DNA of 37,262 nt from Roseateles toxinivorans (GTDB lineage Bacteria; Pseudomonadota; Gammaproteobacteria; Burkholderiales; Burkholderiaceae_C), in the NCBI GenBank assembly GCA_945898095.1, contig CAMDHE010000039.1, positions 1-37,262 of the forward strand, written 5' to 3'. A program made the translations under genes and the position numbers. Numbering within the stretch: the first letter of the stretch is position 1; each line of letters starts with the position of its first letter. Under the pieces are notes generated by a model. The model did not search any database and was not told the DNA's origin. It saw only the letters and a program-made list of their open reading frames with translations. Positions 1 to 37,262 of this stretch are shown piece after piece.

Positions 1-44
1 TTGTGCTAGCGCGGCCCCGGGCGGTCTGCGGCGTTGCATTTATT

Positions 45-66
45 GCCAATAGCACGCGCTATTGGC
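45..66. repeat. Perfect inverted repeat, 8-bp arms
   Basis: GCCAATAG (45-52) and CTATTGGC (59-66) are exact reverse complements separated by six bases. The repeat lies past the 3' end of the glmS remnant. No T-run follows on either strand, so a classic intrinsic terminator is not supported; it may be a leftover terminator stem or a protein site. The rest of 1-141 shows no gene. Confidence 0.4.
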
Positions 67-141
67 CGCAAAATGCGCCTTGCATCCCATCCCGGTCCGC
101 ACTGCACACAGCCGCGTTGAGTTATGCAGACCATCCCTAAC

Positions 142-290
142 TCACTCCACCGTCATACTCTTCACCAGATTCCGCGGCTGATCCATATCCGTCCCTCTCG
201 CACAGGCCTTGTGATACATCAGCAATTGCGCGGCACCACATGCAGCAGCGAGGTGAGCGCGCCGTAGTTCGCCGGCATGCGGATGACGTG
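142..290 (-). pseudogene. glmS: glmS 3'-end remnant (glucosamine-6-phosphate synthase), frameshifted
   Basis: Read on the minus strand, this encodes the C-terminus of the glutamine:fructose-6-phosphate aminotransferase that makes glucosamine-6-phosphate for cell-wall and LPS synthesis. The last frame reads QLLMYHKACARGTDMDQPRN followed by LVKSMTVE and a stop, which matches the conserved GlmS tail (QLLAYH...GTDVDQPRNLAKSVTVE). The preceding part, VIRMPANYGALTSLLHVVP (about 231-287), is in another frame; one base is missing near 228-232, between VVP and QLL. Homology ends near 290, where GDH-derived or unrelated sequence begins. The isomerase and glutaminase domains are absent, so the fragment cannot be functional. 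A complete glmS must exist elsewhere unless this is an assembly artefact. The identification is firm, the cause of the truncation is not. Confidence 0.8.
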
Positions 291-291
291 A

Positions 292-645
292 TACCTTCAG
301 AACCGACCGAAGAGCCGAGTTACGGACAAGCTGGAGGGTGCGAACGGCCCGACCACACCCGATGGCGAAGCGGTGCTGGCAGACCGCGGTATCACCGTCG
401 TGCCGGATGTGATTGCCAATGCGGGTGGCGTGACGGTCTCGTACTTTGAATGGGTGCAGGACTTCAGCAGCTTTTTCTGGACCGAAGACGAAATCAATCT
501 GCGCCTCGACAAAATCATCATCGGCGCCTTCAAGCATATCTGCGACACCGCCGAGCAGCATCAGATCCCCCTGCGCACAGCAGCTTTCGTGGTCGCTTGC
601 AGCCGCGTCCTGCAAGCCCGCCAAGAACGGGGGCTCTACCCGTGA
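292..645 (+). pseudogene. Glutamate dehydrogenase 3'-end remnant (Glu/Leu/Phe/Val dehydrogenase)
   Basis: An open frame starts after a TGA at 289-291 and runs to the stop at 643-645. From about 331 it matches the C-terminal nucleotide-binding part of glutamate dehydrogenase: [20 protein letters not shown], then [20 protein letters not shown], and an ending [13 protein letters not shown]. The full enzyme is about 430 residues; only about the last 105 are present, without the catalytic lysine region. The residues before LEGANGP do not look like GDH. The first possible start inside is GTG at 373. No promoter or ribosome site is evident. It is a 5'-truncated gene lying divergently against the truncated glmS, so the two lost 5' ends meet here. 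A fragment protein is possible but unlikely to be active. Confidence 0.8.
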
Positions 646-676
646 CTGCAGGGCGCAAGCGCGGGTGAGTCGTACG

Positions 677-693
677 GACGGGCCAGGCCCGTC
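677..693. terminator. Short GC-rich hairpin after the GDH remnant
   Basis: GACGGGCC (677-684) and GGCCCGTC (686-693) are exact reverse complements around one base, giving a stem of about 6 bp with a 5-base loop. There is no U-tract; TATACT (695-700) follows directly and could be a -10 element for kdsD. Terminator or promoter-proximal structure is a guess. Confidence 0.25.
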
Positions 694-708
694 GATATAC
701 TCCGCGGC

Positions 709-1698
709 ATGAGTCAAACCAATGTCTTCGATCCGGACCGTGCGGTCATGATTGCCCGCAAGGCGCTGCTGATCGAAGCTGCGGCCCTGACCGATTTGGC
801 GCCGCGCCAGGGTGCAGCATTCGCCGCTGCGGTGAAGGCGATGCTCGCCTGTTCGGGTCGCGTGGCGGTGATGGGCATGGGCAAGAGCGGGCATGTCGGG
901 CGCAAGATCGTCGCGACGCTGGCTTCGACCGGCACGCCGGCCTTGTTCGTTCACCCGGCCGAAGCCAGTCATGGCGATCTGGGTATGGTGACGCCCAAGG
1001 ACGTGGTGCTGGCGCTGTCCAACTCGGGCGAGAGCGACGAGTTGAACGCGGTGCTGCCGGTACTCAAACGCCTGGGCGTGCGCATCGTCGCGATGACCGG
1101 CAGGGATGATTCGAGCCTCGCCCGACATGCCGACATCGTCCTCGACTGTGCGGTGGCCGAAGAAGCCTGCCCGCTGAACCTGGCGCCAACTGCCAGCACC
1201 ACTGCGCAGATGGCCTTGGGCGATGCCTTGGCTGTGGCCTTGCTTGATGCGCGTGGTTTCAAGGCCGAAGATTTTGCGCGTTCGCATCCGGGTGGAGCGC
1301 TGGGTAGAAAGCTGCTGACCCATGTGCGCGACCTGATGCGTAGCGGTGCGGATTTGCCGCGCGTTGCCCCTGAACTGCCTTTCACCGCGATGATGCGCGA
1401 GATGTCAGCCAAGGCCTTGGGCGTGGCCATCGTTCTCGATGACCAGGACCATGTGCTGGGCATCTTCACCGATGGTGACTTGCGCCGCTTGGTTGAACGC
1501 GGCAGCGACTTGCGCAGCCTGACTGCCGGCGAAGTTGCTTCAGGCGCGCCGCGCACGGTGGCTCCCGATGCGCTGGCGGTTGACGCGGCTGACATGATGG
1601 AGGCGGCACGGATTACGGTCGTGCTGGTCGTCGATGCCGAAAGGCATTTGCTCGGTGCCATTACCATCAACGATCTGATGCGGGCCAAGGTGATCTGA
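709..1698 (+). CDS. kdsD: Arabinose-5-phosphate isomerase KdsD (KpsF/GutQ family)
   Basis: KdsD interconverts ribulose-5-phosphate and arabinose-5-phosphate, the first step of Kdo synthesis for LPS inner core, in the cytoplasm. The 329-residue length is normal for the family. An N-terminal SIS sugar isomerase domain (about 40-175) shows GMGKSGHVGRKIVATLASTG and the following HPAEASHGDLGM segment. Two CBS domains follow (about 210-328), with GIFTDGDLRR in the first and AITINDLMRA at the end of the second. The stop overlaps the kdsC start (TGATG at 1696-1700), so the genes are translationally coupled and form an operon with lptC. The region in front is short and follows the GDH remnant; no strong ribosome site is seen before the ATG at 709. 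Confidence 0.95.
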   Translation: MSQTNVFDPDRAVMIARKALLIEAAALTDLAPRQGAAFAAAVKAMLACSGRVAVMGMGKSGHVGRKIVATLASTGTPALFVHPAEASHGDLGMVTPKDVVLALSNSGESDELNAVLPVLKRLGVRIVAMTGRDDSSLARHADIVLDCAVAEEACPLNLAPTASTTAQMALGDALAVALLDARGFKAEDFARSHPGGALGRKLLTHVRDLMRSGADLPRVAPELPFTAMMREMSAKALGVAIVLDDQDHVLGIFTDGDLRRLVERGSDLRSLTAGEVASGAPRTVAPDALAVDAADMMEAARITVVLVVDAERHLLGAITINDLMRAKVI

Positions 1699-2273
1699 TG
1701 AAAGCTTCATTGCATTTCGCACCTGAGTTGCTGTTGCTGGCGCAAGGCACCGGTCTCGGGCTGAAAGCGGCGATTTTCGACGTCGACGGGGTATTGACCG
1801 ATGGCAGCATCTACATCGGCGAGCAGGGTGAAAGCTTCAAGGCTTTTTCAAGCCTCGATGGGCATGGCTTGAAATTGCTGGTTCAGGGCGGCATCACACC
1901 GATCATCATCACCGGACGGGATTCGCCGGCAGTGCGCCGCCGAGTTGCCGATCTGGGTTTGCAGCATGCCGCTTACGGCGCGCGCGACAAACTGGCCGTG
2001 GCTCAGCCGCTGCTTGATCAACTTGGTCTGCAATGGGCCGAAGTGGCGGTGATGGGTGATGACTGGCCCGATCTGCCCTTGTTGACCCGCGCCGGTTTTG
2101 CCTGTGCGCCTGCGCAAGCCCATGCCGAAGTCAAGGCCGTCGCGCATTATGTGACGCAGGCTGAAGGCGGGCGCGGCGCTGCACGCGAATGCTGTGACTT
2201 GCTGTTGCAGGCCAATGGGCGTTATGCACAGCTGTTGAACGGTCACCTCGACACCCTCGATGGAGGCGCTTGA
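1698..2273 (+). CDS. kdsC: 3-deoxy-D-manno-octulosonate-8-phosphate phosphatase KdsC
   Basis: KdsC is a HAD-superfamily phosphatase that hydrolyses Kdo-8-phosphate to Kdo, a cytoplasmic step of LPS core synthesis. The protein has 191 residues, as usual for the family. HAD motif I is FDVDGVLTDG with nucleophile D28 and acid D30; motif II is the threonine of IITGRDSPAV; motif III/IV includes GDDWPDLPLL. The C1-type cap is minimal, consistent with tetrameric KdsC. ATG at 1698 overlaps the kdsD stop, and the kdsC stop at 2271-2273 overlaps the lptC start, so the three are one operon. The product and order agree with the pathway. Confidence 0.95.
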   Translation: MKASLHFAPELLLLAQGTGLGLKAAIFDVDGVLTDGSIYIGEQGESFKAFSSLDGHGLKLLVQGGITPIIITGRDSPAVRRRVADLGLQHAAYGARDKLAVAQPLLDQLGLQWAEVAVMGDDWPDLPLLTRAGFACAPAQAHAEVKAVAHYVTQAEGGRGAARECCDLLLQANGRYAQLLNGHLDTLDGGA

Positions 2274-2938
2274 TGGCTGTTTTGGCACCGTCCTCGCTCG
2301 GCCTTGTTCCGATTCCGGTGCAGCCGCTGATCTGGCGGATTCAGGCAATGCTTGCGGCTTATCTGCCCTTGCTGTTGATGGCATTACTGGCCAGCGGGAC
2401 TTGGTGGTTGGTGAAAAACACGCCTTTGCTCGAAGGGCCGACCGAAGCGATTGCGCCTCGGCACCTGCCTGACTACAGCATGAAGAACTTCGACCTGCAG
2501 CGCATCGGTGCCGATGGGCGGCTGCGTATCCGGATTGAGGGTAGCGAGCTGCGGCATTTTCCGGATACCGATACGCTTGAAATTGACGGCGTGCGACTGC
2601 GCGCGATCGCTGCTGACGGCAGCCAGACTTTGGCCACAGCCGGCCGGGCGATCTCGAACGGCAATGCGAGTGAAATTCAATTGCTGGGCAAAGTGAATCT
2701 GCGGCGCTTCGACAGCAAGCAGCAGGGTGCGGCGCTGTCTGTGCCGAGGCTGGAAGTACGCGGGGAGTTTTTGCAGTTGCTGGCGAATACCGAACAACTG
2801 CGCTCGCATTTGCCGGTGACTTTGATTCATGCGGGCAGCGAGTTGTATGCCCAGAGTTTCGATTACGACCATCTGCGCGCGCATTTGAGTTTCAACGGGC
2901 CGACGAGCGCGCGATTCACCTCGTCCGCAAAAAGATAA
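2273..2938 (+). CDS. lptC: LPS export ABC transporter periplasmic protein LptC
   Basis: LptC is the bitopic inner-membrane member of the LptB2FGC complex that passes LPS from the transporter to LptA in the periplasm. The protein has 221 residues: one N-terminal membrane segment (about 27-47, LAAYLPLLLMALLASGTWWL) and a beta-jellyroll periplasmic domain starting near PDYSMKNFDLQRIGADG. The ATG at 2273 is preferred over TTG at 2270 because GGAGG lies at 2262-2266. It closes the kdsD-kdsC-lptC operon. In many betaproteobacteria lptA and lptB follow directly; here a strong terminator and then an opposing gene follow, so those genes must lie elsewhere. Confidence 0.9.
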   Translation: MAVLAPSSLGLVPIPVQPLIWRIQAMLAAYLPLLLMALLASGTWWLVKNTPLLEGPTEAIAPRHLPDYSMKNFDLQRIGADGRLRIRIEGSELRHFPDTDTLEIDGVRLRAIAADGSQTLATAGRAISNGNASEIQLLGKVNLRRFDSKQQGAALSVPRLEVRGEFLQLLANTEQLRSHLPVTLIHAGSELYAQSFDYDHLRAHLSFNGPTSARFTSSAKR

Positions 2939-2965
2939 TGATTGGCCAGGTCATGTGCGGGCAAT

Positions 2966-2990
2966 AAAAAAGCGCCCGGAGGCGCTTTTT
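2966..2990. terminator. Bidirectional intrinsic terminator between lptC and the RRM gene
   Basis: AAAAAGCGCC (2967-2976) and GGCGCTTTTT (2981-2990) pair perfectly around CGGA. The A-run and T-run give U-tracts on both strands, so it can end the kdsD-kdsC-lptC transcript and the opposing RRM gene transcript. Confidence 0.9.
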
Positions 2991-3007
2991 AGCAATCAAT
3001 GCAGGGC

Positions 3008-3556
3008 TCAGTAGCCGCCGCCGCCGGAACGTCCGCCGCCGCCGCCACCACCGTAGCCGCCACCGCCACCGCCGGAGCGACCGCCGCCACCGCCACCATA
3101 GCCGCCGCCGCCACCGCTGCTGCCGCCACCAAAGCCGCCGCCGCCGGAGCGTCCACCGCCACCACCAGCACCGCCGCCGAAGCCGCCACCGCCACCGCCG
3201 GAACGGCTACCGCCGCCACCACCGTAGCCACCACCGCCGCCGCCGCCACCACCAAAGCCGCCGCCGCCTGAGCGACCGCCACCACCGCCGAAGCCGCCCG
3301 GACGCTCTTCGCGCGGACGTGCCTCATTGACAACGATAGCGCGGCCATCGAGGGCCTGACCATTCATGCCATTGACTGCAGATTGAGCTTCAGCATCCGA
3401 GCTCATTTCCACGAAGCCGAAGCCCTTGGAACGGCCGGTGTCACGATCCATCATGACTTTTGCGGAAGTCACAGTACCAAATTGCCCGAACGCCTCTTGC
3501 AGCGTCTCGTCACGCACGCTGTAAGCGAGGTTGCCGACGTAAAGCTTGTTTCCCAT
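3008..3556 (-). CDS. RRM RNA-binding protein with a long glycine-rich tail
   Basis: This is a single-RRM RNA-binding protein of the type found in cyanobacteria and betaproteobacteria, probably acting on mRNA in the cytoplasm. Residues 3-80 form the RRM, with RNP2 as LYVGNL (5-10) and RNP1 as KGFGFVEM (44-51). From about 88 to the end (182) the sequence is almost only glycine with arginine, serine, tyrosine and phenylalanine in repeats such as RSGGGGGGYGGGGG. This tail is RGG-like and longer than that of typical bacterial relatives. The ribosome site AAAGGG precedes the ATG. The gene is closed by the terminator at 2966-2990 and is divergent from the receptor gene at 3758. Cold induction is known for some relatives but nothing in the 200-bp leader region proves it here. 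Confidence 0.9.
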   Translation of the reverse strand: MGNKLYVGNLAYSVRDETLQEAFGQFGTVTSAKVMMDRDTGRSKGFGFVEMSSDAEAQSAVNGMNGQALDGRAIVVNEARPREERPGGFGGGGGRSGGGGFGGGGGGGGGYGGGGGSRSGGGGGGFGGGAGGGGGRSGGGGFGGGSSGGGGGYGGGGGGRSGGGGGGYGGGGGGGRSGGGGY

Positions 3557-3757
3557 GGGGGAAGCCCTTTCAATACCTAAAAAACATATGGAGCTTCAAC
3601 CCGTCGTGACCCATTCAAGCGAAGGTGCGGCTTCCAAACACAGGTAATTATTATGATGTAACGGGTTGGTATAAAGCAAAGCAAGGGGCAAAGGTGTTGT
3701 TTTTTTGCGGCTTCAGATAAATGTGGCCTTGACGCATGTGGGCGACTGCTTCTTTCT

Positions 3758-4579
3758 ATGATGGGCGGCATGGTGGTAAACGACATATTGCGACAGGATT
3801 CCTACGGGTATTCCATACCCCGGATTGCCAGTTTGGTGCCCAGCGTTACTGAATTACTGGTCGCACTCGGTTTGGGCCCGTATTTGGTGGCGCGCACCGG
3901 TTATTGCATTCATCCAAAACAGGCGCTGCTCAATGTCCCCAAGGTCGGGGGCACAAAGGATGTGAATCTGGGCAAGTTGCGGCGGCTTGCGCCCAGCCAT
4001 GTGATCGTCAACCAGGATGAAAACCGGCTGGAGACTGTGCAGGCGCTGCGCGAGTTTGTCCCTCATGTCGTCGTGACCCATCCGCAGGGGCCGGCCGACA
4101 ATCTGTTGCTGTTCGAACAGATGCGGCATGAATTTGGCGATCTGCCACAGGTGTCCCTTCATTGCGATGCACTGGCCACCCGTTTGCAGCAGGCGCTGGC
4201 GCGTTGCCGGGCAGCGTCTTGGCCGCAGCAGCGGGTGCTCTACCTGATCTGGCGCGAGCCCTGGATGACGATCGCCCGCGATACCTATATCGCAAGGATG
4301 CTGGCCGAGGTCGGCTGGCAAAGTTGGCCGGCGGTCGAGGGCGGCGAGACCGGCGCCGCGCGTTATCCGGTGCTGCAGGGGAACGAAGCCTGGCTGGCCG
4401 ATGTCGAGCGTATCCTGCTCAGCTCCGAACCCTACAGCTTCGATACATCTCATCTGCAGCAGGCACAGGCACTTTGCCCTCGGGCCCAGGTGCAGCTGGT
4501 CGACGGCGAGCTGCTCAGCTGGTACGGCCCCCGGGCAGCGCAAGGCCTCGACTATCTGCGCTTGCTGGCGAACGGCTGA
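3758..4579 (+). CDS. Helical-backbone metal receptor / cobalamin-binding (BtuF/TroA-like) protein
   Basis: The 273-residue product belongs to the superfamily of class III solute-binding proteins (BtuF, FhuD, TroA-like). The N-terminal lobe opens with PRIASLVPSVTELLVALGLG and has VGGTKDVNLGKLRRLAPSHV, both typical of cobalamin and siderophore receptors. A C-terminal lobe begins around RVLYLIWREPWMTIARDTYI. I see no signal peptide, so it is predicted to be cytoplasmic or exported by an unseen route; relatives annotated as cobalamin-binding proteins often lack one too. Starts at 3758, 3761 and 3770 are all possible and none has a good ribosome site. No transporter genes are adjacent, so the ligand is uncertain; cobalamin salvage is a reasonable guess. 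Confidence 0.8.
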   Translation: MMGGMVVNDILRQDSYGYSIPRIASLVPSVTELLVALGLGPYLVARTGYCIHPKQALLNVPKVGGTKDVNLGKLRRLAPSHVIVNQDENRLETVQALREFVPHVVVTHPQGPADNLLLFEQMRHEFGDLPQVSLHCDALATRLQQALARCRAASWPQQRVLYLIWREPWMTIARDTYIARMLAEVGWQSWPAVEGGETGAARYPVLQGNEAWLADVERILLSSEPYSFDTSHLQQAQALCPRAQVQLVDGELLSWYGPRAAQGLDYLRLLANG

Positions 4580-4643
4580 AGCAGCAAATTTTTCTGGCAT
4601 CTGGCAGTCTGCGAGCGGGGCTTCCCGCCTGACAATGCGCAGC

Positions 4644-5285
4644 ATGGACATCTACAAGCCCCTGGTCGCCCTGCTGGCCATCGTCAATCCGATTGGCGTC
4701 GTTCCTTTTTTCATTCATTTCACCAGTAGCCTGTCGCCGCAACAACGCCGCCACACGATTGGTGTCAGTGCCTTCACCGCATTTTTGGTGATCGCGATCA
4801 GCGCTTTGGCAGGGCTGCAGGTGATCGAGTTTTTCGGTATTTCTCTCGCTTCATTCCAGGTCGGCGGCGGCACGCTGCTCTTGATCAGCTCACTCCAGAT
4901 GCTCAATGCCCAGCCGGCCGAGGCGCGCAAGGACGATGTCAGCGAAGCCGCCAACAAGGCCGATGCCGGCGCCAGCATCGCCGTGGTGCCACTGACGATC
5001 CCCCTGCTGACCGGCCCGGCGACGATCTCGACGATGGTTATCTACGCCGAAAAGACCCGTTATTGGTGGGAGCTGGCCGTGCTGGTTGGCTATGGCGTGG
5101 TGGTCGCCCTGGTCACTTATGCGGTGTTCTCGGCGTCAGGGCGGATCGCGCGCGTGCTAGGCCAGACCGGCATCAATATCATGACAAGGTTGATGGGTTT
5201 GATCCTGGCAGCGCTGGCAGTCGAACTGTTGGCCGATGGCCTGATCAAGTTGTTCCCGGTCCTCGCTTCGCATCTTTCAAACTGA
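4644..5285 (+). CDS. MarC family integral membrane protein
   Basis: A 213-residue membrane protein of the MarC/UPF0056 family, whose transport substrate is not established. Hydrophobic segments are visible at about 5-25 (LVALLAIVNPIGVVPFFIHF), 40-62, 66-88, 115-137, 143-163 and 183-207, giving the usual six spans. The NP motif in the first span and the SIAVVPLTIPLLTGPATIST segment in the middle are family marks. ATG at 4644 (MDIYK) is chosen because homologues start there; ATG at 4635 is in frame and also possible. The gene follows the receptor gene by about 60 bases and ends 9 bases before the GMC oxidoreductase start, so the three could be cotranscribed. Confidence 0.85.
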   Translation: MDIYKPLVALLAIVNPIGVVPFFIHFTSSLSPQQRRHTIGVSAFTAFLVIAISALAGLQVIEFFGISLASFQVGGGTLLLISSLQMLNAQPAEARKDDVSEAANKADAGASIAVVPLTIPLLTGPATISTMVIYAEKTRYWWELAVLVGYGVVVALVTYAVFSASGRIARVLGQTGINIMTRLMGLILAALAVELLADGLIKLFPVLASHLSN

Positions 5286-5294
5286 TCGGCATCT

Positions 5295-6935
5295 ATGTTC
5301 GACTACATCATCGTGGGTGCCGGGACCGCCGGTTGTCTGCTGGCCAATCGCCTCAGCGCCGACCCGGCCAAGCGAGTCCTGCTGCTTGAAGCCGGCGGGC
5401 GCGATGACTATCACTGGATCCATATCCCCGTCGGTTACCTCTATTGCATCGGTAATCCACGCACTGACTGGCTTTATCAGACCGAGGCCGAAGCGGGGTT
5501 GAACGGGCGCAGCCTGCGTTACCCCCGCGGCCGCGTGCTGGGCGGCAGCTCGAGCATCAACGGCATGATCTATATGCGCGGCCAGCAGCGCGACTACGAC
5601 GGCTGGGCCGCGGCTGTGGCCGACCCCAGCTGGCGCTGGGACGAGACGCTGACCCATTTCAAGCAGCATGAAGACCATTGGCGGCTCGATGGCGACGGCG
5701 CATCGGACTTGTTCAAGTCCCGCCATGGTCATGGCGGCGAATGGCGGGTCGAGCGCCAGCGTTTGCGCTGGGACATCCTCGATGCCTTCGCATCCGCAGC
5801 GCAGCAGGTCGGCATACCGGCCACCGACGATTTCAATGGCGGCAACAACGAAGGGGTCAGCTATTTCGAAGTCAACCAGCGCTCGGGCTGGCGCTGGAAT
5901 ACGGCCAAGGCGTTCTTGCGTCCAACCTGCTATGGAAGGCCGAATTTCGAGCAGTGGACCGGCTCTCAGGTGCAGCGTTTGCTGTTCGAGCAAACCGAAG
6001 GTCAGCTGCGCTGCAACGGCCTCGAGGTACTCACGCCACATGGCATCGAACGGCCACAACTCAATCCGGGTGGCGAGGTCCTGCTCGCCGCCGGCGCCAT
6101 CGGCTCGCCGCAAATCCTGCAGCTGTCGGGCCTGGGGCCCAAGGCCTTGTTGCGTCAGCATGGGATCGAGGTGCGGCGGGATTCGCCCGGAGTCGGTGCG
6201 AATCTGCAGGATCATTTGCAGATCCGCACGGTCTTCAAGGTGCAGGGAGCCAAGACCTTGAATACCCTGGCCAGCAACTGGTGGGGCAAGGCGATGATCG
6301 CTCTGGAATACGCGCTCAAGCGCAGCGGGCCGATGAGCATGGCGCCGTCGCAGCTCGGCGCTTTCACGCGCAGCGGCCCTGACAAGGTCTGGCCCGACCT
6401 GGAATATCACGTGCAACCCTTGTCGCTCGATGCCTTCGGTGAACCGCTGCACAAGTTCAACGCCTTCACCGCCAGCGTCTGCAACCTCAATCCCACCAGC
6501 CGCGGTACGGTCCAGATCCGCTCGGCTGATGCTGCGGCAGCGCCGGCGATTGCACCGAACTATCTGAGTACCGACGAGGATCGCCGCATCGCCGCCGAAA
6601 GTCTGCGCCTGACGCGGCGCATCGTTGCGCAACCGGCGCTGGCGCGCTATCAGCCCGAGGAGTTCAAACCCGGCGTGCAGTTCCAGACCGATGCAGAGCT
6701 GGCGCGGCTGGCCGGCGACATCGCGACCACGATCTTCCACCCGGTCGGTACTTGCAAGATGGGTCGCGACGACGATCCGATGGCCGTTGTCGACAGCCAT
6801 CTGCGAGTGCGTGGCGTGGCGGGTCTGCGGGTGATCGACGCCAGCGTGATGCCGACGATCACCAGCGGCAATACCAATTCACCGACGCTGATGATCGCCG
6901 AGCGCGCCGCCAACTGGATCAAGGCCGGCGAATAG
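5295..6935 (+). CDS. GMC family oxidoreductase (choline/alcohol dehydrogenase-like)
   Basis: An FAD flavoenzyme of the glucose-methanol-choline family, probably oxidising an alcohol to an aldehyde; the substrate cannot be told from sequence. The 546-residue length is normal. The dinucleotide-binding motif is DYIIVGAGTAGCLLANRL at 3-20, GMC signature 1 is around RGRVLGGSSSINGMIYMRG, and signature 2 is GAIGSPQILQLSGLG. The C-terminal domain has the catalytic histidine in FHPVGTCKMG and the second active-site position in SGNTNSPTLMIAE, where Asn replaces the second His as in choline dehydrogenases. There is no betaine aldehyde dehydrogenase or betI nearby, so betA should not be assumed. It follows marC by 9 bp and converges on the aminopeptidase with 3 bp between stops. 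Confidence 0.92.
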   Translation: MFDYIIVGAGTAGCLLANRLSADPAKRVLLLEAGGRDDYHWIHIPVGYLYCIGNPRTDWLYQTEAEAGLNGRSLRYPRGRVLGGSSSINGMIYMRGQQRDYDGWAAAVADPSWRWDETLTHFKQHEDHWRLDGDGASDLFKSRHGHGGEWRVERQRLRWDILDAFASAAQQVGIPATDDFNGGNNEGVSYFEVNQRSGWRWNTAKAFLRPTCYGRPNFEQWTGSQVQRLLFEQTEGQLRCNGLEVLTPHGIERPQLNPGGEVLLAAGAIGSPQILQLSGLGPKALLRQHGIEVRRDSPGVGANLQDHLQIRTVFKVQGAKTLNTLASNWWGKAMIALEYALKRSGPMSMAPSQLGAFTRSGPDKVWPDLEYHVQPLSLDAFGEPLHKFNAFTASVCNLNPTSRGTVQIRSADAAAAPAIAPNYLSTDEDRRIAAESLRLTRRIVAQPALARYQPEEFKPGVQFQTDAELARLAGDIATTIFHPVGTCKMGRDDDPMAVVDSHLRVRGVAGLRVIDASVMPTITSGNTNSPTLMIAERAANWIKAGE

Positions 6936-6938
6936 ACC

Positions 6939-8318
6939 TCAGGCCTTGAAACGCTGCTCCAGATAAGCCAGCAGCGTGCGAATCGTCTGCGCCTCGCCAC
7001 CGATCGGCCGGCCGGGGCGGGCGGCATCATTCCAGGCAAACAGGTCGATATGCAGCCAGTCCTGGTTCGCGGCGACAAAATACTCCAGGAACAATGCTGC
7101 GGTGATCGCGCCGCCCAAGGCTGTCCTGCCGGTGTTGACGATGTCGCCGACCGAGCTGTCGATATTGACCTTGTAGGGCTCCCACAGCGGCATATGCCAG
7201 AGTGGATCGTCGAGCTTCATGCCGAGGTCGACCAGGTCGCGCGCGGTATCGAAATGCTTGCTGAACAAGGCCGGCAGATGGGCGCCGAGCGCGACCCTTG
7301 CGGCTCCAGTCAATGTGGCCAGATCGATGATCAGCTCGGGCTTTGATTCGGAGGCATAGGCCAGCGCATCGCTGAGCACGACTCGACCCTCGGCATCGGT
7401 ATTGCCGATTTCAATCTGCAGGCCTTTGCGCGTCTTGATCACATCGCCGGGGCGGTAGGCATTGCCGGAGATCGAATTTTCCACCGCAGGAATCAGCACC
7501 TGCAGACAGACCGGCAGCTTGAAGGCCATCACCAGCGCCGCCAGCCCCAACGCATTGGCGGCGCCGCCCATGTCCTTTTTCATCTGGCGCATGCCGTCGG
7601 CACCCTTGATGTCGAGGCCACCGGTATCAAAGCAAACGCCTTTGCCGACGATGCTGATGCGCGGTGCTTTCGGGTTGCCCCAGTTCAGCTCGATCAGGCG
7701 CGGCTCACGTGAGCTCGCTCTGCCCACCGCGTGGATGGCGGGGAAGCCTTTCTTCAACAACGCTGCTCCGACCACCTGACTGAATTTGGCGCCATGTTGC
7801 TCAGCCACCATCCTTGCGGCCATGGCCAACTCTTCTGGTCCCATATGTTCGGCTGGGGTGTTGACCAGGTCCCGGGTGGCGGTGATTGCCGTGGCCAGAG
7901 CCAAGCCGCGCTGCGCCAATGGTCCGGGTGGCAGTATCAGAATGGCCGGCGCGCGGCGGCGCTTTTTGTAGAGGTCGAACTGATAGGCGCCAAGCTCCCA
8001 AGACAAGGCGGCTTGCTCGGCATCAAGGCTGATTCCGTCGTCCGACAATGTGTAGTTGCCTTCAGGCAAGGCCTGCGGTAGTGAGGCCAGCGCAAACGGA
8101 TGCCTTGCGTGGGCAACGCCGGCAAAGACCCGGCCGAGCCGGCCTTCGGCATCCGGCACCAGCGCATGGCTGTCGGGCGCGCCGACAAAACCGTTGGCGG
8201 CCAGCCAATTACGGGTCGGTTCCGGCAGCTTTGCAGCGATGACCTGGAAGGCGGTGCGGTCGACCACGGTGATGGCGATCGCGCCAGCGGGTGCGGATTT
8301 TTTCAGTTCAACAGTCAT
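6939..8318 (-). CDS. Leucyl aminopeptidase family (M17) metallopeptidase
   Basis: A cytoplasmic two-metal aminopeptidase of family M17, releasing N-terminal residues from peptides. The protein has 459 residues, somewhat shorter than PepA (about 500), and resembles the PepB/LAP-like subgroup. The catalytic domain (about 150-459) has VGKGVCFDTGGLDIKG with K226 and D231, KKDMGGAAN (247-255) and the M17 signature NTDAEGRVVL (306-315). The N-terminal domain is weakly conserved. The start ATG at 8318 is followed by MTVELKKSAP. It is convergent with the GMC gene, and divergent from the small frame at 8509. Confidence 0.92.
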   Translation of the reverse strand: MTVELKKSAPAGAIAITVVDRTAFQVIAAKLPEPTRNWLAANGFVGAPDSHALVPDAEGRLGRVFAGVAHARHPFALASLPQALPEGNYTLSDDGISLDAEQAALSWELGAYQFDLYKKRRRAPAILILPPGPLAQRGLALATAITATRDLVNTPAEHMGPEELAMAARMVAEQHGAKFSQVVGAALLKKGFPAIHAVGRASSREPRLIELNWGNPKAPRISIVGKGVCFDTGGLDIKGADGMRQMKKDMGGAANALGLAALVMAFKLPVCLQVLIPAVENSISGNAYRPGDVIKTRKGLQIEIGNTDAEGRVVLSDALAYASESKPELIIDLATLTGAARVALGAHLPALFSKHFDTARDLVDLGMKLDDPLWHMPLWEPYKVNIDSSVGDIVNTGRTALGGAITAALFLEYFVAANQDWLHIDLFAWNDAARPGRPIGGEAQTIRTLLAYLEQRFKA

Positions 8319-8508
8319 TGCGGCTCCGTTGCAGCTTGCGGAAAAACAGGATTGTCGCCTGAGGGCGCCGGACGGACAGGCGCCAACGATTTGTAAAGAA
8401 ATTCTTCATCGGCCTGTCAACCGGCCCGAATCCAGGCGCGTTGTGACTGCAGTTGGATCGAAATATCGGTCCGGTGATCTGAAGATTGAGACAGAAAGGC
8501 ACCCAGCC

Positions 8509-8667
8509 ATGAAGGTTCAGCAACGCAGTGAAGCCCAGACCCGGCGCATTCCGATGCCCGAGTTGAACGGCGACAAAGGTCGCAAGCATGAGGCTTTTGA
8601 GCTCGGCAATTTTGGCTGCGACCGTCGCAGCTTGGCGCGTGCGATGCGCTTGGATCGCAAGCGCTGA
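8509..8667 (+). CDS. Possible small basic protein, 52 residues, unrecognised
   Basis: A frame of 52 codons reads MKVQQRSEAQTRRIPMPELN and ends with RRSLARAMRLDRKR. AGAAAGG lies 9 bases before the ATG, a good ribosome site spacing. The product is rich in Arg and Lys, has one Cys (in GNFGCDRRS), no membrane segment and no signal peptide. It sits alone between the divergent aminopeptidase gene and the convergent helicase gene. I do not recognise a family. It could be a real small nucleic-acid-binding protein or chance; the ribosome site and the lack of an overlapping gene favour a gene. Confidence 0.45.
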   Translation: MKVQQRSEAQTRRIPMPELNGDKGRKHEAFELGNFGCDRRSLARAMRLDRKR

Positions 8668-8691
8668 TCGAGGCAAGGAAAGCGCCCTCGG

Positions 8692-11553
8692 TCAAGCCAG
8701 GGGTGCCAGCAATAGTTCCAGATCCTGCGGTGTGAACTTGGTCATTTCGGCCGGGTCGCTACCCAGAATCCCATCTGCCAAGGCTTGTTTGCGGGCTTGC
8801 AGATCCAGCATCCTCTCCTCGATGCTGCCCGCCACCACCAATTTGTAGACAAAGACAGGCTTGTCCTGGCCGATCCGGTGCGCTCTTGCGCTCGCCTGCG
8901 CCTCGATCGCAGGATTCCACCAGGGATCGACATGGATAACCGTGTCGGCTGCAGTCAGGTTCAGACCGACCCCGCCGGCCTTCAAACTGATCAACATCAG
9001 CGGTGATTCAAGCGCCTGGAAGCGCCGCACGATGTCGGCGCGCTGGCTGACTGGCGTCGACCCGGTGAGGGTCAGAAAAGGCAGGTCCAGACGCTGCAGA
9101 TCTTCGGCGATTAAGGCCAGCATCTCGGCAAACTGCGAAAAAACCAGCACCCGTCGGCCCTCCGCCAGCAACTCCGGCAGCATGTCGCTGAGCAACTCCA
9201 GCTTGGCCCGCTCCATTTCTGCCGGCAGCTCGGCGCCCTTGACGAGGCGGGGGTCACAGCAGACCTGGCGCAGTTTCAGCAAGGCGTCCAGCACCGAGAT
9301 CTGCGCCCCGGCAAAACCCTTGCGCTGCAGTACGCGGCGCACCTGCTTGTCAGCCGCCACCCGCACGCTCTCGTACAGATCGCGCTGCTGGCCATAGAGC
9401 TGTACCCGCCGCGTCATCAGCGTCAATGGCGGCAGCTCGGCAGCGACCTCTTCCTTGCGCCGACGCAGGATGAACGGTCGCACCCGTTGCGCCAGCAACT
9501 GTGCCCGCAGACTTTCGCCGCCTACCTCGATCGGTTTGCGCCACAGACGCGCAAAGCTTCGCGCATCGCCGAGGAAGCCCGGCATCAGGAAGTCGAACTG
9601 CGCCCACAACTCACCCAGATGGTTTTCCAGCGGCGTGCCGGTCAGGCAAAGCCGGTGTCGCGCATTCAGTCGCCGCGCCGCGTTGGCCGCGCGGCTAGCG
9701 GCATTCTTCACCGTCTGGGCCTCGTCGAGGATCAGCAGATGCCAGCGCTGTGCCGCCAAGGGCGTGATGTCGCGCCAGAGCAGCGGATAGGTGGTCAGCA
9801 CCAGGTCGTATTCGGATAGACGGCGGAAATCCTGGGCGCGCTGCGAGCCTTGCAGCACCAGCACCGTCAGGTCAGGGGCGATGCGACGGGCTTCAGCCAG
9901 CCAGTTGAACAGCAGCGAGGTGGGCAGCACCACCAATGCCGGCAGATCAAGGCGGCCGGCCTGCTTTTCCAGCAGCAGATGCGCCAGTGCCTGGGCTGTC
10001 TTGCCCAGCCCCATATCGTCGGCCAGGATGCCGGCCAGACCCTGCGCCCGCAGATATTGCAGCCAGGCCAACCCACTCAGCTGATAGGGACGCAGGGTCA
10101 GGCCTAGACCAGCCGGCGCTGCCACTGGCTGAGGCGAGCCTGCCGCGAGCAGTCGCTGTGCCAGTTGACGCAAGCCGGCGTCGCCGACGATCTGCCAGCC
10201 CGCGGACTGGTTCAAATCGTCGAGCATCGCTAGGCGCGTCGCGTCCCAGTCGGTCAGCTTCAAGGGCCCCGGCGGCAGCTTGGGATCGGTCAGCAGGTCG
10301 ACCATGGCGCCGATGATGGCCTTCAGCATTGCCGCCGGCGCCTCAATGCGGCGCCCACCCGGTTCATGCAGCAAAATCATCGACTCATCGTCGATTTCGT
10401 CAATTGCCTCGCGTTTCAGCCAGCGTGAATCTCGGCGCAGCAGGTCGGCGATCATCGGCGCCAAGTCGAGACTTTCGCCTTCGACTTCGACTCCCAGACT
10501 CAGCAGCCAGGAGCCCTGGCGGGCCGGCAAAGCCAGGCGGTCGATCTTGACTTGCCAGCCTTCTGCGGCGACCGGCCGGTGGGCAAACCCCGGCAACACG
10601 ACAACGGCCCAGCCCTGGGCCTGCAAATGCGGGACCTGTTCGAGCCAGAAGGCGCCGAAAAATTCTTCCTGCGCCAAGGTCCAGGACTGGGTGAGGGCCG
10701 CAGCCAGCGCGCTGTCCGGGCTGCGCCATTGCAGCAGATCCAGGTCCAGCGGGATCAGGTCCAGACTCCATTGCTGATCCCTGGCATCCGCCTCGGCAGT
10801 CAGGTCGCGTGCGAACCGTCGGTTGCCAACGGCCTGGACGGCGGCCGGCCGACTGTTCAAGAGCGAGCGCGGTGCCGGAGCCTCCCAGTTCAAGCCAGCC
10901 GACCCCGTGTAGGTCCAGTCGATCTGCGCGATCGTGACCGAGTCGGCGCGCGGACCCAGCTTGGCGCTAGGCGCCATCCCCAGCAAACCCTGGCCTCGGC
11001 CCAGCGTGCGCAGCGTCAAACGCGGACGAAAGCGAGCCTCCTCTGCAGCCAGTTCGGCTGGTGGCGCCAGCCGGGGTTTGGGCAATGGGACGGGCGCCGC
11101 AGCTTCGCTGAGCAATTGGTCGATCAGCTTGCCGGCATCGGCTTCGGGCAGGCGCGGCAGGCGGCCCAATTCTTCGCGGCTGGCCTTACGCCGCAGCGCC
11201 TCGACCCATTGATTCAGCAGGTTAGCGCGCAGCGGTGCATCGGCTTCCACCTGCAAGCGCAGCATCACTGCTGCTGCATGCTCGCAAAACCGCCGGACCT
11301 TGCAACTGCACAGCGCGCTGTAATGCAGGCTGCCATCGGCGTTGGCAAGGCCTTGCAGCACCAGTTCAAAGACCTGCTCGCGGGCGCCGGCAACGGCAGC
11401 GCTGGCGCCATTGGCGTCTTGGCGCAACTCAATGATCTGCGCCTGCAAGGCCCGGCCGCGCTGCAGCCTGGCGCGTTCGAACAATCGCAGCAACTGCGGC
11501 AGTTCGGGCGGCCAGACTCGGGTTGGAGCGGCGGGGTCGGACATCGCGCTCAT
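8692..11553 (-). CDS. SNF2-family helicase with N-terminal SWIM zinc finger
   Basis: A 953-residue DEAD/DEAH-type SNF2 ATPase that likely translocates on double-stranded DNA, close to the bacterial RapA/HepA-like and Snf2 proteins. Near the N-terminus a SWIM zinc finger is complete: C82-x-C84-x5-C90-x-H92. A long variable middle follows. The helicase core begins near residue 490 with LRPYQLSGLAWLQYL; motif I is DDMGLGKT, motif II is DEAQ in LLILDEAQTVKN, motif III is LTGTPLENHLGELW, and motif VI is ASARAHRIGQ. The C-terminal lobe ends with EERMLDLQARKQAL. The gene is alone on its strand, divergent from the DTW gene. DNA remodelling or repair are plausible roles, and no partner gene is next to it to decide. 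Confidence 0.92.
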   Translation of the reverse strand: MSAMSDPAAPTRVWPPELPQLLRLFERARLQRGRALQAQIIELRQDANGASAAVAGAREQVFELVLQGLANADGSLHYSALCSCKVRRFCEHAAAVMLRLQVEADAPLRANLLNQWVEALRRKASREELGRLPRLPEADAGKLIDQLLSEAAAPVPLPKPRLAPPAELAAEEARFRPRLTLRTLGRGQGLLGMAPSAKLGPRADSVTIAQIDWTYTGSAGLNWEAPAPRSLLNSRPAAVQAVGNRRFARDLTAEADARDQQWSLDLIPLDLDLLQWRSPDSALAAALTQSWTLAQEEFFGAFWLEQVPHLQAQGWAVVVLPGFAHRPVAAEGWQVKIDRLALPARQGSWLLSLGVEVEGESLDLAPMIADLLRRDSRWLKREAIDEIDDESMILLHEPGGRRIEAPAAMLKAIIGAMVDLLTDPKLPPGPLKLTDWDATRLAMLDDLNQSAGWQIVGDAGLRQLAQRLLAAGSPQPVAAPAGLGLTLRPYQLSGLAWLQYLRAQGLAGILADDMGLGKTAQALAHLLLEKQAGRLDLPALVVLPTSLLFNWLAEARRIAPDLTVLVLQGSQRAQDFRRLSEYDLVLTTYPLLWRDITPLAAQRWHLLILDEAQTVKNAASRAANAARRLNARHRLCLTGTPLENHLGELWAQFDFLMPGFLGDARSFARLWRKPIEVGGESLRAQLLAQRVRPFILRRRKEEVAAELPPLTLMTRRVQLYGQQRDLYESVRVAADKQVRRVLQRKGFAGAQISVLDALLKLRQVCCDPRLVKGAELPAEMERAKLELLSDMLPELLAEGRRVLVFSQFAEMLALIAEDLQRLDLPFLTLTGSTPVSQRADIVRRFQALESPLMLISLKAGGVGLNLTAADTVIHVDPWWNPAIEAQASARAHRIGQDKPVFVYKLVVAGSIEERMLDLQARKQALADGILGSDPAEMTKFTPQDLELLLAPLA

Positions 11554-11668
11554 TGTCTCAGCCTGCTGTGGTCAAGGCACCGATCGCGCCGGATCAGCAC
11601 AGACCTGCTTGTTGCAGCAAGCTCTCGCCGCACCCGCAGCGAAACTCGGAGTGGCGCGATGTGTTCTC

Positions 11669-12352
11669 ATGGCGGCAGCCATGATCATGAACATCCCGCC
11701 GACCCTGGAACAAAACGCGACCCGGCGCCCGACCTGCCCGGCATGCCTGCGTCCGCGCCTGGTCTGCCTGTGTGAATGGATCAGGCCCGTCAGCAACCGG
11801 GTTGAACTCGTCTTGCTGCAACACCCGCTGGAGCAGCACCATGCCAAGGGCACGGCAATGCTGCTGCACCTGAGCCTGGCGCGCAGTCGCTTGCTGGTCG
11901 GCGAGGTGTTCGATGCGGCCTTGGTGGCATCGCCCGATTGCCGCACGCTGCTGCTTTATCCAGGAGCCGACGCGGAAGCCCCGGACCTGCTGCTGGATCC
12001 GGCCATCAACTGCGCTGCATTGCGTCTGGTCGTGCTCGATGCCACCTGGCGCAAGAGCCGCAAGATGATTCATTTGAACCCTTGGCTGCAAGACCTGCCG
12101 CGCTATTCATTGCTCGATCCGCCGCCATCTCGCTACCTGATCAGACGCGCCCAGCAAGCGCATCAACTCTCGACGCTCGAAGCCAGCCTGCTGGCCATCG
12201 GCCGGATCGAAGGCGATGCCGAGCGCTATCAGCCCTTGCTGCAGGCCTTCGATGGCTTTGTGCAGGCGCAGCAGCGACAATCGGCCCATGGCCAAACCAA
12301 TCCCCCGTCTCAGCCCCGACCAAATCAAGCGCGTGATCGCCACAGCGTTTGA
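11669..12352 (+). CDS. DTW domain protein, tRNA-uridine aminocarboxypropyltransferase-like
   Basis: DTW enzymes such as E. coli YfiP/TapT transfer an aminocarboxypropyl group from SAM to uridine in tRNA (acp3U). The 227-residue product has the N-terminal cysteine cluster CPACLRPRLVCLC (zinc-binding), then VELVLLQHPLEQHHAKGTAM, LLYPGADAEAPDLLLD, and the DTW-equivalent LDATWRKSRKM, followed by YLIRRAQQAHQLSTLEA, as in the family. ATG at 11669 is used; ATG at 11681 and 11687 are also in frame and the ribosome site is weak for all. The 3' end overlaps the next gene by 65 bases in another frame. The C-terminal tail after QAQQRQSAHG is not conserved and simply reflects that overlap. Confidence 0.85.
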   Translation: MAAAMIMNIPPTLEQNATRRPTCPACLRPRLVCLCEWIRPVSNRVELVLLQHPLEQHHAKGTAMLLHLSLARSRLLVGEVFDAALVASPDCRTLLLYPGADAEAPDLLLDPAINCAALRLVVLDATWRKSRKMIHLNPWLQDLPRYSLLDPPPSRYLIRRAQQAHQLSTLEASLLAIGRIEGDAERYQPLLQAFDGFVQAQQRQSAHGQTNPPSQPRPNQARDRHSV

Positions 12353-12521
12353 CGATCTGCCGCCTTACAACAAGGTATTGCAGGAGTTCGCGATCACCCA
12401 AGGTGAACTGGTGCAGTTGATGAAGCGTGAGCTGACATCGCCGGCCTACAAGCTCTGGGTTGCGCAGGGCAAGGGCGTCAAGAAGCCGACCGCCAAGTCG
12501 ACTTTTCCGCATGGGCGCTGA
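12288..12521 (+). CDS. TIGR03643/DUF2805 family protein
   Basis: A 77-residue protein of the small family TIGR03643 (DUF2805), of unknown function, widely present in proteobacteria and other groups. The sequence runs MAKPIPRLSPDQIKRVIATA and continues with FDDLPPYN, FAITQGELVQLMKREL, SPAYKLWV and GKGVKKPTAKS, which is the characteristic pattern of the family (DR.PF..I...FGL.E.EV..LMR..LKP.S...WR.RV..R..KH). It starts inside the end of the DTW gene (65-bp overlap), so coupling by translation is likely. It converges on mnmE with 3 bp between stop codons. Confidence 0.75.
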   Translation: MAKPIPRLSPDQIKRVIATAFDDLPPYNKVLQEFAITQGELVQLMKRELTSPAYKLWVAQGKGVKKPTAKSTFPHGR

Positions 12522-12524
12522 GCT

Positions 12525-13901
12525 TCACTTGCCGATACAGAACTTGCTGAAGATCTCGCCGAGCAGGTCGTCCGCTGAAAACTGGCCGGTGATCTCGCCC
12601 AAGGCATCGTGAGCCAGGCGTAATTCTTCGGCCAGCAGGTCGAGCGCCGGTGGCGTCTGACCGGCCACAGCCATTGCCAGCAGCAGATGTTCGCGCGTGC
12701 GTTGCAGCGCCTGGACATGGCGTTCGCGGGCGATGTACAGGCCTTCGGGCGTCGACTGCCAGCCGACCTGTTCCAGCAGCCGGCGCCGTAATTCGTTCAG
12801 CCCAAGTCCTGATTTGGCGGAGAGGCTCAACGCGCCAGCGGGCAAGGGCCCGCTGCTCGCCGCGTCGGCCTTGTTGTAGACCTGCAGAATCCGCTGTGGC
12901 GCGATCTCGGCCAGGCGGGACTGGATGAGCAAATCGCCGGCCTGATAGTCAGGCTGGCCGATGCGGGTCAGGTCATGCATGAAGATCAGCATGTCGGCAT
13001 CATTGATCGCATCCCAGCTGCGCGCCACGCCGATCCGTTCGACCTCGTCTTCGGTGTCACGCAGACCGGCGGTGTCGCTGATATGCAGCGGCACGCCTTC
13101 GATCTGAATCGTCTGGCTGACCTTGTCGCGCGTGGTGCCTGGCACTGGCGTGACGATGGCCAGTTCAGCGCCAGCCAGGGCGTTCAGCAACGAACTCTTG
13201 CCCACATTGGGTTGGCCGGCCAGCACCACCTTGATGCCCTCGCGCAGGATCGCACCCTGGCGCGTGCGCTGCAAGACGCCGTCGACTCTGATTTGCAGGC
13301 GCGCGAGCTGACCCAGCGCATCGGCTTGCTGCAGGAAATCAAGCTCTTCCTCGGGGAAGTCGAGCGTCGCCTCGACCAGCATGCGCAGCTTGATCAGCGC
13401 ATCGCGCAGTTCGCTGACTTCGCTCGAGAGCGCGCCGGCCAGCGCGCGGCTGGCGCTGCGAGCTGCGGCCTCGGTGCTGGCGTCGATCAGGTCGCTGACG
13501 GCCTCGGCCTGCGCAAGGTCGAGCTTGCCGTTCAGATAGGCGCGTTGGGTGAACTCACCGGGCAGCGCCAAGCGCAGCCGCAGCTCGCGGCCGGCGTCCA
13601 GGCAGCGTGCGAGCAGCAGTTGCAGCACGACCGGGCCGCCATGGGCTTGCAGTTCCAGCACATGCTCGCCGGTATAGGAATGCGGGCTGGGGAAGAGCAG
13701 CGCAAGGCCCTGGTCAATAGCTTCGCCCTTGGCGTCGAGAAAGGGCAGGTAAGTCGCCTCGCGCGGCCGCAAGTCGCGTGCGCAGATCGCCGCGATCAGG
13801 GGCTGCAGGTCTGATCTGGAAGAAATCCGCAAGATACCCACCGCTCCGCGTCCCGGGGCAGTGGCGATGGCGGCGATAGGATCTTGGTGGCGCGACAGCA
13901 T
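12525..13901 (-). CDS. mnmE: tRNA modification GTPase MnmE (TrmE)
   Basis: MnmE with MnmG makes the 5-carboxymethylaminomethyl (or 5-aminomethyl) group on wobble uridine 34 of several tRNAs. The 458-residue product has an N-terminal tetrahydrofolate-binding domain (1-120), a helical domain, and an inserted G domain with G1 GQPNVGKS (229-236), G2 GTTRD (255-259), G3 DTAG (276-279) and NKAD, and ends in the invariant FCIGK whose cysteine is catalytic. The start at 13901 gives [20 protein letters not shown], the normal MnmE N-terminus. It is in the expected place, on the same strand as yidC but about 410 bases away behind the yidC terminator, so it needs its own promoter. Confidence 0.97.
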
Positions 13902-14244
13902 CGGCTGATCTTATCGGCATCGAAGCCTGCAGCCCCGCAGCGGGCGAATGATCCTAGATCCGGTAGTTGGACGCAGCCAGCGTGCCGTAGCGTGGCTCAA
14001 TCGGATGCGTAGCGTTCTTACCCGTTGGGTGATGGCTGGCGGAGAGCGAAATCTCAACCAGCATGCGGCCTTCGTGGCGGTCAAAAGCGGTCAACTGCCG
14101 AATCTAGTATTTTTGGTGCGGGGGAGGCGGGTATCAAGTGTTCTCGTGAAACTTGATTCCTGCCCTGTTCTCATTTCCAGTCAAGTGATTGACCGGCTTC
14201 GAAGCGCTGCCCCGCGGCGGTGATTTGAATCGAAACCGGCCCAT
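13902..14244. other. Gene-poor gap between mnmE and yidC, possible interspersed repeat
   Basis: No convincing gene is seen. A 48-codon minus-strand frame (RQLTAFDRHEGRMLVEISLS...) and a plus-strand frame of 91 codons from 13948 exist, but neither resembles a family known to me and neither has a ribosome site. The part 13955-14105 has the look of an intergenic repeat or a decayed mobile-element end, with GGTCAAAAGCGGTCAA at 14079-14094. Further on, ATCAAGT (14133-14139) pairs with ACTTGAT (14151-14157). mnmE's promoter must lie here. Confidence 0.3.
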
Positions 14245-14280
14245 AAAAAAACCCCCGGACCAGGGGCCGGCCGGGGGTTT
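14245..14280 (-). terminator. Intrinsic terminator of the rpmH-rnpA-yidD-yidC cluster
   Basis: On the minus strand the arms AAACCCCCGG and CCGGGGGTTT pair over 10 bp around a GC-rich loop and are followed by a run of seven Ts (complement of 14245-14251). It lies 35 bases beyond the yidC stop. Confidence 0.9.
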
Positions 14281-14314
14281 CGTGACTTGCTGACGACTTG
14301 GTCGTCGAGTCGGG

Positions 14315-16039
14315 CTAACTGTTCTGAACGCCGAGCTGCTTGTTGATCATCCATTGCTGGGCGATCGACAGGATGTTGTTGGTCAACCAGTAAAGCACCA
14401 GGCCCGAGGGGAAGACGAAGAACATGAAGCTGAAGGCCAGCGGCATGAACCACATCATCTTGGCTTGCATCGGATCCGGCGGGGTCGGATTGAGCCAGAC
14501 CTGGAACAGGCTCGAAGCCGTCATCAAAAGGGGCAGGATGAAATAAGGATCCTTGTCGGCCAGGTCCACGATCCAACCCAGCCAGGGCGCGCCGCGCATT
14601 TCGACGGTTGACAGCAAGACCCAGTACAAGCCCATGAAGAATGGCATCTGCAGGAAGATCGGCAGGCATCCGCCGATCGGGTTGACCTTTTCCTCGCGGT
14701 AGATGCGCATCATTTCCTGCTGCATTTCCTGCGGTTTGTCCTTCAGCCGCTCTCGCATGGCCTGCACCTTGGGGCCGACAGCCTTCATCTTGGCCATGCT
14801 GCGGTAAGCGCTGGCATTGAGCCAGTAAAAAGCAATTTTCAGCAGCACGACCAGCGCGATGATGGCCCAGCCCCAATTGCCGAGCAGGCTGTGCAACTGG
14901 TCAAGCAGCCAGAACAGGGGTTGCGACAGCATCTTGAACATGCCGTAGTCCTTCACCAGATCCAGTCCTGGTGCCAGGGCGGCGAGCTTGTTCTCTTCCT
15001 GCGGACCAACGAAGAGCTGGTCCGATCGGGCCGCTGTCGCTCCCGGTGCGAGCGGCGCCAGGGTGTACACCATGCCGACCGAGTACATCTTGCTGTCGAC
15101 CTTCTTGGCGAAGAATTCGCGCGGACCGGCTTCATTGTTGAGCCATGCGCTGGCGAAATAATGCTGCACCATGGCGACCCAGCCGTCGTTGGCGGTCTTC
15201 TCGATGTCGATCTTGCCCTTGTCGATGTCGGTGAATTCGACCTTGCGGAACTTGGATTTGTCGGTATAGACGGCCGGGCCGGTGAAAGTCGAGTAAAAGT
15301 CCGAGCCGCCCGGGCCAGCGATGCCGTCGCGCACCAATTGCACATAGACCTGCGGGGTCAAGGCAGTCGTGCCGACATTGACGATTTCATGCTTGACGCC
15401 GATGACATAGTCGCCGCGCTTGAAAGTAAAAATCTTGACCAGCTTGACGCCGCTGATTTCGGGCGACTCGAGCTTGACGATGAGCTCGTTGACACCCGCC
15501 TTCAAGGTCCGCTCGCCAGGCATAAAGGTCATCAACGTGCCATGGTTGGGCAAGGGCTCGCCCTTGCTGCCGAGCAGGCCTGATTGCGCCTTGTAGCTTC
15601 GTCCTGCAGCATCAAGCAGCAGCACCGGCGTTGCCTGATTGGGCTTCTTGTCCTGGATATGCAAAGCCTGTAATAAGGGGTCGAACAAGCCTGTTTCCGG
15701 GCTGGTCAGATATTGCAGCAGTTCGACCCGGCTGACATCGCCGCCGAGCGACTCGAGCGTGACGTTCATGACGTCAGTCTTGATCAAGACCTGTTCACTG
15801 GCTTGCGCGGCTACAGCGCCTGCCGGCACCATGCCCGTCATTGCGCCAGGCAGAATCGTCGGCGCCAGGCCTGGCGTTGCCACGCCGGCAGCGCCGGGTG
15901 CCGAGACCGCAGCGACCGGTTTCGCGGCAGGCGGGCTGAACATCGAAAGCTGCCCATGTTCTTTTTGCCAGCCGTCCCAAAGCAGGACGAGGGACATTGT
16001 GAACACCACCCACAGCACGGTGCGGCGAATATCAGTCAT
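14315..16039 (-). CDS. yidC: Membrane protein insertase YidC
   Basis: YidC inserts membrane proteins into the inner membrane, alone or with SecYEG. The 574-residue product has the Gram-negative architecture: N-terminal membrane segment (about 5-22, RRTVLWVVFTMSLVLLWDGW), an Ala/Pro/Gly-rich linker, a large periplasmic beta domain (about 90-355), then the conserved C-terminal core with LHSLLGNWGWAIIALVVLLK, the positively charged loop SMAKMKAVGPKVQAMRERLK, and the last spans around GGCLPIFLQMPFFMGLYWVL and LYWLTNNILSIAQQWMINKQ. Its start overlaps the yidD stop by 3 bp (ATGA). No Shine-Dalgarno is present before the ATG; CCTCCTC is there instead, so reinitiation from yidD is likely. Confidence 0.97.
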   Translation of the reverse strand: MTDIRRTVLWVVFTMSLVLLWDGWQKEHGQLSMFSPPAAKPVAAVSAPGAAGVATPGLAPTILPGAMTGMVPAGAVAAQASEQVLIKTDVMNVTLESLGGDVSRVELLQYLTSPETGLFDPLLQALHIQDKKPNQATPVLLLDAAGRSYKAQSGLLGSKGEPLPNHGTLMTFMPGERTLKAGVNELIVKLESPEISGVKLVKIFTFKRGDYVIGVKHEIVNVGTTALTPQVYVQLVRDGIAGPGGSDFYSTFTGPAVYTDKSKFRKVEFTDIDKGKIDIEKTANDGWVAMVQHYFASAWLNNEAGPREFFAKKVDSKMYSVGMVYTLAPLAPGATAARSDQLFVGPQEENKLAALAPGLDLVKDYGMFKMLSQPLFWLLDQLHSLLGNWGWAIIALVVLLKIAFYWLNASAYRSMAKMKAVGPKVQAMRERLKDKPQEMQQEMMRIYREEKVNPIGGCLPIFLQMPFFMGLYWVLLSTVEMRGAPWLGWIVDLADKDPYFILPLLMTASSLFQVWLNPTPPDPMQAKMMWFMPLAFSFMFFVFPSGLVLYWLTNNILSIAQQWMINKQLGVQNS

Positions 16040-16344
16040 GAGGAGGTTTCTGGATTGGAGGTTCGGGGGGAGGCTGACTTGATGCCCAAGCGGGCAAACA
16101 AAGCAGGCGCATTGTCAGGCACGCCGTCATGGCCGCCTTGGCAAAAGGGATTGCAGCGCAAAATTCTGCTGCCGGCCAGATAGCTTCCAGCTAAAGCGCC
16201 ATGGCGCTGCAAGGCTTCAATGGCATAGATCGAGCAGGTTGGCTCGAAGCGGCAGGAGGCGCCGAGCCAAGGACTCAGCATCAGCCGATAGAAGCGCACG
16301 GCTCCGATCAGCGCTCGCTGAGCGATCGATGGCGGCTTGTTCAT
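16036..16344 (-). CDS. yidD: Membrane insertion efficiency factor YidD
   Basis: A 102-residue YidD family protein, a small cytoplasmic-side membrane-associated factor that helps YidC-dependent insertion. It has an amphipathic N-terminus (ALIGAVRFYRLMLSPWLG), the cysteine motif CRFEPTCSIYAIEALQRHGA, and HDGVPD near the C-terminus, all family hallmarks. The start at 16344 (MNKPPSIAQRALIG) is chosen over an in-frame start at 16458 because the longer version would lie inside rnpA and adds no conserved sequence. It lies 7 bases behind rnpA and overlaps yidC by 3 bp, in the standard order rpmH-rnpA-yidD-yidC. Confidence 0.93.
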   Translation of the reverse strand: MNKPPSIAQRALIGAVRFYRLMLSPWLGASCRFEPTCSIYAIEALQRHGALAGSYLAGSRILRCNPFCQGGHDGVPDNAPALFARLGIKSASPRTSNPETSS

Positions 16345-16351
16345 GTCCGGC

Positions 16352-16804
16352 TCAGGCGCTGGCGCGAGCCTGTACGCGGCCGACCAGTTGTGACAACTCG
16401 CCATGAGCGGCCAGGCGCAGTGCATCGGATGCAGCGCTTGGAAACAGCTTGCGATCAAAAGGCGAACGCAAACGCACCACCCACATGCCGGGTGGCAGTT
16501 GAGCTTGGCCGGCGAATGCGGCGCGAATCTGGCGTTTCAGCAAGGAGCGGGTCACAGAGCGTTTGGCATGGCGTTTGGGAACGACAACACCGAGCCAGCA
16601 GCCTTCAGGGGGTGTTTCATCCACAGGGCTGTGGAGCAGCTGTGCGTCACCTGTTGATAACTTGCTATTTCCGGTGCACAAGATCTTGCCGGCCCGGCTC
16701 GGACAGGCGGCCAGATGGTGCACGGCGAAATGGCTGCTGCGAACGCGGCTGGTAGTTCCCAGGACGCGGACGAAGTCTTCAGATCGCACGATGCGGCCCA
16801 TCAC
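16352..16804 (-). CDS. rnpA: Ribonuclease P protein component RnpA
   Basis: The protein subunit of RNase P, which supports the catalytic RNA in 5' maturation of tRNA precursors. The 150-residue product is longer than E. coli RnpA (119) because of an insertion (about 36-68, including KLSTGDAQLLHSPVDETPPE) that is usual in Burkholderiales. The RNR motif region is KRHAKRSVTRSLLKRQIR, and the start region has FVRVL...SSHFAVHH. The inserted stretch contains DnaA-box-like 9-mers on the DNA level. A tandem ATG at 16801 is an alternative start. It follows rpmH by 17 bases. Confidence 0.95.
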   Translation of the reverse strand: MMGRIVRSEDFVRVLGTTSRVRSSHFAVHHLAACPSRAGKILCTGNSKLSTGDAQLLHSPVDETPPEGCWLGVVVPKRHAKRSVTRSLLKRQIRAAFAGQAQLPPGMWVVRLRSPFDRKLFPSAASDALRLAAHGELSQLVGRVQARASA

Positions 16805-16821
16805 AGGCCTTTTGTCCTGAC

Positions 16822-16956
16822 TCAGACAGCCAGGCGCTTGCGACCCTTGGCGCGGCGCGCAGCGATCACGGCGCGACCGCCGCGTGTCTTCATGCGGACC
16901 AGGAAGCCGTGGGTACGGGCGCGGCGGGTCTTGGAGGCTTGGTAAGTGCGTTTCAT
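16822..16956 (-). CDS. rpmH: 50S ribosomal protein L34
   Basis: The 44-residue L34 protein of the large ribosomal subunit: [20 protein letters not shown], then [20 protein letters not shown] and RLAV. Length and sequence are fully typical. ATG at 16956 is the only sensible start; the longer in-frame extension to 17103 is non-coding leader. It is the first gene of the minus-strand cluster beside the origin and its promoter must lie within 16957-17200. Confidence 0.98.
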
Positions 16957-17173
16957 GATGATTGCCCAGTGGGGTAATTCGGTAAGGTCCAAGGTCGTCA
17001 GATGACGCCCTGGCGGGTGGTGGCGATCAGTCGCCGGGATACAAACGGACCTGCGGTTTGCTACCCGCCCATCGATTTTCGACTTTAGACAGCCTTGAAT
17101 CAATGGTCACTGATCAGCCCCGCGCCGGCGCGCTTGGCGTTCACAAGGTTGGCCAAAACCCCCTGTTTGACAA

Positions 17174-17194
17174 GTCTGTCCTCGATGGACAGAC
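17174..17194. repeat. Perfect inverted repeat in the origin gap
   Basis: GTCTGTCC (17174-17181) and GGACAGAC (17187-17194) are exact reverse complements with a 5-base loop TCGAT. TTGACA (17167-17172), a consensus -35 hexamer, sits just in front; no convincing -10 follows on the plus strand. Confidence 0.5.
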
Positions 17195-17239
17195 CAGACA
17201 AGCGCCGGGTTCGGTCAACGCTGTGCAGATCGAGCATTC

Positions 17240-17255
17240 TGGCATGGTCATGCCA
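17240..17255. repeat. Short palindrome TGGCATG-GT-CATGCCA in the origin gap
   Basis: Two 7-bp arms that are exact reverse complements around GT. It is compact enough for a dimeric protein site or a cruciform-type origin element; no known motif is claimed. Confidence 0.45.
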
Positions 17256-17368
17256 ATTGCCCTACCTAGCGTCCGGAAAACCCGCGATTACAACAAACTT
17301 TTAGCCCCAGGTCAATGCAATTCTCGGGAATACCCCGAGCCAAGACGGCTGAAAGCTTGCCAAAATTC

Positions 17369-17377
17369 TGTGGATAA
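17369..17377 (-). other. DnaA box, perfect consensus
   Basis: TGTGGATAA on the plus strand is the reverse complement of TTATCCACA, the high-affinity DnaA-binding 9-mer. It lies 61 bases before the dnaA start codon. Confidence 0.85.
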
Positions 17378-17428
17378 CCTCTGGTTTTTATGTTTTCAGT
17401 CCGTACAATCGGGCCCCTCCTGAACAAG

Positions 17429-17437
17429 TTTTCCACA
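17429..17437 (+). other. Near-consensus DnaA box abutting dnaA ATG
   Basis: TTTTCCACA differs from TTATCCACA at one position and ends at the base before the dnaA ATG (17438). DnaA bound here would cover the start codon region, which suggests autoregulation. Confidence 0.55.
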
Positions 17438-18901
17438 ATGAGCGCAGAGATGATTGGCGCAGACCTGTGGCAGCGCGGTTGTGATCGATTAGCCGCTGAA
17501 CTGCCCGAACAACAATTCAATACCTGGATTCGTCCCTTGCCGCCTGCTGTTTTGGCTGACGGTGCCGGCGCGGATGGCCTGGTGTTCTGCCTGCGCGTGC
17601 CCAATCGTTTCAAGCTCGACTGGATTCGTAACCAATATTCAACAAGGATCGAGTCGATCCTGTCCGAACTGGCCGGCAAGCCGGCCAAGCTCGAGCTGGC
17701 CTTGGCCTCCCGGGACAATGTAGGTCAGCCTTCGCAAGCGCTGCCTGCCAACCAGCCGATTGCGGTCGGGCAGGTCTTGCACAACGGCTTGCGGCCGGTG
17801 TCGATCAATGGCGCTGCTACCGTTCAATCCAGTTCATCGCCCAACCAGATCGCGCAGCAAAGCCCGGCCCCGAGTTCCACTCGCCACCGCATCAACAGCG
17901 CGCTGACCTTTGACAATCTGGTGCCCGGGCGTGCCAACCAGATGGCGCGCACTGCGGCCTTGCATGTCGCCGGCGCGCCAGGGCAGATGTACAACCCGCT
18001 GTTCATATATGGCGGCGTGGGTCTGGGCAAGACTCATTTGATCCATGCGGTCGGCAATGCCTTGCTGAAGGACAAGCCGGACGCCCGCGTGCTCTATCTG
18101 CATGCCGAGCAGTTCATCTCCGATGTGGTGAAGAACTACCAGCGCAAGACTTTTGATGAGTTGAAGGCCAAATACCATTCGCTCGACCTGCTGCTGATCG
18201 ATGATGTGCAGTTCTTCGCCGGCAAGGAGCGCACGCAGGAGGAGTTCTTCAACGCCTTCGAGGCGCTGCTGGCCAAGCGGGCGCACATCATCATGACCAG
18301 TGACACCTACCCGAAGGGCCTGGTGGACATCGACGAGCGCTTGACCAGCCGCTTCGATGCCGGTTTGACCGTGGCGATCGAGCCGCCCGAGCTCGAGATG
18401 CGGGTGGCGATTCTGATCAAGAAGGCCGAGGCCGAGGCCACGCCGATGCCCGAGGATGTGGCCTTCTTCATCGCCAAGAATGTGCGTGCGAATGTGCGTG
18501 AGCTCGAAGGTGCGCTGCGCAAGGTGCTGGCCTACAGCCGCTTCAGCCACAAGGAAATCAATATCCAGTTGGCACGCGAGGCGCTGAAGGATCTGCTGTC
18601 GATCCAGAACCGGCAGATCTCGGTGGAAAACATCCAGAAGACGGTGGCCGACTTCTACAAGATCAAGATCGGTGACATGTATTCGAAGAAACGCCCGGCC
18701 TCGATCGCCAGGCCGCGCCAGATTGCCATGTATATCGCCAAGGAGTTGACGCAGAAGAGTTTGCCGGAAATCGGCGAGCTGTTCGGCGGCCGCGATCACA
18801 CGACCGTGCTGCATGCGGTGCGCAAGATCGGCGGCGAAAGACAGAAAAATACCGAACTGAACCAGCAATTGCATGTGCTGGAACAGACTTTAAAAGGCTG
18901 A
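17438..18901 (+). CDS. dnaA: Chromosomal replication initiator protein DnaA
   Basis: DnaA binds the origin boxes, opens the duplex and loads the DnaB helicase. The 487-residue product has domain I (1-85, [20 protein letters not shown]), a Ser/Gln/Pro-rich linker domain II (about 95-150), the AAA+ domain III with Walker A GGVGLGKT (192-199), Walker [11 protein letters not shown] and the arginine-finger region, and domain IV with the DnaA signature around [19 protein letters not shown] at 17438 matches the usual N-terminus; an extension to 17390 would run through the DnaA box and is rejected. The ribosome site is poor, since the DnaA-box-like sequence takes its place. Confidence 0.98.
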
Positions 18902-19011
18902 TTCAGCTGGCAATGGTTGATTCGGGCAGGAATTGGCTTCGGAGTAAGTCAAAATGCGCGGTGCTGGCGTGATTGCGCCATCCCGATCAAAACAAGCGGA
19001 AAGAGGTTGAC

Positions 19012-20133
19012 ATGATTGTGTTGAAAGCCACCCAGGACAAGGTGCTTGGCGCCCTGCAAGCGGTCGCCGGCATCGTGGAGCGCCGCCACACCTTGCCCAT
19101 ACTCGCCAATGTGCTGATCCGCAAGCAAGGCGGAAACCTCGAGCTGACCACCAGCGATCTGGAGATCCAGGTGCGTACGACGGCCGAGCTGGGCGGGGAT
19201 GCGGGCGATTTCTCCACCACCGTTGGCGCGCGCAAGCTGATCGACATCCTGCGCTCGATGCCAGCCGATCAGACCGTATCGCTGACGGCAAATGCCTCCA
19301 AGCTGACGCTGCAAGGCGGCAAGAGTCGCTTCACGCTGCAGACCTTGCCCGCCGACGACTTCCCGCTGGTGCAGGAAGCCGCCGATTTCGGGCCGGTGTT
19401 CTCGGTGCCGCAGAAGACGCTGAAGATGTTGATCAACCAGGTGCACTTCGCGATGGCGGTGCATGACATCCGCTATTACCTCAACGGCATCCTGTTCGTT
19501 GCCGAAGGCAACAGCCTGACGCTGGTGGCCACCGATGGGCATCGCCTGGCGCTGGCGCAAGCCACGCTAGAGACCGACATTCCCAAGCAGGAAGTGATCC
19601 TGCCGCGCAAGACGGTGCTGGAATTGATGCGTTTGCTGAAGGACGGCAAGGGCGAAAGCGAAGAGCAGCCGATCGAGATGCGCTTTGCCGGCAATCAGGC
19701 CAAGTTCAGCTTCTCAGGCATGGAATTCGTGACCAAATTGGTCGAGGGCAAGTTCCCGGATTACAACCGCGTCATCCCGAAGTCGCACAAGTTCAATGTA
19801 ACGCTGGGCCGCGTGACGCTGCTGTCATCGCTGCAACGCGCCGCGATTTTGACCAGCGAAAAGTTCAAGGCCGTGCGCCTGTCCTTCGAGCCGGGTCTGT
19901 TGTCGATCGCATCGAGCAATGCCGAGCAGGAAGAGGCCAAGGAAGAGATCGAGATCGACTACGGCGGCGACCTGATCGAAACCGGTTTCAACGTGACCTA
20001 TCTGATGGACGCTTTGTCGAACATGAGCCAGGACATGGTCAGCATCGACCTGAACGACAGTTCGGCCAGCGCCTTGATCACCATCCCCGGGCAAACCGGC
20101 TTCAAGTATGTCGTGATGCCAATGCGGATCTGA
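19012..20133 (+). CDS. dnaN: DNA polymerase III beta subunit (sliding clamp)
   Basis: DnaN is the ring-shaped clamp that tethers DNA polymerases to DNA. The 373-residue product has the three-domain clamp fold: MIVLKATQDKVLGALQAVAG at the N-terminus, ERRHTLPILANVLI, FVAEGNSLTLVATDGHRLAL in the middle domain, and the C-terminal IPGQTGFKYVVMPMRI, with the MPMR end typical of functional clamps. ATG at 19012 is chosen because AAGAGG lies 6 bases upstream and because the preceding in-frame codons back to 18973 are not conserved. It follows dnaA by 110 bases and precedes gyrB. Confidence 0.97.
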   Translation: MIVLKATQDKVLGALQAVAGIVERRHTLPILANVLIRKQGGNLELTTSDLEIQVRTTAELGGDAGDFSTTVGARKLIDILRSMPADQTVSLTANASKLTLQGGKSRFTLQTLPADDFPLVQEAADFGPVFSVPQKTLKMLINQVHFAMAVHDIRYYLNGILFVAEGNSLTLVATDGHRLALAQATLETDIPKQEVILPRKTVLELMRLLKDGKGESEEQPIEMRFAGNQAKFSFSGMEFVTKLVEGKFPDYNRVIPKSHKFNVTLGRVTLLSSLQRAAILTSEKFKAVRLSFEPGLLSIASSNAEQEEAKEEIEIDYGGDLIETGFNVTYLMDALSNMSQDMVSIDLNDSSASALITIPGQTGFKYVVMPMRI

Positions 20134-20157
20134 GCCCGACGGCATCCTGAAAAAACG

Positions 20158-20180
20158 CAGCGGGCCAGTCTGGCCCGCTG
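20158..20180 (+). terminator. Strong hairpin between dnaN and gyrB
   Basis: CAGCGGGCCA (20158-20167) and TGGCCCGCTG (20171-20180) form a perfect 10-bp stem with a 3-base loop, preceded by an A-run. The downstream sequence ATGCAATTTTG is only weakly T-rich, so it may be a partial terminator, attenuator or mRNA stabiliser. Confidence 0.55.
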
Positions 20181-20181
20181 A

Positions 20182-22803
<2,622 letters not shown>

Positions 22804-22833
22804 TGACGTTGATCGATGCTGCTCCTGGCCAGC

Positions 22834-22858
22834 TGAGTTCAGCTGCAATCTGAACTCA
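22834..22858. terminator. Inverted repeat between convergent gyrB and response-regulator genes
   Basis: TGAGTTCA (22834-22841) and TGAACTCA (22851-22858) form an 8-bp stem with a 9-base loop. The right arm includes the stop codon of the minus-strand response regulator. There is no T-run; it may act as a shared weak terminator. Confidence 0.4.
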
Positions 22859-23539
22859 CGCGACCGGCGCGTCAAAGCGGTAGCCCACGCCATAGACCGA
22901 TGCGATGCAATCGTCTTTGGCGTGGATGGCCTGCAACTTGCGCCGGAGGTTTTTCACATGGGTGTCAATCGCCCGGTCGCTGACGTCACGCAGGTCCGCA
23001 TGCGCGCTTTCCAGCAATTGCCCCCTTGAGAACACCCGGCCGGGTTGCTTGAGCAAATGGCGCAGCATGCGGAACTCCAGCGGTGTCAGCGACAGCCAAT
23101 GGCCACGCCAGGCAATTCGCAAACCCGAATCGTCGATGTTCCAGACGCGCTCGGGCGGGGTCAGATAGCCCTCGGCGCGGCGCAGCAGCGCTTTCACCCG
23201 GGCCATCACCTCGCGCGGACTGAAGGGCTTGCAGACATAGTCGTCGGCACCACTGTTCAGCCCCAGCAGGCGGTCGAGTTCATCAACCCTTGCGGTCAGC
23301 ATCAAGATCGGCATGGCACTGAATTTGCGCACTTCGCGGCACAGGCTCACGCCGTCCAGCCCGGGCAGCATCAGGTCCAGGATCAGCAGGTCCGGCGCTG
23401 CATGCCGGATCTCGGACAGGGCCAATTCGCCATCGGCCAGCGCCTGCGCCTGGTGGCCGTCATTGCGCAGGTAGTCGACCAGCAACTGTGCGATGCGCGC
23501 ATCGTCTTCCACCACCAGAATGCGGCGTGCCGCGTTCAT
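22856..23539 (-). CDS. baeR: OmpR-type response regulator, BaeR-like
   Basis: A 227-residue transcription factor with a receiver domain (6-118) and an OmpR/PhoB winged helix (about 130-225). The acidic pocket is E11/D12/D13, the phospho-acceptor D55 in LILDLMLPG, the switch Thr in MLTAR, and K104 in VCKPFSPRE. The receiver strongly resembles BaeR (LLDLMLPG..GL.LCREIR.FS..PI.M.TA....DRLLGL..GADDY.CKP.SPREV), which responds to envelope stress and controls efflux genes in E. coli. The gene overlaps the sensor gene by 4 bp, so the pair is cotranscribed. The targets are unknown; the divergent TonB-dependent receptor operon is an obvious candidate. Confidence 0.88.
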   Translation of the reverse strand: MNAARRILVVEDDARIAQLLVDYLRNDGHQAQALADGELALSEIRHAAPDLLILDLMLPGLDGVSLCREVRKFSAMPILMLTARVDELDRLLGLNSGADDYVCKPFSPREVMARVKALLRRAEGYLTPPERVWNIDDSGLRIAWRGHWLSLTPLEFRMLRHLLKQPGRVFSRGQLLESAHADLRDVSDRAIDTHVKNLRRKLQAIHAKDDCIASVYGVGYRFDAPVA

Positions 23540-25014
23540 GCGCTGTTGCCCGCAGCGGGTTGTTGTGAAGCCTGAGCTTGTGCGCGCTGCGGCAGGCTGA
23601 CGGTAATGCGCAGGCCGCCCAGCGCCGAGGCCGCGACGTCCAGTTGGCCGCCATGCGCTTGCGCGATCGCCTCGCAGATGGCCAGACCCAGGCCGCTACC
23701 GCCATGCTGACGGGCACGCGCCTTGTCGCTGCGGTACAAGGGCTCGCAAAGTTGCGCCAGTTGCGCCGCCGGCACGCCGGGTGAGCTGTCTTCAACCACC
23801 ATGCTCACCTTTTCGCCCGCATGCTGCAGCCCGATCCTCACCTGGCCGGGCGCGTCGGTGTAACGCAGGCTGTTCTCGATCAGGTTGGCCAGCAACTGTT
23901 CGATGCGGTCGGCATCCCATTGCACCGCCAGTGTCGCCAAATGATCCGGCAGTTGCAGATCGAGCGTCAGCCCGGCTGCACAGGCGCGGCCCTCGAAACG
24001 GCGGATCAATCGGTGTAACAAGGCCGACGCATCGCAAGCCGCAAAGTGGCAGGGCAGGGCCTGCAGGTCAGAGGTGGCCAGCAGGTGCAGGTCGTCGACC
24101 AGCTTGGCGATGCGCAGCACTTCTTCGTGTAACACCGTAATCGCTTCTTGCCGCAGCGGCCTGATGCCGTCTTGCAGCGCCTCGATGTCGCCGCGCAGCA
24201 CGGTCAGCGGCGTGCGCAATTCATGCGAGATGTCGGCCAGCCAGCGCCGCCTTGCGCCTTCCATGCGCTGCAGCCCTTCGGCCATGCGGTTGACATTGCG
24301 AACTACATCACCGATCTCGTCGGAGCGATCCGCCAGATCGGGCCCGGCCGGCAAGCGCACCGCCAGTTCACCCCTTGCCAGGCGTTGGGTCGCCTCCTGC
24401 ACGGCCAGCAGCGGGCGCGTCCAGCGGCGGGCCAGCATTGCGGCAGTGAGCAAGGCCAGCAACATCAGGCCCGCAGAGCTGGCGGCGATGACGCGGTACT
24501 GGTCATGCAGGAAACGCGCCTCGCCGCCTTCTGGAAATTTCGGCGCCGGCTTCATGCGGACCATGGCCACCACCACATCGTTCAGCCGCACCGGCCGCTC
24601 GACGATCGGCCCGGAGTCGCCGCTACCGGCAAGCAGCGATGCACCGGTCAGCAAGCTGCCGTCCATCCCCACCACCTGCACGCGTTCTGGAAAGGGATCA
24701 GGCCCGGGTTGGCGCATTTCCCGGGGAGGCGGTCTGCCTGGTAGACCTGGCAAACCGGCCGCCCGTTTCAGTTCGTCCATCAAGGCGCCCATGTCGAGCT
24801 TGCCCTGTTGCAAGACCTGCACGCCACCTTCGCGGGCGACGGCGGCGGCGACGACTTCTGCAAAGCGCTCAAGGTGCTCTACGTCGCGCGCTGCCAGGTA
24901 GTTGCCAAAGCCGTTGCGCAAATTCCAGGCCGTCAGGCCGCCCAGGGCCAGCACGGCCAAGCCGGCAAAGGCCAGCAAGGTCAGGGACAGGGTGTGAACG
25001 AGTCGCAGCCGCAT
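23536..25014 (-). CDS. baeS: Sensor histidine kinase, BaeS-like
   Basis: A 492-residue inner-membrane kinase. Membrane spans lie at about 10-30 and 175-197, enclosing a periplasmic domain rich in Pro and Gly (GLPGLPGRPPPREM). A HAMP linker (about 198-253) is followed by the phospho-acceptor H264 in ADISHELRTPLTVLRG, and the ATPase domain has NLIENSLRYT (N box) and GGSGLGLAICEAIA (G2 box). RRWLADISHELRTPL plus IEALQDGIRPL are marks of the BaeS group. The C-terminus is an Ala/Gln tail. The gene is divergent from the TonB-dependent receptor with 127 bases between the start codons, and first in the operon with baeR. Confidence 0.88.
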   Translation of the reverse strand: MRLRLVHTLSLTLLAFAGLAVLALGGLTAWNLRNGFGNYLAARDVEHLERFAEVVAAAVAREGGVQVLQQGKLDMGALMDELKRAAGLPGLPGRPPPREMRQPGPDPFPERVQVVGMDGSLLTGASLLAGSGDSGPIVERPVRLNDVVVAMVRMKPAPKFPEGGEARFLHDQYRVIAASSAGLMLLALLTAAMLARRWTRPLLAVQEATQRLARGELAVRLPAGPDLADRSDEIGDVVRNVNRMAEGLQRMEGARRRWLADISHELRTPLTVLRGDIEALQDGIRPLRQEAITVLHEEVLRIAKLVDDLHLLATSDLQALPCHFAACDASALLHRLIRRFEGRACAAGLTLDLQLPDHLATLAVQWDADRIEQLLANLIENSLRYTDAPGQVRIGLQHAGEKVSMVVEDSSPGVPAAQLAQLCEPLYRSDKARARQHGGSGLGLAICEAIAQAHGGQLDVAASALGGLRITVSLPQRAQAQASQQPAAGNSA

Positions 25015-25141
25015 GTTGTATTGAGGGTGACAGGAAGCACATCAAGCCAGAGGACTGTGAGGCAATTGTGAGCGGCCGCACATCGTTGCCCCATCTTGCC
25101 AGGCCAAGCTGCCGGGCATCGATCACTTCAACGGCCTCGCA

Positions 25142-27511
25142 ATGCGCTATCCCCGGATATTACTGATTTTCGCAACCCGACTGATGCTGACGCTCGGCCT
25201 GCTGTGCGCGGCGGCCGTCGCAATCGCACAGGCCGGCTCGTCCGCTACCTTGCGCGGCACCGTCGTCGATTTCAAGACCGGGGAAGCGCTGAGCCGGGTC
25301 AAGGTGATCTTGCCTAGACTGAACCGCGAGGCCATCACCGACGATCAGGGACGGTTCGAACTGACCCAGGTGGCCGAGGGTGAAGTGGTGCTGCTCGTCA
25401 CGACTGTGGGTTACGGTCGGTCAAGCCAGACCGTCACGCTGCGGGCCAATGAGTTGCTGGTGTTGAAAGTGGCGCTCGGTGCCGAGGCGGTCAAACCGGC
25501 GGCCTCGGACATGGCCCAACTCGACATCGTCAACGTCACGGGTCAGCGCCTTGCTCGCGCCACGGTGGCCCAGGCATCGGTGCACGACATCGGCAACACC
25601 GACTTGCAGAACCTGTCGACGGTGCTGGCCAATGACCCCTTGCGCGCCGTCCATAACCTTCCCGGCGTCACCGCCAACCAGGACTTTTACGGCCAGTTCG
25701 CGGTGCGCGGTGCCCCGAGCAGCAAGGTCGGCGTGCAGATCGACGGCGTGCTGCTGGACAACGCCTTTCATGGCTTTACCGATCAGGGCGACCTGGGTTC
25801 GGTCTCCCTCGCGAACGGGACAATGGTCGACTCGATCACCTTGTACAGCGGGGTAGCTCCGGCTCGCTTTGGCGGCCGGCTCGGTGGCGCCTTGCAGCTG
25901 GAGACTCGCGAAGGCAGCCGCGACGGGAGCTTCACGCGCATCGATCTCGACTCGCTTAGCGCCTCGGTGACGACCGAAGGCCCGATTGGCGCAGAAAGAC
26001 GCGGCTCTTACCTGTTGTCGGCGCGCAAGAGCTTTCTGCAGTACCTGATGTCGAACCTGAAGGTTGGCTCCAGCACCTTGGGCTATGGCGATCTGGATTT
26101 GAAGGTGGACTATTCGCTCACGGCCACCGACAAGATCAGCCTGACCACGGTACTGGGCAACTCCGAGATCTCGCGCACCGCCCGGACGGGCATGGCGCAA
26201 AGCCGGGATTTCCTGACCCAGGGCCAGGGTACCCAGGCTTTTTCCTCGCTGCGCTGGACCTCGGTGCTCAACCCACAGACCACCTCGCGCGCCCAGGTCT
26301 TCTGGACCATGGACGACCAGACGCAGCGCAATCAGGACAGCGACCTGCTGCAGGCAAGGCGAGCCAGCCAGCTTGGCGTGCGCGAGGAGCTGACCTATCG
26401 CCTGTCCGACCAGCATCTGCTGGAGGCCGGTTTCAGCCTGGCCCGCCGCAGCACGACCTTGCAGGAGAACTCGCTGTGGAATTACCAGGCCGGGACCTTG
26501 GCGACCTCGCTGGTGCGCGCGGCAGATTTCGCCAGCAGCGCGATGGAGACCAGTGTCTACCTGCAGGACAACTTCAGCGCGCTGGATGAACGGCTCAAGC
26601 TGAAGGCGGGTGCGCGCGTGGACCGCTCCGGCGCCACCGGGCAGTCGGTATTTCTGCCCCGGCTGGACGCCATCCTGGCCTTGCAGCCCGGCACCCAGCT
26701 GTCGGCAGCAATCGGTCAGACAGCGCAGTTCCCGACGATGGACCAGCTGCATGGCAAGTTCGGCAATACCGGCCTGAAGGCCGAGCGCGCCACCACAGCG
26801 GCCTTGGCGCTGGAACAGCAACTCGGCGATCGGTGGGGTTTGCGGGCGGAGTTGTACGAGCGTCGCGAGTCCGATGTGATCGACTCGCCGGCCACCCATT
26901 TCAGGCTCACCGCCGATGGCCGCTACGCCGTACCGCAAGCTGGTGCCTTGCTGACGAACCAGCTCAAGGGCTACGCGCGCGGTGTGGAACTGATGCTGCA
27001 GCGCCAGAGCGCGAACGGCTTCTCGGGCTGGTTGTCGGTGAGCCGCAGTTTCAACCGCTACAAGCCCGGTGACGGCGGGTTGTCCTACTGGGGCGATCAG
27101 GACCAGCGCACCGCGGTGACCGCCTATGGCAGCTACCGTTGGAACGACTCGTTGAGCTTCAACGCCACCGGCCGCTATGGCAGCGGCACGCCGCTGCCGG
27201 GCTATCTGGGCGCTGCCGGAATGTCCGCGGGTCCGCAGGGCGAAACTCGTGTGAGCTACGACCTGGCGTCAGGCCGCAACACACAGCGCATGGGCTCTTA
27301 TCAGCGGGTCGACTTGCGAGTCAACAAGGTCATCTACGACGCTCGCTACAAGCTGACCTTGAAGGCCGAGATCGCCAACCTGCTCGGGCATGACAACTGG
27401 CGCTACTACGACTATGTCTATCCCGCGGCTGGCGCGCAGAAGACGGTGCTGGTCACCCGCAACACCACCATGCCGCGCCTGCCGACAGTAGGCCTGAGTC
27501 TGGAGTTCTGA
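25142..27511 (+). CDS. TonB-dependent receptor with N-terminal carboxypeptidase-regulatory-like domain
   Basis: A 789-residue outer-membrane receptor. A signal peptide covers about 1-29 (LMLTLGLLCAAAVAIAQA). Residues 33-115 form a CarboxypepD_reg-like beta-sandwich (LRGTVVDFKTGEALSRVKVI ... TTVGYGRSSQTVTL). The plug domain follows (about 150-265), with NLPGVTANQDFYGQFAVRGA and SITLYSGVAPARFGGRLGGA, and then a beta-barrel that ends in the terminal aromatic LSLEF. The barrel seems short for a siderophore receptor, and the ligand is unknown. No exbBD or tonB gene is in the window. The gene heads a plus-strand run with a small secreted peptide, a YHYH lipoprotein and an SGNH hydrolase, and is divergent from baeSR. 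Confidence 0.92.
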   Translation: MRYPRILLIFATRLMLTLGLLCAAAVAIAQAGSSATLRGTVVDFKTGEALSRVKVILPRLNREAITDDQGRFELTQVAEGEVVLLVTTVGYGRSSQTVTLRANELLVLKVALGAEAVKPAASDMAQLDIVNVTGQRLARATVAQASVHDIGNTDLQNLSTVLANDPLRAVHNLPGVTANQDFYGQFAVRGAPSSKVGVQIDGVLLDNAFHGFTDQGDLGSVSLANGTMVDSITLYSGVAPARFGGRLGGALQLETREGSRDGSFTRIDLDSLSASVTTEGPIGAERRGSYLLSARKSFLQYLMSNLKVGSSTLGYGDLDLKVDYSLTATDKISLTTVLGNSEISRTARTGMAQSRDFLTQGQGTQAFSSLRWTSVLNPQTTSRAQVFWTMDDQTQRNQDSDLLQARRASQLGVREELTYRLSDQHLLEAGFSLARRSTTLQENSLWNYQAGTLATSLVRAADFASSAMETSVYLQDNFSALDERLKLKAGARVDRSGATGQSVFLPRLDAILALQPGTQLSAAIGQTAQFPTMDQLHGKFGNTGLKAERATTAALALEQQLGDRWGLRAELYERRESDVIDSPATHFRLTADGRYAVPQAGALLTNQLKGYARGVELMLQRQSANGFSGWLSVSRSFNRYKPGDGGLSYWGDQDQRTAVTAYGSYRWNDSLSFNATGRYGSGTPLPGYLGAAGMSAGPQGETRVSYDLASGRNTQRMGSYQRVDLRVNKVIYDARYKLTLKAEIANLLGHDNWRYYDYVYPAAGAQKTVLVTRNTTMPRLPTVGLSLEF

Positions 27512-27640
27512 GTTCGCCTCGAACACCGATGCAACTATGTGCAAATTGTGGGGAAGTTGCCATATTGGCTCCGCATTGGTCGCGCACAGTGAGGCTTCGT
27601 TACCGCCTGATCGAAGCTGTTTTCACCACGGAGAACTTTC

Positions 27641-27802
27641 ATGACCCACAGCCTTATCGCCCGGGGACAAGCGGGCTTGGTCGCCATCGCCACGGCCCTG
27701 CTTTCGGCCTTCGCCAGCGACGCGACGAACAACTCGCTCGCGGGTCTCCGTCCGGTTAACCCGTCCGCGTGCAAAGCCGCGCCAGCTCCGATCCACTCCT
27801 GA
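27641..27802 (+). CDS. Small predicted secreted peptide, 53 residues
   Basis: The frame reads MTHSLIARGQAGLVAIATAL, LSAFASDATNNSLAGLRPVN and PSACKAAPAPIHS. GGAG lies 7-10 bases before the ATG, a good ribosome site. Residues 8-26 form a signal-peptide-like core with a positive charge before it and an AFA-S cleavage site, leaving a mature peptide of about 27 residues with one cysteine. The stop lies 11 bases before the YHYH lipoprotein start, and that gene has no strong ribosome site of its own, so coupling is likely. I do not recognise a family. It could be a true microprotein, or a decayed start of a longer gene. Confidence 0.5.
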   Translation: MTHSLIARGQAGLVAIATALLSAFASDATNNSLAGLRPVNPSACKAAPAPIHS

Positions 27803-27813
27803 ATGGACAAACA

Positions 27814-28788
27814 ATGAATTTTTTCAAGACGCCGGCATTCGCCCGGAACCGCGTACCAGTGCCGATGCCCGTCGTCGCCTTGCTGGGATGTTTTGTGCTG
27901 ACCGCCTGCGGCGGTGGCAGCAGCGACACCACGACCACCAGCAGCACCGCCAGCAGCGGCACCGGCACCAGCACCGCCGGCGTGCTGTGCGACTACAGCA
28001 GCAGCCTGTTCAACAGCAGCCCGTCGGTGAATGCCACCGCTACCGCGACCTGGTCCTGCAGCAGCACCTTGCGGTCGTTGACGACCAATGGCTTGCCGGA
28101 TCACGCCGTGGGCATCTTCCCCAACGCCAATAACCCCAACACCATTGCAGCGAGGAATACCTCAGTGTCTGGGAAGCTGACCCCGACGCTCACCTCGGCC
28201 ATCACGGCGCAAAGCGGACCCGGCGTGGTGATGGGGTATGTCCTGAATGGCATCAAGCTCGACCCCGGTACGGCCGGCACCTGCGACGATACCGGCAACA
28301 ACTGTGACCCGGGACGCACCGTCGGTGCCTGGAACCTCGAAGGTATTGGCGGAGCCTTCGCTTTCGGCACCGATGTCAACAATGCGCATGTTCAGCCTGA
28401 CGGGGCTTACCACTATCACGGCATCCCTGAGGGCTTTGTCGCGAAGTTGAACAAGGGTCAGGCCATGACCCTGGTCGGTTGGGCGGCCGACGGTTTTCCC
28501 GTCTATGCACGTTATGGCTACAGCATCGCCACCGACGCGACTTCGGCATTGAAGGTCATCAAGTCCAGCTACCGCATCAAGTCGGTGCCGGATGCCAAAC
28601 GGCCGGCCATCAGCCTGCTCCCGATGGGCACCTTCACGCAGGACTTCGAGTACCTGGCGGGCCTCGGTGATCTCGACGAATGCAACGGCCGCAGCGGCGT
28701 GACGCCCGAGTTCCCCAAGGGCATCTACCATTACTACGCGACCGAGAGCTACCCTTATCTGCAACGCTGCGTGAAGGGTCAGATTTGA
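27814..28788 (+). CDS. YHYH domain lipoprotein
   Basis: A 324-residue predicted lipoprotein: hydrophobic n-region and lipobox LTAC with C32, then a Gly/Ser/Thr-rich linker (33-57). The main domain matches the YHYH family, of unknown function: LPDHAVGIFPN.ANPN near residue 94, GYVLNGIKLDPGTAGTC, NNAHVQPDGAYHYHGIPEGF with the YHYH at 199-202, VGWAADGFPVYARYG, and LDECNGRSGV...FPKGIYHYYATESYPY at 288-314. Histidines and cysteines are conserved and a metal site is plausible. Start at ATG 27814, straight after the small peptide gene. YHYH genes often lie beside TonB-dependent receptors and HupE/UreJ-like genes, as I recall, and the context here agrees with that. Confidence 0.88.
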   Translation: MNFFKTPAFARNRVPVPMPVVALLGCFVLTACGGGSSDTTTTSSTASSGTGTSTAGVLCDYSSSLFNSSPSVNATATATWSCSSTLRSLTTNGLPDHAVGIFPNANNPNTIAARNTSVSGKLTPTLTSAITAQSGPGVVMGYVLNGIKLDPGTAGTCDDTGNNCDPGRTVGAWNLEGIGGAFAFGTDVNNAHVQPDGAYHYHGIPEGFVAKLNKGQAMTLVGWAADGFPVYARYGYSIATDATSALKVIKSSYRIKSVPDAKRPAISLLPMGTFTQDFEYLAGLGDLDECNGRSGVTPEFPKGIYHYYATESYPYLQRCVKGQI

Positions 28789-28949
28789 ACGCAGCAGCAA
28801 CAGGCTGGCGCCATGCCGCGCTGCCGGGGTTGGCGCTGGAAGGCCGGATGCGGCCGGCGGCGTCACAGCGGATCGGCCGCTTCGCCAATATCGCTGCGAT
28901 GATGGTCGGATCGTTCTGGTTCATTGAGCGCATTGCGCTATCCATCTAG
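28785..28949 (+). pseudogene. Possible C-terminal remnant of a HupE/UreJ-like membrane protein
   Basis: A 54-codon frame from a TTG at 28785, overlapping the YHYH gene stop (TTGA), ends with RIGRFANIAAMMVGSFWFIE and RIALSI. The last 25 residues look like a single membrane segment of the kind that closes HupE/UreJ-type proteins (R.G..A...A..GSFWF.ER). The earlier part is not recognisable. The full family has about 200 or more residues and six or more spans, so this would be a severe deletion. The frame could also be a genuine tiny membrane protein. The family assignment is an inference from a short stretch and is weak. Confidence 0.3.
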
Positions 28950-28982
28950 CCGCTGGCATTACGGCACAAACAGTAGTATCCC

Positions 28983-29831
28983 TTGACCCCTTCGAATCTG
29001 ACCTTTGACAAGCGTTGCGGCATCGCCTGGCGCCGCAGCGGAATCATCTTTGCGATGAGCCTTGCCATGGTGGCCGCGCTGGCGACCCCTGCACATGCGG
29101 CCGCCTTTGTATCCACTCAGCCCACGCCGCGCGTGGAGCATTGGCAAATCCGGCAGCTGGCCATAGAACAGGAGTTGCAGGACCGCAAACGCATGCAAGC
29201 CACAAGGCTTGTTTTCGTGGGCGACTCCATCACCGACTTCTGGCTCTTCGACGACAACCCCTGGGTCAGCGGGCAGAAATATGGCCGGCAGCTCTGGAAC
29301 GAAAGCTTCACCGGCAGCACCCCGCAGAACCTGGCGTTGAACATCGGCATTTCGGGTGACCGCACCGAGCATGTGCTGCATCGCCTCAAGCCGCGCGCGG
29401 CCGGTGGTCTGGGGCATCTCGATGCGCAAGGCCTGAAGCCGGAGTTTCTGGTGGTGATGCTCGGCATCAACAACACCTGGGCTGCCGAGTCGCCGGTCGC
29501 CGACAGCGTCTTCGAGGGCGTGCGAGCGGTACTGGTGGCGGCGCATCAGCGGCAACCGCAGGCGCGCATCGTGCTGCAATCCATCCTGCCCACCAATGAT
29601 CCAGCGAAGAACCGCGAGGTGGTGCAGGTGGTGAACCAGCGTCTGCTGGCGCTGGCACGCAGTCCGGAATGGTCAGCCTTCACCAGTTGGCTTGATTTGA
29701 CTCCCGGCTTTGTCGATGCCCAGGGCCAGCAGGTGGCTGGGCTATTCACCGATGGCTTGCACCCCAACCAGGCGGGCTACCGCATCTGGCGCGATCGTCT
29801 GTTGCCCTTCCTGCAAACCTTGCGGCGCTAG
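28983..29831 (+). CDS. SGNH/GDSL family hydrolase, predicted secreted
   Basis: A 282-residue esterase of the SGNH superfamily, close to the platelet-activating-factor acetylhydrolase / lysophospholipase-like group. Signal peptide: KRCGIAWRRSGIIFAMSLAM...ATPAHA (about 10-39). Block I is FVGDSITDFW with nucleophile S82, the oxyanion Gly lies in NIGISGDRTEH, block III is GINN (161-164), and block V has D257 and H260 in DGLHPNQAGY. TTG at 28983 is used since it keeps the Arg residues before the hydrophobic core; ATG at 29055 would leave a core with no positive n-region. It probably cleaves an ester on a glycan or lipid in the periplasm. It follows the YHYH gene and the remnant on the same strand. 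Confidence 0.87.
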   Translation: MTPSNLTFDKRCGIAWRRSGIIFAMSLAMVAALATPAHAAAFVSTQPTPRVEHWQIRQLAIEQELQDRKRMQATRLVFVGDSITDFWLFDDNPWVSGQKYGRQLWNESFTGSTPQNLALNIGISGDRTEHVLHRLKPRAAGGLGHLDAQGLKPEFLVVMLGINNTWAAESPVADSVFEGVRAVLVAAHQRQPQARIVLQSILPTNDPAKNREVVQVVNQRLLALARSPEWSAFTSWLDLTPGFVDAQGQQVAGLFTDGLHPNQAGYRIWRDRLLPFLQTLRR

Positions 29832-30028
29832 GCGCTGACGCCTGGCCGGACCGAACTGATTCGGCAGGCGGCTTGCGGCCTGTAACTGGGTGGGGGTCCT
29901 GCAGCAGTGACCAGGCTGCCGACGCGGTGGCTCGTTTGTACAAACCGCCGTCGACTACCTCGGCCATGCGGCGCAGGGCGACCGAATGCAGGGTTTTGGC
30001 TTGAATGCTATGGGTGCTGAAACGCGAG

Positions 30029-30060
30029 ATGTACGCGCATAATTGCGTCATTCTGTACAT
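30029..30060. promoter_or_regulatory. Likely promoter and autoregulatory operator of the toxin-antitoxin pair
   Basis: ATGTAC (30029-30034) and GTACAT (30055-30060) are exact inverted repeats flanking CATAAT (30038-30043), a likely -10 hexamer; the -35 is weak. Such arms around the promoter suit binding by the antitoxin. AGGAG (30062-30066) is the ribosome site for the antitoxin ATG at 30073. Confidence 0.5.
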
Positions 30061-30072
30061 TAGGAGCCCAGA

Positions 30073-30291
30073 ATGAAACAGGCCACCTTCACTGAAGTCC
30101 GCAGCCACGCCAAGGCTTATTTTGATATTGTCGAGTCGGGAGAAACCGTTCGCGTCTTACGTAACGGCAAACCCATTGCTGACATCGTTCCTGTAGCGGC
30201 CGATCTGCCTTCGTGGAAACGCCGTAAAGCCCAGCCCTTGGTGTTGGATGGCGTTTCTATCAGCCGCATGATTCTCGAAGAGCGTGCCTAA
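30073..30291 (+). CDS. Phd/YefM family antitoxin
   Basis: A 72-residue DNA-binding antitoxin. The Phd fold is clear: MKQATFTEVRSHAKAYFDIV, GETVRVLRNGKPIADIVP, in which the RNGKPIA turn is the family mark. The C-terminal tail (LVLDGVSISRMILEERA) is the toxin-neutralising part. TAGGAG precedes the ATG. It lies 11 bases before the toxin start on the same strand, and the operator-like repeats in front suit autorepression. In this family the antitoxin is labile, the toxin stable. Confidence 0.9.
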   Translation: MKQATFTEVRSHAKAYFDIVESGETVRVLRNGKPIADIVPVAADLPSWKRRKAQPLVLDGVSISRMILEERA

Positions 30292-30302
30292 GGACGATCA
30301 GA

Positions 30303-30716
30303 GTGCGCGTCTTCTTCGATAGTTCGGCCTTCGCCAAGCGCTACATCAGTGAGCCTGGCACCGACAAAGTCCTGGCGTGGTGCGACCAGGCAACGGAAAT
30401 CGGCCTGTCCGCGATAGCTCTGCCGGAAATCATTTCCGCGTTCTGCCGTTTACGTCGTCAGGGCAAGATCGATGATATCCAGTATCGGCAAATGAAAAAC
30501 TTGCTTCTGGCCGATATCGAGGATGCCGCGATATGCGACCTGACCCCAACGGTGCTGGCACGGTCGATCACCAGTCTGGAAGCCAACGTGCTACGCGGCA
30601 TGGACGCCATCCATATCGGTAGCGCCGTGGCATTGCAGGCGGACGTCTTTGTATCTGCCGATGTACGACAGCGCGAAGCTGCAGGAAAAGCTGGGCTGAA
30701 GGTCGAGTTGGTCTGA
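30303..30716 (+). CDS. PIN domain toxin (VapC-like RNase)
   Basis: A 137-residue PIN domain protein, expected to be a metal-dependent RNase that stops translation when free of the antitoxin. The acidic site is visible: D6 in MRVFFDSSAFAKRY, E42 in ALPEIISAF, D101 in RGMDAIHIGSA and D120 in FVSADVRQREAA. The start is GTG at 30303, supported by AAGGA 9 bases upstream; there is no ATG nearby. The length is typical. The pair Phd antitoxin + PIN toxin is common. It may be part of an acquired segment, since an IS remnant lies directly behind. Confidence 0.9.
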   Translation: MRVFFDSSAFAKRYISEPGTDKVLAWCDQATEIGLSAIALPEIISAFCRLRRQGKIDDIQYRQMKNLLLADIEDAAICDLTPTVLARSITSLEANVLRGMDAIHIGSAVALQADVFVSADVRQREAAGKAGLKVELV

Positions 30717-30872
30717 GCAGCAGGGGATGGCGGTGATTTGATGGGGGAAAGATTTATCGCAAGTCGTACCGCCCCCTTGGCGCCGATGAACCAACCGGCC
30801 GCTGCCCGCGCAATACAGACGCTCACTGCGGCTGTGGCAAATGCGTGAAGATCGGTAGTGAAAAATCCAATT
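30717..30872. other. Gap between PIN toxin and IS remnant
   Basis: No gene is seen here. The sequence is probably the non-coding 3' end of the IS remnant or its flank; I could not identify a terminal inverted repeat. Confidence 0.3.
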
Positions 30873-31166
30873 TCATCTCACCAGCGCTGGCGTTGCCGCC
30901 GACAGTTTTGTGAATCGGGCGAATTTCGAAATCAAAGCGCCGAATACGCGCCCAAAGTCCGGCAGCCTGGCCGACTGCAGCAGGCGCAAAAAAGCCAGTA
31001 GGCCTTTCAGGGCGATCATCCTCAGCAGCCAGCGAATGTTGTAGCCTGCCGCGCACAGCACCGCGTGCAAGCGGTCGCCCAGTTCACCCTCCAGATGGCA
31101 GTGGTCCATCCGATGATCCGCTCTAAGGTGGCCGGTGATTGGCTCGATGGCTTGACGGTAGAATTT
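30873..31166 (-). pseudogene. Transposase C-terminal remnant (IS5/IS1182-like DDE)
   Basis: On the minus strand an open frame without a proper start reads KFYRQAIEPITGHLRADHRM, then the continuation with EGELGDRLHAVLCAAGYNIR and WLLRMIALKGLL, to a stop at 30873. The pattern EP.IGHLK.DHR....L.G..GD..NA.L.A.AYN is the C-terminal end of IS5-type transposases, including the last catalytic glutamate region. A stop codon and unrelated sequence lie just upstream (beyond 31166), where the exporter gene begins, so the first roughly 250-350 residues are lost. It marks an old insertion with deletion at the exporter's 5' end. Confidence 0.75.
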
Positions 31167-31174
31167 CTGACTTT

Positions 31175-32530
31175 ATGCACCTCTCTACAACGTCGAAGGA
31201 TGCCGCTGCGCTTGACTTGCGCGCCCTCGTCGCGGTGCTGCTGGGCGTGGCGCTGGGGTCGCTCGACACAGCGATCGCCAACACCGCCCTGCCGGCGATC
31301 GCGGCTGATCTGCAGGCCTCACCGGCCGCCTCGGTCTGGGTCATCAACGCCTACCAGTTGGCGATCATGGCGACCTTGCTGCCCCTCGCTGCGCTCGGCG
31401 ATTTATTCGGGCCCCGTCGGGTTTTTCTCGGCGGGTTGATCTTTTTCACGCTGGCATCGCTGGCTTGCGCTTGCGCCAGCACCTTGACCGAACTGGCCGT
31501 CGCGCGTGCGCTGCAAGGCATTGGAGCCAGCGGCGTCATGAGCGTCAACCTGGCATTGATCCGGATGATTTATCCGGCTGCGCGGATGGGCCGCGGCGTT
31601 GGACTGAATGCCCTGGTGGTCGGCGTTTCGTTTGCCCTCGGCCCGACGATTGCCTCGCTGGTTTTGTCGGTCGCCGCATGGCCCTGGCTGTTTGCGATCA
31701 ATGTTCCGCTGGGTCTCATCGCGATCGCCTTCGGCCTGCCGGGCCTGCCCCATGCGCCGCGTCGAGATCATCATTTCGATGCCTTGACGGCGCTGCTGAC
31801 CGCGCTGACTTTTACTGCGCTGATCCTGGGGCTGAGCACCGCCACCCAGCGTGAGCCGCTGGTCATCGTGCTCGGCCTGCTGGGCATTGCCGCGCTCGCC
31901 GCCTTCTTCCTGCTGCGGCGTCAGGCGGGTCATCCGGCGCCGATGCTGCCGGTCGACCTGTTGCGCCGGCCGATGTTTGCTCTCTCGACCCTGACTTCGA
32001 TGGCCTCGTTCACGACGCAGGGGCTGGCCTTTGTCGGGCTGCCTTTCTATTTTGAATTGGTCCTGCACCGCAATCCGGTCGAGACCGGCTTCATGATGTT
32101 GCCCTGGGCGATCATCGTCGCACTGTCGGCACCGATCGCCGGCCGGCTGTCCGATCGATATCCGCCTGGCCTGCTCGGCGGCGTGGGGCTGGCCATCCTC
32201 AGCGCCGGCATGGTCGCGCTGGCGTTATTGCCTGCCGATCCCTCGGCGCTGAACATCGCGCTGCGCATGGCAGTTTGCGGCGCTGGCTTCGGCTTGTTCC
32301 AGGCGCCCAATTTGCGGGCCATGATGTCGAGCGCACCGCGCGAGCGCAGCGGTGGTGCCAGCGGCGTGATCGCCATGGCAAGGCTGATTGGCCAGACGAC
32401 TGGCGCTGCCCTGGTGGCGCTTTGCTTCGGGCTGGCAGCGACGCAGGGGCCTGTCTTGGCCCTTGCTCTGGGAGCAGGTTTTGCTGCGCTGGGCGCGACG
32501 GCCAGCTTTGCCAGGCTTTGGGCCGACTGA
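31175..32530 (+). CDS. MFS drug/solute exporter, DHA2-type
   Basis: A 451-residue major facilitator protein. The first span carries LGSLDTAIANTALPAIAADL, a mark of the DHA2 (EmrB/QacA) 14-span group; motif A-like GDLFGPRRVFLGGLIFFTLA follows between spans 2 and 3, and motif C-like sequence lies in span 5 (LNALVVGVSFALGPTIASLV). The hydrophobic pattern continues to the end. No EmrA-like adaptor is present. ATG at 31175 is the only good start; TAGAAT at 31158-31163 is -10 like, which would leave a leader under 10 bases, and the IS remnant abuts it. It converges on the desaturase-like gene. Confidence 0.9.
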   Translation: MHLSTTSKDAAALDLRALVAVLLGVALGSLDTAIANTALPAIAADLQASPAASVWVINAYQLAIMATLLPLAALGDLFGPRRVFLGGLIFFTLASLACACASTLTELAVARALQGIGASGVMSVNLALIRMIYPAARMGRGVGLNALVVGVSFALGPTIASLVLSVAAWPWLFAINVPLGLIAIAFGLPGLPHAPRRDHHFDALTALLTALTFTALILGLSTATQREPLVIVLGLLGIAALAAFFLLRRQAGHPAPMLPVDLLRRPMFALSTLTSMASFTTQGLAFVGLPFYFELVLHRNPVETGFMMLPWAIIVALSAPIAGRLSDRYPPGLLGGVGLAILSAGMVALALLPADPSALNIALRMAVCGAGFGLFQAPNLRAMMSSAPRERSGGASGVIAMARLIGQTTGAALVALCFGLAATQGPVLALALGAGFAALGATASFARLWAD

Positions 32531-32533
32531 TCG

Positions 32534-33397
32534 TCAGGCCGGCGAAGTCCGGGCTGCCGCGATTGCCGCCACCCGGGCGGTGACTTCCTTGCGGAACCGG
32601 TTCAACTCCTGGACATTGGCGAAGCTGCGCTCCATCAGCAAGCTCATGTTGTGCAGGATGCGCTCGACCACCTTGCCCTCCCAGACGGCGTCGAACTGGA
32701 TTTGCTTGTCCAGCCAATGTTCGAGCCAATCGGGGTCAGGAATCCGGCTCTGGATGGTGTCGCGGGGGAACAGCGTCGCATTGACATGCAGATTGGTCGG
32801 ATGCAGCGCTTGCGCAGTGCGGCGCGCACTGGCCATCAGCACGCCGACCTTGGCGAAGGCGGCGCGGGCTTCGTCGCCGAACTTGACCAGCGCCCGCTTC
32901 ATATAGCGCAGATAGGCGCCGCCATGGCGTGCTTCGTCGCGTGCCAGGGTTTCGTAGATCGCTTTGATGACCGGCTCGGTATGCCATTCAGCAGCCCGCC
33001 GGTACCAGTGATTGAGCCTGATTTCGCCGCAGAAATGCAGCATCAGGGTTTCCAGCGCCGGGGCCGGGTCGAAATCAAAACGCACCTCGTGCAGCTCGGC
33101 TTCGGTGGGGGCCAGATCAGGCCGGAAACGACGCAGGTATTCCATCAGCACCAGCGAATGCTTTTGTTCCTCGAAAAACCAGACGCTCATGAAGGCCGAA
33201 AAATCGCTGTCGTCCTTGTTGTCGCGCAGGAACATCTCGGTGGCTGGCAAGGCCGACCATTCGGTGATCGCATTCATCTTGATCGTCTGGGCCTGGGCAT
33301 CAGTCAGCTGGCTGGCATCGAACTTGTCCCAAGGGATGTCGGTATCCATATTCCAGCGCACGGCTTCCAGCTGTTTGAAAAGTTCCGGGTAAAGCAT
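32534..33397 (-). CDS. Diiron ferritin-like protein, acyl-ACP desaturase family
   Basis: A 287-residue protein with the four-helix diiron motif set of acyl-ACP desaturases: carboxylate E46 or E54 (ITEWSALPATEM), E77-x-x-H80 (FFEEQKH), E125 (FCGEIRLNHW) and E155-x-x-H158 (ARDEARHGG). This set can bind a diiron centre that activates oxygen. Plant stearoyl-ACP desaturases have about 360 residues; this one is shorter and lacks a transit peptide. Whether it desaturates acyl chains, hydroxylates or oxidises another substrate cannot be told. It lies 33 bases behind the B12-binding regulator on the same strand, so both are probably one transcript. Confidence 0.82.
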   Translation of the reverse strand: MLYPELFKQLEAVRWNMDTDIPWDKFDASQLTDAQAQTIKMNAITEWSALPATEMFLRDNKDDSDFSAFMSVWFFEEQKHSLVLMEYLRRFRPDLAPTEAELHEVRFDFDPAPALETLMLHFCGEIRLNHWYRRAAEWHTEPVIKAIYETLARDEARHGGAYLRYMKRALVKFGDEARAAFAKVGVLMASARRTAQALHPTNLHVNATLFPRDTIQSRIPDPDWLEHWLDKQIQFDAVWEGKVVERILHNMSLLMERSFANVQELNRFRKEVTARVAAIAAARTSPA

Positions 33398-33430
33398 TGG
33401 TAATCCTGTTGATTTGAAAATCTTTTTGTC

Positions 33431-34411
33431 TCAGGCCTGTGCAGCGCGCCATCGGGATACCTCGCCGGCGATGGCGGAGAGTGCAGTGACGCGGCGGACG
33501 CCGTCAAGGCCCGAGCCCCGCTGCAAGGCCTGCGAACTGCCGCCAGCCCAAAGCGCGACGCCGGGCGGCAATTGCGCGCGCAACTCGCCCAGGCTGCGTT
33601 GCACCATGCCGGTTGACAGGATGCCGGTGAAGCTCAGGGCGACGATGTCGGCCTTGTGCGAATTGGCCGCGCGGATCAGTTCGTCCAAGGGTGTCTGTAC
33701 CCCGAGCGACAGGCATTGGCAGCCTGCCAAGGCCAGCATGGTTTCGACCATCAGCAGACCCAGACCATGTTGCTCGCCGGGCAGGGTGGTCAAAACAACC
33801 CGCGGCCGCTCGGCCAAAGCATCGCGGGGAATCGATTGCAAGGCCTGACGCAGCAACTGTTGCAGCGATTCGGTATAGATATGTTCTTCAAAAATCGCCA
33901 GTTCGCCGTTCAGCCATTTTTCCCCGATCAAGCCTGTCAATGGCGCAATCAGCTCGAGCAAGCAGGGTCCGAGCCCCATGCGCAGCATCGCCTGTGAAAG
34001 CAAGCGCCGCAGGCCATCGACATCATGAGCGATCAGCATCTCGATGCACCTAGCCTGCTCCTTGAGCAGCGATGCCCCCGTCGCCGCCACTTGCCTGGCG
34101 CTGGTCTGGACCAGCAGCAAGGCCTCAAGTGCTTCATGGCTGGCTGCCACCACCCGGCCCGGGCGATGCCCTGCGTCGAGCAGACGTTTCAAGAGGCGCA
34201 GGCGCTGCACCTGCTCGGCCGGGTAGACCCGCTCGCCTGAAAGATCGCGCAGCGGGGCCGGGAAACCATAGCGGCGCTCCCAGGCTCGGAGCAAGTCCTT
34301 GCTGATGCCGGTATCCCGCTCGACCGCCGAAATGCCCGGCAGGCCTTGCAGCAGCGCATTGGCGGCATCGACTCGGATCTTGGAGTTGCCGGGAGAGGTC
34401 GGGGATTTCAA
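33431..34411 (-). CDS. MerR-family regulator with B12-binding photoreceptor domain (CarH/LitR-like)
   Basis: A 326-residue protein: MerR helix-turn-helix (about 23-90, ISAVERDTGISKDLLRAWER, then RVYPAEQVQRLRLLKRL), a four-helix B12 cap with W166-x9-E176-H177 (the W-x9-EH motif that covers adenosylcobalamin in CarH), and a Rossmann-type cobalamin domain with E213-x-H215-x-x-G218. H215 would be the lower axial ligand, as in CarH. In CarH the dark tetramer represses and light breaks the Co-C bond to release DNA. The start is TTG at 34411; a TAG lies 4 codons upstream and no ATG or GTG is available, so TTG is forced. It shares the 85-bp promoter gap with the peroxidase operon. Confidence 0.88.
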   Translation of the reverse strand: MKSPTSPGNSKIRVDAANALLQGLPGISAVERDTGISKDLLRAWERRYGFPAPLRDLSGERVYPAEQVQRLRLLKRLLDAGHRPGRVVAASHEALEALLLVQTSARQVAATGASLLKEQARCIEMLIAHDVDGLRRLLSQAMLRMGLGPCLLELIAPLTGLIGEKWLNGELAIFEEHIYTESLQQLLRQALQSIPRDALAERPRVVLTTLPGEQHGLGLLMVETMLALAGCQCLSLGVQTPLDELIRAANSHKADIVALSFTGILSTGMVQRSLGELRAQLPPGVALWAGGSSQALQRGSGLDGVRRVTALSAIAGEVSRWRAAQA

Positions 34412-34415
34412 TTTA

Positions 34416-34430
34416 TTTGTCTAGGACAAA
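34416..34430. promoter_or_regulatory. Putative operator 1 at the regulator start
   Basis: TTTGTC (34416-34421) and GACAAA (34425-34430) are perfect inverted repeats around TAG. The site ends 4 bases before the regulator's TTG start codon. It shares the 10-mer TTTGTCCTAG (minus-strand reading) with operator 2, so the same protein probably binds both. Confidence 0.6.
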
Positions 34431-34450
34431 AGTGAGACAGAAATATCGAA

Positions 34451-34468
34451 TTGGCATAATATATAGGC
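34451..34468. promoter_or_regulatory. A/T-rich divergent promoter core
   Basis: TTGGCATAATATATAGGC contains CATAAT (34455-34460) and TATAGG, candidate -10 hexamers on the plus strand; TATATTATG on the minus strand can serve the other direction. No perfect -35 is seen at 17 bases, as often at MerR-controlled promoters. Confidence 0.4.
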
Positions 34469-34478
34469 TGAATCGACG

Positions 34479-34494
34479 TTTGACCTAGGACAAA
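34479..34494. promoter_or_regulatory. Putative operator 2 at the peroxidase start
   Basis: TTTGACCTAGGACAAA is palindromic in 14 of 16 positions and ends 2 bases before the ATG at 34497. It shares CTAGGACAAA with operator 1 in the same orientation. It takes the place of a ribosome site. Confidence 0.6.
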
Positions 34495-34496
34495 TA

Positions 34497-35081
34497 ATGG
34501 GCAAGAAATCTAAATGGCTTTTGCTTCTGCGCTGGCTCGGCCTCGCGCTGACCCTGAGCATCGGGCCGGCCGCCTGGGCCGCCACCAACAACTGTCCCGC
34601 ATTATTGCAGCGCGACATGCTGCGCTTGCAGGACGAAAAACCACAACCCCTTTGCCAATATGCAGGGCGTGTGGTGCTGGTCGTCAACACCGCCAGTTTT
34701 TGCGGTTTCACACCGCAGTACAAGGCCCTTGAAGCCTTGTCGAGCCGCTATGCCGAGCGCGGCCTGGTGGTGCTCGGCTTCCCGTCGAATGACTTCGGCA
34801 GCCAGGAGCCCGGCAGCAACAAGGACATCGCCGAGTTCTGCGAGAATACGTTCAACGTCAAGTTTCCGATGTTCACCAAGTCACATGTGCTGCCCGGCAA
34901 GCCGTCGACCAATCCGCTCTTCGCCGAGCTCGCAAAGCGCACCGACCAAGTGCCGAAGTGGAATTTCCACAAATATCTGATCTCCCGCGACGGCAGTGAA
35001 GTCCGCAGCTTCGGCTCGACCATTGACCCTGCCGGCCGGGCCTTCACGCAAGAGCTCGAGCGCCTGCTGGCCAAGCCATGA
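34497..35081 (+). CDS. Glutathione peroxidase family protein, exported
   Basis: A 194-residue thiol peroxidase of the GPx family. Signal peptide about 1-29 (WLLLLRWLGLALTLSIGPAA then WAA), so it likely works in the periplasm. The peroxidatic Cys is C69 in VNTASFCGFTPQY, the second block is FPSNDFGSQEPGS (residues 95-107) and the third is WNFHKYL (155-161); C115 in AEFCENTFN is the probable resolving Cys. In the second block Asp99 takes the place of the usual Gln of the catalytic tetrad. It may reduce lipid hydroperoxides using thioredoxin. It heads an operon with the FAD and DUF1365 genes, divergent from the B12 regulator. Confidence 0.88.
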   Translation: MGKKSKWLLLLRWLGLALTLSIGPAAWAATNNCPALLQRDMLRLQDEKPQPLCQYAGRVVLVVNTASFCGFTPQYKALEALSSRYAERGLVVLGFPSNDFGSQEPGSNKDIAEFCENTFNVKFPMFTKSHVLPGKPSTNPLFAELAKRTDQVPKWNFHKYLISRDGSEVRSFGSTIDPAGRAFTQELERLLAKP

Positions 35082-35097
35082 ATTCAAGACCTGCCTC

Positions 35098-36516
35098 ATG
35101 TCTGCAGCATCATCGGCATTGATCCGCTCGCAGCCTGATGCGGGAGCTTCCGCTGCCGCCGGCCATGCCGCGGCGCTGCTGCCATTTCTGCGCCAGCTGG
35201 GGCAGCCGGGCAGCATGCAGTCGCCGCGCCGCGTGGCGGTGATCGGATCGGGGATCGCGGGGCTTTCGGCCGCCTGGGCCATCAGTTCGCAGGCGCAGGT
35301 GACCCTGTTTGAGGCGGGAAAATATTTCGGCGGCCACACGCATACGGTCGAGGTCGAACTCGAAGGCCATAAGCACGGCGTCGACACCGGTTTTCTGGTC
35401 TTCAACGAGCGCACTTATCCGCTGTTGATCCAGTTGTTCCAGCAATTGGCGGTCGAGGTCGCGGCCAGCGAGATGTCCTTTTCAGTCCAGTTGCCCGACC
35501 AAGGCCTGGAGTGGAGCGGTACCAATTTGAACGGTGTTTTCGCCCAGCGCTACAACCTGTTGCGGCCGGGTTTCTGGGGCATGCTTGCCGACCTGCTGCG
35601 CTTCAATGCCTTGTGCAATGCCTTGGCCAGTTCCGGCGAAGAAGCTGCGATGGCGCAGCCGATCGGCGAGTTCCTGCGCGAGCAGCGCTTCGGCAATGCC
35701 TTCCGCGACTGGTATCTGATGCCGATGGTGGCTTGCATTTGGTCCTGCCCGACGGCGCAGATGCTGAGCTTTCCGGTCAGTACTTTGATCCGTTTTTGCC
35801 ATAACCACGGCCTGCTACAGATCAGCCAGCGGCCACAATGGTTCACCGTCAATGGTGGGGCCAAGCGTTATGTCGACAAGTTGCTGGCCGGCATCAAGGA
35901 TGCGCGGCTATCGACGCCGGTGACCGGTGTGCAGCGAATGCCACAGGGTGGTGTGATGCTGCGAACCGGGCAGGGCAGCGAGCGCTTCGATGCGGTCGTG
36001 ATGGCCAGTCACAGCGACCAGTCGCTGCGCCTGCTCGACGATGTCAGTTTGCAGGAGCGCCAGGTCTTGGGCGCCATCGGCTACCACTGCAACCGTGCGG
36101 TGCTGCATACCGATGCCAGCTTGTTGCCGCGCCGTCGTCGTGCCTGGGCGGCCTGGAACTACGAGCATGGCGGGCGCCGGTCAGGCGTGGAAGAACAGGC
36201 AGTCTGCCTGCACTATCTGCTCAATCGCCTGCAGCCCTTGCCTTGGCAGCAGCCCTTGCTGGTCTCGTTGAATCCGGTGCGCGAGCCGGTACAAAAACAG
36301 ATCCTGGGCGAATTCGATTACGCGCATCCGGTCTTTGATGCGGCAGCAGTGGCGGCACAGTCCAAGGTGGGCCTGTTGCAAGGGCAAGGCGATGTCTGGT
36401 TCTGCGGTGCCTGGACCCGCTATGGTTTTCACGAGGACGGGCTGCTGTCGGGCCTGACGGTGGCCAAAGCGCTGCTCGACGGCTGGGCGCAGCGCCCTGC
36501 ATTGGCGGCAGGATGA
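35098..36516 (+). CDS. FAD-dependent oxidoreductase (amine oxidase/phytoene desaturase-like)
   Basis: A flavoprotein of the NAD(P)-binding Rossmann/amine-oxidoreductase type. The FAD motif is RRVAVIGSGIAGLSAAWAIS with FEAGKYFGGHTHTVEV after it; the C-terminal part has VWFCGAWTRYGFHEDGLLSG, a typical FAD-contacting end. Relatives sit with DUF1365 and cyclopropane-fatty-acid synthase-like genes and are thought to modify acyl chains. ATG at 35098 gives 472 residues; ATG at 35215 (MQSPRRVAVIGSG) fits most homologues and leaves a 133-bp gap behind the peroxidase gene, so the first 39 residues may be non-coding. Its stop overlaps the DUF1365 start (ATGA). Confidence 0.87.
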   Translation: MSAASSALIRSQPDAGASAAAGHAAALLPFLRQLGQPGSMQSPRRVAVIGSGIAGLSAAWAISSQAQVTLFEAGKYFGGHTHTVEVELEGHKHGVDTGFLVFNERTYPLLIQLFQQLAVEVAASEMSFSVQLPDQGLEWSGTNLNGVFAQRYNLLRPGFWGMLADLLRFNALCNALASSGEEAAMAQPIGEFLREQRFGNAFRDWYLMPMVACIWSCPTAQMLSFPVSTLIRFCHNHGLLQISQRPQWFTVNGGAKRYVDKLLAGIKDARLSTPVTGVQRMPQGGVMLRTGQGSERFDAVVMASHSDQSLRLLDDVSLQERQVLGAIGYHCNRAVLHTDASLLPRRRRAWAAWNYEHGGRRSGVEEQAVCLHYLLNRLQPLPWQQPLLVSLNPVREPVQKQILGEFDYAHPVFDAAAVAAQSKVGLLQGQGDVWFCGAWTRYGFHEDGLLSGLTVAKALLDGWAQRPALAAG

Positions 36517-37262
36517 ACGCACTTGGCACAGGCGCATGGCCACAACAGGCCTTGATCGGGCGCGGTCTGGTCAGGCACAGGCGTCTGCGGCCCAAACTGC
36601 ATGAATTTGATTACCGCAGCTACTTCTTGATGCTGCCGATGCGTCGGCTGCGGCGCGAGCCCTGCGCGGCCTTGCACCGCAATCACAATGGTTTGCATTG
36701 GCTCGCATTCCATGACGCCGACCATGGCGACGGCGGCTCCGACAGTCTGGCCTGGATCGACGCGGTGCTGCACAGCGAGGGCATCGCCGACGCCGATGGT
36801 GAGGTCTGGCTGCATTGCTTTCCGCGCGTACTCGGTTTTGCCTTCAAGCCGGTCAGCTTCTGGTATTGCCAGCGCAAGGATGGATCGCTGGCCGCCATCC
36901 TGGTTGAAGTCAACAACACCTTCGGCGAGCGCCATTGCTATCTGCTGCAAGGCGAGGGTACCGAGGCCCTGGCCTATGGCCACGAACTGCAGGCGCGCAA
37001 GGTCTTCCATGTCTCGCCCTTCTGCCGCGTCGCCGGCAGCTACCGCTTCCGTTTCATGCACAGCAGCAGCGGCCGCACGCTGGCGCGTATCGACCATGAG
37101 GACGAAGGCGGGACGCTGCTGCAGACCAGCGTTTCAGGCCGCTTGCAGCCGCTCACCCATGCCAATGCCCGGGCCGCATTTTTTGCCATGCCCGCCCTGA
37201 GCTTGATGCTGGTCGCACGCATCCATTGGCAGGCCATCAAACTCGCCTTGAAGCGCCTGCCG
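36513..37262 (+). CDS. DUF1365 family protein, 3' end outside the window
   Basis: The first 250 residues of a DUF1365 protein; the frame is open to the window end. Visible marks are GRGLVRHRRLRPKLHEFDYR at the N-terminus, LMLPMRRLRR, WLHCFPRVLGFAFKPVSFWY, VEVNNTFGERHCYLL, FHVSPFC, YRFRF, and LMLVARIHWQAIKLALKRLP at the break. Family function is not settled. It nearly always follows an FAD oxidoreductase like the previous gene and precedes a cyclopropane-fatty-acid synthase-like methyltransferase. The start ATG at 36513 overlaps the FAD gene stop by 4 bp, so both are translated together. Confidence 0.88.
   Translation, partial: MNALGTGAWPQQALIGRGLVRHRRLRPKLHEFDYRSYFLMLPMRRLRREPCAALHRNHNGLHWLAFHDADHGDGGSDSLAWIDAVLHSEGIADADGEVWLHCFPRVLGFAFKPVSFWYCQRKDGSLAAILVEVNNTFGERHCYLLQGEGTEALAYGHELQARKVFHVSPFCRVAGSYRFRFMHSSSGRTLARIDHEDEGGTLLQTSVSGRLQPLTHANARAAFFAMPALSLMLVARIHWQAIKLALKRLP

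Follow-up and report, generated by a model that had tools for sequence, protein, structure and literature searches.

A putative B12-photoreceptor-controlled membrane-lipid operon and an adjoining diiron protein gene in Roseateles toxinivorans

Gene layout and the lipid operon

The window, that is, the whole stretch of DNA analyzed, corresponds to an entire contig of 37,262 b (G000:C39) from a genome of 4.71 Mb in 209 contigs. The following genes and predicted features were located at its end.

32534..33397, minus strand: diiron protein gene (287 aa, stearoyl-ACP-desaturase-like)
33431..34411, minus strand: CarH/LitR-type MerR regulator with a complete B12-binding domain, TTG start
34416..34430: predicted operator O1, TTTGTCTAGGACAAA, a near-palindrome of the TTTGWCYWGGACAAA type
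34432..34460, plus strand: possible weak promoter GTGAGA-17-CATAAT, directed towards gpx
34479..34494: predicted operator O2, TTTGACCTAGGACAAA, a near-palindrome directly 5' of the GPx start codon
34497..35081, plus strand: glutathione peroxidase (GPx), N-terminal Sec-type leader recognized by eye
35098..36516, plus strand: FAD-dependent oxidoreductase, UfaD-like (Pfam Amino_oxidase/NAD_binding_8)
36513..37262, plus strand: DUF1365 protein, UfaO-like, last residues missing at the contig end

These coordinates, along with the Pfam families, confirmed the set of five genes (photoreceptor, diiron enzyme, peroxidase, FAD enzyme, and DUF1365 protein) that the original prediction had placed here. 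The diiron gene lies downstream of the regulator gene at a distance of 33 nt, and the corresponding gap ranged from -14 to 224 nt in the 27 fetched relatives with the CarH gene directly upstream of the diiron gene; we infer that the two genes are co-transcribed. On the opposite strand, the DUF1365 gene overlaps the FAD gene by 4 nt and, since the window is the entire contig, was cut by the assembly.

The gpx product matched the Pfam family GSHPx (4.2e-31), and its alignment to yeast HYR1 (3cmi) revealed the active-site Cys, Gln, Trp, and Asn, a set that we take to be the GPx active-site tetrad. Its leader makes it a putative exported protein. The FAD oxidoreductase shares 54% identity with the product of the FAD gene in a cluster of Azoarcus sp. 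KH32C, and the DUF1365 protein matched PF07103 (6.9e-71) over profile positions 3-228 of 235.

A cyclopropane-fatty-acid (CFA)-synthase-like gene had been predicted to follow beyond the contig end, and such a gene was found. With the UfaM-type methyltransferase of a relative as query, the genome yielded one close match (73%) on contig C116 and one distant match (36%) on contig C6. On C116, the close match begins at a distance of 16 bases from the contig end, and its open frame reaches the end (position 13311) of this 13312-base contig. From there (locus L133, 13311 down to 8541), the order of genes is CFA-like methyltransferase, chalcone-isomerase-like, MFS, DUF3833, SDR, and SnoaL. The ends of C39 and C116 do not overlap, and we therefore infer their adjacency, which is based on relatives that are unbroken in the same order and on the identical order in the Azoarcus plasmid. 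Across this presumed join, genes for a CMAS methylase, an FAD oxidoreductase, and a DUF1365 protein occur together. By analogy, this combination fits UfaD, UfaO, and UfaM (PMC7380195) and would agree with the remodeling of acyl chains proposed initially. In 50 of the 57 genomes that contain both genes, CarH and DUF1365 were separated by no more than 8 kb.

Several elements of this arrangement are already known, namely, the operon type, its control by light or singlet oxygen, and the inclusion of a periplasmic GPx in a regulon of this sort (PMC7380195, PMC9758184, PMC5241685, and PMC4336711). The methylases, FAD proteins, and DUF1365 proteins of Rhodobacter and Rhodopseudomonas give rise to methylated and furan fatty acids, and the locus shares with this Ufa pathway the families of the CFA-like methylase, FAD desaturase, and DUF1365 monooxygenase, a likeness at the level of families; the pathway is raised by loss of ChrR, and the available part of the source names no GPx or diiron gene (PMC7380195). 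In Shewanella, the RpoE2-ChrR regulon comprises the periplasmic GPx PgpD, cfa, and phrB, so that a periplasmic GPx, a CFA-type gene, and photolyases likewise belong to one oxidative-stress regulon, although there GPx is encoded in a separate operon with hemH2 and control is exerted by an ECF sigma factor (PMC4336711). A secreted GPx, initially regarded as unusual, is hence not new in such a stress regulon. The Azoarcus sp. KH32C plasmid cluster consists of a divergent MerR gene followed by genes for FAD, DUF1365, CFA, chalcone isomerase, MFS, DUF3833, SDR, and NTF2 proteins, in an order identical to that of the window plus C116 and at 43-55% identity; unlike the window, the fetched stretch carries no annotated gpx or diiron gene. 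In a limited search of open papers, we found no description of a comparable diiron protein in a cluster of this type, nor of the regulator-operator pairing in this bacterial family.

Distribution and neighborhoods of the diiron gene

The diiron gene was present in 89 of 150 genomes of the family and in 7 genomes outside it (274 genomes of the class were searched). Being common and strongly conserved in the family, its pairing with the regulator is not peculiar to this genome, which contradicts the initial view that the pair was unusual. Both the diiron gene and DUF1365 were found in 79 of the 150 family genomes, the diiron gene only in 10, DUF1365 only in 32, and neither in 29 (Fisher 1e-6, uncorrected for relatedness). 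The two genes were at most 12 kb apart in 51 of the 79 genomes with both, in one case (G074) via a diiron fragment at a contig end. The respective numbers for the diiron gene and carH were 45 with both, 44 with the diiron gene only, 18 with carH only, and 43 with neither (p 0.012).

The neighborhoods differed among the 73 family loci that were fetched on account of carrying the diiron gene: 31 contained carH within 3 kb upstream, 48 lipid-operon genes, and 35 gpx within 4 kb, whereas 17 had none of these partners. The diiron protein is thus not tied to a light or oxidative response everywhere. These 17 loci would fit a scenario in which the light-controlled lipid operon is real and the diiron protein has a housekeeping role of its own in this family, being encoded there by chance. 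The same holds for sequence conservation, since the diiron protein is 82-94% identical in 60 relatives versus 41-78% for carH, gpx, fad, duf1365, and ufaM at the same 60 loci, suggesting a constraint of its own, and for other recurrent neighborhoods, such as those beside genes that we read as corA and hpf/ptsN/hprK. We nevertheless consider chance placement rather unlikely, given the proximity to DUF1365 in 51 of 79 genomes and the neighborhoods described below.

At L129, the diiron gene closes the lipid operon at the 3' end. In two other families, the gene has photolyase neighbors: a photolyase gene follows it directly at L114, and at L117 it lies after an SDR gene, and the genes for a photolyase, an FAD protein, and a DUF1365 protein run divergently. 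Furthermore, a DPRP-type photolyase gene is located between carH and the diiron gene at L057, L067, and L074. The DPRP-type genes were spotted by reading of ORFs, three being confirmed with Pfam and a fourth (L093) recognized by eye only; in a tblastn search of 161 sources with two classical photolyases, only their own two source loci matched. As judged from gene content, the photolyase and lipid-operon neighborhoods point to a role of the diiron gene in the same light or oxidative response.

The regulator and its predicted operators

The regulator contains the Pfam domains MerR_1 (3.1e-11), B12-binding_2 (9.1e-08), and B12-binding (5.4e-12), that is, complete four-helix and Rossmann B12-binding domains alongside the MerR HTH, and matched the CarH structure 5c8d with an E value of 1.2e-26. 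The W-x9-EH and E-x-H-x-x-G motifs noted originally were both present in its sequence. All four photoreceptor motifs GxxW, EH, GxxH, and GxxxP, the signature of light-responsive cobalamin domains (PMC11796333), were identified (GEKW..EEH, GEQHGLG, and GVQTP). An adenosyltransferase gene was found in the same genome. Together with the operon genes, these domains and motifs support the proposal of a B12-type photoreceptor candidate adjoining a lipid-modification operon; the protein would bind AdoCbl, respond to light, and act as a repressor.

Thermus CarH (class I LitR) shares the MerR HTH, both B12-binding domains, W-x9-EH, ExHxxG, and GxxxP with this regulator. Unlike in Thermus, the neighboring genes are lipid and not carotenoid genes, the operator is probably of the TTTGWCYWGGACAAA type, and the residue after the W is Leu in place of His132, which serves Thermus CarH as second ligand to cobalt. 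None of the 28 carH loci of relatives in which the motif was found (of 31) had His at the equivalent position, which was occupied by Met, Leu, Val, Ala, or Thr. The photochemistry of the regulator may hence differ from that of Thermus CarH. In addition, the regulator scored 117 bits, below the cut-off of 400 of the NCBI CarH equivalog, and we therefore name it CarH-type and do not file it as a CarH ortholog. The missing His132 and the low score would both suit a protein in which the same domain reads a different signal instead of light, such as B12 status or redox. We judge this improbable: the full four-motif signature of light-responsive cobalamin domains is kept, proteins with Arg, Gln, or Tyr at the His132 position are still photoreceptors (PMC11796333), and photolyase-type genes lie within the putative carH-diiron operon of three relatives.

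The operators O1 and O2 flank the divergent promoter region between carH and gpx. O1 is the sole exact match to TTTGWCYWGGACAAA in the genome, whereas O2 differs by one mismatch from the palindrome TTTGTCCTAGGACAAA, the remaining matches to which carry 3 mismatches. The gpx-directed promoter was found once, compared with 0.3 expected in shuffles. Sites of the O1 type were conserved among carH-adjacent promoters. The half-site GGACAAA was counted 29 times across the 20 divergent regions next to carH, one of them that of the window, and was present in 17 of these (shuffles: mean, 0.46; maximum, 3); it occurred in a single copy in the 13 regions scored as diiron-adjacent without carH, at L083, which does have carH; 2 of the 35 regions (L063 and L086) belonged to neither class and were left uncounted. 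The exact 15-mer was present in 15 of 29 carH-positive and 1 of 21 carH-negative genomes, and with one mismatch allowed in 23 of 29 and 9 of 21, respectively, where the carH-positive figure of each pair is partly circular because the pattern was drawn from these same promoters. Upstream of gpx, the half-site was detected at 15 of 22 carH loci and 2 of 16 other loci, one of which is L129, in whose genome carH starts at the margin of the fetched sequence. Taken together, these sequence patterns support an action of the regulator on both divergent operons; they are no proof of control by light.

A large CarH regulon in this genome was considered and rejected, as no sites other than the two at the divergent promoter stood out. 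Looser sites were about as frequent as those of a reversed-pattern control: with up to 3 mismatches, they numbered 7 forward and 7 reverse versus 11 and 11 for the control, and those with up to 2 mismatches 23 and 20 versus 14 and 14; a one-mismatch site (C128:4786) lies inside an ORF. Control by RpoE-ChrR was likewise rejected: no TGATC-N16-19-CGTA promoter was found within 300 bases upstream of the diiron, carH, gpx, and fad genes, where present, in the window and 80 loci. Upstream of the diiron gene, an 8-mer count over 350 bases returned only G+C-rich words, the top word occurring at 21 of 61 loci (maximum of five shuffles, 13).

In Pseudomonas, the light regulon of LitR (PplR/PmlR) comprises ufaM, an FAD gene, SDR, phrB, and cryB, so that control of a ufaM and FAD gene cluster by a LitR-family protein is common to both systems (PMC9758184). 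The window also resembles this system in having two predicted sites at the promoter, which in Pseudomonas are located over the -35 element and between transcript start and start codon. In contrast, the Pseudomonas class II LitR is without a full B12 domain, acts via a LOV protein, and recognizes TGTACA-N12-TGTACA, and the available part of the source names no diiron gene in its regulon (PMC9758184).

The diiron protein and a proposed mechanism

The diiron protein exceeded the cut-off of the Pfam family FA_desaturase_2 (30.8 versus 22.7 bits), its best stretch spanning only 51 residues. Alignment gave the diiron ligand pattern E46, E77xxH80, E125, and E155xxH158, with the ligands on four helices in an AlphaFold model of middling confidence (pLDDT 71.6), as the structure was built from relatives at 83-94% identity only. 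The best structural neighbors of this model were acyl-ACP desaturases, over 233 residues and at 14-18% identity, a range that includes plant stearoyl-ACP desaturases and mycobacterial DesA2. The invariant segment HPTNLHV marks the family apart from both, and this segment and the ligand motifs were kept in 80 of 80 homologues examined. An AurF-like reading was set aside: the AurF profile scored under its cut-off, and the extra histidine, which we take to be an AurF feature, is not at the matching place. That the protein instead resembles ferritin in function, storing or detoxifying iron and so limiting Fenton chemistry under light, as the RefSeq product name "ferritin" of the Methylibium petroleiphilum plasmid copy and weak, sub-cut-off matches to encapsulated-ferritin models might suggest, is highly improbable in view of its length of 287 aa, the FA_desaturase_2 score, the lack of any Ferritin-family entry in the Pfam list at E 0.001, and the acyl-ACP desaturases as nearest neighbors of the modeled structure.

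Building on the genes, families, predicted operators, and conserved linkage described above, we propose the following mechanism. In the dark, the CarH-kind repressor would occupy the two operators flanking the shared promoter and keep off both its own operon (carH-diiron) and the divergent operon (gpx-ufaD-ufaO-ufaM-chi-mfs-duf3833-sdr-snoaL). Light would cleave AdoCbl and thereby release the repressor. The induced UfaM, UfaD, and UfaO would then methylate, desaturate, and oxygenate membrane acyl chains, with methylated and perhaps furan fatty acids as products, and lipid hydroperoxides would be reduced by the exported GPx. In this bacterial family, the diiron protein would contribute to the same membrane response as a soluble acyl desaturase or hydroxylase that uses O2. 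We consider this model, with a CarH-type light-released repressor over the carH-diiron and gpx-ufa operons and a diiron acyl enzyme included, to be probable, with some reserve as to the whole. In short, the locus is best read as a membrane-lipid operon under the control of a B12 photoreceptor, supplemented by an accessory diiron oxygenase or desaturase for acyl chains and by an exported lipid peroxidase. Of the initial interpretation, the photoreceptor candidate beside a lipid operon and the CFA-like gene thus stood, whereas the unusual character of the diiron pair and of the exported GPx did not.

The less familiar part is the strongly conserved diiron protein beside the lipid operon in many relatives. 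More tentatively, it is possible that this protein is an undescribed O2-dependent enzyme of a light-induced membrane-lipid pathway in bacteria of the Burkholderiales type, that the B12 photoreceptor thereby governs a product beyond methylated or furan fatty acids, and that the regulator also controls iscR (iron-sulfur assembly) in some relatives. If true, a conserved diiron enzyme linked through its gene neighborhood to the pathway as well as to a B12 photoreceptor and photolyases would represent a missing step or a new product, and the predicted operator would offer a direct way to seek the targets of the photoreceptor in cultured species.

Other genes of the window and related loci

Outside the lipid locus, further features were observed in the window:

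17390-22803, consecutive genes that, as read from their translations, we take to be dnaA-, dnaN-, and gyrB-like
27769-28788, a YHYH-domain protein with a leader judged by eye to be lipoprotein-like
28983-29831, a GDSL-type lipase gene that adjoins the YHYH-domain gene

The dnaA-, dnaN-, and gyrB-like run presumably means that the contig holds a chromosome-origin-type region. Elsewhere in the same genome, a DPRP-type photolyase gene is located on contig C157 (G000:C157:3267-3950), apart from the carH-diiron pair. A second copy of the diiron gene, with the product name ferritin, was found on the Methylibium petroleiphilum plasmid RPME01, preceded on the same strand by genes for a haem-oxygenase-like iron enzyme and a crotonase (the whole stretch being locus L291, 4291-6843).

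Predicted CarH-type operators outside the lipid locus

Among 25 genomes, exact operators outside the lipid locus numbered eight, half of which (4 of 8) were situated upstream of iscR. The other four sit close to genes for a lipocalin and a ChrR-like anti-sigma protein and to two ORFs, one of CCP/MauG type and one for a chemotaxis receptor.

Exact off-locus operators (fetched locus, genome)
Upstream of iscR: L253 (G114), L255 (G021), L256 (G030), L251 (G115)
Other: L250 (G062), L252 (G139), L254 (G053), L249 (G062)

Operators upstream of iscR

The four exact iscR-associated operators lie 46-207 bases upstream of the gene, all in carH-positive genomes, and one-mismatch versions occupy this position in two further carH-positive genomes (L261 in G064 and L288 in G106). 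No operator was detected upstream of iscR in the fetched loci of carH-negative genomes. Iron-sulfur assembly may be under light control.
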